Assembly: GCF_019669085.1 (NCBI RefSeq)
Contig: NZ_AP024401.1
Location: forward strand, 62,001 to 126,000
Source of the DNA: Borrelia sp. HM
GTDB lineage: Bacteria; Spirochaetota; Spirochaetia; Borreliales; Borreliaceae
DNA length: 64,000 nucleotides
Direction of reading: 5' to 3'
Below the pieces are notes generated by a model that was not told the origin of the DNA, searched no databases, and saw nothing but the letters and a program-made list of their open reading frames with translations. Shown here piece after piece: positions 1 through 64,000 of this stretch; within the stretch, counting starts at the first letter, position 1; each line of letters begins with the position of its first letter. A program made the translations under genes and the position numbers.

Positions 1-1389
1 CATATCATTTGCACCAAAAACCTTGTTTTCATCTTGGGTAAAAATACCTATCTTATAAACTGTCTGATTATCATAAAGCTTATTCAAATCTCCCATAGTC
101 TTATAACCATATTTAAAGAATAAAGAACTTCGAATATCAAATGCAACTGTATCGTAAAAATCCAAAATTTTAGCATCTGTGCTCTTCCTTTGTTCGACTA
201 AATAATAAAGCTCCTCATAAGCCATCATATCCAATTTCATAAACTTATAAATTTTTGCAAGTAAAAACCTAGCATTATCATTATCAGGATAAATCTCAAT
301 AGCATTCTTTACATTAAATATTGCTCTATTTAAATTCAAACTTTTAAAAGCCTTAAGTCCCTCATTTGCATATCTATTAGAAATTTCTATGTTAGCACTA
401 ATTTTTTTATTTTTTTGAACAGAACTCCTAAAATTAGAAACAAAAAAACTTCCCTCAAGAGCTATATTATAAAACTCTAAATCTTTCTTCATATCCTTAG
501 CCCTTTCCAAATTTAAAACAGCTTCGCTAACTTCACCAAGTTTTAAATAAGAATAGCCAAGTAAATAATAAAGCTCATCGGAATTTTGTTCAAGCAATAG
601 AGCTTTTTGAAGAATATGTACAGCATCTTCATATTTAGACTGATATAAATAAACAAGAGCAAGTAAACGATAAGCATCAACAAGACCAAGGTCCTGATAA
701 GTGGTTTTAACTAACATTAAGTAATTTTTAGCATATTTCTCAGCAACTCCTAAATTGTTATTTTTAATAGAAAATTCTGTTACTCTTTTATGAAAACTTG
801 GCAAAGAAGTAAAATTGCTCCTAACTTTGTTTATTAAATACTGACCCTTAGCCTTCATATTCAATTTTTCATAAATATTTATAAGATGTTCAAATGCATG
901 ATAATTTGCCTGATCATATTCAAGAATAGATAGATAATAATTAGCAGCTGCAACAAGTAACCCTTCTGTCTCAAATATTGTAGCAAGCCCAACTAAAGCA
1001 TCAATATTATTTTTTTGAGTGGAAAGAACTTCAGAATAAAATTTTTTAGCCTGTTCTGTCCCATTATTCTTAAGCAATATATTTGCATAAAGAATTTTAT
1101 ATTCGGTATCACCATTTGACATTTTATAGGCTTTTTCTATAAAAAATTGAGCCTGATTATATATCTTTAACTGATAATAAATTTTTGCAATAAATTTATA
1201 CGCATCATAATAATTAGGATTAATCCTCATAGCTTCAAGAAGCTCATCAATAGCATCATAATACTTTTGCATAAGATAATATGTTTGTGCTTTTTGATAA
1301 TATTCTATTGCAGTTGTAGTAGAACCTATTAAACTCCCAAAATTTAAATTAAAAATTAACAATATTGCCAAAAACCTGCTTAAATTCAT
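1..1389 (-). CDS. TPR-repeat exported protein, 3' end cut by window edge
   Basis: The minus-strand frame starts at ATG 1389 and stays open to base 1, so about 463 N-terminal residues are visible and the C-terminus lies outside. Residues 1-25 form a signal peptide (MNLSRFLAILLIFNLNFGS). The rest is a run of helical TPR-like repeats with the usual A/Y/G spacing, for example YYQKAQTYYLMQKYYDAIDE. TPR arrays scaffold protein-protein contacts, and here the array probably lies in the periplasm. The start overlaps the stop of the upstream CorC-like gene (ATGA), so the two are translationally coupled. The position recalls B31 BB0058. The partner is unknown. Confidence 0.85.
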   Translation of the reverse strand, partial: MNLSRFLAILLIFNLNFGSLIGSTTTAIEYYQKAQTYYLMQKYYDAIDELLEAMRINPNYYDAYKFIAKIYYQLKIYNQAQFFIEKAYKMSNGDTEYKILYANILLKNNGTEQAKKFYSEVLSTQKNNIDALVGLATIFETEGLLVAAANYYLSILEYDQANYHAFEHLINIYEKLNMKAKGQYLINKVRSNFTSLPSFHKRVTEFSIKNNNLGVAEKYAKNYLMLVKTTYQDLGLVDAYRLLALVYLYQSKYEDAVHILQKALLLEQNSDELYYLLGYSYLKLGEVSEAVLNLERAKDMKKDLEFYNIALEGSFFVSNFRSSVQKNKKISANIEISNRYANEGLKAFKSLNLNRAIFNVKNAIEIYPDNDNARFLLAKIYKFMKLDMMAYEELYYLVEQRKSTDAKILDFYDTVAFDIRSSLFFKYGYKTMGDLNKLYDNQTVYKIGIFTQDENKVFGANDM

Positions 1390-2162
1390 AAACCTTCCTT
1401 CTGGGAAATTTTTATTACTTTAATATTTCTTTGATGCATATTCTTAATAGTAAACGTTAAATTATTATATTCTATCTTTTCATTTTTTAAAGGGATTCTT
1501 CCAAATAGATCATAAACAAAACCCCCAAGAGTATCAAAATCTCCATCTGGAAGACTTAATCCAAGCGACTCGTTTAAATCTTCAATTAAAACTCTAGCAG
1601 TACAAAGATAGCTACCATCTTCAAGAGGTACTATTTCATCTAGCTCATTATCAAATTCATCTTGAATATCACCCACAATCTCTTCAAGAATATCCTCAAG
1701 TGTAACAAGTCCTGCAACTCCTCCATACTCATCAACCACAATAGCAATATGAATATGATTTTCTTGAAACTCTTTTAAAAGTGAATCAATCTTTTTACTC
1801 TCAGGAACGAACATGACTTTTCGCATAATATCTTTTAGATCTATGTCATAAAAATCTTTCTTACACATATGTAAAAGTATGTCTTTTGTATGAATTATTC
1901 CAATAATATCATCTATTGTTTCCCTATAAACTGGAAACCTTGAATGATTACTAGATGTTACAACTTTTAAAATTTCATCCTTGCTTCCATAATAATCAAC
2001 AAAAATTACACTTATTCTTGGAATCATGATTTCTTTAACAATTGTCTCTTTAAGAGAATTAAAATTCTTAAGTAAAGAAGTCTCAAATCTCGACTTGGAA
2101 TCAATATCTTTAAGCTCACCACCTTTTACTTTTCTATTTTTAAAACTCAAAAATTTGAACAT
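1386..2162 (-). CDS. CBS-pair / CorC_HlyC domain protein (YbeX/TlyC-like)
   Basis: The 258-residue soluble protein has two CBS domains (about residues 40-165, with IMIPRISVIFVDY, DIIGIIHTKDIL and VAGLVTLEDILEEIVGDI) followed by a C-terminal transporter-associated CorC_HlyC domain (about 175-255, ending in the GGFVYDLFGRIP region). The family is often called haemolysin TlyC or Mg/Co efflux protein CorC, but there is no membrane domain here, so a regulatory or ribosome-linked role like that proposed for YbeX is more likely. ATG at 2162 is preferred to the in-frame TTG at 2165. It overlaps the ybeY stop by one base (TGATG), and the ybeY-ybeX pairing is widely conserved. Confidence 0.85.
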   Translation of the reverse strand: MFKFLSFKNRKVKGGELKDIDSKSRFETSLLKNFNSLKETIVKEIMIPRISVIFVDYYGSKDEILKVVTSSNHSRFPVYRETIDDIIGIIHTKDILLHMCKKDFYDIDLKDIMRKVMFVPESKKIDSLLKEFQENHIHIAIVVDEYGGVAGLVTLEDILEEIVGDIQDEFDNELDEIVPLEDGSYLCTARVLIEDLNESLGLSLPDGDFDTLGGFVYDLFGRIPLKNEKIEYNNLTFTIKNMHQRNIKVIKISQKEGL

Positions 2163-2608
2163 CAAAATACCTTTCCGATTTCTCTTAAAACTTTTTCCTG
2201 AATAATTAACATCTCTTCACTTTGAAAGTCATTTGTTTTATGAGTATATCCTATTAAATGCAAAATACCATGTATAGTAGTTCTTTGAAGTTCATTGCAT
2301 ATTTCAACATTAAATTCTAAAGAACTAAACTCTAAATATTCAAGAGATATTACAAGATCACCTTGTATTTTATGACTTAGCCGTCCACTGTCTTCACGAT
2401 AATTAAAAGAAAGAACATCAGTGGGTTCAGGCCTTTTTCGAAACTCACTATTTAACTTTTGAATGTATGCATTATTGCAAAGGATAACAGCAATTTCATA
2501 TTCTTCAATACAAAGAAAATCCAAAACAGATAAAATAAAATTATAATAAGCATCCAAATGATTAAACTCAACACCCTCTGTCCATAAGCTTAAATCCTGT
2601 TTTATCAA
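2162..2608 (-). CDS. ybeY: Endoribonuclease / rRNA maturation factor YbeY
   Basis: This 148-residue zinc-dependent RNase of the UPF0054 family acts in 16S rRNA 3' maturation and ribosome quality control. The metal-binding motif near residues 113-125 reads [11 protein letters not shown], matching the family H-x3-H-x5-H pattern, although the usual GYDH has become GYTH. The N-terminal substrate region has [10 protein letters not shown], a near match to the family consensus. Translation appears to begin at TTG 2608; no ATG fits and an AGGA lies nine bases upstream. The gene heads a coupled set with the CBS/CorC gene and the TPR gene. Confidence 0.9.
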
Positions 2609-2699
2609 TTTACCATATCCTAGAATAATTATAACTTAAAAAAAATATTATATAAACAGATAAGACTTTAATTGTTTTTATTACAATATCTGAAAAATG

Positions 2700-3053
2700 C
2701 TAAATTTTAAACAAATCTTTTATTGTCTCTTCAAAAGAATTTTTTTGAATAAAACCAACAGAAACCTTTGGCTTTTCTCCAATAGGAATAAAAAGAATAG
2801 TAGGTAAACTTTGTACACCAAGTGCCATAGAAACTTTCTGTTCTTTATCAGTATTCACTTTGTAAAAATCAACTTTACCTACATATTTTTCTGAAAGCTC
2901 ATCATAAATCGGAGCAAGCATTTTACATGGACCACACCAATCAGCATAAAAATCAATGACCGCAGGTCTACTACCTTTAAAGCTCCATTCCTTATTATTT
3001 TGATAATCAAAGACCTTATCAATAAATTCCTGATTAGTTAAATTAATTACCAT
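2700..3053 (-). CDS. trxA: Thioredoxin
   Basis: The 117-residue cytoplasmic thioredoxin has the redox motif WCGPC (about residues 40-44, in YADWCGPCKMLAP) and the cis-proline loop SLPTILF. It reduces protein disulfides. The length is slightly above the family's usual 105-110 because of a short N-terminal extension containing WSFKGSRPAVIDF. The start ATG at 3053 has an AGGAG sequence a few bases upstream. A TGTTATAAT extended -10 lies just ahead of it (3081-3089), divergent from rsmE. No thioredoxin reductase is in the window. Confidence 0.95.
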   Translation of the reverse strand: MVINLTNQEFIDKVFDYQNNKEWSFKGSRPAVIDFYADWCGPCKMLAPIYDELSEKYVGKVDFYKVNTDKEQKVSMALGVQSLPTILFIPIGEKPKVSVGFIQKNSFEETIKDLFKI

Positions 3054-3080
3054 ATTTTCTCCTAAATTAGTCGATTTTTT

Positions 3081-3089
3081 ATTATAACA
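3081..3089 (-). promoter_or_regulatory. Extended -10 promoter element for trxA
   Basis: The minus strand reads TGTTATAAT, a perfect extended -10, 28 bases before the trxA start. No convincing -35 is visible, as expected for extended -10 promoters. The overlapping plus strand is AT-rich and may also feed rsmE. Confidence 0.5.
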
Positions 3090-3124
3090 TAAATAAAATA
3101 TAGTTAATAAGGCTGGATATAGAA

Positions 3125-3844
3125 ATGAATTTGATACTAATCAATTTAGATGAATTTAAAAATGGTATAGTGCTTAACGATACAAGAGCAAAACACATTA
3201 CCGAAATATTAAAACTTAAAAATAACGAAACATTTAAATTTGGTATTATTGGTAAAGAGCACATTTACTCATGCATATACAAAAAAGATGTCAAACTTTT
3301 TTTTCAAGAAAATCATAAAATAGCAAAATCAAATAAGTTAAAAAAATTAAAAGTAATAATTGGCTTAGTAAGGCCTATTGTAGCAAAAAGAATAATTAAA
3401 CACCTTGGAAGTATTGGAATATCAGAACTTATTTTTTTTAATGCTCTACTTAGCGAAAAATCATATTCATGCTCCAAACTTTTTCAAAAAAAAGAATATG
3501 AAAAATATTTAATAGAAGGTGCCATGCAAGGTGGCATTACCTATATACCAAAAGTCAAAATCCTTAATAACATAAAAGAAGTTTTAAAAAAAATAGAAGC
3601 TGAAAAATCTGATTCAACAAAAATATTACTTGAAAGAGAAAGCAAACACAAATTAATTGACCTCAATATAAATACAAAGAATGCTATTGTTATTATAGGA
3701 CCAGAAAGAGGACTTATAACAAAAGAAATAAATTTAATCAAAGATTATAATTTTAACACCTACAACATTTCACCAAATATTTTAATGACAGAGACATCTA
3801 CAATCGTAGCATCAACTATTATTACATCAAAAATGAATGACTAA
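3125..3844 (+). CDS. rsmE: 16S rRNA (uracil1498-N3)-methyltransferase RsmE
   Basis: This 239-residue SPOUT-class methyltransferase methylates U1498 of 16S rRNA. The N-terminal PUA-like part (1-75) contains the RAKHITEILKL signature. The C-terminal trefoil-knot SAM site has IIGPERGLITKEI (about 190-202) and the ILMTETSTIVASTI segment (about 220-233), a variant of the usual LG.RILR.ETA. The start has only a weak Shine-Dalgarno (GG at 3111). It is a single-gene plus-strand unit between two minus-strand operons and is richer in K, N and I than its minus-strand neighbours. Confidence 0.88.
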   Translation: MNLILINLDEFKNGIVLNDTRAKHITEILKLKNNETFKFGIIGKEHIYSCIYKKDVKLFFQENHKIAKSNKLKKLKVIIGLVRPIVAKRIIKHLGSIGISELIFFNALLSEKSYSCSKLFQKKEYEKYLIEGAMQGGITYIPKVKILNNIKEVLKKIEAEKSDSTKILLERESKHKLIDLNINTKNAIVIIGPERGLITKEINLIKDYNFNTYNISPNILMTETSTIVASTIITSKMND

Positions 3845-3881
3845 TAATATAAAAAAGTTATTGATTAGAATAGGCTTATTT

Positions 3882-3900
3882 GTTTTATATACTATAAAAC
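3882..3900 (+). terminator. Possible weak stem-loop after rsmE
   Basis: A perfect 8-bp inverted repeat (GTTTTATA, 3-base loop, TATAAAAC) lies about 38 bases after the rsmE stop. There is no clear T-run, so terminator activity is uncertain. Confidence 0.25.
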
Positions 3901-3969
3901 TATTCCGTGTCACATTATAATAATAATTACATAATGTAAACTTCTTTTCATATAGACATTTCAATTTAA

Positions 3970-3987
3970 CTGATACTATCGTATCAG
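3970..3987 (-). terminator. Stem-loop overlapping the PASTA gene stop
   Basis: CTGATAC, a 4-base loop and GTATCAG form a 7-bp stem spanning the TGA of the PASTA gene. On the minus strand it is followed by TTAAATTG, only a poor U-tract. It may mark the end of the pepP-def-fmt operon. Confidence 0.35.
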
Positions 3988-5054
3988 CTTACTACTGTTT
4001 GATTTATAAGTTTATCATAAATATAAAGTTCAATTATAGAACCTTTTAACACATCATAGGGTAATTTAATAAGTCCCCCTTTAGATCTAAAAGAATAAAG
4101 CAGAGTACGATTACCACTAGAATCCTTTACCTTAACCATCATATCTACATTAGACGGATAAGTATCTAATTTATAAGTCAAAATACCGAAAATATCTAAA
4201 TCATTAGTCTTTGGTTTATTAATGACAATTGTTAATTTATCTACATTTTCAACCTTACTCCCCGGAGGCAAAGATTGGGAAACAACAATTCCAAAATCAC
4301 TTCCAGTTGATAAACTTATATCAAAACCAATTTCATCATTTAAAAGAGAAATAATGGCATCTTTATAATAAAGCCCAACATAATTTTTTAAATATTTAAT
4401 AGCATTCTCTACAGGACCTTTGCTCACTAAAAATTGAAGATCAACTAGACTTGCAATATTAGTATCTGGAGAAGGTTTTTGCTGAATTATTGTTCCCCTT
4501 GGCAGAGTACTCTCAACTTCAATAGGCTTTAACAAATGATAAAGCATCCTATTATTGCTAGTTGAATTAGCTGCCCTTAAATTAATAAGCACATCATCAA
4601 TATTTCTTCCAATAAAATTATCAATCTTATTAACTACAGCTCCTTTACTAACAAAAATCTTAACCCTACTATCAAGTCTTAAAACAGTACCTGCTTTAGG
4701 ATTTTGATCTATTACCTTCCCCTTATCAAGAGATGTTGATGAAAATTTAAGCTCAACATAAGGAATGAGTTCTTTATTTTGAAGCTCAGCAATTGCATCC
4801 TCAAGATAAAATTCAATAAGATTTGGCACAATAACAAGATCGCTACCTTTTAAAAAAATAAAAAATATTGCAAACGAAATAATAAAAGAACCAAAAATAA
4901 TAAGTATTAAGCCCTTAGCTATATACTTAGGCAAAGTAAGGATTTCTCTATCACAATCTTTATTATCTTTATGCAAATTACTACTATTATTTAAATTTTG
5001 ACTATTACAACACGATAACTTACTATGAGACCTATTATCACCACCTAATACCAT
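3984..5054 (-). CDS. PASTA-domain membrane protein without a kinase domain
   Basis: The 356-residue protein has a cytoplasmic N-terminus of about 48 residues (rich in N, S, K, with CCN near residue 16), one membrane segment (about 49-70) and a periplasmic part with three PASTA-like domains (VPNLIEFYLEDAIAELQNK, then about 140-213, then about 218-285), and a C-terminal domain of about 70 residues. PASTA domains bind uncrosslinked peptidoglycan or lipid II on PknB-type kinases and some PBPs. Here there is no kinase or transpeptidase, so it could be a wall sensor or scaffold. It is the last gene of the def-fmt operon, with AGGAG before the ATG. The position recalls BB0063. Confidence 0.8.
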   Translation of the reverse strand: MVLGGDNRSHSKLSCCNSQNLNNSSNLHKDNKDCDREILTLPKYIAKGLILIIFGSFIISFAIFFIFLKGSDLVIVPNLIEFYLEDAIAELQNKELIPYVELKFSSTSLDKGKVIDQNPKAGTVLRLDSRVKIFVSKGAVVNKIDNFIGRNIDDVLINLRAANSTSNNRMLYHLLKPIEVESTLPRGTIIQQKPSPDTNIASLVDLQFLVSKGPVENAIKYLKNYVGLYYKDAIISLLNDEIGFDISLSTGSDFGIVVSQSLPPGSKVENVDKLTIVINKPKTNDLDIFGILTYKLDTYPSNVDMMVKVKDSSGNRTLLYSFRSKGGLIKLPYDVLKGSIIELYIYDKLINQTVVS

Positions 5055-5077
5055 ATCATCTCCTTATATTTAAATTT

Positions 5078-6007
5078 TTAATAAAAAATTTGACCTATTA
5101 AATCTCTACTTCCATTATAAAAAGACCTATAATCCAAAATATTTCTACCAGTTCGTTGAAGCTCCAACAATAATAAAATCCCATTCCCCGTCTTTACCAA
5201 AAGGCCTCGATTAGGATCAAAAGCAATAATTTTACCTATGGCTTGATCACTATAATCATCAGCAAGTAAAAAATCAGCTCTATGAAAAATAATCTCATCT
5301 TTTCCAAGCTTAGCTCTTGCAAGAGGCCAAGGATTACAAGCATTAATCCTATTCTTAATCTCAAAAGCACTCAAATTAAAATCAAGGACTCTATACTGCT
5401 TACTAAAAAAAGAACAATATGTTGCTTGACTTGAATCTTGAACAATTCCAAGATTCCCTTTCTTGATTTCTTCTAAAGCCTCTACAACAAGATGAAAACT
5501 ATTTAAAGAAACATAACTAAAAAGATCAGCACTTGTATTAAAACTTTTTATCTCAAACTGATTTTGTGATAAAATGTTACCACTATCCATCCCTAAATCC
5601 ATTTTTTGGACAGTAATACCACTAACATTATCACCATTTAAAATAGCAGTTTGTATAGGAGAAGGTCCTCTATATTTTGGCAAAAGAGAAGGATGAATAT
5701 TAATAGAACCCATTGGAAATATATCTAAAAATTCTTGTCTAAATATCTTGCCATAAGAAAAAACCAACATAAGATCCGGTTTTAACTTTTTAATCTCTTC
5801 TATTACGTCAATATCAAGTACCAAAGGATCTAAAACCGTAATATTCCTCTTAACAGCTTCGATCTTGATCTTATTAACTCTTGAAGAAAAACTACGACCA
5901 CTGGATTTATCAGGGGCAGTTAATACACCAATCACATCATAATGATCCGCAACTTTCCTTAAAACTTCCAACGCAATATTATCAGAACTGGCAAAGAAAA
6001 TCCTCAA
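5078..6007 (-). CDS. fmt: Methionyl-tRNA formyltransferase
   Basis: The 309-residue enzyme transfers a formyl group from 10-formyl-THF to initiator Met-tRNA. The N-terminal Rossmann-like formyltransferase domain (1-190) has the catalytic set: N at INIHPSLLPKYRGPSPIQ (HPSLLP signature) and the DLGMDSG loop. The C-terminal oligonucleotide-binding domain (about 205-305) includes NPWPLARAKLG. The start overlaps the def stop by four bases, the classic def-fmt pairing that makes and then removes the N-formyl group. The length is normal for the family. Confidence 0.95.
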   Translation of the reverse strand: MRIFFASSDNIALEVLRKVADHYDVIGVLTAPDKSSGRSFSSRVNKIKIEAVKRNITVLDPLVLDIDVIEEIKKLKPDLMLVFSYGKIFRQEFLDIFPMGSINIHPSLLPKYRGPSPIQTAILNGDNVSGITVQKMDLGMDSGNILSQNQFEIKSFNTSADLFSYVSLNSFHLVVEALEEIKKGNLGIVQDSSQATYCSFFSKQYRVLDFNLSAFEIKNRINACNPWPLARAKLGKDEIIFHRADFLLADDYSDQAIGKIIAFDPNRGLLVKTGNGILLLLELQRTGRNILDYRSFYNGSRDLIGQIFY

Positions 6008-6501
6008 ACTTTAACAAGCCTCCTTCTTTTCATATAGGACTTCAACAATTTATTTTTAAGCTTATCTTCATAATAATCAATAAAAAGTACCCCTTTTAAA
6101 TGGTCCATTTCATGTTGAATAATCCTTGCTAAAAGATTTGAATTTTCAATCTTAAAAAATTTACCATTCTCATCATAAGCTTCAATCACAACTGACTTTG
6201 GCCTTAAGAGATCATAATAAACTCCAGGAATACTTAAACAACCCTCTTTATAAACAGAAAGCTCAAAAGAAGTTTCTGTTATTAAAGGATTAATAAAAAT
6301 TAAAGGTTTTGATATAATATTCTCCCTGATCACAAAAATAGACAAATCAAGACCTATTTGAGGTGCTGCCAATCCAACACCATTATTAACATCCATAAGA
6401 TTTAACATTTTAAAAGCAATATTTCTAAGTTCATCATCAATATTTAAAACTGACTTTGTAGTTACCCGAAGCAAATCATCAGGATAAAAAACCATTTTCA
6501 T
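6004..6501 (-). CDS. def: Peptide deformylase
   Basis: This 165-residue metalloenzyme removes the N-formyl group from nascent proteins. All three motifs are present: GVGLAAPQIG (about 43-52), EGCLSIPG (metal Cys, about 90-97) and QHEMDHLKG (two metal His plus catalytic Glu, about 132-140). ATG 6501 is chosen over the upstream TTG 6507 because AGGA lies nine bases before it; ATG 6495 is an alternative. It is coupled to fmt downstream and follows the thioredoxin-fold gene. Confidence 0.95.
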   Translation of the reverse strand: MKMVFYPDDLLRVTTKSVLNIDDELRNIAFKMLNLMDVNNGVGLAAPQIGLDLSIFVIRENIISKPLIFINPLITETSFELSVYKEGCLSIPGVYYDLLRPKSVVIEAYDENGKFFKIENSNLLARIIQHEMDHLKGVLFIDYYEDKLKNKLLKSYMKRRRLVKV

Positions 6502-6534
6502 AAACAAACTTCCTAAAAATAACTTAACCTAAAA

Positions 6535-7224
6535 TTAAGACTTTATTTGCCCAAAAAGTTTCCATTCTTCATGCTCTGCTTCTGAAAAATAAATACTACC
6601 TTTTAAAGACTTGGGAAAAGCATAAAGATTACTTCCATTTTCATCTTTGAATACTAAAAATTCTTTAAGTTCTATTTTTGAAGGAAGGAGTTTTTTGTCT
6701 TGACCATTCATTTTTAATCTCCAATTACCATCAAACGTTTTATAAAAAAAAACCTTATCATGCAAAGTATTAACTTCATAATTATTCTTTTTTTTAACAA
6801 CATTGTCTAAATGAGAAACTCCTAGAGCATAATTTAAAAACTCTTGATTACTTTGAACAGTATTCTTAATAGAACCAATATATGCAGCCTTAACTTGTTC
6901 ACTCTTTGAATCAACAAAAAACAAAACAGGACTCTTTTTTAAATTAATCTCACCAAAAATTTCATTATTCATATCAATAATCAGAAAAACATTTTTTTTA
7001 GCAATAGCATTCAAAAGATTATCATCCTCAAATGAATTTAAAAAATCCTTTTTTAAATTATCTTTAACATCTCTTCCAACTAATATTAAAAGATTTTTAT
7101 TTAACTTTTGGGCTTCATACATCGCATTCTTATAAGAATCCTGGAAAATAATATTCGATGAAAGCGAAAATAAATGCACAAAGCTTAAGGTAACAAACAT
7201 TATAAATAAGCTTAAAAATTTCAT
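6535..7224 (-). CDS. Exported thioredoxin-fold protein lacking CXXC
   Basis: The 229-residue protein starts with a signal peptide (about 1-20, ending FVHLFSLSS). Residues about 25-125 read as a thioredoxin-like fold: IIFQDSYKNAMYEAQKLNKN aligns with the start of thioredoxin_7/DsbD-C type domains, but where CXXC should sit there is GRDVKDN. A cis-Pro-like KKSPVLFFV follows. The C-terminal 90 residues are unrecognised. With no redox cysteines it is more likely a binding protein or chaperone than an oxidoreductase. ATGA overlap with pepP. The position recalls BB0066. Confidence 0.65.
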   Translation of the reverse strand: MKFLSLFIMFVTLSFVHLFSLSSNIIFQDSYKNAMYEAQKLNKNLLILVGRDVKDNLKKDFLNSFEDDNLLNAIAKKNVFLIIDMNNEIFGEINLKKSPVLFFVDSKSEQVKAAYIGSIKNTVQSNQEFLNYALGVSHLDNVVKKKNNYEVNTLHDKVFFYKTFDGNWRLKMNGQDKKLLPSKIELKEFLVFKDENGSNLYAFPKSLKGSIYFSEAEHEEWKLFGQIKS

Positions 7225-8999
7225 ATTTTACTAGTTAATGTTTCTAAAAACTTCAGTTCATCATTACTAAGATATTCTTTCAAACTAAAATAAACAAATT
7301 CATGATAACTATTAATGTATTGTAATTCATCTTTTGAAAGCATTGAAGTGACTATTAACTCTCTTTCAAAAGGCACAAGAGTCAAATTTTCAAACTCTAA
7401 AAAAGCCCCAAATTCATTAGAGTAACTTTGCTTTACAAAAACTAAATTTTCAAGTCTAATTCCATATTTTGAATTTCGATAAATTCCAGGCTCAATTGAA
7501 ACAATTTCAGAACCTTTAAAAGAATAAACAGACAAAGGACTAATAGAAACAGGAAGCTCATGGACATTAAGAAAAAATCCCACTCCATGGCCCGTTCCAT
7601 GAGCAAAATTCAACTTTTCTCTTAGCAAAGGAAATCGAGCAATACCATCAAGAGATGAGCCTAGAGTCCCAAATGGAAATTTTAAAGACGCAAGAGTAAT
7701 AAAAGACTTAAGCACTAAAGTATAATCTTTTTTTTCTTCATAAGATGCTTCTCCAATCAAAATAGTTCTTGTAACATCTGTTGTACCAAGCTCAAAATAA
7801 GATCCCCCAGAATCTATTAAAAGCAATCCATTACAATCAAGTTTTTTCATTCCTTTCTCAGGACTATAATGAGGTAAAGCTGCATTTTCTTTAAAACCAA
7901 CTACCGAATCAAAACTAGAGCTAAAAAATTCTTCTCTTTTAGCTCTAAAATCAAGCATCATATTAGCAACATCAACTTCATCTAACTTAGACAAATCATC
8001 CTTAGTCAAACTCTTAAATCTATATAAAAATTTGATCAAACACACAGCATCAATAATATGAGCTTCTTTCATCTTATTAATCTCATAATCAGATTTTATC
8101 GCCTTCAATTCATTAACAATACTTTGCCCAAGTATTGCATTTGACTCCCCAATAACTTCCAATATTTTAACGTTACTATCAACTGGTATAAAAAATTTTC
8201 CTTCATGCTTAATTTTTGATAAAAATGAATAAAAATTACAATAATCTTCTATATCAAAATTTTCGATCTCAAGTCTTTCTTTTAAATTAGAATCAAGTTT
8301 GCTAACATTGACAAATAGAACATTCTTATATCTTTTACTCTTAGCAATAAATAAAAAAGAATAAAATAAAGCCGATGATTCAATATCTAAACCCCTTAAA
8401 TTTAAAAGCCAAGCTATTTCATCCAAAGAGCTTATGATATAAAAATCAATATTTTTTGCATTTAGTATTGCATTCACTTTATTAAGTTTATCTGCTCTTT
8501 TATAGTTTTTCTCAACATTACTTAACTCAAATATTTTTTTATTCTTAAGATTAGGTCTATCCTGCCAAATCTCAGAAATCAAATCTTCATGCAAAATATC
8601 AATATCTGTATTTCTACAATTTTTAACCAAATCATTATAAAACTTTATACTAACACCCTCAGCATAAAAACCAAGTCTTAATCCTTTAAGATTCGTATTT
8701 ATATACTCAAAAATATCTGGATATCCCTTGACTCCAAGCTTCATTAATTTAAACTCGGTTCCTTCAAGCTCTTTTGATGCCTGTAAAAAATACCTACCAT
8801 CAGTGAAAAGAAGTGCATCTTTTTCTGTAACAATTACTGTTCCAGCACTTCCTTTAAACCCCGTCATAAATTCACGAATATTAAATCTAGCATGAGAATA
8901 TTCGCTCATATGTGGATCATAACTAGTCATTAAATATGCATCTATATCATTTTTCATCATCAAATTTCTTAAACATAATATTTTTACACTGAACTCCAT
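7221..8999 (-). CDS. pepP: Xaa-Pro aminopeptidase (M24B, aminopeptidase P type)
   Basis: The 592-residue cytosolic peptidase has two creatinase-like N-terminal domains (1-310) and a C-terminal pita-bread domain. Metal ligands are visible: D in LLIDSGGSYFELGTTDVTRT (two Asp), H in FAHGTGHGVGFF, and E in SIEPGIY and IRLENLVFV. The long form resembles eukaryote-like APP1 enzymes of about 600 residues. It removes N-terminal residues before proline. It heads the operon ending with the PASTA gene; GAGGAG precedes the ATG and the promoter lies in the 23-bp inverted repeat. Confidence 0.92.
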   Translation of the reverse strand: MEFSVKILCLRNLMMKNDIDAYLMTSYDPHMSEYSHARFNIREFMTGFKGSAGTVIVTEKDALLFTDGRYFLQASKELEGTEFKLMKLGVKGYPDIFEYINTNLKGLRLGFYAEGVSIKFYNDLVKNCRNTDIDILHEDLISEIWQDRPNLKNKKIFELSNVEKNYKRADKLNKVNAILNAKNIDFYIISSLDEIAWLLNLRGLDIESSALFYSFLFIAKSKRYKNVLFVNVSKLDSNLKERLEIENFDIEDYCNFYSFLSKIKHEGKFFIPVDSNVKILEVIGESNAILGQSIVNELKAIKSDYEINKMKEAHIIDAVCLIKFLYRFKSLTKDDLSKLDEVDVANMMLDFRAKREEFFSSSFDSVVGFKENAALPHYSPEKGMKKLDCNGLLLIDSGGSYFELGTTDVTRTILIGEASYEEKKDYTLVLKSFITLASLKFPFGTLGSSLDGIARFPLLREKLNFAHGTGHGVGFFLNVHELPVSISPLSVYSFKGSEIVSIEPGIYRNSKYGIRLENLVFVKQSYSNEFGAFLEFENLTLVPFERELIVTSMLSKDELQYINSYHEFVYFSLKEYLSNDELKFLETLTSKI

Positions 9000-9041
9000 A
9001 AAAGCAAGCTCCTCATACTTAAAAAAACAATTTTAAACTTA

Positions 9042-9050
9042 ATTATAACA
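9042..9050 (-). promoter_or_regulatory. Extended -10 element for the pepP operon
   Basis: The minus strand reads TGTTATAAT, predicting a start of transcription near 9035 and a leader of about 36 bases before the pepP ATG. It sits in the left arm of the inverted repeat. Confidence 0.6.
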
Positions 9051-9095
9051 AATAATTCAATTTTAAAAAATTTCTTTATTTAATTTTTTTTTATT

Positions 9096-9104
9096 TGTTA
9101 TAAT
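9096..9104 (+). promoter_or_regulatory. Extended -10 element for the HAD-phosphatase gene
   Basis: TGTTATAAT on the plus strand lies 32 bases before the ATG at 9137. It is the mirror image of the pepP element and is in the right arm of the same inverted repeat. Confidence 0.6.
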
Positions 9105-9136
9105 TAAGTTTAAGAGTAAAACCAAAGGACATAAAT

Positions 9137-10033
9137 ATGAAAAATATAAAAGCTGTTATTTCTGATCTTGATGGGACACTTTTGCTATCCAAAAGCCAAA
9201 TAGGAGCTTTTAGTGAACTTGTAATAAAAAATCTAACAAAAGAAAACAAAAAATTTATTATCGCAACAGGAAGAAGTAAAAATGAAATAATATCTCTTAT
9301 AAAAGATTTAAGCTCATATGTTTCATTCTTTATAACATTAAACGGAGCAAGAGTATATAACAATAAATGGCAATTAATAAGCAGTTATGATCTACCTCCT
9401 AAAATCGTAGATGAGATTTTAGATCTGAGAGAAAAACAATACAAAGATATACCGCATTTCTTACAAAAATCTGAGGATTCAGATGAAAAACTTTATGCTG
9501 ATAACATAACTAAAGATGCAATTAAAAATATATTCAAAAAACATGAATTATTAAACAGACATAAATATATAGCACATGAATTAAAAGATACAAGTATCAA
9601 ATATCACTATGTCAATAGTTTTAGAACAATGCAAAATTTTAACAATATTGCAAAGATATTATTATTACATGATGAAGAATCTCAGTTAATCAAATATGAA
9701 GCAATCATTTTAGAAAAATATAAAACAGAAATAAATGTTTATTTATCAACACCAAACTCACTTGAAATTGTTAACAAAAGAGTTTCAAAGGGAACTGCAT
9801 TAAAGGATGTTCTTCAAAGCATCAATATTGGTTTAGATGAAACAATTGCATTTGGAGATGGATTTAACGATGTTGACATGCTAGAAAACGTAAAAAAAGG
9901 ATTATTAATGGGAAATGCAAATTATAGACTAAAGAAAATGTTATCATATTTAGAAATAATAGGTACTAATGATAATGAAGCTGTAGCACACTATATTAAT
10001 GATAATATTTTAGAAATTACTGTACAAACATAA
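9137..10033 (+). CDS. HAD-superfamily Cof-type phosphatase
   Basis: The 298-residue cytosolic hydrolase has HAD motif I at the N-terminus (SDLDGTLL), motif II (IATGRS), the lysine of motif III (VSKGTALKDVL) and motif IV (FGDGFNDVDML, then MGNA). The cap domain (about residues 85-200) is of the C2B Cof/YidA type. Such enzymes dephosphorylate sugar phosphates, nucleotides or flavin/PLP phosphates; the substrate cannot be told from sequence. It is the first gene of the long plus-strand block that runs to 23766, with a promoter just upstream. Confidence 0.88.
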   Translation: MKNIKAVISDLDGTLLLSKSQIGAFSELVIKNLTKENKKFIIATGRSKNEIISLIKDLSSYVSFFITLNGARVYNNKWQLISSYDLPPKIVDEILDLREKQYKDIPHFLQKSEDSDEKLYADNITKDAIKNIFKKHELLNRHKYIAHELKDTSIKYHYVNSFRTMQNFNNIAKILLLHDEESQLIKYEAIILEKYKTEINVYLSTPNSLEIVNKRVSKGTALKDVLQSINIGLDETIAFGDGFNDVDMLENVKKGLLMGNANYRLKKMLSYLEIIGTNDNEAVAHYINDNILEITVQT

Positions 10034-10038
10034 TAATT

Positions 10039-11286
10039 ATGAATAATATGGAAAAAGACTTAATAAAATACGCAGAATTAATTATATTAAAAGGAATCAA
10101 TTTACAAAAAAGTCAATGTGTACTTATTACAGGTTCAATTGAAAATTATGAATTTTTAAGAATGCTGGCAGAAAAAGCTTATGAATATGGAGCAAAATAT
10201 GTAGAATTAAATATCGAAGATATTAACATCTTAAAAGCAAGATTAAAATATTCAAAAGAAGAACTACTAGAGTTTATTCCAGCTTTCAAGAATAAACTCT
10301 TTGAAGAAATGGTAAATGAAAAATGGGCAAAAATACGCATTGATAACACAGAAAATTTAGATACTTTTAAAAATAATGACAGTAATAAAATATCAAAATA
10401 CTTTAAATCACTCAATCAAGCATCAAAAAAAATTTCAAGTGCCATCATGAATAATGAATTATCCTGGTGTATAGTCTGCGCTCCAGGGCCAAAATGGGCT
10501 GCAAAAATTCTAAATAAACCTGAAGGTCAAAAAACATTGGAAGAATTTTTTGAGATTCAAAAAAAAATCATGTTTCTAGATTCTAAAAATCCAATAAAGG
10601 CCTGGGAAGACCATTCAAAAAAGCTCCATCAAAGATGCGAAATACTAAATAAACTTAAATTAGAAAAACTAATTTTTAAAAATCAAAAAACAAATCTGGA
10701 AATATACCTCTTAGAACATTCTATTTGGACAGGGGGAAGTGAAAAAATAAAAGGAACAAACATTGAATTTAATCCAAATATGCCTACTCAAGAGGTTTTT
10801 ACAACCCCAAACTATAAAAAAACAAATGGAATTATTTATACCACTCGCCCAGTAACAATTATGGGAAACCTAATAAACGAAATATGGATAGAATTTCATA
10901 AAGGAAAGGTAATTAACTTTGGATGCGATAATGCCCAATCAAGAAATATCTTAAAAAAACATATAGAAACTGACATACAAGCACAATATATAGGAGAAGT
11001 TGCATTAGTAGATAATAGCTCTCCAATATATCAAAGCAATCTTATATTCTACAACATATTATACGATGAAAATGCAAGTTGCCACATTGCATTAGGTAAT
11101 GCTTATCCATCTTGTTTAAGCAATGAAAAACAATTAAATACTGACACCAAAAAACTAGAATATGGATGTAATGTATCTTTAATCCATACAGATTTCATGA
11201 TTGGCAGCAAAAACATAAATGTTATTGGCATTGACAAATCAGGAAAAGAACATACAATAATACAAAATGGACAGTTTGTAATATAA
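10039..11286 (+). CDS. M29-family metallo-aminopeptidase (AmpS / aminopeptidase II type)
   Basis: The 415-residue peptidase has the M29 metal ligands: E in NMPTQEVFTTPN (about 252), E in YIGEVALVD (about 317), H in CHIALGNAY (about 345) and H/D in SLIHTDFMIG (about 378-380). It releases N-terminal residues from peptides, which suits an organism that scavenges amino acids. It starts five bases after the HAD gene stop without a visible Shine-Dalgarno, so reinitiation is likely; ATG 10048 is an alternative start. Confidence 0.9.
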   Translation: MNNMEKDLIKYAELIILKGINLQKSQCVLITGSIENYEFLRMLAEKAYEYGAKYVELNIEDINILKARLKYSKEELLEFIPAFKNKLFEEMVNEKWAKIRIDNTENLDTFKNNDSNKISKYFKSLNQASKKISSAIMNNELSWCIVCAPGPKWAAKILNKPEGQKTLEEFFEIQKKIMFLDSKNPIKAWEDHSKKLHQRCEILNKLKLEKLIFKNQKTNLEIYLLEHSIWTGGSEKIKGTNIEFNPNMPTQEVFTTPNYKKTNGIIYTTRPVTIMGNLINEIWIEFHKGKVINFGCDNAQSRNILKKHIETDIQAQYIGEVALVDNSSPIYQSNLIFYNILYDENASCHIALGNAYPSCLSNEKQLNTDTKKLEYGCNVSLIHTDFMIGSKNINVIGIDKSGKEHTIIQNGQFVI

Positions 11287-11302
11287 ACGGAGTAATCAAA
11301 TT

Positions 11303-11770
11303 ATGATAAAAGAGTTATTTACAAATAATCTTTTCTTATCTTGTCTGATTTCAGGCATTGTTGCACAAATAATTAAATACGCTATTCAAGTAATGAGGAC
11401 AAGAAAACTTCAATTGAGTCCAAAATATCTTTTAAAAAGCATCTTCTTAGAAACAGGAGGAATGCCTAGTAGTCATTCCTCTACAGTAACAGCTCTTGTG
11501 ACATCCATATTAATAACAGAAGGAATAAACACTAACTTTGTTATTGCTCTTGCTGTAGCGTTAATAACAATAAGAGATTCTTTTGGTGTTAGATATATGG
11601 CAGGAGTTCAAGCAGAATATTTAAATGATCTGTCAGAAAAATTAAAATTGAAAATTAAAATTGAACCTTTAAAAATCAAAGTAGTTAAAGGTCATAAAAA
11701 AAAAGAAGTAGTTACAGGAATACTTATTGGAATAATTTCTGCATGGGTAATATGTAATCGCATTATATAA
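11303..11770 (+). CDS. DUF212 / divergent PAP2-family membrane protein
   Basis: The 155-residue protein has four likely membrane segments. It carries the family signature GGMPSSHSSTVTAL (about 52-65) and IRDSFGVRYMAGVQAE (about 91-106), which resemble the phosphatase motifs of acid PAP2 enzymes. The family is widespread (YuiD-like) and its substrate is not established; a lipid or prenyl phosphate is a guess. GGAG lies ten bases before the ATG. It precedes the Rnf-like membrane cluster. Confidence 0.8.
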   Translation: MIKELFTNNLFLSCLISGIVAQIIKYAIQVMRTRKLQLSPKYLLKSIFLETGGMPSSHSSTVTALVTSILITEGINTNFVIALAVALITIRDSFGVRYMAGVQAEYLNDLSEKLKLKIKIEPLKIKVVKGHKKKEVVTGILIGIISAWVICNRII

Positions 11771-11797
11771 ACAACAAATTATAAAATAAAGGAAAAA

Positions 11798-13267
11798 ATG
11801 AACCTACTAAACTTTTTACACCTGTCACTAATACTATTGTTAATTTCTTGTAACATGACAAAATTTGGGGATTATAAACCAATATATTTCCCAAAAGAAA
11901 AAGATTTAAAAATCGCAAATGATTATATAAATTCATTAGGATATAAGACTATATCTGAATATACAACAAAAGTAGACATATTAGACTTTCCCAATTTTAA
12001 AGAGATAACAATAAATAAATTAAATATCCTTCACGATGAAGATCTCCGAAAAGACTTGTTTTTAAAAAAACTGCCTAACCTTTTTAATTTAGAAAATAAA
12101 AAAATACTTTATGTAGATTCAACATTTACTAGTCAAGATCTTAAAAAATTAAAGCAAGATAAAAATATTGAAGCAGAAATGCATTCTTTTACTTACAAAA
12201 CTAAAATTAACTACTTTTCAAGTATAACATTTTTAATAATAATTATACTTCTATTAATGTTAAATATAAAATATGCACCTTTTATAATACTTTTTTTAAC
12301 AAGCTCATGTATAATATTTATATTCAGCAACGAGATATTATTTTTTTATCCTTTAACTATATTAGCCTATCTATTATTCACACTGATTGATAATTTCAAT
12401 AAAAATTATAATAAAATATATTTGAGGGACATAAGCTTTACAATATTAATTAAGAAAATTAAAATACCAATATTTCTATTTTTATTTATAGTATTATACT
12501 ATAGTGTGATAATCAATTTCTTAACTACCAATCTTGAAGCAATTCTAATCATTTTCGTATCAGTATCAACACTTTGTATTTTTTTAATATTCACTTGGAT
12601 AAAAACTGAAAGCAATTTACAAAATACATTTTTATCTTTAATTGAAATTAAAGAACAAAAAAGAGAAACAAAAATATTAAAATTCAAGATTCTAATACAT
12701 ATAATGTTATTTATAGCCTCAATAATACCATTTTTTTATTCGCAAAATATACTCAATTCTTACAAAGATCTTAATTATCTTTATAGCAAAAAATTGCATT
12801 ATTTTGATTACCTAAACCCCAATAACATCTACTTAATGGTAGGACATAACGAAGAAATTCCAAATATAGTGGGTTATATGTACCACACATTTTATCAAAA
12901 TGAACTTAAACATAAGATCACAGCTCAATATGGGAAAGTAAATACACACATAAAAGAGGATTACTTTGAAATAGAAAATAATAAAATTACTATTAATCCA
13001 AAAACTGTATATAAAGTAGATAAAGAGTTTATATCAAAAAACCTTAACAAAGAACTGCCAAAATTATTTTTAGACAATGGAAATCCAATATTAATCTATA
13101 AAGAAGCACCTAATAATATTAAAATCAATAAAGATAATTTTAAAATTTTATTTACTCTTTCATTGCCATTTTTCTTATTACTATTCCTATTTAAAGCAAT
13201 AAGATTTACAATTCTTTTAAACATGAGTGAAAAAAACTATAAGAAATATATTAAAGGGAACGTCTGA
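11798..13267 (+). CDS. Polytopic membrane protein with lipoprotein-like N-terminus, unrecognised
   Basis: The 489-residue protein starts with a hydrophobic leader ending LISCN (Cys 19), a plausible Borrelia lipobox. Then come a soluble region (20-135), about six membrane segments (140-315), a second soluble region (320-445) containing YLMVGHNEEIPN, and a last membrane segment (450-475). I recognise no family. It overlaps the RnfC-RnfD-like gene by three bases (TGATG), so its product probably works with that complex. It might take the place of RnfG or RnfE, but I see no FMN-attachment S/T-GA-T motif to support this. Confidence 0.7.
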   Translation: MNLLNFLHLSLILLLISCNMTKFGDYKPIYFPKEKDLKIANDYINSLGYKTISEYTTKVDILDFPNFKEITINKLNILHDEDLRKDLFLKKLPNLFNLENKKILYVDSTFTSQDLKKLKQDKNIEAEMHSFTYKTKINYFSSITFLIIIILLLMLNIKYAPFIILFLTSSCIIFIFSNEILFFYPLTILAYLLFTLIDNFNKNYNKIYLRDISFTILIKKIKIPIFLFLFIVLYYSVIINFLTTNLEAILIIFVSVSTLCIFLIFTWIKTESNLQNTFLSLIEIKEQKRETKILKFKILIHIMLFIASIIPFFYSQNILNSYKDLNYLYSKKLHYFDYLNPNNIYLMVGHNEEIPNIVGYMYHTFYQNELKHKITAQYGKVNTHIKEDYFEIENNKITINPKTVYKVDKEFISKNLNKELPKLFLDNGNPILIYKEAPNNIKINKDNFKILFTLSLPFFLLLFLFKAIRFTILLNMSEKNYKKYIKGNV

Positions 13268-15588
13268 TGCCTATAGCAGAAGCAACAAAGTTAAAAAATA
13301 AGTATAAATATAAAATAAATATAGACGAGATTCAAATACCCGAATGCGTATTAATTCCACTAGAAACAGAAAATTCAAAATCCACAATATATATTATTGA
13401 AAATCAAAGAATTGAGGAAGGACAAATACTATCAAAAAATAAAAATTCAGAATTATACACATATGCTTCCATATCTGGAACAATAGAAAAAATATATACT
13501 GCAAACCTTCCAAATGGACATCAAGTAAAATCAGCATTAATAAGATTTCACGGAAAAATTAAAAATGAAAAAGAATTGCCAAGTGAAGAAACATCAAGAG
13601 AAAAAACACTAGAAAAGTTAATTCGATTAGGAATTCCATGGTTTAATGAAGATTCATTATTCCAATACGTAAGTAAATGCAAAAAAATAGATAAAATGCT
13701 TTTATTAGTCAATGGTAAAGATTCATTTACTAATATCTCAGAAATATTAATAAATAAAAAATTGGATAATATCATCTATGGACTTGAAACAATTGACAAA
13801 GTATTTAAATTTAAAGAAATTTTAATCATACTTGATAACTATAACTTAAAAAAAGAACTTGAAAAGTTAAATATCTTTAAAGAGAAACGATTTAAAATTA
13901 AATTAATTCCAAATACGCCATGCCTATATTCTAATCATGAAGTGATAATGCACTTCTTATATAATGAAGAGAGCATAAAAAATAATATAAATCCAAATAA
14001 AAATATACTTCTATCTAATGTTGAGGATCTTTATAATGTATATAGTGCAATCAAAACAGACTCTCCATATAAGGAAAAATTTGTAACCATAAACGATATT
14101 AAGAAAAGACAAAGTAAGATAATTAAAACTAAAATTGGAACATCTATCAAGCAAATAATAAACAGAAATATTAATATAAAAAAATATGACATCTTTATAA
14201 ACAATCCAATAAATAAGATAAAAATAAGTAATCTAAATGCACCTATAACAAGAGATATATATAGCATCACAATACTCAAAAAAGAATCAATATTTAGTAA
14301 AATAAAGATCTTTAAAATACCTAGTTTTTCACCACTTTATATGGAAGGACTTATTTTATCAAAAATTAAAAATAAAAATAATCTTGAAAACAAACAATTA
14401 CAATATTTCAGATATACTGAAATTGAAATCGAAGAAGAAATAAACAAAGTTAAAAAAGAAATAAAGGAACAAATATTAAATTTAGGCCTAAATAACAAAC
14501 TAATATATACTGAGAACAATTTAAAAGATATTTATTTAACTATTATATTAGCATTAATACCTAATTTAATACTCTCGTTTATAAACAACAAAAAATTTTT
14601 CATTGATACCTCAATATTAATAACCATAAGCTTATGCTCATATATTCCAATAATGCTAAAGTCAAAACACAGATATATGTCATTCTTTATATATACCGCT
14701 TTAATTATTAGTATAATATTACCTTTAAATCTTCCTATTGTATTAAAAATAATGGCATTACTTTTCACATTTTTTGTATTTTTGTATTTTTCAAAACTTT
14801 CGAAATTCATTGTAAATCCCATATTAATTTCTTTTATGTTTTTAATACTAAATTTCCCATCAAGTTTCAAACAAACATATTTTAAAGAACTTTTAAAACA
14901 AGAAGATATAATTCCTACCTGGCATAAAGTAATTAATCAAAATCCAAATATTAAAAGTATAGAAAGCTTAAAAAAAATTACAATACATGAAAATAGAAAT
15001 ATTGACATCATTGAAAAATTCATAAATGATAATATATTGTCTTATGTAAACATTACTATACCAAGATTTCAAATTGAAAATTTACTTGGACTACAAAACG
15101 AAAAATATTTGTCACCTATTCTAATTTATATTGGTTTTTCACTTATCTTTGGAAAGTTTATTATAAATAAATTAATACCACTGGCTTTTTATATAGGTTT
15201 ATTTTTAATTGCATATACACTTAAAAGTCTTGATCTTTACACCTATATAAGTTCTGATATGTTAACGCTAATAATATCACCCATCCCAATGATCTTAGTA
15301 TTCACAATGGGCACAGAACTACAAATAGCACCACATTTTAAATTTGAACAAATACTTTATGGAATTACATTATCTTTAGCATATTTTATAACATTAATCT
15401 ATATTCCACTTGAAACTTTATCAGCTGTAATATCTATTTTTATATTGCAAATCAGTTCAACATTAATAAAAAAATATAGCTTAACATTTCAAATCAAAAA
15501 AATATTGCATCAATTAAAAGTAAATAAAGCAAAATTTATGGAACATACAAGCACAAACAAAAATGGAGAAGAAATTATTAAATTATGA
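13267..15588 (+). CDS. RnfC-RnfD-like fusion protein lacking redox-cofactor motifs
   Basis: The 773-residue protein aligns by eye with RnfC for residues 20-335 and RnfD for 420-745. RnfC-like landmarks are a barrel-sandwich domain (YASISGTIEKI, 66-76), KIDKMLLLVNG (140-150), KLIPNTPCLYSNHEVIMHF (212-230) and NVEDLYNVYSAIKT (251-264). The RnfC glycine loop GLGGAGFP is replaced by GIPWFNED, and no CxxCxxC ferredoxin cluster exists. RnfD-like landmarks are IYLTIILALIPN, VNPILISFMFLILNFP (516-531) and SPIPMILVFTMGTELQIAP (671-689), where RnfD has the FMN-linked SGAT. About eight membrane segments are visible. It is coupled to its neighbours on both sides. Family assignment is inference. Confidence 0.6.
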   Translation: MPIAEATKLKNKYKYKINIDEIQIPECVLIPLETENSKSTIYIIENQRIEEGQILSKNKNSELYTYASISGTIEKIYTANLPNGHQVKSALIRFHGKIKNEKELPSEETSREKTLEKLIRLGIPWFNEDSLFQYVSKCKKIDKMLLLVNGKDSFTNISEILINKKLDNIIYGLETIDKVFKFKEILIILDNYNLKKELEKLNIFKEKRFKIKLIPNTPCLYSNHEVIMHFLYNEESIKNNINPNKNILLSNVEDLYNVYSAIKTDSPYKEKFVTINDIKKRQSKIIKTKIGTSIKQIINRNINIKKYDIFINNPINKIKISNLNAPITRDIYSITILKKESIFSKIKIFKIPSFSPLYMEGLILSKIKNKNNLENKQLQYFRYTEIEIEEEINKVKKEIKEQILNLGLNNKLIYTENNLKDIYLTIILALIPNLILSFINNKKFFIDTSILITISLCSYIPIMLKSKHRYMSFFIYTALIISIILPLNLPIVLKIMALLFTFFVFLYFSKLSKFIVNPILISFMFLILNFPSSFKQTYFKELLKQEDIIPTWHKVINQNPNIKSIESLKKITIHENRNIDIIEKFINDNILSYVNITIPRFQIENLLGLQNEKYLSPILIYIGFSLIFGKFIINKLIPLAFYIGLFLIAYTLKSLDLYTYISSDMLTLIISPIPMILVFTMGTELQIAPHFKFEQILYGITLSLAYFITLIYIPLETLSAVISIFILQISSTLIKKYSLTFQIKKILHQLKVNKAKFMEHTSTNKNGEEIIKL

Positions 15589-16160
15589 ACAATAGTGTAA
15601 TAAGTTATTTAATAGTCAACAACCTATTATTAATATACTTTATAGGAATTGAAGATATAACAACAAAAGATAATAAAACATTATTAAAAAAATATTTAAT
15701 AATAACAATGACTTCTATGTTAATTTATTCAAGTTTTTTTTATATTTATAAATTATTTCTAGAATATAACTTATTGTTTATAATCCCAATAATATATGTA
15801 ATATTTATTTATTTGTTCACGATAACACTAAAAACATTAAACAATGTTTTAATTATTTATAATAATAAATTGAAATATTCAAACGATTTTTTACTATCTA
15901 ATAGTAGCTTAATTGCAATAACATTTTTTGCTCTAGATAAAAGTCATAAATTTTTAGAAGGGTTTAAAATAATACTTTTATCTTCACTTGGTGTATTAAT
16001 AGCCCTAATATTAATAATATTTATAAAGAAAAACTTTGAACAAAGAACACCATCTAAAATATTAGTAAATGAAACAGTATATTTTTTTATAATATTTATC
16101 TTATCTCTAATTCCAAATATAATTATGTTAATAAACAACAATAACGGAGGTTTACAATGA
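15585..16160 (+). CDS. RnfA/RnfE (NqrD/E)-like six-helix membrane protein without cysteines
   Basis: The 191-residue protein has six membrane segments and the length of RnfA (about 193). YLIVNNLLLIYFIGI (8-22) aligns with the RnfA segment VNNFVLVKFLGL, and ALDKSHKFLEGFKI followed by FIKKNFEQRTPSKIL aligns with the second half-repeat. RnfA and RnfE use one Cys in each half to hold a [2Fe-2S] cluster; here those places read GIED and SNSS, and the protein has no Cys at all. ATGA overlap with the RnfC-RnfD-like gene and another with prfB. Homology is inferred by eye. Confidence 0.55.
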   Translation: MNNSVISYLIVNNLLLIYFIGIEDITTKDNKTLLKKYLIITMTSMLIYSSFFYIYKLFLEYNLLFIIPIIYVIFIYLFTITLKTLNNVLIIYNNKLKYSNDFLLSNSSLIAITFFALDKSHKFLEGFKIILLSSLGVLIALILIIFIKKNFEQRTPSKILVNETVYFFIIFILSLIPNIIMLINNNNGGLQ

Positions 16161-17234
16161 AAGAAAAAATAAACGAACTCTTAGAGCAAATCAATAATGT
16201 TTGGAGGAAACTTTGACAGTAATAAGCTTAAAGCACAGATTAAAGAATATGAAATACAAATAAATAATGAAAATTTCTGGAATGACAATAAAAAAGCACA
16301 AGAAATTCTTAAACAACAAAATATTTTAAAATCTAAAATTGAGCCTTGGGAAGAGTTAATATGTAAACTTAAAGACCTAAAAGACCTATGTGACATTGCA
16401 GAAGGCGAAGAAGATATAATGCTATTAGACCAAGAGCTTGAAAAATTAAGAATGCAATATAAAAATGTTCTAACAATATCCTATTTTAAAGAAGATATTG
16501 ATATAAATAATGCATTCTTAACAATACATTCAGGAGCAGGTGGTACAGAAGCTTGTGATTGGGTTAGCATGTTATACAGAGTATACTTAAGATATGCTGA
16601 AAGACGTGGCTACAAAACAGAGCTTATAGATTTACTTGAAGCTGAAGGAGGCATTAAATCTGTGACAATTGAAATAAAGGGAGAGTATGCTTATGGATTT
16701 TTAAAAAGTGAAGTAGGAATACATCGCCTTATAAGAATATCTCCTTTTGACGCTGCAAAAAAAAGGCATACATCTTTTGCCTCTATTTTTCTTGACCCTG
16801 TCATTGATGATAAAATCGAAATAATAATTAAGCCAGAAGATATTAGAATTGACACATATAGAGCTTCAGGAGCAGGTGGACAACATGTCAATAAAACATC
16901 CTCAGCAGTCAGAATTACCCATCTTCAAACAGGAATAGTAACTCAATCTCAAACCGATAGAAGTCAACATAGAAATAAAGAATTAGCAATGAAAGTTTTA
17001 AAATCAAGACTTTATGAATATTACAAAACACTAGAGCAACAAAAAAATAAATCCCAACAAGAAGAAAAAAAAGATATATCTTGGGGTAATCAAATAAGAT
17101 CTTACATATTCCAACCCTATACTCTAGTCAAAGATCACAGAACAAAATTTGAAAATCCAAATATTATCTCTGTTATGGATGGAAACATTGATAATTTTAT
17201 AGAAGAATATCTAAAATGGAAAAATCTAAGCTAA
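16157..17234 (+). CDS. prfB: Peptide chain release factor 2, programmed +1 frameshift
   Basis: RF2 releases peptides at UGA and UAA. Translation starts at ATG 16157 (GGAGG upstream) and reads 19 codons to CTT at 16211-16213. The next in-frame codon is TGA (16214-16216). A +1 shift continues at GAC 16215, giving 358 residues, close to E. coli RF2 (365). The stop-codon recognition tripeptide is SPF (RISPFDAAKK) and the peptidyl-hydrolysis GGQ is in SGAGGQHVNKTSSA. The gene overlaps its upstream neighbour (ATGA). RF2 autoregulates by the frameshift: low RF2 lets the ribosome pause at UGA and slip. Confidence 0.95.
16203..16217 (+). promoter_or_regulatory. prfB: RF2 programmed frameshift site
   Basis: The sequence GGAGG AAA CTT TGA C has an internal Shine-Dalgarno three bases before CTT, then the slippery CTT-TGA-C. 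This is the same arrangement as in E. coli prfB and most bacteria with autoregulated RF2. Confidence 0.95.
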
Positions 17235-18631
17235 TAATAATATTATTATTTTTAATCTTAAAAATAAACTTAGCGTATCCTCAAAATAACATAGAGTATA
17301 GATTTTCTTATATAATCAATACATCAGAAGAAAATAACGATCTCCAAAAAGGTATTGAAAAAACACTAGATAAAATTTATCAAACAATCAACGAACATAT
17401 TGTAAATAATAATGATAAAGATTTTATAAGACGCATTCATATACACCAAAACATAGTAAACAAAGAAATTGAAATTAGCAAATTAAGAGAAGATATGGAC
17501 AAAAAAAGGCTTCAAAATACAATAAGCACAAAAGAAGAAAATCAAATAGAAATCAAAATTAATAAACTAAAAAAAGAAATTGAAAACATTAAAATTAAAC
17601 AAAAAGAATTTGAAAATTACCTCATAAATTTAAAAAAGATGAAAGCAGAATATGCAAAAAACAAAGAAAAAATACATTTATTAAATTTAAACACAGAATT
17701 CTTAATAAACCAAAAACTATTTTTCATTAATTATATACATATTAAAAAAATAGATAAACATTATCTTGTTGAAGTTCACAATATTACGCCTAAAGGAATT
17801 GAAGTGAAAAAAGAAATTTTTCAATTATCATCATCCACTGATGATATTGCAAATAAAATAGCTCATCTTAGTTTTAAAGAAATACTTGGAAGAGAATTTA
17901 TCAAAATTAAAATCAACGTCATAAATAACCTGGATGCTAAAATCTATATAAATGAACAATTTGTATCAAAAGGAATATATAACAACGATATATGGGATAT
18001 TGCCAAATTACCAAATCAAGAAATCATCATTAATATCACAAGTAAAACCTACAAACCATACGTAGTAAAAAAAAGAGTAAAAAATGGAGACATAATCAAT
18101 TTAGCTATTAACTTGCAAAAAGAAAACTTTAAGACAATATTAATTCAAAGTAATGTAACATCTAAAGTCTTTAAAAAAGGAATATTTATAGGTGAAACAC
18201 CAATTGAAATTGAAGAACCTGAAGGCATAGAGTCTATTCTATTGCAAGCTCAAGGATACAAAAATATGTTCAAGACGATAAGCAAAGAAGACAAAGAAAT
18301 TAATATAGAAATGTTAAAGGACAATAAAAGTGAACTTATTATAAAAAGAGATCTCTTCTATATTAATCTTGGAATCTTTACATTAAGCCTAATAGGTACT
18401 GCTTTTTCCATAACAAAATATAATGAAGCATCAGAATTTTACAATATATCTTTAAATAATATTATGAAATACAGAATTACACCTCAGGCTCTATACAATG
18501 CAAAATCAGAACAAATGATTACAACATTCCTGCTTAGTACAGGAATCACACTTTCTATTGGAAGCTTTATACCATTAATAATTCATTTGATACAATATAT
18601 TCAAGAAGCAAGTAAAGGTGAATATAAATAA
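17216..18631 (+). CDS. Exported PEGA-domain protein with coiled coil
   Basis: The 471-residue protein starts inside the end of prfB. It has a signal peptide (about 1-21, ending NLAYPQ), a charged coiled coil (about 75-150), and two PEGA-like domains: about 235-300 (AKIYINEQFVSKGIY) and about 302-370 (SKVFKKGIFIGETPIEIEEP). Two membrane segments follow (about 383-402 and 440-462). PEGA domains are common in surface-layer-like and envelope proteins and often sit beside membrane transport systems. The function is unknown. It lies between prfB and ftsY and is probably co-transcribed with both. Confidence 0.7.
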   Translation: MEKSKLIIILLFLILKINLAYPQNNIEYRFSYIINTSEENNDLQKGIEKTLDKIYQTINEHIVNNNDKDFIRRIHIHQNIVNKEIEISKLREDMDKKRLQNTISTKEENQIEIKINKLKKEIENIKIKQKEFENYLINLKKMKAEYAKNKEKIHLLNLNTEFLINQKLFFINYIHIKKIDKHYLVEVHNITPKGIEVKKEIFQLSSSTDDIANKIAHLSFKEILGREFIKIKINVINNLDAKIYINEQFVSKGIYNNDIWDIAKLPNQEIIINITSKTYKPYVVKKRVKNGDIINLAINLQKENFKTILIQSNVTSKVFKKGIFIGETPIEIEEPEGIESILLQAQGYKNMFKTISKEDKEINIEMLKDNKSELIIKRDLFYINLGIFTLSLIGTAFSITKYNEASEFYNISLNNIMKYRITPQALYNAKSEQMITTFLLSTGITLSIGSFIPLIIHLIQYIQEASKGEYK

Positions 18632-18691
18632 ATGCGAACAAATTATTATAAAATTATTTAGGAAACAATAAAAAATAGGAGAATGGGACCT

Positions 18692-19537
18692 TTGGGTATT
18701 TTTGAAAAGATAAAGAATTTATTTATAAATAAGGAAAAAACACGAACATTTGAAAATTTAGAAGATATTCTATTAGAAGCAGATATTAAAAATAATATAG
18801 TGATTGAAATAACAGAATATATAAAAAAAATTAAGGTCAAAGACGAAAAAGAAATACTCATCAAACTAAAAGACTTTTTAAAAAGTTATATCAATCAACA
18901 AAAACTCAATTTAGATAGTAATAGATTAAATATTTTATTAATAATTGGGGTAAATGGAGTTGGTAAAACTTCAAGCATCATCAAGCTTGCAAACAAATTA
19001 AAAAATGAAGGAAAAAATGTGTTAATAGCTGCAGCAGATACATTTAGAGCAGCAGCTATTGAACAGCTCAAAATACAAAGTGAAAAAATTGGAATTAAAG
19101 TCATATCTCAAAATCAAGGAAGTGACGCATCATCAGTAATATTTGATAGTATTGCAAGTGCAAAAGCAAAAAACTATGACATATTAATAATTGATACAGC
19201 AGGAAGGCTTCAAAATAAAGCAAACTTAATCAAAGAACTTCAAAAAATGGACAATGTAATTAAAAAGCAAATAGCAGAAACAAATGTTAACTATAAAAAA
19301 ATATTAGTAATAGACTCTATTTCTGGGAAAAATGTAAACAATCAAACAGAAATATTTAATCAAGCAATAGAAATTGATGGAATCATAGCTACAAAATTTG
19401 ATTCATCATCTAGAGCCGGTGGAATAATAAATATTTCAAAACTATTTAACAAACCAATATATTTTTTTACATTTGGAGAACAATTAGAACATATCAAAGA
19501 ATTTAACATTGATGATTACTTCAATAAGTTGCTATGA
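18692..19537 (+). CDS. ftsY: Signal recognition particle receptor FtsY
   Basis: The 281-residue SRP GTPase has a short N domain and the G domain, without the acidic A domain of E. coli FtsY. Motifs are GVNGVGKTSSI (G1), DTFRAAAIEQL, DTAGRLQNKANL (G3), TKFDSSSRAGG (G4/closing loop, usually TKLDGTAKGG) and VIDSISGKN. TTG 18692 is chosen because AGGAG (18677-18681) lies ten bases before it and the product begins MGIFEKI like other short FtsY proteins; the ATG at 18683 sits only one base after the same Shine-Dalgarno. It docks SRP-ribosome complexes at the membrane. It overlaps the next gene by ATGA. Confidence 0.92.
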   Translation: MGIFEKIKNLFINKEKTRTFENLEDILLEADIKNNIVIEITEYIKKIKVKDEKEILIKLKDFLKSYINQQKLNLDSNRLNILLIIGVNGVGKTSSIIKLANKLKNEGKNVLIAAADTFRAAAIEQLKIQSEKIGIKVISQNQGSDASSVIFDSIASAKAKNYDILIIDTAGRLQNKANLIKELQKMDNVIKKQIAETNVNYKKILVIDSISGKNVNNQTEIFNQAIEIDGIIATKFDSSSRAGGIINISKLFNKPIYFFTFGEQLEHIKEFNIDDYFNKLL

Positions 19538-20601
19538 CAAAAAAAATATTAATCCTATTTTTTATAATATTTCTAACATCAACCGCATATGGACAAAGCT
19601 ACTTCATATCTGATGTATTTTTCAATAAATATCAGGAAATATATGAAGTCCCACAAACAGGATTTTATATCGAATATACAAAAATCAATGAAATTGAAAA
19701 ATTTAGTCTCTTTAAAGACTCAAAACTTATTAAATATAAAACACAAGAAACAATAGAAGATAAAAAAAAGTTAATATTCTATAATGCAAAAGACATTAAA
19801 ACAAAAGAAGAAATTTTTGATAACTTAAATAATAAAATACAAGAAATACAATACAGTCCCAAAGGAACAATCCTTGAATCTGTAGCTTATTTTTATGAAA
19901 AAAATGATTTGGTTTATAAAGAAATCAAAATTTTAAACCAAAAACCAAAAAGAATACAATATACAAAAGACATTAATGGTAAACTTTTAAAAATAGCAGG
20001 TTCAAACCTTCAAGTTTGGAATTACGGAATTGATGGAGAAATAAAATCAATATATTTTGACATCAACAAATCAAAAATAATAAAAGTACTCCATTATGAT
20101 GAAAAAAAAAGACATTTAAAAAGCATTAGACTAGATAATAGCAAAATAAAATCTAAAGAAAAAAATAACTACATAAATGACGATGAAAGAATAAATACGA
20201 TAGAAGAGGACGACATAAAAACCATATCAACATATAAAGGACATAATTTAATTAAAAAAGAAGTATATAAAAATAATAAAATCACAAATTTAAGTAATTT
20301 TGAATATAATGAATCTGGAAATATTATATTGGAAGAAAATATAACTATAAATGAAAATAAAAAAAACTATAGTGTCAAAACAAAATATGAATATAATTCT
20401 GATAATAAATTAACGTTAAAAACAATTTATGAGAATAACTCAATATTATTAAAAAATGAATACTTTAGTGACAATGAATATGAGCAAGAAATATACTATA
20501 ACGGAAATCCTATATTTAAAGTAAAATACAAAAATGATGAAATCATTGAAAAACTCAATAACAATAAAGATATTGCAAGAGACAAAAATGAGATTAGCTA
20601 A
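19534..20601 (+). CDS. Exported protein of unknown function with repeat-like strands
   Basis: The 355-residue protein has a clear signal peptide (about 1-19, STAYGQ). The mature part is very rich in K, N, Y and E and consists of short strands with recurring patterns such as YSPKGTILESV, YNESGNIILEEN and YNSDNKLTLKTI, which recall antitoxin/MORN-like or YD-like hairpin repeats. No enzyme motif is visible. It is coupled to ftsY upstream and overlaps the LolC/E-like permease by 14 bases, so it may be a periplasmic partner of that transporter. This is inference from position only. Confidence 0.7.
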   Translation: MTKKILILFFIIFLTSTAYGQSYFISDVFFNKYQEIYEVPQTGFYIEYTKINEIEKFSLFKDSKLIKYKTQETIEDKKKLIFYNAKDIKTKEEIFDNLNNKIQEIQYSPKGTILESVAYFYEKNDLVYKEIKILNQKPKRIQYTKDINGKLLKIAGSNLQVWNYGIDGEIKSIYFDINKSKIIKVLHYDEKKRHLKSIRLDNSKIKSKEKNNYINDDERINTIEEDDIKTISTYKGHNLIKKEVYKNNKITNLSNFEYNESGNIILEENITINENKKNYSVKTKYEYNSDNKLTLKTIYENNSILLKNEYFSDNEYEQEIYYNGNPIFKVKYKNDEIIEKLNNNKDIARDKNEIS

Positions 20602-21835
20602 ATTTTTATTGAAAAGACTAATACTAGATGAACAAAATAGCTTATCACTTACAATTGTAATAATCTTAAGCATAATAATTGGACAAATCATTATTATTGT
20701 AATAATATCTATAATGAATGGTTTGCAAAATGACTTTTTCATAAGTATGTCCACACTAGAAAGTGGTAATTTAAAAATTGAAAGCAAATTAAGCGAGCAA
20801 GATCTCAATACACTTAAAAAGATTAAAGAAATAATCCAAATAAACAAAATTTATGAAACACAAGGAATTGGGATTGAAGACTATTATTCCCCAAGTATCT
20901 TAAATATTATTGCACTTGACACAAAAGATATTATAAAAGATAAAAACTTTATTCTACTAACTGATCTCTCAGAATCAAAACTCCAACTTAATGATAATGA
21001 AATTATTATAGGAGATGTATTATCCTACAATTTAGGACTATTTGAAGGAGATAAAATAGGATTAATATTAAGTGATGAAATACAAAATTTACAAACATTA
21101 ACAAAAAAAATAAAATACTTTGAAATAAAAGCCATCTTTAAGAGCAAGTATGCCAAAATAAATGAATCTACAGTATTTATGAATATAAACTATTTTTACA
21201 AAAATAAAATTATAAAAGATACAAATATCAACTATCAAGTCAAAACACAAAGCTTATATCCTAGTAAAAAACTAATAGAGCAAATAAAAAATATCAATCC
21301 AAACATTAAATTTAAATCTTGGAATGAATATAACAAAGAATTTTATAAAACACTAAAAATAGAAAGAAATACAATGTTAATCATCTTAACAAGCATATTT
21401 CTTGTCATTGCTGTTAACACATATTATTTACAAAAAAGAATAATAATAAACAAGAATAAAGCAATTGCAATTCTATTATGCTTAGGCACCAAATCAAAAA
21501 AAATCAGACAAGTCTTTTTAATGCATTCAGTAATAATTTGTATACTAGGAGGAGTTATTGGATTAATTTCAGGTGTTATAATATCTTTAAATATTAATGA
21601 AATTCTATATGTAATAGATATTATAATTAACAGCCTGATCAAAGCTATAAATTATCTATTAAAATGCAAACTAGAAAATGTTGAAATAAAAATAGTAAAA
21701 AATATAATTACACCTAAAATATTCATCAATGATTTAATATCAACGCTATTTTTTGTTTGTTTGTTTACAATATGCTCAAGTCTAAAGGTAACAAAAAAGA
21801 TCAAATATATTGACAATATAAATGGAGCAACATAA
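20588..21835 (+). CDS. FtsX/LolC-E-type ABC transporter permease (first of two)
   Basis: The 415-residue protein has one N-terminal membrane segment (about 22-45), a large periplasmic MacB-PCD-like domain (about 50-255) and three C-terminal segments (about 262-285, 312-345, 375-400), the LolC/LolE plan. ATG 20588 is chosen because MRLAKFLLKRLI is the typical amphipathic entry to such permeases; an in-frame start at 20534 would add 18 unlikely residues. Together with the following ATPase and second permease it would extract lipoproteins from the inner membrane, important in a spirochaete with very many lipoproteins. Confidence 0.85.
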   Translation: MRLAKFLLKRLILDEQNSLSLTIVIILSIIIGQIIIIVIISIMNGLQNDFFISMSTLESGNLKIESKLSEQDLNTLKKIKEIIQINKIYETQGIGIEDYYSPSILNIIALDTKDIIKDKNFILLTDLSESKLQLNDNEIIIGDVLSYNLGLFEGDKIGLILSDEIQNLQTLTKKIKYFEIKAIFKSKYAKINESTVFMNINYFYKNKIIKDTNINYQVKTQSLYPSKKLIEQIKNINPNIKFKSWNEYNKEFYKTLKIERNTMLIILTSIFLVIAVNTYYLQKRIIINKNKAIAILLCLGTKSKKIRQVFLMHSVIICILGGVIGLISGVIISLNINEILYVIDIIINSLIKAINYLLKCKLENVEIKIVKNIITPKIFINDLISTLFFVCLFTICSSLKVTKKIKYIDNINGAT

Positions 21836-22516
21836 ATGGAAAACATACTATGTATCAAGAAAGTTCATAAAACATATACTAAAAATAAAACAAAAATAAA
21901 AGTAATAGAAAATTTAGATTTAAATGTAAAAAGTGGAGATTTTATTTCAATTCAAGGTAAAAGCGGATGTGGGAAATCAACTCTTTTTAACATAATATCA
22001 GGAATTGATAAAGTAGATTCAGGAGATATCATCTCATGTGGAATATCTTTAAAAGATGCAAGCGAGAAAACATTAAGTTTATATAAAAATAAAAAAATAG
22101 GTCTTGTTTTTCAAAATCACAATTTAATTGACGAGTTTAATGTACTTGAAAACATTATCCTACCTAAAATAATTGAAGGTCAAGATGATTTAAAAACAAT
22201 AAATCAAAAAGCAATAAATCTAATGAAAATATTAGAAATAGATACAAGAGTAGAACATTACCCTTCAGAACTATCAGGAGGAGAATCACAAAGAGCAGCT
22301 ATTGCAAGAGCTTTAATTAATGAACCAAATATAATCTTATGCGATGAACCCACTGGTAATCTGGATGTTAAGACTGCCAAAACTGTAGAATCTCTATTAA
22401 TAAACACAGCCAAAAAATTTGGTAAAACACTAATTTTAGTTAGTCATAATCCAGAATTTTCTAACAAAGCAGATATAAAATATGAACTTAAAGAAAAAAG
22501 ACTAAATAGAATATGA
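21836..22516 (+). CDS. lolD: Lipoprotein-releasing-type ABC ATPase (LolD/MacB family)
   Basis: The 226-residue ATPase has Walker A GKSGCGKST (about 43-51), Q-loop FQNHNLIDEF, signature ELSGGESQRAAIARAL (about 139-154), Walker B LCDEPTGNLD and H-switch LVSHNPEF. LSGGE and NLD match the LolD/FtsE/MacB subgroup. Its ATG follows the permease stop directly, and the next permease overlaps by four bases, so the three subunits are made in a fixed ratio. Confidence 0.93.
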   Translation: MENILCIKKVHKTYTKNKTKIKVIENLDLNVKSGDFISIQGKSGCGKSTLFNIISGIDKVDSGDIISCGISLKDASEKTLSLYKNKKIGLVFQNHNLIDEFNVLENIILPKIIEGQDDLKTINQKAINLMKILEIDTRVEHYPSELSGGESQRAAIARALINEPNIILCDEPTGNLDVKTAKTVESLLINTAKKFGKTLILVSHNPEFSNKADIKYELKEKRLNRI

Positions 22517-23766
22517 GTCATTCAAATATTAAAGCACTTATAAAAATAGCATACATAATTTTTATAAACTCAAAAAACAAAAAAGCCCTAATTGGCTCTG
22601 GGATATCTTTAAGTTTAGTCATGATTCCTTTAATTATTGTTTATTACATGTCAAGCAATATCATGAATTCTACAATAGACAAATACATTGAAAATGAAGG
22701 ATTTTCCGTACAAATCGAATATAATGAACCTCAAAAAGATGAACAACTGCGAACTAAATTAGAAGAATTCAAAAAAGAATACAAACAAGATGAATTAAAA
22801 TATTTTTTTGAAAGAAGAACTTATGGAATAATAGGAAATAAAAAAAAACAAGGTGTACTAATAAGAGCAATAGAAAATAAATTTATTGATGAGAATAAGA
22901 ACATAAAATTCATAGATGGCAAAAAAAGATTTCAAAAAAATGAAATCCTAATATCAAAACAAATAAAAGATAAACTTAATTTACATATTAATCAATCTAT
23001 TTACCTTGTAGTGGCAAATACTAAACATCAAAAGATATTTCCAAATGCAAAGCTATTTAACATAGCTGGAATTATCGAAACAGGAATAAGAGAAATTGAC
23101 AAAAATTTAGTTTTCATTTTACTAAAAGATTCAAACATAATGTCAAAAGAATTTTCTAAAAGCATAATTGGGATTTCTACTAGAAATAATACTAAAGAAA
23201 AAACTGATAATCTAAAAAAAGATATTGAAAAAGAATTCAAAGAATACAAAATAAAAACATTTTATGAGCTTTATTTAAATAAATATGTAAACTTAGATAT
23301 CAGCAAAAAACTTTTAATATTTATTATGGCACTTATTGTAATATTCGCAAGTATTAATATATCTTCATCTCTTTGCATGTTAATACTTGAAAATAAAAAG
23401 AAAATTGCAATATTTAAGTCAATTGGAATGAGCAATTTAAGTCTAAAACTAATATTCATATTCATAGCATTTGTTTTAAGTTCAACATTTTGTATGATAG
23501 GCATAATGATTGGTAATTACATAACTATTAATATAGAACATTTCATCAACACAATAGATATTATTATCAATACAATTTTAAAAATATTTGGAGCTGAGAA
23601 TACAGAAATTTTAAACTATGATTATTATATATCTGAATTTAATATTAAAATAAGTTTAAAATTTAGCTTAATCATTCTATTATCTTACACATTAATTAGC
23701 ATTACAACAACACTAATTCCTTTAAATATTATTTCAAAACTTAAAGAAAAAGAAATTTTAAAATAG
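22513..23766 (+). CDS. FtsX/LolC-E-type ABC transporter permease (second)
   Basis: The 417-residue protein has one N-terminal membrane segment (about 27-50), a periplasmic domain (about 55-265) and three C-terminal segments (about 272-298, 318-345 and 375-405). The segment KKIAIFKSIGMSNLSLKLIF is the FtsX-type coupling region and is equivalent to NKAIAILLCLGTKSKKI in the first permease. Having two different permeases with one ATPase is the LolCDE arrangement rather than the LolFD or MacB one. Substrate assignment rests on family and context. Confidence 0.85.
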   Translation: MSHSNIKALIKIAYIIFINSKNKKALIGSGISLSLVMIPLIIVYYMSSNIMNSTIDKYIENEGFSVQIEYNEPQKDEQLRTKLEEFKKEYKQDELKYFFERRTYGIIGNKKKQGVLIRAIENKFIDENKNIKFIDGKKRFQKNEILISKQIKDKLNLHINQSIYLVVANTKHQKIFPNAKLFNIAGIIETGIREIDKNLVFILLKDSNIMSKEFSKSIIGISTRNNTKEKTDNLKKDIEKEFKEYKIKTFYELYLNKYVNLDISKKLLIFIMALIVIFASINISSSLCMLILENKKKIAIFKSIGMSNLSLKLIFIFIAFVLSSTFCMIGIMIGNYITINIEHFINTIDIIINTILKIFGAENTEILNYDYYISEFNIKISLKFSLIILLSYTLISITTTLIPLNIISKLKEKEILK

Positions 23767-23806
23767 ATTAAACTTTTTTTTGTTTTTTATAACGATAATA
23801 CTCAGA

Positions 23807-25099
23807 CTATCTTGTAAAAACATTCAAAATCTTAATAAAAGATAACTCTTCTTGAATATTTGGATAAATCTCTTTTGGAAAAACAGTCTTTAATGCAAAA
23901 CTCTGCCTAGAGTAAGGTTTAAGAAAAGAGTTGGAATCAGAAATCAACTTGCGTCGCAAAGTCCTAATAATTTGACTATCCTTTGTAAAATAAGCTAACT
24001 CAATTTCTAAATATTTAACAGTATCTTTTAAATTATTGTAAACTTCTATAAAAGAATTAGCTTCATAAATTCCAAAATCTTCATTAAAATAATTTCCAAG
24101 ATATTTAAATTTCAAAACTGAAGAACTTGTTTCTAAATCAACATTATAAATGTTATTATCTTCATCAAAAAATTCAATTGAAGTTATATTAAGAACCATC
24201 TTTTTAGGATGTCCCTTAATATCTTTAGCAATATTGTATGTAAAATCAATTGGTACATAAACACCTTTACGCCACTGATTATGAAAATCACTTATCTTTT
24301 CAAACACCTTATTTAAAATAGGTTTTCCTAAATCATCATAAACAGTAATACTATAAGAAATTTTTTTAATAGGTTTTTTAAATGAAATAACTCCTGCCTT
24401 TAGTTGATAAGTATGTGCATCCTCAAAAACCAGCACCTTAGCATCTTCAACTTCAACACTATATAAAGCATAAGGCTTTGCAAAAATATCAGCAGACTCA
24501 ACTATTAAATCAGTCATCCTTGTAACTGAAGGCAAACCTTGAACCATAGTTTCTTGAATTTTAATATTGCTTACTTTACTTAAATCTTTGTAATAACCAA
24601 CAATAAAAGGCATCACTACTGTATATGTAATTAACGAAATAATAGCTATTAATATAAAATTTAACAATAATCTTAATAATTTATGTTTTAACTTTCCAGC
24701 TTTATCATAAGCTATTAAATCAAGACTATTTACTATCCCAAATTCTCTAGCCTGTAAACTTAAATGAATCAACCTTTTATCTACACCTTTACTATATATT
24801 CTTTTTACAAGCTTTCTATAAAAACTAAAAAACGAAAAAAAAATGGAATTACTATGAAGAGAATATAAATACACAGTATCAAGCTCTCTTAAAGAATCAT
24901 TCAATTTTCCTATTTTCTCTAATTGCTTAGCCCTATCATATACCTTATAAAAATACATCTCGATATTCTCAATATCAGCATCCGAGATATCTGCTTTTTC
25001 AATAATGTCCTTTACATATTTTTCTTTTATAATCTTATTCTTGTATTTAGAAAGCTTAGATAAATAAATTTTAATTCTTTCTTCAGAAGTTTTATTCAT
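23807..25099 (-). CDS. Single-pass membrane protein, unrecognised
   Basis: The 430-residue protein has a helical cytoplasmic part (1-140, TPR-like around YDRAKQLEKIGKLNDSLREL), one membrane segment (about 140-163) and a beta-rich extracytoplasmic part (about 170-430) with patterns such as LYSVEVEDAKVLVFEDAH and YLEIELAYFTKDSQI that resemble FxLYD-like Ig folds. I do not recognise the family. It overlaps the upstream 105-residue gene by eight bases and converges on the Lol genes. Confidence 0.7.
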   Translation of the reverse strand: MNKTSEERIKIYLSKLSKYKNKIIKEKYVKDIIEKADISDADIENIEMYFYKVYDRAKQLEKIGKLNDSLRELDTVYLYSLHSNSIFFSFFSFYRKLVKRIYSKGVDKRLIHLSLQAREFGIVNSLDLIAYDKAGKLKHKLLRLLLNFILIAIISLITYTVVMPFIVGYYKDLSKVSNIKIQETMVQGLPSVTRMTDLIVESADIFAKPYALYSVEVEDAKVLVFEDAHTYQLKAGVISFKKPIKKISYSITVYDDLGKPILNKVFEKISDFHNQWRKGVYVPIDFTYNIAKDIKGHPKKMVLNITSIEFFDEDNNIYNVDLETSSSVLKFKYLGNYFNEDFGIYEANSFIEVYNNLKDTVKYLEIELAYFTKDSQIIRTLRRKLISDSNSFLKPYSRQSFALKTVFPKEIYPNIQEELSFIKILNVFTR

Positions 25100-25409
25100 T
25101 ATCCTCTAGTTCATCAACTTTTTTTAAAAGCCAATAAGCAATATTTTTAGCAGTATCTTTTGTAATAGAAATTCCAACAAAAGAATTTATTAAAATTATC
25201 TTTTCTTTAGAACCCTTAAGATCTTTAGAAATTTCTTCTAAAACACCTTCTTTAGTTTTAGTATAAACAATTTCTTCAGGGATTTCTGTAGACTCAAAAA
25301 CAAGATCACAAAAAATTTCACCAGTATTAGTTACATTACCATAAATATTATTAACAGGTACCAATTTATAATCTTCGGCTTTTTCAAACCTATAAATTAT
25401 TTCTTTCAT
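25092..25409 (-). CDS. Small conserved protein of unknown function, likely leaderless
   Basis: The 105-residue soluble acidic protein has no signal peptide or known motif. It has no Shine-Dalgarno, and a perfect extended -10 (TGCTATAAT) ends seven bases before the ATG, so transcription should start at or very near the A of the start codon. It is translated ahead of, and overlaps, the membrane-protein gene downstream, which makes a joint function likely. The position recalls BB0083. Confidence 0.7.
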   Translation of the reverse strand: MKEIIYRFEKAEDYKLVPVNNIYGNVTNTGEIFCDLVFESTEIPEEIVYTKTKEGVLEEISKDLKGSKEKIILINSFVGISITKDTAKNIAYWLLKKVDELEDNE

Positions 25410-25416
25410 AAAACGA

Positions 25417-25425
25417 ATTATAGCA
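25417..25425 (-). promoter_or_regulatory. Extended -10 promoter abutting the start codon
   Basis: The minus strand reads TGCTATAAT, then seven bases, then ATG at 25409. The spacing predicts a leaderless mRNA. Confidence 0.5.
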
Positions 25426-25559
25426 TAAACATATCCTGAAAAGATAAAAGCTTAAAATATTATGATTATAAAACATAAATTTAAGAAAAGAATAAAAACT
25501 AAGATTATAAAATTATAAAATAAAGAAATTATTATCCATACATGAACATAAAAAAATAA

Positions 25560-25568
25560 TGGTATAAT
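25560..25568 (+). promoter_or_regulatory. Extended -10 promoter for sufS
   Basis: TGGTATAAT lies 44 bases before the sufS ATG. No good -35 is visible at the right distance. Confidence 0.5.
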
Positions 25569-25612
25569 TTTTATAATAAAAATCTTCTATAAAAAGCAAA
25601 GAGTACCAAAAA

Positions 25613-26881
25613 ATGAATTTTAATCCTTTAAAATATAAAAATGAAAAAGTAAACTATCTAAGAAAGGATTTTCCCATTCTAAACAAAACTATTCATAATA
25701 AAAAACTAATTTATTTTGACAATGCTTCAACTTCTCAAAAACCAAAAATCGTTATTTCATCTGTAGCTCAATACTACGAAAACTATAATGCAAATGTTCA
25801 CAGAAGCGGTCATGAACTTACAATACAATCCAGCTTAAAAGTAGAAGAAACAAGAGAAATTGTAAAAAGATTTATTAACGCACAATCTTGTACAAACATA
25901 ATATTTAATTCTGGAACAACAGATGGAATAAATACAGTAGCAAATTCATTACTATTTTCAAAAATTTTAAAAGAAAAAGATGAAATCATCTTAACAACAT
26001 TAGAACACAATAGCAATTTACTTCCTTGGATAAATATTGCGAAATTTTTAAATTTAAATATTAAACTTGCAAAATTTAATGAAATGGGCATTATTCACCC
26101 AGAACAAATAAAAAACTTAATTACAAATAAAACAAAAATGATTGCCATATCTGGCATAAGTAATATATTAGGAACTACACAAGACTTAGAAGCAATTGGA
26201 AAAATTGCCAAAGATAACAAAATTATTCTATTTGTAGATGCGGCACAAATGGCACCACATATGAACATAGACGTAAATAAAATAAACTGTGATTTTTTAG
26301 TATTCTCAGGACACAAAATGCTTGCTCCAACAGGAATTGGAGTATTATACATATCAGAAAAAATCATAAACAAACTTAATAGTTCCAAACTAGGAGGCAA
26401 TGCCATAGAAAATATTTTTATAGAAAATGGAAAGATTAATTTTAAAACCCTTGGATCTCCAAATAAATTTGAATCAGGAACACCAAATATTGCAGGCATA
26501 ATTGGTCTTGGAAAGGCAATAGAATACATTAATAATATTTCAATGGAATTTATTAAAGAATACGATAAAGAACTAATTGAATATTGCGTTGCAAAATTAC
26601 AAGAAATTGATGAAGTTGAATTTGTTATAAATCAAAATATAAAAAGAAAATCAATAATATCATTCACAATAAAAGATATACACTCCCATGATGTTGAAAC
26701 ATATCTTGACACGATGGGAATTGCAATTAGAGCAGGAAAAAGTTGCGCATACATGGCATTTTTATCAGAACATATCAAAAAAGATCATTTATTAAGAATT
26801 AGCTTTTATTTCTATAATACAAAAGAAGAAATTGATACTTTTATATCTTGCCTAAAGAGAACCATAAAAGCCTTTTATTAA
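25613..26881 (+). CDS. sufS: Cysteine desulfurase, SufS/CsdA group
   Basis: This 422-residue PLP enzyme takes sulfur from cysteine as a persulfide for Fe-S clusters or thiolated tRNA. It has the PLP lysine in FSGHKMLAPTGIG (about 232-244), DNASTSQKP near the N-terminus, and the persulfide Cys in RAGKSCAYM, where most SufS proteins have RAGHHCAQ. RAG places it in group II. The partner sufU lies 160 bases downstream. No SufB, C or D genes are in the window. The AT-rich stem 26892-26910 after the gene may be a weak terminator. Confidence 0.9.
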   Translation: MNFNPLKYKNEKVNYLRKDFPILNKTIHNKKLIYFDNASTSQKPKIVISSVAQYYENYNANVHRSGHELTIQSSLKVEETREIVKRFINAQSCTNIIFNSGTTDGINTVANSLLFSKILKEKDEIILTTLEHNSNLLPWINIAKFLNLNIKLAKFNEMGIIHPEQIKNLITNKTKMIAISGISNILGTTQDLEAIGKIAKDNKIILFVDAAQMAPHMNIDVNKINCDFLVFSGHKMLAPTGIGVLYISEKIINKLNSSKLGGNAIENIFIENGKINFKTLGSPNKFESGTPNIAGIIGLGKAIEYINNISMEFIKEYDKELIEYCVAKLQEIDEVEFVINQNIKRKSIISFTIKDIHSHDVETYLDTMGIAIRAGKSCAYMAFLSEHIKKDHLLRISFYFYNTKEEIDTFISCLKRTIKAFY

Positions 26882-26983
26882 GTATCTATCTTAAAACTTA
26901 AAAAAAGTTTTCAAGTTTTATTATGCATAACATAAAAGGATAATGCTCATAAATTGATCTGTAATATAAATATAAATCTTAAA

Positions 26984-27016
26984 ATTAAATCAACATAAAA
27001 TTATTGTTGATTTAAT
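26984..27016 (+). repeat. 12-bp inverted repeat upstream of sufU
   Basis: Arms 26984-26995 and 27005-27016 pair perfectly around a nine-base loop, ending 25 bases before the sufU ATG. It could be an RNA stem-loop in the leader or an operator. No U-tract follows, so it is unlikely to be a terminator. Confidence 0.6.
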
Positions 27017-27041
27017 CAAACAAACCCCGTAAAATTGAATC

Positions 27042-27452
27042 ATGTTCTCAGAAAAAACAAAAAACGAATTAATAAGACTGAGTAAAATAAATAAGTATTA
27101 TTTTAAAACAGATAATAATAAAAATCAAAACCTAACATACTATCAGTCCAAATGTGGTGATAAAATAGCATTTCAAGTAAAAGAAGATAACGAAAAAATC
27201 AGATTAAAATACAATGCACAAGGATGCATAATACTTTCCTCTAGTGCATATATATTAACCAAATTATGTGACAATCAATCTAGAAAAGCAATACTAAAAT
27301 TCATAATTAAAATAATTAATAAAAACTTTGAAAAAATAGAAGAAATTGATATAAGACTTAAAAATTTTGAAAACTTTTTACATACAAATAGAAAAGATTG
27401 CTTTATGTTACCATACAAAGCTTTAAGTGAAATCCTAAATAATACTAAATAA
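27042..27452 (+). CDS. sufU: SufU/IscU-type iron-sulfur or sulfur-acceptor protein
   Basis: The 136-residue protein has the three conserved cysteines of SufU/IscU in order: YQSKCGDKI (about 39), QGCIILSSSAYIL (about 64) and RKDCFMLPYKAL (about 124-128), each in a recognisable variant of the family motif. SufU-type proteins accept persulfide sulfur from SufS. No Shine-Dalgarno is visible before the ATG. It is separated from sufS by a gap with a stem-loop, so the two may be expressed differently. Confidence 0.8.
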   Translation: MFSEKTKNELIRLSKINKYYFKTDNNKNQNLTYYQSKCGDKIAFQVKEDNEKIRLKYNAQGCIILSSSAYILTKLCDNQSRKAILKFIIKIINKNFEKIEEIDIRLKNFENFLHTNRKDCFMLPYKALSEILNNTK

Positions 27453-27478
27453 CGTCTTAATTTAAAGGAGAATTACAT

Positions 27479-29020
27479 ATGAAAATATACTCTCATTCAT
27501 CAATAGGATATGAAGGAGAATTAATCGAAGTTGAAGTAGATATTAAAAAAGGAATATCAGGGATTGATATTGTTGGATTAGCTGGAAGTGAAATCAAAGA
27601 ATCAAGAGAAAGAATAAAAGCAGCTATTAAAAATTCGAAATTTACTTTTCCAAAAGACAGAATATTAATAAATCTTGCACCAGCTGGAATAAAAAAAATT
27701 GGAACGGCAATTGATCTCTCAATTGCAACAAGCATTATTACTACAAAAGAAAATCAAGACAACAACAACAATTTAGAAATTTTAATATTAGGAGAACTAC
27801 AATTAGACGGTCAAATAAGACCAATTAAAGGAGTATTGCCTGCTATATCACTTGCAAAGAAAAGAGGAATTAAATGCATAATAATACCCTTTGCTAATTT
27901 AGAAGAAGCTCTTTTAATAGAAAATCTAAACATTTGGGGAATAAAAACTCTAAAAGAAGCTTTAGACATAGTAGAAAATCTTAATAATAATATATTGCCA
28001 CCAAAACCCCTCATTAAAACTAAAATTCAAATAGAAAACAATGACGAAAAATTTGAATATGATTTCAGAAATATAAAAGGACAACATAGAATCAAAAGAG
28101 CACTTGAAATTGCAGTTGCTGGAGGGCATAATATAATGATATTTGGCCCTCCTGGAAGTGGAAAAACTCTTAGCATCAAATGTGTAGAGTCAATTTTACC
28201 TCCACTTACAAACAAAGAATTAATTGAAACAAACAGGATTTGGTCAGTATCGGGCAAACTAATAGATACAAAAATAATAAAACGAAGACCATTTAGACAA
28301 CCTCATCAAACTGCAAGTAAAGAAGGAATCATTGGTGGAGGCTCTAATGCACTCCCTGGTGAAGTATCACTTGCACACAATGGAGTTTTATTTCTAGATG
28401 AAGCCTTAGAATTTCAAAAATCAATATTACAATCACTGAGAGAACCAATAGAAGATAAGATGATTTCAATAGTAAGAGCAAGTTCTAAATCATCCAAATA
28501 TCCTGCAAATTTCCAATTAATGATTGCTACAAACCCTTGCCCTTGTGGCAATCTTGGAAAAAATGACACAGAATGCTTTTGTTCTCAACAAGAAGTTTCA
28601 AACTATTGGAAAAAACTTGGAGCAGCAATGCTTGATAGAATTGATATTCGAGTGCCAGCCAAACCAGTAAAAAATGAAAAATTGTTTCAAGAAGACAGTG
28701 AAAGCTCAAATGAAATAAGAAAAAAAATAATCAAAGCAAGAAACATACAAAGTAAAAGATACGAAAACATTGAAAATGTCCATAAAAACTCTGATCTCAA
28801 ACCAGAACATATTGCAATATTTTGTGAATTAGATAAAATCTTAAAAGATGAAATGATTTATATATTAAATAAACTTAACATATCATCAAGAGCAACTCAT
28901 TCAATCCTAAAATTAGCAAGAACAATTGCTGATTTAAAAGAAGAAGACTGTATTTCAAGAGAATCATTATTAGAATCCATTGAACACAGAAAAAATGGAG
29001 ATAGACTTCTAGAAGAATAA
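27479..29020 (+). CDS. comM: YifB/ComM-family Mg-chelatase-like AAA+ ATPase
   Basis: The 513-residue protein has an N-terminal Lon-like fold domain (1-170), Walker A FGPPGSGKTLSI (about 223-234), Walker B VLFLDEALEF (about 305-314), a CPCGN...CFCS zinc-like loop (about 352-366) and a C-terminal Mg-chelatase domain ending near ISRESLLESIEHR. ComM hexamers drive branch migration during recombination of incoming DNA. Borrelia is not known to be naturally transformable, so the role may be general recombination. AAGGAG precedes the ATG. Confidence 0.9.
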   Translation: MKIYSHSSIGYEGELIEVEVDIKKGISGIDIVGLAGSEIKESRERIKAAIKNSKFTFPKDRILINLAPAGIKKIGTAIDLSIATSIITTKENQDNNNNLEILILGELQLDGQIRPIKGVLPAISLAKKRGIKCIIIPFANLEEALLIENLNIWGIKTLKEALDIVENLNNNILPPKPLIKTKIQIENNDEKFEYDFRNIKGQHRIKRALEIAVAGGHNIMIFGPPGSGKTLSIKCVESILPPLTNKELIETNRIWSVSGKLIDTKIIKRRPFRQPHQTASKEGIIGGGSNALPGEVSLAHNGVLFLDEALEFQKSILQSLREPIEDKMISIVRASSKSSKYPANFQLMIATNPCPCGNLGKNDTECFCSQQEVSNYWKKLGAAMLDRIDIRVPAKPVKNEKLFQEDSESSNEIRKKIIKARNIQSKRYENIENVHKNSDLKPEHIAIFCELDKILKDEMIYILNKLNISSRATHSILKLARTIADLKEEDCISRESLLESIEHRKNGDRLLEE

Positions 29021-29039
29021 AAAAGCCCCTAATTGGGGC
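29020..29039 (-). terminator. Rho-independent terminator of ldh
   Basis: On the minus strand GCCCC, five-base loop, GGGGC is followed by TTTTTT. It begins five bases after the ldh stop and overlaps the comM stop on the other strand, where an A-run precedes it. Confidence 0.85.
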
Positions 29040-29043
29040 AAAA

Positions 29044-30045
<1,002 letters not shown>

Positions 30046-30136
30046 TCAAAACAATTTTACAATATTTAAATTTAACTAAAATTCAATATTTGATAATTTC
30101 TTCACACTAAACTAAAGTACTAATTAAAATACAATA

Positions 30137-31939
30137 CTAATTATTCTCTGGTTTAAGAACAGCAAGAAATGCACTTTGTGGTATCTCAACATTACCTATT
30201 ATTTTCAATCGCTTTTTGCCTTCTTTTTGCTTTTCTAAAAGCTTCCTTTTACGAGTAATATCACCTCCATAACACTTAGCAGTGACATCCTTTCTAAAAG
30301 GTGATATCGTCTCACGAGCAATAACGTTTGAACCAATAACTCCTTGTATAGCTATTTTAAACTGCTGCCTTGCAATTTCATCTTTTAATCTTTTACAAAT
30401 ACTCATAGCCTTTGTTCTTGCACTATCTCTAAAAGCTAACTGAGATAGTGCATCTACTCTATCTCCATTAACTAAAATATCCAACTTAACTAAACTCGTT
30501 TCCTCATATCCTAATAATACATAATCAAAAGAAGCATATCCACGACTTACAGATTTAATCTTATCGTAAAAGTCAAAAAGTATCTCAGAAAGTGGCATTT
30601 TATAAATAATCTCAACACGTTTTACATCAAGATAAATTAAATTTTCTTGTATGCCTCTTTTAACAAGACAAATACTCATAATATTTCCCAAAAACTCAGT
30701 AGGAACAATAATATTAGCTTTAATATAAGGTTCAAGAGCAACCTCAATATTATCATTTCCAGGAAACTGTTCAGGACTTTCAATAAAATAAGGATTTCCC
30801 TTTTTAGGAATAATTTTATAACGAACTGATGGTGATGTTAATATAATATTAAGATCAAATTCACGCTCAATTCTCTCCTGAATAACCTCTAAATGTAAAA
30901 GTCCTAAAAAGCCACATTTAAATCCATGTCCAAGAGCAGATGAAGCATCTTTTTCAAAAGTAAGTGATGCATCATTAAGTTTAAGTCTCTCCATTGCCTT
31001 TAAAAGATCATCATACTGATTAGCATCAACTGGATAAATAGAAGAGAATACTACAGGCTTAACTTCTTTAAATCCTTCAAGAGGTACATTTGCTGGATTA
31101 TCAACAAGAGTTACAGTATCTCCAATCTTAACATCTGATATATTCTTTATTCCTGCAATAAAATAACCAACATCACCTGCTTCCAATAAATCTTTTTTTT
31201 CAAGAATTATTCTAAAAATTCCAATCTCCTCCAATAAATATTCCCCACCTGCATGCATAAATTTAATCTTGTCACCAGTCTTAATTTGCCCTTCAAAAAT
31301 TCTAAAATGAACAATCACACCACGATAAGAATCATAATGTGAATCAAAAATTAAAGCCTTTAATGGGCTTTTAATACTTCCTTTGGGAGAAGGAACATGT
31401 TTGCAAATAGCCTCAAGTAATTCATCAATTCCTATCCCATTCTTAGCAGATATGGGAATAGCAATCTTTGAATCTATTCCTAAATCATGCTCTATTTGCT
31501 CTTTTACAAAATCAATATTAGCACTTGGTAAATCTATTTTGTTAATAACAGGAATAATTTCAAGATTATGTTCAAATGCCATATAGAAGTTTGAAACAGT
31601 TTGAGCCTCTATCCCTTGACTTGCATCAATAAGTAAAAGTGCTCCCTCGCAAGATGAAATTGCTCTTGAAACTTCATAAGAAAAATCAACATGACCTGGA
31701 GTATCTACAAAATTAAGTTCATAAGTATTACCATCACTTCTACACTTATAATTAATAGTAACTGCCTGACTCTTAATTGTAATGCCTTTTTCCCTTTCAA
31801 TATCCATACTATCAAGAATTTGGTTTTTAAATTCTCTATCTGAAATTATTCTAGCTTTTTGTATAAATCTATCTGCTAACGTTGATTTACCATGATCAAT
31901 ATGTGCAATAATGCAAAAATTTTTTTTATAAGAACTAAT
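30137..31939 (-). CDS. lepA: Elongation factor 4 (LepA), ATT start codon
   Basis: This 600-residue translational GTPase back-translocates ribosomes and helps 30S assembly. The complete G domain needs the segment before the first ATG (31807): FCIIAHIDHGKSTLADR (G1) lies between 31915 and 31860. Further motifs are DTPGHVDFSYEVSRA (G3) and NKIDLPSA (G4), with a LepA C-terminal domain (GGDITRKRKLLEKQKEGKK). In frame there is no ATG, GTG or TTG upstream of 31807; a TGA occurs at 31943-31945. ATT 31937-31939, seven bases after GGGGAGG, gives M(I)-S-S-Y-K-K-N-F and the family length. An infC-like non-canonical start is inferred. Confidence 0.9.
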   Translation of the reverse strand: MSSYKKNFCIIAHIDHGKSTLADRFIQKARIISDREFKNQILDSMDIEREKGITIKSQAVTINYKCRSDGNTYELNFVDTPGHVDFSYEVSRAISSCEGALLLIDASQGIEAQTVSNFYMAFEHNLEIIPVINKIDLPSANIDFVKEQIEHDLGIDSKIAIPISAKNGIGIDELLEAICKHVPSPKGSIKSPLKALIFDSHYDSYRGVIVHFRIFEGQIKTGDKIKFMHAGGEYLLEEIGIFRIILEKKDLLEAGDVGYFIAGIKNISDVKIGDTVTLVDNPANVPLEGFKEVKPVVFSSIYPVDANQYDDLLKAMERLKLNDASLTFEKDASSALGHGFKCGFLGLLHLEVIQERIEREFDLNIILTSPSVRYKIIPKKGNPYFIESPEQFPGNDNIEVALEPYIKANIIVPTEFLGNIMSICLVKRGIQENLIYLDVKRVEIIYKMPLSEILFDFYDKIKSVSRGYASFDYVLLGYEETSLVKLDILVNGDRVDALSQLAFRDSARTKAMSICKRLKDEIARQQFKIAIQGVIGSNVIARETISPFRKDVTAKCYGGDITRKRKLLEKQKEGKKRLKIIGNVEIPQSAFLAVLKPENN

Positions 31940-31946
31940 CTTTCAA

Positions 31947-31953
31947 CCTCCCC
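31947..31953 (-). promoter_or_regulatory. lepA: Strong Shine-Dalgarno deciding the lepA start
   Basis: The minus strand reads AAGGGGAGGT, seven bases before ATT 31939. Its position excludes initiation at the internal ATG 31807 and supports the ATT start. Confidence 0.75.
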
Positions 31954-32002
31954 TTTTAATCCTAAATAAAACAGAAATAATATTTTTTTTAAAATACTAT
32001 AC

Positions 32003-32980
32003 CTAATGTACACCTTTATTAATCAAAAAATTTCTAATATGTATCTTTGATTTTAAAACATAAGGAGAAAATTTAGGAGCAAGATCAACAACTAATTTCC
32101 AAGTGTCTATAGCCCTTAATTTATAGTTATGATTATCATAACTATAAGTAGCATAAGCAACATTATATAATATTGTCCAAAAATCTGTCGATTCAAAACT
32201 GGCTTTAATATCAGTGTATTCATTTATTTTTTGAACAAAAGCCCTTAAATTTTTAAACTTATAAAGAGGTTCATAATAATTAACATATTCATACATTCTC
32301 GTTAAAATACCAATCGCAGCTACAAGTCCATGAGTAATTGCAAGTTCATAAGCACCTATTTTTAAATATACTTCTGATAATAACTGGTGAGTATCAATAA
32401 CATTATAATTATTAAACCTGTAAAGATTAAAAGTAAAATCTAAACCAGAAGTTCCTCTAACTTGTTTTAAATAAGAATGTAAATAAAATGACATATTAGA
32501 TTTTTCATCTGAAGTACCCCTATACTTTTTAATAACATAATGATAATTATAATAATCATCACTATTTGAAAACTTATTTAAAATTTCATTTAAATAATCA
32601 ATCATATCAACATAATTATTTTCAAGCTCAGAAATTTTAGCCAAAGAAAAAAGAATTTTTTTCTCAAAAAATTTATCTAATAAATAATCTTTATATTCTA
32701 ACGCCTTATGCAGATGTAATTTCTCCAGCACAACGTTGCCAGTCATCCTATAAGCAATAGATAAATAATAATTAGCTTCAGGATATATTCCTTTTTTTAG
32801 CAAAGCTTCCTGCAAACAATTTATTGCACTAGTAAGATTAGATTTAATGAATCCTTCCTTAGAATAAATAATTTGACGTCCTTTCTCAAGCAAAATCCAA
32901 TATGGAAACTCTTTAACAGGCAAAGAATTTAAATTGAATATAAAACTTAAAATTAAAAAACATAAAACCAATCTTAACAT
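32003..32980 (-). CDS. Exported TPR-like protein
   Basis: The 325-residue protein has a signal peptide (about 1-20, ending FNLNSLP). The mature part is helical with at least one clear TPR pair (AINCLQEALLKKGIYPEANY, then YYLSIAYRMTG) and weaker repeats around 200-230. No enzyme motif is seen. It lies between the V-ATPase operon and lepA and is probably periplasmic. The function is unknown. Confidence 0.7.
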   Translation of the reverse strand: MLRLVLCFLILSFIFNLNSLPVKEFPYWILLEKGRQIIYSKEGFIKSNLTSAINCLQEALLKKGIYPEANYYLSIAYRMTGNVVLEKLHLHKALEYKDYLLDKFFEKKILFSLAKISELENNYVDMIDYLNEILNKFSNSDDYYNYHYVIKKYRGTSDEKSNMSFYLHSYLKQVRGTSGLDFTFNLYRFNNYNVIDTHQLLSEVYLKIGAYELAITHGLVAAIGILTRMYEYVNYYEPLYKFKNLRAFVQKINEYTDIKASFESTDFWTILYNVAYATYSYDNHNYKLRAIDTWKLVVDLAPKFSPYVLKSKIHIRNFLINKGVH

Positions 32981-32995
32981 ATATTCATAAACACA

Positions 32996-33028
32996 TTAAA
33001 TTTTCTCACAAATTGCAAGAAAATTTAA
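32996..33028 (-). terminator. Stem-loop after the V-ATPase operon
   Basis: An 11-bp perfect stem (arms 32996-33006 and 33018-33028, 11-base loop) begins 20 bases after the atpK stop. The arms end in T/A runs but no separate U-tract follows, so it may terminate partially or stabilise the 3' end. Confidence 0.45.
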
Positions 33029-33048
33029 CGTCTAGAATCCTTTCAAAC

Positions 33049-33483
33049 TTAAACAAATTTAAATATCATCAAGAATACCATTACAAAAAGGGCAACAGAT
33101 TCTATTAAACCTAAAACCAAAAGATTTGTAGCAAATCCCTTTCCAGTCTCAGCAAAAGCATCACAAGCCCCTGCAGCAGTTTTACCTTGAGCAAAAGCAG
33201 AAATAGAAATTGCAAGACCGCCACCAAAACCAGCTCCAAATAATAACCAAGGATCTGCTTGTGTAATGACATCTGATAAAGTATTCATCAATATATAACC
33301 ATATATTATTTGTGTCAAGGGTGCTGAAACAAAAACAATCAATAAGAAAGGAGCTTGCTTACCTTGCATATAACATCTCTTCCATGCTCCAATAGCAGCA
33401 CTTCCTGCAGCTCCCATACCCAAAGCTGAACCTATTGCTGCTATTGTTAAAGCTGAATGAACTCCTATTAAACCTATATTCAT
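33049..33483 (-). CDS. atpK: V-type ATPase rotor subunit K (proteolipid)
   Basis: The 144-residue protein has four membrane segments forming two helical hairpins, the double-hairpin V-type proteolipid plan. The second hairpin holds the ion-binding Glu in DAFAETGKGFA (about 111); the first has GSALGMGAAGSAAIGAW with no Glu. Several copies form the membrane ring turned by ATP hydrolysis in the A/B head. It is the last gene of the operon, 16 bases after atpI. Confidence 0.92.
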   Translation of the reverse strand: MNIGLIGVHSALTIAAIGSALGMGAAGSAAIGAWKRCYMQGKQAPFLLIVFVSAPLTQIIYGYILMNTLSDVITQADPWLLFGAGFGGGLAISISAFAQGKTAAGACDAFAETGKGFATNLLVLGLIESVALFVMVFLMIFKFV

Positions 33484-33499
33484 AATTATATCTCCTTAT

Positions 33500-35329
33500 C
33501 TATTCTTTAATTTTTCTAAAAGGTCTATAAAAAGAGCCATTCCATTCTTGACCCAAATGATTTGAAAATTCAAGCATATTAAGTCTAACTCCATGGACAA
33601 CAACAGATAATAAAGATAAAGTTATATTTAGAATATGTCCAAACAGTATTACAAGAATGCCACTTATTATAAGACCAATATTAGATGATTTTAATAAAGA
33701 TGCTGACATACTATTAAAACTATCAGAAATTGCAAGCCCTGCAAGCCCAACAGCAAAAAGCCTAATATAAGATATTATGTCTGCAAATCCTGAAACAGTA
33801 GCTAAAAATTGTTCTATTATCCCTCCAAAACTTTTTAATATGCATCTAAAAAAGTTTGAGCCATCCTGTTTTTCAAAAATAAAAACAAGTACAACTCCAA
33901 TATATATCATATTAAAAACAAAACCATACATAGGAAACCTATCTTTACCAAGTATCAAATTAAGAACGAGATAATAAAGCCCAGAAATAACAATAACCCA
34001 ACCAATTTGAGAAATTGAATGTATATAGGGTTTCTCTTTAACCTTTTGAATAAAATTCCATATATGAGCTAGTAATATTTGCAAAAGGCCTATTGTAAAA
34101 CATACAAACATTATATTTTGCGTACTGCTCTTTCCCGTCAAATATTCAAGTTTAAAAGATTTTAAAATAGGAAATAACTCAATAAAAAAAGGACTACTAC
34201 CAAACCAAGTTCCAGTCATCGAACCATATATTATTGCTGATGCGCTTAAATAAAATACTAAAGCATGAATAGATGTTAAAGGTTTATTTTTTAATAAATT
34301 GTTTAAACTAAGAATAATACCTATTATCAAGAATATCATTCCATAAGCAGCATCACCAATTATCATTCCAAAAAATATAAAGAAAAATAACATGAAAACA
34401 CAACTAATATCCCTCTCTTTATATCCAGGAATTGTATCTAAAACATCAAAAATAGGCTTAGCAAGCTTAGCTATTCCCTTTCTCTTTATATAAGTAGGAA
34501 CAACATCATCATCATCTGGATCTGCAAACTGTACCACAAATTTACCTTCAATAGTTGCACTTTTAAGTAGCTCTTTATTATCTTCTGGCAAAAATCCTGT
34601 AATATAGACAAAATTATCATCCTCTATATCCATGTCAGTCATAACTTGTTCAAACTCAACGACTTGATCATACTCTCTTATTTTGTCTTTTAAGACATCT
34701 CTATATTTATTTAAAACAGACAATTGGGTTAATTTTTGATCTAAAATTTCACTAACAACTCTTAACTTATTTTCAATAAAATCAAGATCAAAATCAAAAT
34801 TATACTCCTCAACTGTACTTACCTTTTGCATAGAATCATTAATAGCTACGAAATAAATTGTTCCCTTAATATTCTTAATAATAGCAACATTAATTTCAGA
34901 AGATGCTAATAATTTTCTATATTCATCAACCCCAGACTTAAAAAATTGCACATAAATATTACTATCTCTTAATTTATTAACTAAATCAATAGAAAAATTT
35001 CCCCAACAAGAGATAATATCTCTCTTATTAAGCAATGATTGTTGAATATTCTTCAAATCTTTAATCTCAGTACTTAGATTAACTATGCTCTTTGCAACTT
35101 CCAAAAAATTTTCATTTGAAGAGCTTAAAACCTTTACTTCACAATCATCTTTAAGCAAAGATAAAGCTTTAATTAAAACTCCCCTCGTTTCAACAACTTT
35201 TTCTAAAGACTCTGAAACTTTATTACAAAAATTGATATGAACAACTCCTAACTCCCTTAAAATTTCAATGGCATCTCTTTTATACTTTAATAGAGTTAAA
35301 ATCAAAACTTTCTTCATTTTTACAATCAT
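33500..35329 (-). CDS. atpI: V-type ATPase subunit I (stator a-subunit)
   Basis: The 609-residue protein has a cytoplasmic coiled-coil half (1-310) and a membrane half with about seven segments (315-590). The essential Arg region is represented by FADIISYIRLFAVGLAG (about 518-534). It holds the two half-channels for ions and connects the peripheral stalk to the ring. The start has AGGGATG upstream. The length is a little short of archaeal homologues (about 650). Confidence 0.92.
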   Translation of the reverse strand: MIVKMKKVLILTLLKYKRDAIEILRELGVVHINFCNKVSESLEKVVETRGVLIKALSLLKDDCEVKVLSSSNENFLEVAKSIVNLSTEIKDLKNIQQSLLNKRDIISCWGNFSIDLVNKLRDSNIYVQFFKSGVDEYRKLLASSEINVAIIKNIKGTIYFVAINDSMQKVSTVEEYNFDFDLDFIENKLRVVSEILDQKLTQLSVLNKYRDVLKDKIREYDQVVEFEQVMTDMDIEDDNFVYITGFLPEDNKELLKSATIEGKFVVQFADPDDDDVVPTYIKRKGIAKLAKPIFDVLDTIPGYKERDISCVFMLFFFIFFGMIIGDAAYGMIFLIIGIILSLNNLLKNKPLTSIHALVFYLSASAIIYGSMTGTWFGSSPFFIELFPILKSFKLEYLTGKSSTQNIMFVCFTIGLLQILLAHIWNFIQKVKEKPYIHSISQIGWVIVISGLYYLVLNLILGKDRFPMYGFVFNMIYIGVVLVFIFEKQDGSNFFRCILKSFGGIIEQFLATVSGFADIISYIRLFAVGLAGLAISDSFNSMSASLLKSSNIGLIISGILVILFGHILNITLSLLSVVVHGVRLNMLEFSNHLGQEWNGSFYRPFRKIKE

Positions 35330-35339
35330 AAACGCATCC

Positions 35340-35936
35340 CTATCTATCCTTAATTAATCTAGCTTTAGCCATTTTACCTCTTACAACAGCAGCTGTTTGC
35401 TGATCACCAAGATAAACATTGATCTTCTTGATATTAATTTTAGCATTAGGTATCATAATTTTCTCAAATAAATTTACTCTTTGAGAAGTAGTATTAAGTT
35501 CTGCTTCTAATAAGCTAGCCTGTTCATTTAAAACTTCAATCTCCGCATTTATCCTAATTATATTCTTAATAGCATCTATGCCGCTATCTACCCAATAAGG
35601 AGTTAATAAAAGATCATGATTAATAGTCTCATATTCTACAGAATTAAATACAGGAATAGTAATACCTGCAATATTTGAAAAGACTATTGCTACTTTTTTA
35701 ATCTTAATCCAATCTTGAAAAGAAAAGCTCTCACCAAATAAAGCAATCCAAGATTCAATATTTTTCTTAAGCTTTTCTTGCTCAATTTTGCGATCTATTT
35801 TAAGCGATTCAATTTTTCGAATTTCTAAATGCAATTGCTGTTTCTTAAGCTGCAGGGTAGGCAAATACCTACTAAACATTTTAAGATTATCTTTTTGTTT
35901 TTTAAGCTCATTTTTTGTTAACTTAATTTTGGACAT
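35340..35936 (-). CDS. atpD: V-type ATPase subunit D (central stalk)
   Basis: The 198-residue protein is mostly two long helices (3-80 and 115-165), the NtpD/AtpD plan that forms the rotor axle. LTKNELKKQKDNLKMFSRYL at the start and a basic C-terminus match the family. It is spaced only a few bases from atpB and atpI. Confidence 0.9.
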   Translation of the reverse strand: MSKIKLTKNELKKQKDNLKMFSRYLPTLQLKKQQLHLEIRKIESLKIDRKIEQEKLKKNIESWIALFGESFSFQDWIKIKKVAIVFSNIAGITIPVFNSVEYETINHDLLLTPYWVDSGIDAIKNIIRINAEIEVLNEQASLLEAELNTTSQRVNLFEKIMIPNAKINIKKINVYLGDQQTAAVVRGKMAKARLIKDR

Positions 35937-35938
35937 TT

Positions 35939-37240
35939 TTAATCCTTTTTCTCAGGCCAATATTTTTCTACAAGTTCAGTCTTAATTCCAGTCTCTTTAG
36001 GTTCAAAACAATTCGATAGAATTTCCCAACCCAAATCCAAGGCCTCTTCTAAAGGAATATTAACAGACAAGTCCATCATCTTGCTTTCAAACATACTACT
36101 GTATTTAAGAAGTTTCTCATCCCACTGTGTCATATTAAACCCCATGGATTTTTTCTCTACAGATTCCTTTGAAGATGCATAAAGCTTAATCATTGAGTCC
36201 ATAATAGTCCTATGGTCATCTCTTGTCTTACCGTTAACCATTTGCTTAAGTCTTGAGAGAGAACCAAAAGGCTCAATTTTGCCACCCTTTAAATAGTATT
36301 GGCCTTCAGTAATATATCCTGTGTTGTCAGGAACAGGATGAGTAACATCATCTCCAGGCATTGTAGTAACAGCAAGTATAGTAATAGACCCAGCCCCTTC
36401 AAAGTCGATAGCTTTTTCATATCTAGATGCAAGCTGAGAATATAAATCACCAGGATAACCTCTATTAGAAGGAACTTGCTCCATAGTAATAGCAATTTCT
36501 TTCATAGCATCTGCAAAATTAGTCATATCAGTCAAAAGTACTAAAACCTTCTTACCTTGCAAAGCAAATTTCTCAGCAACAGCAAGAGAAATATCAGGAA
36601 CTAGTAAAGACTCAACAACAGGATCATTAGCTGTATTTACAAAAAAGATTGTCCTACTTAAAGCTCCACCCTTTTCAAGAGAATCTTTAAACGTCAAATA
36701 ATCATCATTCTTAAGTCCCATTCCACCAAGAATAATTAAATCAACTTCTGCTTGAAGAGCTATTCGTACAAGAAGCTCATTATAAGGCTCTCCAGATACA
36801 GAAAAAATTGGTAACTTTTGCGATTCAACAAGAGTATTAAAAACATCTATCATTGGAATTCCTGTTCTTATCATGTTTCTTGGAATAATACGCTTTGCAG
36901 GATTAGTTGATGGCCCTCCAATTTCAATTAAATCGTCCTCAAGACGCGGTCCTCCATCTTTTGGATTTCCAGCTCCATCAAAAATTCGACCAAGTAAATT
37001 CTCAGAAAATGTAATTTGCATTGGATGGCCTAAAAACTTAACCTCATCTGAAGTGGAAATACCTATCGTTCCGTTATATACTTGAAGGGAAACTTTTTCT
37101 TTTTCTAACTTAATAACTTCAGCTAAAGAACTTGTATCTTTTGACTTCACAATAGCAAGTTCCCCATATTTAACGTCCTGTGCTACAACAGTTATTACAT
37201 TCCCAACAATAGATTCTATTTTGCTATATACTCTCTTCAC
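35939..37240 (-). CDS. atpB: V-type ATPase subunit B
   Basis: The 433-residue non-catalytic head subunit alternates with A in the A3B3 hexamer. It contains the B-specific [16 protein letters not shown] in place of a P-loop, and [30 protein letters not shown] around residues 300-330, of which [10 protein letters not shown] is diagnostic. Its start follows atpA directly: the atpA start-to-stop frame ends at 37241 and atpB begins at 37240 with no gap. The length is slightly short of E. hirae NtpB (458). Confidence 0.95.
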
Positions 37241-38983
37241 TTATTCACCTCTAAAATGCAACTTCCTAGAATGTACTAAATTCTTTAACGTAATTTCTAA
37301 TTTATTAAACTTTTCTTCCTTAAAGGGACTAAGATTCATATCTAAAATATTTTGCCTTAATTCATTTACAAAATTTCGTGCTTCCAATTTATTTTCAAAT
37401 TTAAAGTCTGATTTTAAAATATTATAAAGTATATCAAACATATAATTTTGACGATCAAGACTTACAGCAGCATCAACAATATCAAATGAATTTTGTTGCA
37501 AATAACACGCATCCAAAAGCTCAGATTTCAAATAAACTAAAAAATCACTATCACTTATCCCTTCCTCACCAACAACCTTCATCATTTGATTTATCTCATT
37601 CCCTCTTGATAAAAATGACCTTGCATATTCTGTTTTTTTAAACTCAACAACACCTTTATATTTACTCCAAGATTCAAGAGGATTAATGGCTGGAAATTTT
37701 CTAGCATCAGATCTTTCTCTTGTTAGTCCATGAAATGCTCCTACAACTTTTAAAGTTGCCTGAGTTACTGGCTCTTCAAAATTACCTCCAGCAGGACTTA
37801 CAGATCCACCAACAGTCACAGAACCAATACTACGACCATCATTTAAAATAACAATGCCAGCTCTTTCATAAAATGATGCAATAACAGATTCAAGATAAGC
37901 AGGAAATGCTTCTTCACCTGGTATTTCCTCAAGGCGACCTGACATTTCTCTCATGGATTGAGCCCATCTTGAAGTTGAATCAGCTAATAAAAGTATATCA
38001 AGACCCATTTGTCTATAATATTCAGCAATAGTAATAGCTGTATAAACGGAGGCTTCACGAGCAGCAACTGGCATAGAAGATGTATTGCAAATAATACATG
38101 TCCTTTCCATCAATGACTTGCCTGTCCTTGGATCTTTAAGTTCAGGAAATTCCTTAAGAGTCTCTACTACCTCACCTGCACGCTCACCACAAGCAGCAAT
38201 AATTACAATATCAACATTAGCATTACGACTTGTAACTTGCTGAAGAACTGTTTTACCAGCACCAAAAGGACCAGGAATACAAAATGTACCACCCTTTGCA
38301 ACGGGGAAAAACGTATCTATGATCCTTGTTTGAGTTACCATAGGCTCACTAGGAATAAGCCTCTCTTTATAATTAATAATTGGAATTTTAACAGGCCAAT
38401 GAAAAGACATGGTAATTATATGTCTTTGCCCAGCATCATTTTCAATTACAGCAATTTTATCATCTACAGTATAACTACCATCACTAACAATCTCAACAAT
38501 TTTATAAGAATCTTTTCTATAAAATGGAATCATAATTTGATGATTAATTGTACCCTCAACAACAAACCCAAGATAATCCCCTGCAATAACAGTATCTCCA
38601 ACTCTTGCAGTTGCAATAAAATTCCATTTTCTAGTTCTATCAAGCGCACTTAAATACACACCTCTATCCAAAAAAAAACCACATTGAGCAGCAAGTGCTG
38701 GCAATGGATTTTGAAGACCATCATACACCTGACTTAAAAGACCAGGACCAAGTTCAACTGTCAAAAGTCTACCTGTAAACTCAATATCATCTCCAACAGC
38801 AATTCCTTTAGTCATTTCAAAAACTTGAGCATCAACTTCTCTATCTCTAATGCGAATTATCTCAGCCTTTAAATTCTGTCCGGTAGTTTTAATAAAAATA
38901 ATTTCATTCATGGAAACTGTACCAACTACCTCAATAGTAACCAAATTTCCAATAACTCCTACTACTTTTCCTCTAGTTTCCAT
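37241..38983 (-). CDS. atpA: V-type ATPase catalytic subunit A
   Basis: The 580-residue catalytic subunit has P-loop [12 protein letters not shown] (about 232-243), the non-homologous region around residues 110-190, Walker [14 protein letters not shown] (about 328) and [14 protein letters not shown]. In Borrelia the complex is expected to hydrolyse ATP to energise the membrane, since no respiratory chain exists. The start overlaps the DUF2764-like gene by 11 bases. Confidence 0.96.
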
Positions 38984-39539
38984 TCAAATTTCCTTTAAAA
39001 GTTTTACTTATTTGCATACTTAATGTTTGACAAATATCATCAAAATTCTTCTCGCCTATCTTTTTTACAAATAGACTTCTTCTTGAAAGCAATATTAACT
39101 TCAAAAAATAAATCACTAATTTTTCAAAATTAAATTCATTCCCTACCTCACAATACATTAAAAACTGCCATTTTAACATATCAAGTCCTAATTCTACCTC
39201 AAAAGGATTTTCTTTAAGACAAAGGGACTTCAAAATTCCCAAATAATAACTAGAAAAATAAGATGATTCTAAATAAACATCTTTTGATCGCCCTAACTTT
39301 TCAGCCCTAACATATGCAAGCGTATATCTTATTATTTCTTCAAATTCAATAAATTGATCAATTATCTTTAAAGTTCCTTTAGTAAATCTAGATTCAGATA
39401 AATCCTTTAAAAGAATAAAATCTCTCTTGCTTAAAACATTCTCAATGCTATTGAAAAATTGTTCTACACTTAACACCTTTCCTATTTTGAAATCAAGATA
39501 AGGTAATGATGACATAACATAGTAATATGAACTCAACAT
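38973..39539 (-). CDS. DUF2764-like V-ATPase operon protein
   Basis: The 188-residue helical protein starts [16 protein letters not shown], the pattern I associate with the DUF2764 family found in spirochaete and other bacterial V-ATPase operons. It sits between E and A, the place of subunit C in E. hirae, and neither C nor F/G is otherwise recognisable here. It may therefore be a C-like coupling subunit between rotor axle and ring. This is position-based inference. It overlaps atpA by 11 bases. Confidence 0.65.
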
Positions 39540-39540
39540 G

Positions 39541-40146
39541 CTATATCTCCTGAACTAATTTCATAATTTCTTTAAATCTCGGATTTAAATATTCAAAAAG
39601 AATATCAGCAATAGTTTTTGACGTAAAATCATAATATAAATTACCATCTCTTTGTTGAATTTTAAACCCTTTCCCTATCCCTTTAAAAGGTTTAATCTCA
39701 ACTGCACTATTAAGTCTATCTCCTATTTTTGCTCTTAACATAGATAATAAATTAGAAATATCAGACTCATCAATTATTATATCTAGATTATTGTTATTGC
39801 TCCAAACATCCACAACTTTAATAATAAGTTCTGCCAAAAAATTATCATTACAAACATTAGCAATAGAATCTCTTAAATAAATTTTAAAAAGAGATTTAAT
39901 ATTCTTCTCAGTAGCAATAATCAAATCCCTAACTGCTTGATGAGATGCTTCAAGAGAATGTTTTTTATATTCATCAGCTTCCTTTTTTGCCTGCATTTTT
40001 AATTTTGTAGCCTCATTTTCCGCCTTCAAAATAATAGCCTCAGCATCTCTCTTTGCATTCAAAAGAATCTCATTTGCCAACTTTTCAGCTTCTTCAAGCC
40101 CATCTTTTTTAATTTTATTTATCAGATCCTTAACTTCAAACTGCAC
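39541..40146 (-). CDS. atpE: V-type ATPase subunit E (peripheral stalk)
   Basis: The 201-residue protein has a long N-terminal charged helix rich in A, E and K (residues 5-75, [20 protein letters not shown]) and a globular C-terminal part, the E-subunit plan. Initiation is at GTG 40146 with AAGGAG upstream. It is the first recognisable gene of the V-ATPase operon. Confidence 0.9.
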
Positions 40147-40177
40147 AAGAACTCCTTAAACACACAAAAAATAACTT

Positions 40178-40230
40178 AAATATTCAATAAACAGAATATT
40201 TAATTAAAAATATATCAATATATTTTTAAT
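40178..40230 (-). terminator. Two adjacent AT-rich stem-loops between the mutS2 unit and the V-ATPase operon
   Basis: A 13-bp perfect stem with a two-base loop (arms 40203-40215 and 40218-40230) is followed on the minus strand by an 8-bp stem (40178-40185 with 40194-40201). They lie in the 123-base gap upstream of atpE. They could end the mutS2 transcript or mark a regulatory site for the V-ATPase operon. Confidence 0.45.
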
Positions 40231-40269
40231 CCTTCAAAATTGAATTAAAAATATTTAAATCAAACATGG

Positions 40270-40656
40270 CTAAAAAAAATCCCCTATAATCTTATAAACA
40301 TTTATATCATACACTATAGAAAGATTTTTCTCTGGAAATTTTTCTTTCAATTTTTCAGCAAAAACTTTAATACCCCTCTTTATGACTTTATTAGTGAATT
40401 CCTCATCAACTACGTTAAGAGTTATTATTTCAATAATAATCAAATATCCTCGTCCAAATTTAGAACCATATCCAAGGGTAAAAGACGTAGTAACACGAAA
40501 AAGCCCATCCAAAATTCCATTGGATGCACTACCTCTAGAAGGCCTACTTGGATGAATTTCATAAAAACTACCAAATTCATTCTCAAGAATATAATCAACA
40601 TCAAGACAAATGTTAAACAATTCATTTTCAAATTTTTCAAAACTTGATATATTCAT
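40270..40656 (-). CDS. Conserved protein of unknown function downstream of mutS2
   Basis: The 128-residue soluble protein has no recognised motif. The middle contains RPSRGSASNGILDGLFRVTT and a beta-rich GRGYLIIIEIITLN. Its ATG follows the mutS2 stop with no gap, so it is translated with it. The position recalls BB0097. Confidence 0.7.
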   Translation of the reverse strand: MNISSFEKFENELFNICLDVDYILENEFGSFYEIHPSRPSRGSASNGILDGLFRVTTSFTLGYGSKFGRGYLIIIEIITLNVVDEEFTNKVIKRGIKVFAEKLKEKFPEKNLSIVYDINVYKIIGDFF

Positions 40657-42993
40657 CTAAATTTCTACTATTGTTTTGCCAACTCCACCATCACTTGGAT
40701 GAGCAAAATAATACTTTTTAACAAATTTTATATCTTTTAGAAATTCATGTACTTTTTCCATAAGAAGCCCTTCACCTTTACCATGAATAATCTCAAATCT
40801 ACAAATACTTCTTAGTAACATATTATCTATTTTCTTGTTTAAAAAGTCTATAGCTTCAACTACTCTCATTCCTCTAATATCAATAGTTAGGTTTAATACA
40901 TCATCTTGATTTTCAAAAGAAAATTCGAAATTTTTCTTAAAATTATCATTATATCGATCAATATCTGATATCTTTTCTAAATTGCAAGACGAAACTGTAA
41001 TATTAAAAACACCAGTATTGACAATAAATCCTTTCTTAGTAACCCCCACTATTTCTCCTGAGGAACTTGATCCAGATACCCTAACCTTATCGCCTAATTT
41101 AAATTCAACTTTAGTAGCAATATCTTGATTAAGTGATTTAATTTTATTAGACTTAGCAAGTATATTATCTGAAATATCAGATATAAATGCCTTGTTTTTA
41201 ATAGTACAAATATTACCTTCTTTTATTTCTCTAACCAAATTTTCTAAAGTTTTTCTTGAATTTCTTAAAAATTCTTTTTGCTCATTAATAAGTTTTTCCT
41301 CTAAGTTTCTTTCTCTTAATAAAAGATTATCCTGAATATTACTAATCTCAATTTCCTTCATTTCAATACATTTAAGCTTATCTTTTAATTCCTCTTCAAG
41401 TAAATATATTTCTCTCTCTTTTTTTGCAAGTTTTTCCAATATCCCATTAACTTCTGTCTTATTAGATGAATAAATATCTTTTGCTCTAAATAATATACTA
41501 GGATTAATGGAAGATTTGCTTGCAACATTAAATGCAAAGCTTTCACCTGGAACAGAGAATATCAATTCATAATTGGGTTCCATTTTTTCTAAATCCATCT
41601 GCATAGAAGCATTAATAACAAACTCATGGGTATATGCAAAATATTTAAGAGCATTGTAATGAGTTGAGACAATAGCATAAGACTCAATATTAATTAAATG
41701 CTCAAGAATAGCTACAGCTAATGCTTGTCCCTGTTCAATATCAGTACCTGAACAAAATTCATCAAATATTAAAAGACTATTCCTTGTCGAATGCTTTAAA
41801 ATATAAGCAATATTATTCATATGACTTGAAAAAGTTGAAAGTGAATTTACAATTGATTGATCATCTCCAATATTAATTAAAATGTTATCAAAAATTTTAA
41901 AAGTACTAGCTTCATCAACTGGAACAGGAATTCCAAATTGGAACATAGCACTCAATAAAGCCACCGTTTTCAAAGTTACCGTTTTACCACCAGCATTGGG
42001 CCCTGTAATAATTACAACTCTATTATTTAAAGGACAAAAATTTATAGATTTTGCATTCTTTATCAAAGGATGACGAGCATTGACAATATTAAGACTACTA
42101 TCTAATCTAGGAAATATTCCTTGAGTTTTTATTCCATAAATCGCTCTGACCTTTAAAGAATCATAATATAAAAAATTTCCATAAAGAGATTTTAAAAGCG
42201 TAATGTGCTCATGTATCTTATATGAAAGATCTTGTAGAATTTTTAAAACTATACGTTCTTTTTCAAGGTTTAAAAAGCCCAACCTATTATTGTCAATGAC
42301 AATCTCATTTGGTTCAATATACAATGTCTCACCAGATGATGAAATAGATAAAACATTTCCCTTTATTTTGTTTTTAAAATTAGATTTAAGCGCAATAGTA
42401 TACTTATTGTATTTATAACAAACAAATAAAGAGGTTAAATATTTTGAATTTAACCCTATAATTTGCTTGAGTTTCCTATTAATTCTTTTGTCTAAATTTT
42501 TAATTTCAAAATCAATTTCATCATACTCCTTAACAACACCTTGTTTTATTTTAAGCTCATCAATATCAATATAAATACATAAAATCTCTAATAAATCTTT
42601 AAGACTTGGCTCTAAAAATAATAATTTTTTTAAAACTTCAATTTCATGACTCAATTGAAACTCATTTTGATCAAAAAAAATCCTTATTTTTAAAACTTCT
42701 TTTAGAAACAAAATAATATTCTTAATTTCCTCAATAGAAACTCTTGAATTTTGCTTACAAAGCAAAATAATAGAATCACCTATACTCTCAAGACAAGAAT
42801 TGGGATAATCATTATAAACTTCAATAAGCTCCCTAATTAACTTAACTAAAAAACATATTTGATTAATTTCTTCTTCAGTTTTTAATATTTCTTGTTCACC
42901 TAGAAGAGTAACCGTATCTGAAATAGATACATAAGAAGAAATTGAAGATAAAATTTGATAAAAATCAATTTTTTCCAAATATTTCTCTTGCAT
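40657..42993 (-). CDS. mutS2: MutS2 endonuclease/ATPase
   Basis: The 778-residue protein has a core clamp region (1-320), the MutS ATPase with [15 protein letters not shown] (about 330-345), [17 protein letters not shown] and STHYNALK, a long coiled coil (about 510-610), and a C-terminal Smr nuclease domain ([29 protein letters not shown]). MutS2 acts against homologous recombination or in rescue of collided ribosomes rather than in mismatch repair. ATG 42993 ([15 protein letters not shown]) is preferred; an in-frame start at 43017 would deepen the overlap with rsgA. Confidence 0.93.
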
Positions 42994-43906
42994 AACTCTT
43001 ATATCTCTTAAGTTCATTTAAAATTTTTAAATAACTATTATATCTAAGTTCTGAAACTTGAAATCCAATTTGACTTACTACAAAACAATTTGGCTCATTT
43101 ATATGCAAACAAGAATTAAATCGACATAAATCATTTAAACTTCTAAACTCTTTAAAGCAATATCTAAGATTTAAATGATCCAAACTTTCAATTCCAAATT
43201 CCTTAACACCAGGAGTATCAATTAATACCCCATTATCAGAATGAAAAGCCATAGAATAAACTGTAGTATGCTTACCTCTTGCATATTTATATGATATTTC
43301 ATTTATAGCCTGAGCTGCATTTAAATCTAATAAATTTATAAGTGAAGATTTCCCAACCCCAGACTGCCCCACAAAAGAAGTCCTTGAATTTTTAATAACT
43401 TTTTTTATTTCCTCAATACCTTGCAAAGTAATAACAGAAGTTTTAATAACCCTATAACCTATGCTTTCATATATTTTAATAAAAGTGTCAACTTTATCAC
43501 TTATACCTTGATCAACCTTATTTATCAAAATAATAGGAGTTATTCCTTGCTCCTCAGCAACTATTAACGTTCTATCGATAAATGAATTTTTAATTTCAGG
43601 AAGGTTAGCAGAACTAACAATTAAAACATTATTAATATTTGAAACAATAACTTGCCTAAGAGCAGCTTTTTTATTATAACGCCAAAGAATATTTTTACGT
43701 TCTAATCTTCCTTTAATATATACCTTAAACTCATCATAAACATCACCAAAAATAAAATCTCCGGGGACTAAAGGACTATATTCCTTATCTTGAGTATTTA
43801 AAATCTTTCCTTTAATGACACCTTCATAAATTAAATTAGTATTAACTTCAATAATAGAATAGATGTTATTAACACCCCAGAGAACCTCAAATCTTAGGTC
43901 GTTCAA
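42965..43906 (-). CDS. rsgA: Ribosome small-subunit GTPase RsgA
   Basis: The 313-residue protein has an N-terminal OB fold (1-80), a circularly permuted GTPase with motif order NKVD, then [14 protein letters not shown] (G1), then DTPGVKEFG (G3), and the zinc knuckle [15 protein letters not shown]. It checks 30S maturation. It overlaps mutS2 at its 3' end and murI by four bases at its 5' end. Confidence 0.94.
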
Positions 43907-44664
43907 TCAATTATTCCTTTAAAATGCAAACCATATTTTTTACAGAAATTTTTATAAAAACACAAATTCTTATTTTGAGTTAAATAAAAATAACGCATTA
44001 AACCATCACTAATTTCAATGGCCTTCAATGAATTAGCAAGTTCATTAGTAACAAGTTCACGATTCTCATAAATAGGTATTTCTAAAAAATTTTCAATCAT
44101 ATCTTTAATATGCAAATAATGTGTACATCCTAAAAAAATCATATCTCTCCTACTAGCTTCAATTTCTAATTTCAAGAATCTCAATGCTCTAATCGCTTCT
44201 TCTTTAAATTTATCTCCATATTCCACAAAATTTACAAGTTCACTTGATGATTTTAAGACTAAATTTAAATGACATTGTTTTTCTCTTTGAACAAAGATAC
44301 TATTTATGGTAGTATTTGTTGCAATTAAAATAACCTTTTTATGTACAAGCTCTTTTACTAAACTAACTGAAGGTAAAGTATATATTACAGGAAAATTAAA
44401 ATTTAATTTGTCATATACACTAATAGAAGCTGTATTGCAAGCAATAACAATTGAAATAATATTATACATTTGTTTTAATTTTGAGATTAGTTCTAAAATT
44501 ACCTTTAAAAGAAATTCCGGATTCTTTTCTCCATAAGGAAAATTCTTATTATCTGCAACATAAACATAGTTTCTTTTAACAAGAGTACTACTTATATACT
44601 CAAAATAAGAAAGTCCACCAATACCCGAATCAAAAATAACTATAACATCTTTTAAATCGCTCAT
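43903..44664 (-). CDS. murI: Glutamate racemase
   Basis: The 253-residue enzyme makes D-glutamate for peptidoglycan. It has [10 protein letters not shown] (catalytic Asp loop), [10 protein letters not shown] (first catalytic Cys) and FLGCTHYLH (second Cys, with His). ATG 44664 has TAGGG nine bases upstream and is preferred to the in-frame TTG 44682. It heads the murI-rsgA-mutS2 unit and is divergent from asnS. Confidence 0.93.
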
Positions 44665-44769
44665 AAAAATAAACCCTACCAAAATTAAGTATAGAAACTA
44701 ATTTGTTCTCTTTCAATGAAAATAATATCACTTACAACGCACAATTTTCAAAACAACTATATATTAAGC

Positions 44770-44775
44770 TATAAT
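44770..44775 (+). promoter_or_regulatory. -10 element for asnS
   Basis: TATAAT lies 31 bases before the asnS ATG. No good -35 at 17 bases is seen; TTTTCA at 44745 is 19 bases away. Confidence 0.4.
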
Positions 44776-44805
44776 TGTTACTAATATAAATTGATAGAGG
44801 AAAAT

Positions 44806-46191
44806 ATGTATAAGAGCATCAAAGAAATTTTAAGCAATCCCAAAGTAGATAGTAAAATTACAGTTCAAGGATGGATCAGAACAAAACGCAGCAATGGTAA
44901 AATTTCATTTGTAGAAATTAATGATGGTTCAAACATCAAAGGAATTCAAGCTGTCATTGATCAAGAAAATATTCAATTTGAAGAAAAAGAACTAAAAAAG
45001 CTGACAACAGGAGCTAGCATATCTTTAACTGGGATTTTAATCTTAAGCCCAGCAAAAGGACAAACATATGAAATAAAAACAACAAATTTTAATGTAATTG
45101 GAGCATCGGATCAAGAAACATATCCTTTACAAAAAAAAAGACATACCTTTGAATTTTTAAGAGAAATTCCTCATTTAAGAATTAGAACTAACACATTTGG
45201 AGCTGTAGCCAGAATTAGAAACCAACTCTCTTATAAAATTCATGAATATTTTCAAAACAATGGATTTTTATACATTAACACTCCAATTATTACATCAAAT
45301 GATGGAGAAGGAGCGGGTGAAATATTTCGTGTCTCCACTTTAAACCTCAATAACATCGCAAAAGGACAAGAAGTAAACTTTAAGGATGATTTTTTTGGCA
45401 AGCAAGCATTCTTAACAGTAACTGGACAACTGCATGGTGAAGCTTATGCAATGGCTTTATCAAAAATATATACATTTGGCCCAACCTTTAGAGCAGAAAA
45501 TTCTAATACAACACGCCATGCATCAGAATTTTGGATGATCGAACCTGAAATGGCCTTTTTTACACTTGAAGACAATATAACTTTAGCAGAAGATTTCCTT
45601 AAATATATTTTACGAGAAACTTTAAATAATTGCAGCCAGGATATGGAATTTTTTGATAATTTTATTGAAAAAGGTCTAATAAAAAAAATTGAGAACGTAA
45701 TAAACTCCAATTTTGAAGTCATTACCTATACCCAAGCCATTAAAAGACTTGAAAATGCAACAAAACAATTTGAAATAAGGCCTTACTGGGGAATGGATTT
45801 ACAAACAGAACATGAAAGATATTTAACAGAAGAAATTATCAAAAAACCTACTATAGTAATTGATTATCCAAAAAAATTTAAAGCATTTTACATGAAAATA
45901 AATGAAGACAATCAAACTGTTAAAGGAATGGACATACTAGTTCCACGCATTGGAGAAATCATTGGAGGAAGTGAAAGAGAAGATAATTTAGAAAAATTGA
46001 ATCAAAGAATAAAAGAACTAAACTTAGAAGTAGAAACTCTTAATTGGTATTTAGATTTAAGGAGATTTGGGTCAACTCCTCACTCTGGATTTGGACTTGG
46101 ACTTGAAAGACTAATACAATACACAACAGGAATAGCTAATATTAGAGATGTTATTCCATTTCCAAGAACCCCTAAAACTCTTTATTTCTAA
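44806..46191 (+). CDS. asnS: Asparaginyl-tRNA synthetase
   Basis: The 461-residue class IIb synthetase has an N-terminal OB anticodon-binding domain (1-105) and the catalytic core with motif 2 FGPTFRAENSNTTRHASEFW and motif 3 GFGLGLERLIQY. The absence of the AspRS GAD insert and the NTTRH sequence favour AsnRS. ATG 44806 with GAGG six bases upstream is preferred to the in-frame TTG 44791. Confidence 0.93.
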   Translation: MYKSIKEILSNPKVDSKITVQGWIRTKRSNGKISFVEINDGSNIKGIQAVIDQENIQFEEKELKKLTTGASISLTGILILSPAKGQTYEIKTTNFNVIGASDQETYPLQKKRHTFEFLREIPHLRIRTNTFGAVARIRNQLSYKIHEYFQNNGFLYINTPIITSNDGEGAGEIFRVSTLNLNNIAKGQEVNFKDDFFGKQAFLTVTGQLHGEAYAMALSKIYTFGPTFRAENSNTTRHASEFWMIEPEMAFFTLEDNITLAEDFLKYILRETLNNCSQDMEFFDNFIEKGLIKKIENVINSNFEVITYTQAIKRLENATKQFEIRPYWGMDLQTEHERYLTEEIIKKPTIVIDYPKKFKAFYMKINEDNQTVKGMDILVPRIGEIIGGSEREDNLEKLNQRIKELNLEVETLNWYLDLRRFGSTPHSGFGLGLERLIQYTTGIANIRDVIPFPRTPKTLYF

Positions 46192-46213
46192 TAGAGAGTT
46201 TAGGAGGAAACAA

Positions 46214-46780
46214 ATGCAAATTAAAATTTTATGTAAAATACTATTAATGTCATCAACATTAATGTTATTTTCAAATAATGAACAATTAGATAATAATTTA
46301 AAACCAGTTTTAAACGTAGAAGAAGAACTCATAAATAACAAATCAAACTACAACAAATATAATAGCAAAGAAAAAACTAAGATTAATAAATCTAGTACTA
46401 TAAAATATCCAGAAAAAAAAGAAAAAATTCACAGTCTCAAGGCTATAAATAAAAAATATCAAAATCTTAAAACTAATAAAAAACAAAATAATAAAAAGTA
46501 TAGGAATAATATCCTAGCAATCAAGAAATCAAGTAAAATAAATTATCCTAAAAAAACATCGCATTCAAAAAAAAATATATGGTATAACATCAAAATTTAT
46601 CCAACTAATGAACAAGATACATTCACAAGATTAAAAGAAATAAATAATATCAATAAACAAATTAAAACAAATTTTGCTTTAATTGGACCAATTTTAGAAA
46701 ACAATTTAGATGAAATAACAAAATCATTAAAAATCATAGGATATGATGAACTAGAATACATAAAAATTAATGCAAACTAA
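46214..46780 (+). CDS. Exported Lys-rich protein with SPOR-like C-terminus
   Basis: The 188-residue protein starts at ATG 46214 (AGGAGG upstream) with a signal peptide (about 1-22, LLMSSTLMLFS). Residues 35-125 are a basic, low-complexity linker with repeated Y-N/S-K. The C-terminal 60 residues (IWYNIKIYP to IKIN) have the length and pattern of a SPOR domain: a first strand YNIKIYP, a second strand FALIGPI and a final helix EITKSLKIIGYDEL. SPOR domains bind denuded septal glycan. Assignment is tentative. The 3' end overlaps the convergent phosphoribosyltransferase gene by 14 bases. Confidence 0.6.
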   Translation: MQIKILCKILLMSSTLMLFSNNEQLDNNLKPVLNVEEELINNKSNYNKYNSKEKTKINKSSTIKYPEKKEKIHSLKAINKKYQNLKTNKKQNNKKYRNNILAIKKSSKINYPKKTSHSKKNIWYNIKIYPTNEQDTFTRLKEINNINKQIKTNFALIGPILENNLDEITKSLKIIGYDELEYIKINAN

Positions 46781-47366
46781 AGTTTTTTGACAAAAATTTC
46801 AAAATATCATTTAACTCATCATCTAAATTGGTAAAACTAAGTTTGTACTCATTTTCTGTTAAATCTATTAACTCATGATTGCTATAATGTATCCAAGTGT
46901 TTATATCATCTTCTGTTGAATATTTATTAACATAATAATCTGGCTTACAATCCACACATCTACGATCTTTATAATCATAAACAGCAATCTTAACATTTTT
47001 ACTATCTATGCCTCTTTTTAAGACTTCATCTCGCAAATAGATAATAGTACGTCCAGTATCAAAAATATCATCAACAAATAACACCTTATCTCCTGCTCTT
47101 AAATATTTTGGATCATAAGTCCATCCATCTATCATTATTTCTTTTTGATGATTTGAAACATCATAAGACCTTGCAACAACCGCAGCATAAAGAAGAGGTT
47201 TTTCTAGCTTAATAAACTTAAAAAATTCGCTAATAATATTGCCAAGATAAGCACCACCTCTTAAAGAGACATACATAATATCAGGAATAAATCCATCTTT
47301 ATAAATTTTATAAGCAAGTTTAAGACCGTTTATTCTTATCTCTTCATAAGAAATAAATTTTTTCAT
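46767..47366 (-). CDS. Phosphoribosyltransferase-domain protein
   Basis: The 199-residue protein has the PRPP-binding motif VLFVDDIFDTGRT (about 92-104) and an N-terminal YVSLRGGAYLG loop as in hypoxanthine/xanthine phosphoribosyltransferases. It most likely salvages a purine base, but the hood region is unlike known Hpt enzymes and a C-rich DRRCVDC stretch lies near residue 137. The substrate is uncertain. GGGGAG lies ten bases before the ATG. Confidence 0.8.
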   Translation of the reverse strand: MKKFISYEEIRINGLKLAYKIYKDGFIPDIMYVSLRGGAYLGNIISEFFKFIKLEKPLLYAAVVARSYDVSNHQKEIMIDGWTYDPKYLRAGDKVLFVDDIFDTGRTIIYLRDEVLKRGIDSKNVKIAVYDYKDRRCVDCKPDYYVNKYSTEDDINTWIHYSNHELIDLTENEYKLSFTNLDDELNDILKFLSKNFSLH

Positions 47367-47522
47367 CTAAATAGTACTCCCCAAAAACATCAAAATTAAA
47401 TGAACACTTACACTAACTAAATGTTGGTTAAACATAATCAACACTAATTCTTCCTAAAAAACATTTAAATTTTAAGCTTAAAACTAATCCTCCCCACCTG
47501 AGAAGCTTTAAACAAATTAAAA

Positions 47523-47563
47523 ATCAAATATACATTTGATTAAATGAATTGAGATATTTAATC
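47523..47563 (-). repeat. Third stem-loop downstream of htrA and overlap with the second
   Basis: ATCAAAT, four-base loop, ATTTGAT (47523-47540) follows the two larger hairpins at 47549-47622 on the minus strand. Three stems are therefore stacked in 100 bases after htrA. Confidence 0.4.
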
Positions 47564-47593
47564 TAATAAAACTTATGTGATTAAATATCTCAA
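47549..47593 (-). terminator. Second hairpin after htrA
   Basis: A perfect 15-bp stem (47549-47563 with 47579-47593, 15-base loop) immediately follows the primary terminator. It may be a backup terminator or a 3'-end protection element. Confidence 0.55.
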
Positions 47594-47622
47594 AAAGCTT
47601 AAAGATATACATATCTTTAAGC
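47592..47622 (-). terminator. Rho-independent terminator of htrA
   Basis: A perfect 12-bp stem (47597-47608 with 47611-47622, two-base loop) is followed on the minus strand by TTTTT. It lies 18 bases after the htrA stop. Confidence 0.85.
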
Positions 47623-47639
47623 CATTGTTAAATTTATTT

Positions 47640-49085
47640 CTAAAAAGAAACTTTCATAGTTTTACCTGCTCTTAAAAGACTATAATTATTCTTTTTCTTA
47701 AGCTCAACAGCATCATAAAAATCTCTTATGCTTTTAATGCTATTTGAATTAACAGCCGTAATAACATCACCTGTTAAAATTTGAGGATTTTCACCTAAAC
47801 TTGAATCAATACTATCTATGACAACTCCATTAATCCAATTTCTCAAACCAAGTTGAATCCTAACTTCATTAGTTAAAGGATAAACAGTAAACCCTGGAAT
47901 TAATTTTACATTTGGTATAATTCCTTTTTCATTGTTTACCTTAGGTTTAGCACTAAGTTCTATATCAATATCCTTTTTTTCTTTCCCTCTTAAAATTTCA
48001 ATTTTAATTTTCTCTTGTGCATAAAAATCATTAATATATTGTCTAACATCATAGGAAAAATTCATTTTAACACCATTGATCTTGCTAATTACATCACCTG
48101 GTTTAAGACCTGCTATAAAAGCAGATGTCTTCTCATAAATACCTGTAATAACTGCTGCTGAAATAGAATCATCTTCATATCCTAAACTTTTAAGAAATTC
48201 TGGGTCCTTATTTTTTCCATAATGCAAAGAAACTCCCATCCAAGCTGACTCAGACTTCTTACCGCTCATTAAAATATCAATAACACTCTTAGCATTATTA
48301 ATAGGTATAGCAAAACCAAGCCCAACACTACCTCCAGAAGGAGAAGATATCCAAGTATTTATCCCAATCACTTCTCCATTCATATTTACAAGAGGACCAC
48401 CAGAATTACCGCGATTAATAGCAGCATCTGTTTGAATAAATGAATTTCTTCCCTTCAAATTAGGATTTGCTGAACGATGAAGACCACTTATAATACCAGC
48501 AGTAACTGAAAAACTAAAGTTATGAGGATGCCCAACAGCAATCACCCAATCCCCTACCTCAAGTTCATCACTATCACCAAGTTCAGCTACTTTAATATCT
48601 GTATCACTAGCTTCAAAACTAATGAGTGCAACATCTTTTTTATCATCCATACCTACTAACTTTGCTTTATAAGTCTTATCAACATAAGTTATAATCTCAA
48701 ATTCATTAGCATCATCCACAATATGACTGTTTGTAAGAGCATAAAATAAATTAGATTTCTTAGAATCTTTTCCAATAACTACTCCAGAACCAACCCTATG
48801 TGTCTTTCTTTCAACATTAAGTCCTGGCATATCGAAAAAAAACAAAAAATTAAAAGGATCTTTAACTTTAGCTATCCCAGTAGCATAGACCGCAACAGTT
48901 GATGGCAAAATATTCTTAGATGCACTCTTAAATGATTCTTGAAGAGATTGTACAGCGTGTTTGCCTTTTTCCTGTGCAAAAACAATAGTATTTTTATCAA
49001 ACCCCAAATAATATATTCCAACAAAAAATCCAGTGGCTAAAGCTAGCAAACTAGCAAAAAATACAGAAATAAAATTTTTCTTCAT
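47640..49085 (-). CDS. htrA: HtrA/DegP-family serine protease
   Basis: The 481-residue periplasmic or secreted protease-chaperone has a signal peptide (about 1-20), a trypsin-like domain with H in TNSHIVDDA, D in DKKDVALIS and S in INRGNSGGPL, and two PDZ domains (about 275-360, 385-475). From family knowledge Borrelia HtrA (BB0104) degrades matrix proteins and chemotaxis or membrane proteins. ATG 49085 with GGAGGTG upstream is preferred to the earlier in-frame start at 49112. A strong terminator follows. Confidence 0.94.
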   Translation of the reverse strand: MKKNFISVFFASLLALATGFFVGIYYLGFDKNTIVFAQEKGKHAVQSLQESFKSASKNILPSTVAVYATGIAKVKDPFNFLFFFDMPGLNVERKTHRVGSGVVIGKDSKKSNLFYALTNSHIVDDANEFEIITYVDKTYKAKLVGMDDKKDVALISFEASDTDIKVAELGDSDELEVGDWVIAVGHPHNFSFSVTAGIISGLHRSANPNLKGRNSFIQTDAAINRGNSGGPLVNMNGEVIGINTWISSPSGGSVGLGFAIPINNAKSVIDILMSGKKSESAWMGVSLHYGKNKDPEFLKSLGYEDDSISAAVITGIYEKTSAFIAGLKPGDVISKINGVKMNFSYDVRQYINDFYAQEKIKIEILRGKEKKDIDIELSAKPKVNNEKGIIPNVKLIPGFTVYPLTNEVRIQLGLRNWINGVVIDSIDSSLGENPQILTGDVITAVNSNSIKSIRDFYDAVELKKKNNYSLLRAGKTMKVSF

Positions 49086-49148
49086 TTTACACACCTCCAT
49101 AATATAAACCAAATCGTCTTTTAAATAATACTTAACTAATAATACCTA

Positions 49149-49901
49149 CTAAATTTTGCTTAAAATCAAAGGCTTCCCATCAACAACAGCAACAGTATGC
49201 TCAAAATGAACAGAATAGCTAAAATCAGAAGCAAATACCGTCCAACCATCATTCTTAATAGAAACCTTGTGTCCCTTTAAATTTACCATCGGTTCAATTG
49301 CTAAAACCATACCTTCTTGAATTCTAATATTCTTAAAAAAAGGCTCATAATAATTGGGTATGCTTGGTTCTTCATGCAAAGCAAAACCGACACCATGCCC
49401 TGTATATTCACGAACGATTCCAAAGCCAAATGGTTTAATATAATTTTCTATAGCTCTTGATATATCTAAAATTCGATTACCAACTTTCATTTCAGAAATT
49501 CCTTTATAAAGAGAAATCTCCCCCACTTCTAATAATTTATCAACTTCAGAACTTACTTTGCCAATCCTAAAAGTCTTAGCCATATCACTATAAAATCCAT
49601 TTAAAATAACTCCACAATCAATACTAATAACATCACCCTCTTTTAGTTTTCTTGCACCAGGAATTCCATGAATCACTTCTTCATTTACAGAAGCACAAAT
49701 AGTTCCCCTAAATCCATTATATCCTTTAAAAGCAGATTTGCCTCCATTTTTAGTAATAAAATCACTAGCAATTTTATCAAGCGCCATTGTACTAATTCCA
49801 GGCACAATATTTTTTTCAATTTCTAAAAAAGTCTGAGCTAAAAGTACTGCTGATGCTCTGATTTTATTAATCTCTTCTCTAGATTTTAATCTTAATTTCA
49901 A
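49149..49901 (-). CDS. map: Methionine aminopeptidase, type I
   Basis: The 250-residue M24A enzyme removes initiator Met after deformylation. Metal ligands are D in SIDCGVILNGFYSDMAKTF (two Asp), H in YTGHGVGFALHE, E in LAIEPMV and E in SVHFEHTVAV. It is four bases downstream of the TPR gene and probably co-transcribed with htrA. Confidence 0.95.
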   Translation of the reverse strand: MKLRLKSREEINKIRASAVLLAQTFLEIEKNIVPGISTMALDKIASDFITKNGGKSAFKGYNGFRGTICASVNEEVIHGIPGARKLKEGDVISIDCGVILNGFYSDMAKTFRIGKVSSEVDKLLEVGEISLYKGISEMKVGNRILDISRAIENYIKPFGFGIVREYTGHGVGFALHEEPSIPNYYEPFFKNIRIQEGMVLAIEPMVNLKGHKVSIKNDGWTVFASDFSYSVHFEHTVAVVDGKPLILSKI

Positions 49902-49905
49902 AAAA

Positions 49906-51561
49906 TTAATTCCTTTCCTTAATCATTTCTATCATATTAATATAAAGCTTACCTGCATTAATTTCATGAAAAGAACGAGACATTAAAATAGACTCACGTC
50001 CATCTTCAAATTGCCCTAAATAAAGATAATTAATTCCACGCTTTAAATATATTTTTGCTATATCCTCACATTCGTCTAAAGTCATTTTATTTTTATCATC
50101 AAGAGTGAAAGGTAAAAAAGAAACTGTTTTATCAAAATATTCTTCAGCTGCTTTGTAATCTTTTTGATAAAACTTTAAAACTCCAAGATTATAATAAACC
50201 CCATATAAATACTTTCCCACTTGATTATCATAAATTACTTTCTCTGCAACATATAAATCCTTTTTAAGGAAAAAATAATAAAACCTATAGAAATAATACC
50301 AATCTTGAACTTCATCAATAGGATTATAAATCTTAAAAAATAAATCTAAATCTCTTAGATCAGAATAAAGAAGCAAATTCCATGCTAAAAGCTGAGCAAT
50401 ATCTGCACTATAATTTGATCTATAAAATAAACGCCATAAAAAAGATTTTTTAGCTTCATAATTGAAATTAGAATAATTCAATACAAAATTAAGTTTAAAA
50501 AACAAAGGACTATTCTTATATTTTTTTACAATCTCACTTGCATTAAAACAATCACCAGCTTCAAAATAAGTATTGGCTAAATAATAACTCATTATTTCAT
50601 CACCTTTAAACCTTTCATTAGCTTTATTCAAATAAATAATAGCTCGTTTAAAGTCATTTTCTTTTTTAGCAATAAATGCCAGTCCAAGATATACCATCAT
50701 GCTATAATCAGGAAATTCAGTATAAAGTCTTAAATATTCAATTTTAGCATTATGAATATCACCCTTCTTTAAATAAGCATCGGCCAATAAAAACATTAAA
50801 CTCGGTTCACTATTATTATTAATAAGTTTAAGATTGAAAATGGTAAAATCTAAATTGCCAAGACCATAAGAAATATAAGCAAGCTCTCTTGCAAAATTTT
50901 TATCTTCATTTATCTTTGAAAGTATTCTTTTGGCAGAATCAAAATCCTTTCTTTCTATATATAATAGCATTGCATTAATTAAAAAGGCATTATTATTAAG
51001 ACTTAAACCTATAGTCTCAAAAATCATCGGGTCTTTTTCTTTTTCTATTCTAATTAAAAAATTTTTAGTATCTTCTACATCATAACTTAAAGTCAATCTT
51101 TTAATAAAAGCCTCATCGTACAAATTTTTATATTCTTCATATCCCATAAGGTACTGCTTTGCAACATTATAAGCCTCTAAAATATCACCTACTTTAAGTT
51201 TAGAATGTACTTCAAGTGCTCTGAGTTTTAAATTCCCTGGCAAATTCTTAACCCCTATATTTAAAATATCTCTCATCAACAGATAATTATCAACTTTCAT
51301 AGAATAAAGTCTTGCCCTTTTAATAAGAGAAAGCCAATTATATTCAGTATCAGCATAATAAGAACACAACTTGATTGCCTTTTGAGCACCATCTAAATTT
51401 TCCTTTAAAAAATAATCATCAACTTCTGCAATAAGCTCATTAAAGTCCCGTTTACCCTTCAAAAGATATAAAACATATGGATTAAAATTTAAATAAATAA
51501 AAACTGAAGCACAAAAAACAAAAAATACAATAAAAAATAAAAATACTTTATTTGCTTTCAA
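49906..51561 (-). CDS. Membrane-anchored TPR protein
   Basis: The 551-residue protein has one N-terminal membrane segment (about 5-27) and then TPR-like helical repeats through to the end, with recognisable units at FLLADAYLKKGDIHNAKIEY, YLGLAFIAKKENDFKRAIIY and YNLGVLKFYQKDYKAAEEYF. It is probably anchored in the inner membrane facing the periplasm. The start overlaps the nusB 3' end by 14 bases. The partner is unknown. The position recalls BB0106. Confidence 0.8.
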   Translation of the reverse strand: MKANKVFLFFIVFFVFCASVFIYLNFNPYVLYLLKGKRDFNELIAEVDDYFLKENLDGAQKAIKLCSYYADTEYNWLSLIKRARLYSMKVDNYLLMRDILNIGVKNLPGNLKLRALEVHSKLKVGDILEAYNVAKQYLMGYEEYKNLYDEAFIKRLTLSYDVEDTKNFLIRIEKEKDPMIFETIGLSLNNNAFLINAMLLYIERKDFDSAKRILSKINEDKNFARELAYISYGLGNLDFTIFNLKLINNNSEPSLMFLLADAYLKKGDIHNAKIEYLRLYTEFPDYSMMVYLGLAFIAKKENDFKRAIIYLNKANERFKGDEIMSYYLANTYFEAGDCFNASEIVKKYKNSPLFFKLNFVLNYSNFNYEAKKSFLWRLFYRSNYSADIAQLLAWNLLLYSDLRDLDLFFKIYNPIDEVQDWYYFYRFYYFFLKKDLYVAEKVIYDNQVGKYLYGVYYNLGVLKFYQKDYKAAEEYFDKTVSFLPFTLDDKNKMTLDECEDIAKIYLKRGINYLYLGQFEDGRESILMSRSFHEINAGKLYINMIEMIKERN

Positions 51562-51988
51562 AATAGTTCTCCATTTTTTTTAACAAAGCATCAAGTATAC
51601 CATTAATAAATTTATAAGAATTTTTACTACCATATTTTTTGGCAATCAAAATAGCCTCATCTATTATAAACCTTCTTGGAACCTCTTCTAAATCTTGAAA
51701 TTTAAGTGAATACACACTCATTCTCAATATAGCAAGATCAACTTTATCCATCCGATCTAAACGCCAATTAAAAGAAATATCAGAAATCAATTTATCAATA
51801 GATTCTAAATTATCACAAGTACCATTAACTAAAAAAGAATAAAATAATTTTAACTCTTCTTCTAAATCAATCCCATGATCTTCAAGACCAAAAATATCAT
51901 AAATATTATCTCTTGCCCTACAATTAATATCAATACTGTAAATCTTTTGAAAAGCTAATACTCTAGCTTTATGCCGAATTAAATCCAT
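51548..51988 (-). CDS. nusB: Transcription antitermination factor NusB
   Basis: The 146-residue all-helical protein has RHKARVLAFQKIYSID at the N-terminus (RNA-binding arginine-rich start) and the C-terminal FIIDEAILIAKKYGSKNSYKF and INGILDAL segments of the family. It binds boxA RNA with NusE in rRNA antitermination. Confidence 0.9.
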   Translation of the reverse strand: MDLIRHKARVLAFQKIYSIDINCRARDNIYDIFGLEDHGIDLEEELKLFYSFLVNGTCDNLESIDKLISDISFNWRLDRMDKVDLAILRMSVYSLKFQDLEEVPRRFIIDEAILIAKKYGSKNSYKFINGILDALLKKMENYFESK

Positions 51989-52012
51989 AGCCTATTATAA
52001 ATGTTCTTTTTC

Positions 52013-53023
52013 TTACTTCAAACTAGAATCTAAAATTTGTATACTAGCAGATTTATTTAGCTTATCATAAAGCTCTTGTTGTATTTTAGCAATAATTTTT
52101 TGTTGATCCAAATTAATCATATTATTCTTTATAAGATCCTTAACAGTCATATCTACATTAGGAGATACCTTATCTTTAATATCTAAAAATCTCTGCGAAT
52201 AAGTTTCAGTAACTTTCACTATATGAAAACCTTCTTTTGATGGTATTGGTTGAGAAATATTCCCCTTATTAAGCATAAAAACTTCTTTAATAAAATCTAG
52301 GCCAAGAACATTTTGTACTCTTTGATCTCCTCTTGTCAAAAATCCAAAATCACCATTTTTAGTCTTAGAACCCTCATCATTTGAATATTTTCTAACAGCT
52401 TCTTCAAAGGTAATTTTTTTTGATTTTATCTGACTTGCAATATCCTTTGCCTTTGATAGAACTTCTGATCTCTTTTTATCTTTTGAAGAAAAGAAAATAT
52501 GACTAATTCTTGCTATATCAGGATTAACAAATTTAGTTTTATTAGCTTCATAATACTCAAGTATTTCCTTTTCACTTGGCACCTTTATTTCTGAAAATTT
52601 GGGCTGAGCTGTTCTTAAAATCAATTTCTGTGAAGAAAGCGATCTTTTCATTGAAGACAAAAGTTCATTCCAATTAGTACCTTGACTTTCTATAATTTGT
52701 TTAAGCTGAGCATCTGCAAGATTTGCAAGTCCAAATTGAGCTTTAATTGTTTGAATAACCTCTTCATCTGCAATTTTAATTCCTTGCTTTAAAGCTTCTT
52801 GAGAAAAAAGAATATCAGCTATTAAAATTTGCAAAACTTGCTTTTTTTCAGCATTACTTAAATCTCTACCCTGTGTCTTTTTTAATGTATCTAATCTAGA
52901 ATCAAATTCTGTTTTAGTAATAATTTGATTACTATGCAAATTGATAATTACAATAGGAGTGTTTTGAGCAAAAGAAGTCATTCCTACAAAAAAAAATAAC
53001 AGAAAACATAAAAAATTACTCAT
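52013..53023 (-). CDS. Exported SurA/PrsA-like peptidyl-prolyl isomerase
   Basis: The 336-residue protein has a signal peptide (about 1-20, MTSFAQ), a SurA_N-like helical domain (40-165) and one parvulin domain (about 168-268: ARISHIFFSSKDKKRSE, GDFGFLTRGDQ, FHIVKVTE). It should help fold secreted or outer-membrane proteins. ATG 53023 is preferred to an in-frame GTG at 53032, which lies inside the Shine-Dalgarno AAAGGTG. Confidence 0.88.
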   Translation of the reverse strand: MSNFLCFLLFFFVGMTSFAQNTPIVIINLHSNQIITKTEFDSRLDTLKKTQGRDLSNAEKKQVLQILIADILFSQEALKQGIKIADEEVIQTIKAQFGLANLADAQLKQIIESQGTNWNELLSSMKRSLSSQKLILRTAQPKFSEIKVPSEKEILEYYEANKTKFVNPDIARISHIFFSSKDKKRSEVLSKAKDIASQIKSKKITFEEAVRKYSNDEGSKTKNGDFGFLTRGDQRVQNVLGLDFIKEVFMLNKGNISQPIPSKEGFHIVKVTETYSQRFLDIKDKVSPNVDMTVKDLIKNNMINLDQQKIIAKIQQELYDKLNKSASIQILDSSLK

Positions 53024-53131
53024 AAAAATCACCTTTATATCGATAACCGATTTAAATTACTATTACTTAATCAAATTTTAACAAAACATTAAATTTAAAT
53101 CTAGTTTAAAATCAATAACATTTATCTATAT

Positions 53132-54325
53132 TTATCTATATAAGAAAGCTGCTATACCTTGTCCACCACCAATACAAAGGGATACTATTCCTTTTGATTT
53201 GTCATTCATCCTCATAAGACGTGCAAGAGTTAATAAAATTCTTGAGCCACTAACTGCAAATGGATGACCCAATGCAATAGCTCCTCCATGAACATTAACA
53301 ATATTATTATTTATACCAAATTTTTGATTTAAAGCTTTTAACACACTTAAAGACTGTGCTGCAAAAGCTTCATTTATTTCAATAAAATTAATGTCACTTG
53401 GGCTCAATCCAAATTTCTTTATAATCTCCTCAATAGCAAGATAAGCTCCAAATCCCATATAAAGGGGGTTTAATCCTACACTTTTAAAACCACCAATATA
53501 AGCTAAAGGTTGTACTCCTAGCTTTTTAACAAAATTCTCACTAGCCAATATTAGGAAACAAGCTCCATCATTTAAACTAGAAGAATTACCAGCAGTAACA
53601 GTACCTCCTTCTTTAAATACAGGTTTTAAAGAAGAAAGTTTCTCTAAACTTAAATTATCACGTATTTCTTCATCACTACGTATAACATGTTGAAGTTTTA
53701 GCTTCTTATCGAAAACTGAAAGTGGATATATTTCATCATCAAAATATCCGATATCTCTTGCTGAAATCGCTTTCATATGAGAATCATACGCAAACTGATC
53801 TTGCATTTCCCTAGTAATTTCATACTTTTCTGCTAAATTTTCTGCTGTAAGTCCCATTACAGTACTACTTGGAGTATCAATTAATGCATCTTTATATATT
53901 GAGTCTTCCATTTTAAAGTCACCAAACCTTAAACCATTAAATCTAACAACCCTTGGTAAAAGATAAGGCGCATTACTTAAATCTTCTATACCACCAGCCA
54001 AAATAATATCACTATTACCAAGAGCAATAGAGTTAAAAGCAAGTTCCAAAGATTTAAGTCCAGAACCACAAACTTTGTTTACAGTGAAAGCAGGTATCAT
54101 TTCATTTAAACTGGCTTTTAAAGTAATTTGCCTAGCAATATTTTGCCCAAGTCCTGCTGAAATGACATTTCCAATAATAACCTCATCAACTCTATCAATA
54201 CCATTTTTATTAAGCAAAGCCCTAATAATATCTGCAGATATATCAATAATATTGAGTCCCTTTAATACTCCCCCAAATTTAGTAATCGGAGATCTAAGTC
54301 CATCAAGAACTGCTATTTTTTCCAT
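53132..54325 (-). CDS. Acetyl-CoA C-acetyltransferase (thiolase)
   Basis: The 397-residue thiolase condenses two acetyl-CoA to acetoacetyl-CoA. Active-site residues are C in NKVCGSGLKSLELA (about 87), H in GGAIALGHPFAVSGSR and C in SLCIGGGQGIA. Borrelia uses the mevalonate route to isoprenoids, so this is most likely its first step; no other mevalonate genes are in the window. ATG 54325 with GAGG upstream is preferred to the in-frame start at 54337. Confidence 0.93.
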   Translation of the reverse strand: MEKIAVLDGLRSPITKFGGVLKGLNIIDISADIIRALLNKNGIDRVDEVIIGNVISAGLGQNIARQITLKASLNEMIPAFTVNKVCGSGLKSLELAFNSIALGNSDIILAGGIEDLSNAPYLLPRVVRFNGLRFGDFKMEDSIYKDALIDTPSSTVMGLTAENLAEKYEITREMQDQFAYDSHMKAISARDIGYFDDEIYPLSVFDKKLKLQHVIRSDEEIRDNLSLEKLSSLKPVFKEGGTVTAGNSSSLNDGACFLILASENFVKKLGVQPLAYIGGFKSVGLNPLYMGFGAYLAIEEIIKKFGLSPSDINFIEINEAFAAQSLSVLKALNQKFGINNNIVNVHGGAIALGHPFAVSGSRILLTLARLMRMNDKSKGIVSLCIGGGQGIAAFLYR

Positions 54326-54513
54326 GCTTAACCTCAAAAAATAATTTTAAATTAAAAAAATACCAAAATATAGTTATAAAAATCAAATATGAAAAGTATC
54401 ACAAATAATCTTATAAAAAGAATATCATTTATAGCATAAATTATTGAACCTATATTAAATAAAATGATACATTAATTAAAAAAAGATATATGTTATTAAT
54501 ATAGTTTAATTAA

Positions 54514-55869
54514 ATGTATTTAGGCAAACTTCATTTCAATATAATCATTATAATGCTAGCAGTAAACTCTTATGGCTACAATTACTTAATAAAATATCAA
54601 AATGACGGAATTGATAAATACTATTTTAATAACTTGAATGATTGTATGGGATTTGCATTTATCGACTTTTTCGACGATCTAAGAAGCGGGACTTTAACAT
54701 TTAAATACGAATCAAAATATAACTTTACAATAAATACAGAAGCACATATGTTAACTTTTAGAGGAGATCAAGATAATCCTGAAGAACTAAGAAAAAGAAT
54801 AGATCTTTTTGAAATTGATTTTATGTATTATTTTTCATATTTAATACAATCAGAAAAACAATATCTTGGCAACATTGATATTGGAATTGGTATGAAAAAT
54901 TTAATTTACGGAAACTGGGGTGGAGCACTAGCACAATCATCAGTGCATTTTGTCTTAAGACAATTACGACCAATTCCTATAAATTATGATAATTATAATT
55001 ACAGAGGTTTTCTAAGTGCAGCAATAAACTATTCATATATGAAATTTTTAAACATCGAAAATTATATAGATCTATCTTATTTTGCAGATTATTTTTTCAA
55101 AACAAGTATTGCAATAAATTTTAGAAACGAATTTATAGGCATTGAAGCACAAATATTCTATCAAACTCAAAATAAAATAAAAGATATAGAAATCTACTCA
55201 AAAATACAAGAAGCAGAAACTGGTATTGGAATTCAATATAGACTTCACTCTAAAAATTTTTTCACAATAAATAATCTCAATTTATTCAATTTTTCAAGTA
55301 AGGAGAAATTTTTTAGCGTAGGAGGATTTGGTCTAATTTTCACTAAAGAATATGAAAACACATCGGAAAATAGTCTATATACTTTAAATCATAATTTTTC
55401 TCTTGGATACGATATCATGAGCCCATTACAAACTAGAAATTCAATATACTATAAAATCATGCCTCAATTAAAATACTATTTTGCAATAGCAACAAATTAT
55501 GATCTTAATTTAGTTCATATCAATAGTCGTACAAATAGATTTTCATCCGGATTTATATATGAATTCTTTACAAAAGATCCCTTAACATTATACATATCTT
55601 GTGGAATAGCCTTATCTCATAATAGAGATAACAAGGATATAAAATCTATTTATAGACCAAAAAAAATAAAAGATACAATACAAACAGGATTTGAAATTGA
55701 ACCTGGAATATCAGTAAAAACAATAAAATATAACAAAATAACTTATAATATAAAAATATTTACTAAAATAACTTATTCTCCAATTGTATATAACATAAAT
55801 AATAATACTCTAGAAGAACAAAGATTAACTCTTAACTATTTTGGAATAGGCATAGAAATCAAAACATAA
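54514..55869 (+). CDS. Candidate outer-membrane beta-barrel protein
   Basis: The 451-residue protein has a signal-like N-terminus (about 1-22, MLAVNSYGYN). The mature part is a long series of alternating amphipathic strands rich in Y, F, N and I, for example GTLTFKYESKYNFTINTEAH, YFLKTSIAINF-like segments and a last strand FGIGIEIKT, which fits a beta barrel of about 16 or more strands. No Shine-Dalgarno is visible. It stands alone on the plus strand between two minus-strand operons. No family is recognised. The position recalls BB0110. Confidence 0.6.
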   Translation: MYLGKLHFNIIIIMLAVNSYGYNYLIKYQNDGIDKYYFNNLNDCMGFAFIDFFDDLRSGTLTFKYESKYNFTINTEAHMLTFRGDQDNPEELRKRIDLFEIDFMYYFSYLIQSEKQYLGNIDIGIGMKNLIYGNWGGALAQSSVHFVLRQLRPIPINYDNYNYRGFLSAAINYSYMKFLNIENYIDLSYFADYFFKTSIAINFRNEFIGIEAQIFYQTQNKIKDIEIYSKIQEAETGIGIQYRLHSKNFFTINNLNLFNFSSKEKFFSVGGFGLIFTKEYENTSENSLYTLNHNFSLGYDIMSPLQTRNSIYYKIMPQLKYYFAIATNYDLNLVHINSRTNRFSSGFIYEFFTKDPLTLYISCGIALSHNRDNKDIKSIYRPKKIKDTIQTGFEIEPGISVKTIKYNKITYNIKIFTKITYSPIVYNINNNTLEEQRLTLNYFGIGIEIKT

Positions 55870-55922
55870 TACTTTACATTAAAAGCAAATAATCTACTTT
55901 AAAAATATAACCTATACTAAAG

Positions 55923-57308
55923 CTAATAATTACGTTCATGTTCTTTATTAACAAATTTAACAACATGCGGCAAAAATAATATATCAGCCCTTCCTGTTGG
56001 CCCATTTCTATGCTTAGCAACAATAACCTTTGTATCAATAGCACTTGCAACTGATTCATCCTCAGAACCACTTTTTAAATCCTTATCTCTATGAAGTAAA
56101 ATAACAACATCTGCATCTTGCTCTAATGCTCCAGATTCTCTTAAACTAGCAAGATTAGGTTCTCGCCCCTCAGTATCTCTTGTCAGCTGAGAAAGGGCAA
56201 CAATGGGAATCTTAAGCTCTCTGGCAAGTTCTTTGAGTGATTTACTAATTGAGGCTACCTGTTCGTGCCTTGGAATATTTTTAGCTTCAAGAGAAATAAG
56301 ACTAATATAATCAACAAATATTATGTCTATATCAGAAAACCTCTTAAGTTTCCTAGCCTGAGTTGCAAGTGTTAATAAGCTAATATTAGCAGTATCTTCA
56401 ATATAAAGCTCAGCATTACTAATATCACTTACAGCATCATTGAGCGCCTTAATTTCATGACCTGACAAAATACTATTCTGAATTTTAAAGCTATCAATAT
56501 TAGCTTGAGATGCTATTATTCTTTTAATTAAGGCATCAGAAGTCATTTCAAGAGAAAAAAACCCTACTTTCCATCTCTTATCATGCTTTAATGCAATACT
56601 TGAGGCAATATTGAGTGCAAATGCAGTCTTACCAATACTAGGACGAGCACCAATAATAATAAAATCACTATCTCTAAAACCCCCAATAAGACTATCAACC
56701 CTTTTAAACCCACTTGGAATTCCAAAATTAGCCTCTCGTCTTTTCATGCTCCTCTCATATATTTCAGCATGTACTCTTTCAGCAATAACTTTTGCATGAT
56801 TAAGATTTTTACTAGAATAATCTAGTTCAATTGAAAGAATCTGTCTTTGGGCTTCTTCTACAAATTGATCAACTTTTTTCGTAGAATCATTTGCCAAATC
56901 ATTGAGTTCTCTAGAAATTTTAGAAATATCTCTTCGAATACGATGCTCTTTAACGATTTTTGCATAAACATTTATGGTTTTATCAGTTGGAAGATATCCT
57001 GAGAGAAAATTCAAGTAATCTTGCAATCCTGTTAAAGCTTTAAAATTATTTAAAAGCTGTGACTTAGGTGTAAGGGCAGATACCTCTTCAAATACAGTTA
57101 TTGGATCAATGTTTTCCCTTTTCTCATAAAGAGAAATCATAGCCCTAAAAATCATTTCATGATTTTGATTATAAAAATCATCTGGCTTTAGATATAAAGA
57201 TGCTTCTTCAACTTTTTCTGGATTGTAAAATATACTTGAAATAACTGCCTTTTCTGCACCTTCGTTAAAAAGAAGGGTAGAGGCTGCACTTACTGAAGTA
57301 AAAGCCAC
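55923..57308 (-). CDS. dnaB: Replicative DNA helicase DnaB
   Basis: The 461-residue hexameric helicase has an N-terminal DnaB_N domain (about 12-110) and a RecA-like motor with Walker A GARPSIGKTAFALN (about 210), Walker B IIFVDYISLIS and arginine-finger region QLTRDTEGREPNLASLRESG. Initiation is at GTG 57308 with AAGGT upstream. It is the last gene of the rpsF-ssb-rpsR-rplI-dnaB operon. Confidence 0.95.
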   Translation of the reverse strand: MAFTSVSAASTLLFNEGAEKAVISSIFYNPEKVEEASLYLKPDDFYNQNHEMIFRAMISLYEKRENIDPITVFEEVSALTPKSQLLNNFKALTGLQDYLNFLSGYLPTDKTINVYAKIVKEHRIRRDISKISRELNDLANDSTKKVDQFVEEAQRQILSIELDYSSKNLNHAKVIAERVHAEIYERSMKRREANFGIPSGFKRVDSLIGGFRDSDFIIIGARPSIGKTAFALNIASSIALKHDKRWKVGFFSLEMTSDALIKRIIASQANIDSFKIQNSILSGHEIKALNDAVSDISNAELYIEDTANISLLTLATQARKLKRFSDIDIIFVDYISLISLEAKNIPRHEQVASISKSLKELARELKIPIVALSQLTRDTEGREPNLASLRESGALEQDADVVILLHRDKDLKSGSEDESVASAIDTKVIVAKHRNGPTGRADILFLPHVVKFVNKEHERNY

Positions 57309-57344
57309 AAGCTATACCTTACCACCTTATTACCTCTATTTTCC

Positions 57345-57839
57345 TTAAATTTCCTTTTCAATACTTTTAGAGTGTTTAAGAGAATCTTTTTTATCTTCTC
57401 TTTTTACTTCAACTTTAATTATAGTACTAATTCCTTCATAAAGCTTGATAGTAACATCATAAATCCCAAAAGACTTTAATGTACCATGATGTATATCTAT
57501 TTTTCTTCTCTCGATCTCAAAACCAAGTTTTAAAAGTTCTTCGGAAATATTTAAGCTATTAATACTATGAAATAACTTGTCACTATCATTAGACTGCATG
57601 ACAAATTCCAACTTAATCCCATCAAGCTTTCCCTTAAGTTCAAGAGCCATTTTTTGTCTTATTTCTTGTCTCTTAAGTATTGCTCTCTTTTTTTGATTAA
57701 AAATATCAATATTATGTTTATTTGAAAAAACAGCAAAACCTTTTGGCAATAAATAATTTCTTGCAAAGCCATCTTTCACATCAACAATATCACCTTCTTT
57801 TCCAATGTTAATAAGATCTTCTTTTAATATTACTCTCAT
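57345..57839 (-). CDS. rplI: 50S ribosomal protein L9
   Basis: The 164-residue protein has the L9 signature [14 protein letters not shown] at about 24-37, a connecting helix (40-75) and a C-terminal RNA-binding domain. The length is slightly above the typical 150 because of a charged tail. GGGAG precedes the ATG. Confidence 0.95.
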
Positions 57840-57853
57840 AATATCTCCCTAAA

Positions 57854-58144
57854 TTACTTCTTTACAAAAGGAAGCAAAGCCATATATCTAGCTTTCTTAA
57901 TCTCTAATGCAAGACACCTTTGATGCTTAGCAGAAGTACCTGTAATTCTTCTAGGTAATATTTTCCCTTGATCAGTAATAAATTTTTTAAGGAAATCGAA
58001 ATCTTTATAATCAGGAACTTTATCTATATCACAAAACTTACATGTTTTTTTCTTAAAAAACCTAAAATTAGGATTTTTTTTAAAACCATCTTGATGTCCA
58101 TCAGTTCTTGAATCTCTCTGACTAGAATCTACATCTTTATACAT
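57854..58144 (-). CDS. rpsR: 30S ribosomal protein S18
   Basis: The 96-residue protein has the S18 core [18 protein letters not shown] and [20 protein letters not shown]. The N-terminal extension carries CKFC, a possible zinc remnant. It is translated 12 bases after ssb. Confidence 0.95.
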
Positions 58145-58156
58145 AAAATTAAACTC

Positions 58157-58591
58157 CTAAAAAGGTATATCCTCATTAAAATCATTATCAAAACCAAGCT
58201 CTTTAAATGAATCTGGTTTTTTATGGTTTTCTAAACCATTATTTGTATCTTGAGCAGCAACAAATGACCCAAACATCTGAATATTGTCTACTAAAACACT
58301 ACACTTGCTTCTCTTATCTCCAGTATTTTTATCCTGCCAACTTTCATATTTTAAAGAACCACTAACCACAACTTGCTTGCCCTTCTTAAGAAAAACACTA
58401 AGGCTTTCAGCTCTTTTTGAAAAGATCACACAATCAAAAAATTGTGCATAATCTAACCATTCATCATTTCTTTTTATTCTTTTATTATTAGCTAAGCCAA
58501 ATTTGAGAATAGCCATACCTGTCTCAGTATAAGTAAGCTCAGAATCTCTAGTAAGTCTACCAGACAATACTAAGGAATTAATATCGGCCAT
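58157..58591 (-). CDS. ssb: Single-stranded DNA-binding protein
   Basis: The 144-residue OB-fold protein starts MADINSLVLSGRLTRDSE and has the DNA-binding strands (FDCVIFSKRAESLSVFLKKG). It ends EDIPF, the acidic tail that recruits other replication proteins. It lies in the conserved rpsF-ssb-rpsR arrangement. Confidence 0.95.
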   Translation of the reverse strand: MADINSLVLSGRLTRDSELTYTETGMAILKFGLANNKRIKRNDEWLDYAQFFDCVIFSKRAESLSVFLKKGKQVVVSGSLKYESWQDKNTGDKRSKCSVLVDNIQMFGSFVAAQDTNNGLENHKKPDSFKELGFDNDFNEDIPF

Positions 58592-58602
58592 CTAAAACCT
58601 CC

Positions 58603-58995
58603 TCAATTTACTTTTGCATCGGCATTACCATTAGATCCTGACGATTCCCTTTCTTTAATATCTCTATTATCTCTAAAATTCCTTCTTCTAACTTTTTTAA
58701 CATTGACTTTTTTATTGTGCTTTATTAAAAGCATATATCTTAATAAAGACTTAATTAGCTTTAATTGAAGCTCAAACTCTCTTAAATTATCACCATCCAT
58801 CTTAAATTCCACTATCTCATATCTACCACGTGTTTGCTTCTTAATAGGATATTCTAACGCTCTCTCTCCAAGAGAATTTTCAACTATATCACTAGCATTA
58901 AAAGCTGCTAATTGTTTTTTAACCTCTTCTAAAGCAACCTTATATTCAAGATCATCACTCTTAAACAAAAAACAACCTTCATATTTTCTTATCAT
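58603..58995 (-). CDS. rpsF: 30S ribosomal protein S6
   Basis: The 130-residue protein has an S6 fold with RKYEGCFLFK at the start and LKLIKSLLRYMLLIKH near residue 90. ATG 58995 with AGGGGTG five bases upstream is preferred to the in-frame GTG 59001. It heads its operon, with a promoter at 59076-59104. Confidence 0.93.
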   Translation of the reverse strand: MIRKYEGCFLFKSDDLEYKVALEEVKKQLAAFNASDIVENSLGERALEYPIKKQTRGRYEIVEFKMDGDNLREFELQLKLIKSLLRYMLLIKHNKKVNVKKVRRRNFRDNRDIKERESSGSNGNADAKVN

Positions 58996-59075
58996 TATCA
59001 CACCCCTTTTGGTCTTGATCGCGTCACAAATTTTTTAAAAAATCATGACAAAGGTATACTATTTCCTATTTAAGT

Positions 59076-59104
59076 AGTATATAAAAACACCTACTTTTTT
59101 TCAA
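59076..59104 (-). promoter_or_regulatory. Sigma-70-type promoter of the rpsF-ssb-rpsR-rplI-dnaB operon
   Basis: The minus strand has TTGAAA (59104-59099), a 17-base spacer and TATACT (59081-59076), giving a leader of about 75 bases. The leader contains GTCA and TGAC arms flanking a TTTTTTAAAAAA core. I could not recognise the S6:S18-binding leader motif. Confidence 0.7.
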
Positions 59105-59149
59105 TACTGAACTAAAAATCTTTCTAACAGAATGCCTTTCAAAACAATA

Positions 59150-59168
59150 ATCTAATTCTAAATTAGAT
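59150..59168 (-). terminator. Possible stem-loop after malX
   Basis: ATCTAATT, three-base loop, AATTAGAT is an 8-bp perfect stem followed on the minus strand by TATTGTTTTG. It is about 100 bases after the malX stop. The rest of the 58996-59268 gap holds only the rpsF promoter and leader. Confidence 0.4.
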
Positions 59169-59268
59169 CCTTAAAAACTTATATATGTATTATATCTATA
59201 ATAAACCAATATTCTAATACGAATCCATAACTCTTTAATAATATTTACATATAAACTTAAACCAGCAC

Positions 59269-60954
59269 TCAATCATCATCCTTATTAAGTTTATAAAGCT
59301 TACCTGTCTCACCTTGCCTTTCAAGCTTATCATCTTCTTTCATTTCAATATATGCTTTAATTCCCTGTTTAACATTATCAGATGCTGCAACAACACTAGC
59401 CTTAAAAAGTTTTTTTGGAGAATAACTCCCAATAGCTTGCTTTATATAATGAGCATTTGTTCCATAATCAATTCTAATTTTATTATCCACTATAACAATA
59501 TGTAAAGCACCAGTTTTTTTAAGGATATCCTCAGATACAAGTTCAGAACTAAAAACCACAAAGTTTAAATATGTTGATATGATACTATATTCTTGAATAT
59601 TATCAAGACCACCAAGACCCTTAGAGACAAGATGTGCAATCCCTATTCCTTCGACTTGTCCTTCACTACCCTCAAAAAATGGATCACCAACACCAAAAAT
59701 TTGAAAATCAAAATAATTATAAACCCATTTAAAAGTTAAATAATACAAAACAAAAAATGCAAATCCTAATGGCAATAAATATAAACAATTTGTCTTGGCA
59801 TGTCCTTGTAATATCCCAAACATGAAAAAATCAAAAAATCCAGCAGAAAAAGTAACTCCAACTGCAATATCAAATATGTTAGCAATTAACAATGCAAATC
59901 CTGTATAAATAGCATGAATAAAATAAAGTAAAGGTGCTGTAAAAATAAATAAGAACTCTAAAGGTTCTGTAATTCCAGTTAAACAAGCTGCAAGAGCACC
60001 TGAAAACAACAAAGGTGAAATTTTACTCTTGTCATCATGAATTATTCCTTTATAAACTCCAAATGCTGCACCAGGAAGCCCAAACATGATAGATAGATAA
60101 AATCCACTATTAAATCTAGAAATACCTGAATGAAACTTGGTAAGATTTGGGTCTGCTAATTGAGCATAAAATATATTTTGAATACCACCAAAAACTTGAC
60201 CATTAATAACTTCAGTTCCTCCTAATGGAGTAAAATTAAAAGGAAATGTAAGAATAGAATGAAGACCTAAAGGAATCAAAATTCTATTTAAAAATCCATA
60301 AAGAAAACTATCAAAATAATTAAACTTAGAAATGAACAAGCCAAAAGAAGTAATTAATGCATTAAGATGTGGCCAAACTAAAACAAATACTATTCCTAAC
60401 AAAATACAAAAAGGAAAAATTACTATTAGAACAAACCGAAAACCAGAAAAAAAACTAAAAGGTTCTGGTAATTCAATGCAATAAAATTTATTGTGTAAAT
60501 ATCCAACTAAAAGTCCAACTGCTAAAGAACCAAAAATACCTGTATTTAAAGTTTGAATTCCTAAAATATTTATTTGCCCAACAGAAGACATTAAATTAGG
60601 CTCAGCAAGTCTTGAAAACACATCTAGAAAATAATTCTCAGTAATATTGAAAATCAAATATCCAATAATACCTGAGAGTGCGGCAAGACCTTTTTGCATT
60701 CTTGAAATCCCAATAGTAATTCCTACAACAAAAAGTAATGGAATATTTAAAATAATAATATTACTTGTGGCTTTTATAAGGCCTAAAATAACTTTAAATA
60801 CGATATTATCAATATAAAATAAATTAGAAGGATCTGACATTGCAGAGACAATTCCAAGCATTAAACAAAAGATTGTCAAAACAGAAATTGGCAATCTTAC
60901 CGCATTAGAAAACTTCTGCAAATTTGCAAATCTAAGAATCTCGAAAAAATTCAT
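59269..60954 (-). CDS. malX: PTS IIBC permease, MalX/PtsG family, with degenerate IIB
   Basis: The 561-residue protein has an IIC sugar permease domain (about 1-450, ten membrane segments; AACLTGITEPLEFLF is the family signature near 320) and a C-terminal IIB-like domain (about 460-545). In IIB the phospho-Cys should sit in a DACITRLR-like motif after GGLDNI; here the sequence is EYSIISTYLNF with no Cys. Phosphoryl transfer may need another IIB in the cell. ATG 60954 is preferred because GGAGAGG precedes it; ATG 60972 is alternative. The position recalls BB0116. Confidence 0.85.
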   Translation of the reverse strand: MNFFEILRFANLQKFSNAVRLPISVLTIFCLMLGIVSAMSDPSNLFYIDNIVFKVILGLIKATSNIIILNIPLLFVVGITIGISRMQKGLAALSGIIGYLIFNITENYFLDVFSRLAEPNLMSSVGQINILGIQTLNTGIFGSLAVGLLVGYLHNKFYCIELPEPFSFFSGFRFVLIVIFPFCILLGIVFVLVWPHLNALITSFGLFISKFNYFDSFLYGFLNRILIPLGLHSILTFPFNFTPLGGTEVINGQVFGGIQNIFYAQLADPNLTKFHSGISRFNSGFYLSIMFGLPGAAFGVYKGIIHDDKSKISPLLFSGALAACLTGITEPLEFLFIFTAPLLYFIHAIYTGFALLIANIFDIAVGVTFSAGFFDFFMFGILQGHAKTNCLYLLPLGFAFFVLYYLTFKWVYNYFDFQIFGVGDPFFEGSEGQVEGIGIAHLVSKGLGGLDNIQEYSIISTYLNFVVFSSELVSEDILKKTGALHIVIVDNKIRIDYGTNAHYIKQAIGSYSPKKLFKASVVAASDNVKQGIKAYIEMKEDDKLERQGETGKLYKLNKDDD

Positions 60955-60993
60955 CTCACTGAGCCTCTCCATTCAAAAACTTAGAACAGTAAT

Positions 60994-60999
60994 ATTATA
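60994..60999 (-). promoter_or_regulatory. -10 element for malX
   Basis: The minus strand reads GATATAATAT with TATAAT about 40 bases before the malX ATG. The spacer holds TTTTTTAAAAAAG, a small palindrome. The -35 (TAACTT) is poor. Confidence 0.4.
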
Positions 61000-61120
61000 T
61001 CTTCTTTTTTAAAAAAAAGTTAGGTTTTAATATAATTTTCATACAAAATTTAAGAAAAAAACAGTATTACCACATATTATCATTAAATTTTGCTCGCTAA
61101 ATACAAACATTTTTCACCTC

Positions 61121-61149
61121 TTGATTTATGTCTATTTTTGCATTAAGAT
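61121..61149 (+). promoter_or_regulatory. Possible promoter for the haemolysin-III family gene
   Basis: TTGATT, 17 bases, TAAGAT precede the ATG by 63 bases. Each box matches consensus at four of six positions. Confidence 0.4.
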
Positions 61150-61211
61150 ACCTAAGGTGTGAGAATGGGTATGTACACTCAAAAATAAAAAAAAGAATAT
61201 AGGATAGGCGT

Positions 61212-61901
61212 ATGTATACAAAAAATCAAGAACATCAATCATACAATTATTTAATACCTACAAATGAATTATTTAGTTCAATATCTCATTTATTTGGTAT
61301 TATTTTATCAATAATAGGAACAACTATTCTTATTACCATGTCAGCTATTGCAAAAAAATATTTTCATGTAGTGTTATTCCTTATATACGGCTCATCAATG
61401 ATATTATTATATACAATGAGTACTCTTTATCATATTTTTCCAAAAAAAAGTAAACTAAAGAAACTCTTTAGAAAATTTGATCACATCTCAATATTTATAT
61501 TAATAGCAGGAACATACACACCACCTTCTCTCATTCTTCTTCCAAATTTTTATGGAAAAATTATCCTTTTAACTGTTTGGGGACTTGCTATTTTAGGAAT
61601 TATTTTTAAATCATTATATGTAAACAGTCCGGGATGGATTAATGGATGTATATTCATATTGATGGGATGGATCATTATATTTGGTATTAAATTTGTTTAC
61701 AATGCTATTCCTATAGAAGGATTTTTATGGCTAACCTCTGGAGGCATTATTTACACACTAGGAGGAATAGTGTACTCAATCAGCAAAAAATTTAGCCCAA
61801 TAACAAGCATGAGAATGCATGATGTCTTTCATATTTTAATCTTACTTGCATCTTTTTCTCACTTTTGGTTCATGCTAAAGTATATATTGCCGCTTGATTA
61901 A
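61212..61901 (+). CDS. Haemolysin-III / PAQR-family membrane protein
   Basis: The 229-residue protein has seven membrane segments and the PAQR metal-site pattern: [11 protein letters not shown] (about 20-30), MSTLYHIF with S and [20 protein letters not shown], and [17 protein letters not shown] (two His). Homologues were named haemolysin III from one Bacillus protein, but bacterial and eukaryotic members are now viewed as zinc-dependent membrane hydrolases or receptors. Lytic activity should not be assumed. AGGATAGG precedes the ATG. Confidence 0.88.
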
Positions 61902-61928
61902 ATATCAAAATATTTTTACGTTTATATA

Positions 61929-63224
61929 CTAATAATAATTCCAAAATATAACTCTTAAGTCGTTTACAAAACCTAATATGAAAAGACTTAATATACATAC
62001 AATACCAATAAAATAAAAGTAATAAATAAATTTTGCACTAAACCGTTTTCCTCTCAAGAGCTCAATTAAACTAATAAAAATCTGACCTCCATCAAGCATT
62101 GGAATTACAAAAAAAAATAAATTCATACCAGCAATAATTAAATTTAAAATTGCAATAGTCTTAAACCAATGTAAAAATCCAATAGAAGAAGAACCAACAA
62201 GAATATTTATCATTCCAACAGGACCTACAACATTTTTAGAATTATTTTTAAAATTAGTAAATAATTCAATAATAGAATAAAATATATGACCTAAAATATT
62301 TAAGATTTTACTCAAAGAATTTTGAAAAGCAATTATTAAATTATCTGTCTTAATCACACGTTCTATACCAGACAATTGAGAAATTCCTGTAATTTTATTA
62401 GTATCTTGAAACACCAATTTTGAAGTAATAATCTCACCATTCCTATCATATTGAATATCCACTACATTAACATCAAGATTAGATATTAAATTTTTTAAAT
62501 CATTACTATTACTTAAAACTATATTATTAATACTTATTATTTTATCATTTGGTTTAAGACCTGCAATTCCTGCTGGAGAATTTACTTCAACTTTAGCAAC
62601 AATAAGATCTACCCAAGGACCAATTTCTTTTAAAAGTTTGTCTAAACTAGTATATTCTTCAAAACTAACATTATTATTATCTCTTAAAACTGTAAAAGTT
62701 ATTTTAGAATCTTTTAAATCAACAAACTTACTTAAATCAGAAAAATATTGAATATTATTATCATTAACTTTTAAAATAATATCTCCATCTTTAAACTTAC
62801 TTAAAACATTATTATTAATGACACTTATTTTACCAGGATAATCAAGATAAACAACTCCTATTATTTCTATAGCGATAAAAATAACTAATGCCAAAATTAA
62901 ATTAAAAAGAGGACCTGCAAAATATATGAGTATTTTCTTAAAATGAGAAATACCAAAAATAGAATCTTTATCTGCTTCAAGCTGTCTATTAAGTTTAAGC
63001 TCATTTTCTAAGTGGTCAGCCCCCTTAAGCTTGCAATACCCACCCAAAAAAATTGGAGAAATTCTATACTCTGTATCTTTTATTTTAATCTTAAAAAGAC
63101 TAGGTCCTATACCAATAGAAAAAACTTCAACCTTAACTTTAAAAAGCTTTGCACATAAAAAATGTCCTAATTCATGAACAAATACTATCAAGGTCAAAGC
63201 TAAAATATTAATAAAAATAAACAT
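61929..63224 (-). CDS. rseP: Site-2-type intramembrane metalloprotease RseP
   Basis: The 431-residue protein has FVHELGHFLCA in the first membrane segment (zinc ligands His17 and His21), a membrane-embedded loop (ISPIFLGGYCKLKG), two PDZ-like domains (about 125-200 and 205-290), and the third zinc ligand in VIPMLDGGQIF. Family members cut anti-sigma factors or remnant signal peptides. It follows cdsA, a widely conserved pairing. The start has GGAGG upstream. Confidence 0.93.
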   Translation of the reverse strand: MFIFINILALTLIVFVHELGHFLCAKLFKVKVEVFSIGIGPSLFKIKIKDTEYRISPIFLGGYCKLKGADHLENELKLNRQLEADKDSIFGISHFKKILIYFAGPLFNLILALVIFIAIEIIGVVYLDYPGKISVINNNVLSKFKDGDIILKVNDNNIQYFSDLSKFVDLKDSKITFTVLRDNNNVSFEEYTSLDKLLKEIGPWVDLIVAKVEVNSPAGIAGLKPNDKIISINNIVLSNSNDLKNLISNLDVNVVDIQYDRNGEIITSKLVFQDTNKITGISQLSGIERVIKTDNLIIAFQNSLSKILNILGHIFYSIIELFTNFKNNSKNVVGPVGMINILVGSSSIGFLHWFKTIAILNLIIAGMNLFFFVIPMLDGGQIFISLIELLRGKRFSAKFIYYFYFIGIVCILSLFILGFVNDLRVIFWNYY

Positions 63225-63249
63225 ATATTACTTTTCCTCCCCTATAAAA

Positions 63250-64000
63250 TTAAGACAAACATAAGTAAAATATAGGACCTGTTAAAAGGTATGAATCAAT
63301 CGAATCAAGAGCACCACCTCTACCAGGAATAATATTGCCGGAATCCTTTACCCCTGCACTACGTTTAAGTCCAGATTCAAATAAATCACCAATAATAGTA
63401 AAAAATCCTATCAAAATACCAAAAACCACAGCTTCCCCATAAGTTAAATTGATTAAGCCTAAAAATACCACGATTATTGCAAAAATAATAGAAAAAAATA
63501 CACCACCTAAAAACCCCATTAACGTTTTATTAGGACTAATAATAGTAGGTCTATAACTATTTTTTCCAAAAAAATATCCAACAAGATAGGCAAAAGTATC
63601 ATTACCACTAACCATTGAAAAAAGTATTAGTAAAAGAATAGGTGCTCTTGGCAAAGTAGTAATAGCAACAATGAACGACATTAAAATACCAGGATATATA
63701 AGTATGAAAATCATGGAAGTTGCCTGTAATAAAAAATTAACAATTTCATGCTCTTTAATAAAAACCAAATTAACAATCCAATTACTAAAAATCAAAGTTA
63801 TAACCAAATAAAATATTATATTTATACCCAAATCAAAAATATTAAAATGTACATATGTTAAAATCGGAGGAGCTGCCCCTAAAAGGAATGATAAAGGACT
63901 AGATACAGAAGAAGATTTAATTTTAAGCAAATCATTAACTTCCTTAGCAGAAACTCCACTAAACATAAAAATTAAAATATTAATTAATAAATAATTTCTA
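63250..64000 (-). CDS. cdsA: Phosphatidate cytidylyltransferase, 5' end outside window
   Basis: The frame is open through base 64000, reading RNYLLINILIF before an internal Met at 63966, so the true start lies beyond the window. The visible 250 residues hold seven or so membrane segments and the family signature SGLKRSAGVKDSGNIIPGRG followed by GALDSIDSYL (usual form GHGGILDRFDS; H and R differ). The enzyme makes CDP-diacylglycerol for phospholipids. Confidence 0.9.
   Translation of the reverse strand, partial: RNYLLINILIFMFSGVSAKEVNDLLKIKSSSVSSPLSFLLGAAPPILTYVHFNIFDLGINIIFYLVITLIFSNWIVNLVFIKEHEIVNFLLQATSMIFILIYPGILMSFIVAITTLPRAPILLLILFSMVSGNDTFAYLVGYFFGKNSYRPTIISPNKTLMGFLGGVFFSIIFAIIVVFLGLINLTYGEAVVFGILIGFFTIIGDLFESGLKRSAGVKDSGNIIPGRGGALDSIDSYLLTGPIFYLCLS

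Follow-up and report, generated by a model that had tools for sequence, protein, structure and literature searches.

Among the closest described systems is the glucose transporter of Escherichia coli, PtsG (EIICB-Glc), in whose IIB domain C421, R424 and R426 are the catalytic residues; the dephosphorylated domain (IIBGlc) signals to Mlc, and Mlc release depends on phosphorylation cycling. In the IIC domain of PtsG glucose is held by R203, H211, T297, E298, F337 and S338, of which E298 sits next to the sugar OH-6 (PMC11393339). In the linker of PtsG, at the KTPGRED motif, the change P384R produces a “relaxed” transporter that works by facilitated transport, and G385A leaves <10% phosphorylation activity; “uncoupled” mutants of PtsG take glucose in without phosphorylating it, and alanine at most KTPGRED positions alters the E. 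coli protein little (PMC3901232).

Relapsing-fever Borrelia rely on the sugar that they import, and the window analysed here (64,000 nucleotides of the 914,768 bp chromosome of Borrelia sp. HM, a member of that genus) carries on its minus strand, at 59269..60972, a 567-amino-acid open reading frame that its match to the IIC family PF02378 (1.4e-62; 212 bits against a cut-off of 30.7) and its orthologs identify as a Glc-family IICB-like transporter. It lies between a hemolysin-III-like gene and rpsF-ssb-rpsR-rplI-dnaB, names that we assigned by eye from the translations. Its B. duttonii ortholog is BDU_119, and from published gene order and homology we take the gene to be B. burgdorferi bb0116 (malX-1), the name used below. 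Orthologs are present in all 36 Borreliaceae genomes sampled (18 Borrelia, 17 of them with an intact malX-1, and 18 Borreliella), and the single broken copy is that of B. recurrentis. The name MalX, given to the product in the original prediction, is not borne out by the TIGR02004 model (MalX, maltose/glucose IIBC), against which it scores 325.6 bits where the curated cut-off is 632.2; it falls under all curated PTS cut-offs, and databases still annotate it as an ordinary PTS permease or phosphotransferase. The product consists of the IIC domain, a stretch with no Pfam assignment, and a tail, in that order.

The phmmer alignment of this protein to E. coli PtsG (9hnp/9srx/8qsr, E ~1e-59) covers residues 14–517 and is gap-free around the active site, where it pairs Cys421, the phosphocysteine, with Ile465 (codon at 59578..59580, minus strand), Arg424 with Tyr468 and Arg426 with Asn470. 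The site reads EYSIISTYLNF instead of the PTS IIB motif CxTRLR, just as had been noticed from the sequence. Cysteines occur in MalX-1 at positions 36, 165, 189, 330 and 396 only, so that the Cys-free end is in fact 171 residues long and not just the 110 first remarked upon; because no Cys follows residue 396, a shifted alignment, which the original prediction had named as its possible undoing, cannot restore the site. The PTS_EIIB model (PF00367) has no match in the window’s MalX-1 and a sub-threshold match in one ortholog (L018), and in two paralogs from this genome, PtsG and the NagE-like protein, the model does detect the domain. Of the 17 intact Borrelia orthologs, 12 carry V and 5 carry I at site 465, and the broken B. 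recurrentis copy has V, whereas all 18 Borreliella orthologs keep the Cys; the loss is thus general for the genus Borrelia and does not extend to Borreliella. The Cys is also present in every same-genome paralog read (33 PtsG, 12 MalX-2-type, 3 NagE-like and 2 GlvC-like proteins) and in 19 of 19 proteins read from other spirochaetes. With independent alignments, a fold match (below), a Cys-free end and the same state in 17 species, an error of alignment, frame or sequencing can for practical purposes be dismissed. A literature search that lay mostly within journals free of subscription found no report of this loss.

Thirteen IIB positions are at least 90% conserved among 40 relatives, and Borrelia MalX-1 keeps nine of them; the four lost are C421, R424, R426 and Q456, with R426 and Q456 surviving in some Borrelia species. 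In Borreliella MalX-1, R426 is the sole loss among the 13. The chance that all three catalytic residues would fall among four lost positions is 10/715 = 0.014 (hand calculation), and the positions lost are those of the active site and not structural ones. In a tree built from the IIC domain only, by a quick method, MalX-1 forms a Borreliaceae-only clade on a stem of ~1.2 changes per column, a single change explains the Cys pattern, and the branch of genus Borrelia has 61% support. Since the losses of the linker motif, H212 (both below) and R426 are common to both genera, the departure from group translocation began before the Cys was lost; the comparison indicates that the move away from normal coupling started before the Borrelia/Borreliella split, and that the Cys was lost later, in Borrelia only. 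The missing cysteine is in this way confirmed as a loss that is fixed in the genus, stepwise and limited to the active site.

The IIC membrane domain spans ~residues 15–425 (59698..60930, minus strand), as delimited by residue tables and structural match. Its sugar-site residues R203, H211, T297, E298, F337 and S338 (E. coli PtsG numbering) are invariant, and MalX-1 matches bcMalT (5iws) with a VIA-align Z of 33.9 and 3.1 Å over 397 residues, PtsG being a further structural match. Substitutions in this domain are S/A at G13, found in MalX-1 only, and S at H212, which is shared by both genera and is not diagnostic, since NagE-like proteins have Q there. At the place of KTPGRED the linker (residues 424–430; 59683..59703, minus strand) reads QIFGVGD in the residue tables. 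The motif is absent in all 35 intact orthologs of both genera, which have F/L at P384, I/L at T383 and a residue other than R at R386; among the 40 relatives its T, P, G and R each show at least 93% conservation. F at V12 was considered as a further sign of uncoupling and rejected, being natural in Borrelia PtsG too.

Although its catalytic residues are lost, the IIB domain (residues 443–516; 59425..59646, minus strand) is predicted still to be folded. The AlphaFold2 model of MalX-1 has a mean pLDDT of 77 (66–88 in the IIB blocks) and gives the domain the topology alpha-beta-beta-alpha-beta-beta-alpha; modelled residues 444–520 superimpose on 3bp3, 1o2f and 3bp8 at 1.0–1.1 Å with target TM-scores of 0.82–0.87, and Z against the solved IIBGlc structures is 12.4–12.9. 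Six separate species pairs give an IIB pN/pS of 0.238 (binomial p 2.6e-14 against neutrality) and an IIC value of 0.195. Over all pairs, which are not independent, the omega of Borrelia MalX-1 is 0.23 (IIB) and 0.20 (IIC), the latter again a sign of purifying selection, and that of Borrelia PtsG is 0.19 and 0.14, respectively. No indels occur in IIB among the 17 intact Borrelia orthologs, and a faster decay of the domain after the Cys loss is not seen, its identity to relatives being 0.314 in Borrelia versus 0.329 in Borreliella. The domain is not decaying, and outside the lost positions it is under purifying selection. The C-terminal tail that follows it (residues 517–567; 59272..59424, minus strand) is conserved in Borreliaceae and has no match in Pfam or in the other spirochaetes sampled; its 51 residues are 63% identical between the two genera, versus 48% for IIB, and it is modelled as two low-confidence helices.

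Several other sugar genes of the Borreliaceae were read in the course of this work. A stand-alone IIB-fold protein of the BB0367 type (86 aa; L003:1477-1737, plus strand, at ~384.78–385.04 kb of its own chromosome, between an aminopeptidase gene and gpsA) is present in 36 of 36 Borreliaceae genomes; no counterpart turned up in the other spirochaetes sampled. It has an invariant Asp for the Cys, in the motif KD[ILV]TRI[KR]ILVDS, in all 29 sequences read, and its AlphaFold2 model (pLDDT 93) lies 1.4–1.7 Å from IIBGlc (1o2f/3bp3). In fed nymphs bb0367, malQ, crr and ptsH-2 are higher (PMC9974103). Near its right end the chromosome of relapsing-fever species carries a NagE-like EIICB (L001:1381-2808, minus strand; also L048 and L049), and a gene that by eye is phosphodiester-glycosidase-like (NAGPA-type) lies close to it. 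A chromosomal GlvC-like EIICB occurs in five Borrelia genomes (G012–G016), adjoined in both loci read (L050, L051) by a gene that by eye is of GH4 type, which suggests a putative alpha-glucoside PTS that is absent from other Borrelia genomes. Two tandem MalX-2-type EIICB genes are found on a small replicon in several Borrelia (L043, L044, L054); most Borreliella have one.

What can such a protein do? Because the Cys, R424, R426 and Q456 are lost and no other Cys is present in the domain, sugar phosphorylation through its own IIB is, given the established chemistry of IIB domains, impossible for Borrelia MalX-1; the evidence supports the original prediction on this point. That prediction had also offered three roles, a borrowed IIB, a facilitator and a sensor, and had not ranked them. 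The linker substitutions favour the second, and the other two have the lower probabilities indicated below. We infer that MalX-1 of Borrelia would be a former glucose-family PTS IICB whose IIB carries phosphate no more and whose IIC elevator probably still binds and moves sugar, with glucose or an alpha-glucoside as candidates. Transport would most likely be uncoupled facilitation, and the free sugar would pass to cytosolic enzymes, a ROK sugar kinase and MalQ, with the dead IIB perhaps persisting as a folded module that has a structural or regulatory role in the transporter. This is the best supported of the three options, and we put its chance at somewhat below even. In its favour are the loss of four active-site positions of IIB beside nine that are kept, the invariant sugar site of an IIC domain under purifying selection, the linker substitutions, one of which falls on the position of the relaxed PtsG mutant P384R, the S/A at G13, the existence of the cytosolic enzymes and the state of B. 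recurrentis. A ROK kinase without HTH (L107:1492-2424, plus strand) is closest to the BglK/glucokinase models, under their cut-offs, and malQ is present in 36 of 36 genomes (split in one), which would allow the use of sugar that enters without phosphate; with a sugar kinase that runs on ATP, Borrelia would have a way around the PTS. Both malX and malQ carry frameshifts in B. recurrentis, in our reading of the genome as in the published one (PMC2525819), a co-loss that concerns a single species with ~20 broken genes.

The same broken B. recurrentis copy (PMC2525819) could be taken as a sign of a gene that is being lost by drift, with the absent Cys as the first visible lesion. We consider this very unlikely, since 17 of the 18 Borrelia genomes have an intact reading frame with no indel in IIB, the pN/pS of that domain contradicts neutrality, and the lesions are at the active site and not at structural positions. 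A donation of phosphate in trans, in which the IIB of PtsG, of the NagE-like protein or of plasmid MalX-2 docks on the MalX-1 IIC and group translocation continues, is somewhat unlikely. The same genome does encode Glc-family IIBs that have the Cys, together with just one Crr, and the IIC sugar contacts are intact, including the E298 next to OH-6 (PMC11393339). However, in the literature consulted no case was found of phosphate passing from an IIB to a noncognate IIC in the glucose family, B. subtilis PtsG loses most of its function when IIB and IIC are separated (PMC6148471), MalX-1 lacks the linker motif and H212, and its own dead IIB, which is under selection, would be a competitor at the docking site. 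A stand-alone IIB as dedicated donor was rejected, the only one found being the BB0367-type protein with its Asp at the Cys position.

We also think it improbable that MalX-1 is a sugar sensor whose non-phosphorylatable IIB, perhaps with the tail, signals to a ROK/Mlc-like repressor or to another PTS protein. Such a role would fit an IIB that is kept folded without catalysis, a tail better conserved between genera than IIB, the presence of a NagC/Mlc-like ROK regulator with HTH, and the match of modelled IIB to Mlc-bound IIB (3bp8) at 1.0 Å; on the other hand, that regulator is far under the Mlc and NagC cut-offs, and phosphorylation cycling is impossible here, so only the conformation of IIC could provide the signal. 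Of a similarly low probability is a PTS-derived sugar transceptor in which the dead “pseudo-IIB” and the Borreliaceae-specific tail would gate or report on IIC, possibly together with the BB0367-type Cys-less protein.

If the IIB domain is dead, any metabolic model of genus Borrelia in which each sugar taken up through MalX-1 costs one PEP is wrong, and the orthologs of the Lyme and the relapsing-fever bacteria cannot be equated. In the Lyme agent, infectivity for mice is intermediate to low in bb0116 transposon mutants (PMC3485029), larval ticks did not yield such mutants (PMC6516651), and the gene is RpoS-upregulated in strain 297 (PMC6719511). These phenotypes concern Borreliella, in which the Cys is kept, and on the same proviso should not be carried over to Borrelia.

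Among known proteins, Borreliella burgdorferi MalX-1 (BB0116) is at the same locus, is 62–63% identical, has the same tail and has equally lost the linker motif, H212 and R426; unlike Borrelia MalX-1 it keeps C421, R424 and Q456, which could still let its IIB take up phosphate. SacX of Bacillus subtilis is likewise a PTS transporter paralog that acts on a regulator and does not sustain growth when its sugar is supplied (PMC6148471), but the SacX IIB is phosphorylatable and that of Borrelia MalX-1 is not. E. coli PtsG (8qsr, 9hnp; IIB 1o2f, 3bp3, 3bp8) shares the order and folds of IIC and IIB and the sugar-site residues, and differs in that MalX-1 is without the phosphocysteine, R424 and KTPGRED, does not conserve R426 or Q456, has S at H212 and carries an extra 50-aa tail. 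The “relaxed” and “uncoupled” PtsG mutants (P384R, V12F and others) resemble the behaviour proposed here, and MalX-1 naturally has F/L at P384; those, however, are single changes obtained in the laboratory in a protein whose IIB is intact, whereas the state of MalX-1 would be natural and fixed in the genus. MalX-1 could serve as a natural test case for a PTS elevator transporter parted from phosphorylation, a condition that the literature consulted describes mainly in laboratory mutants.
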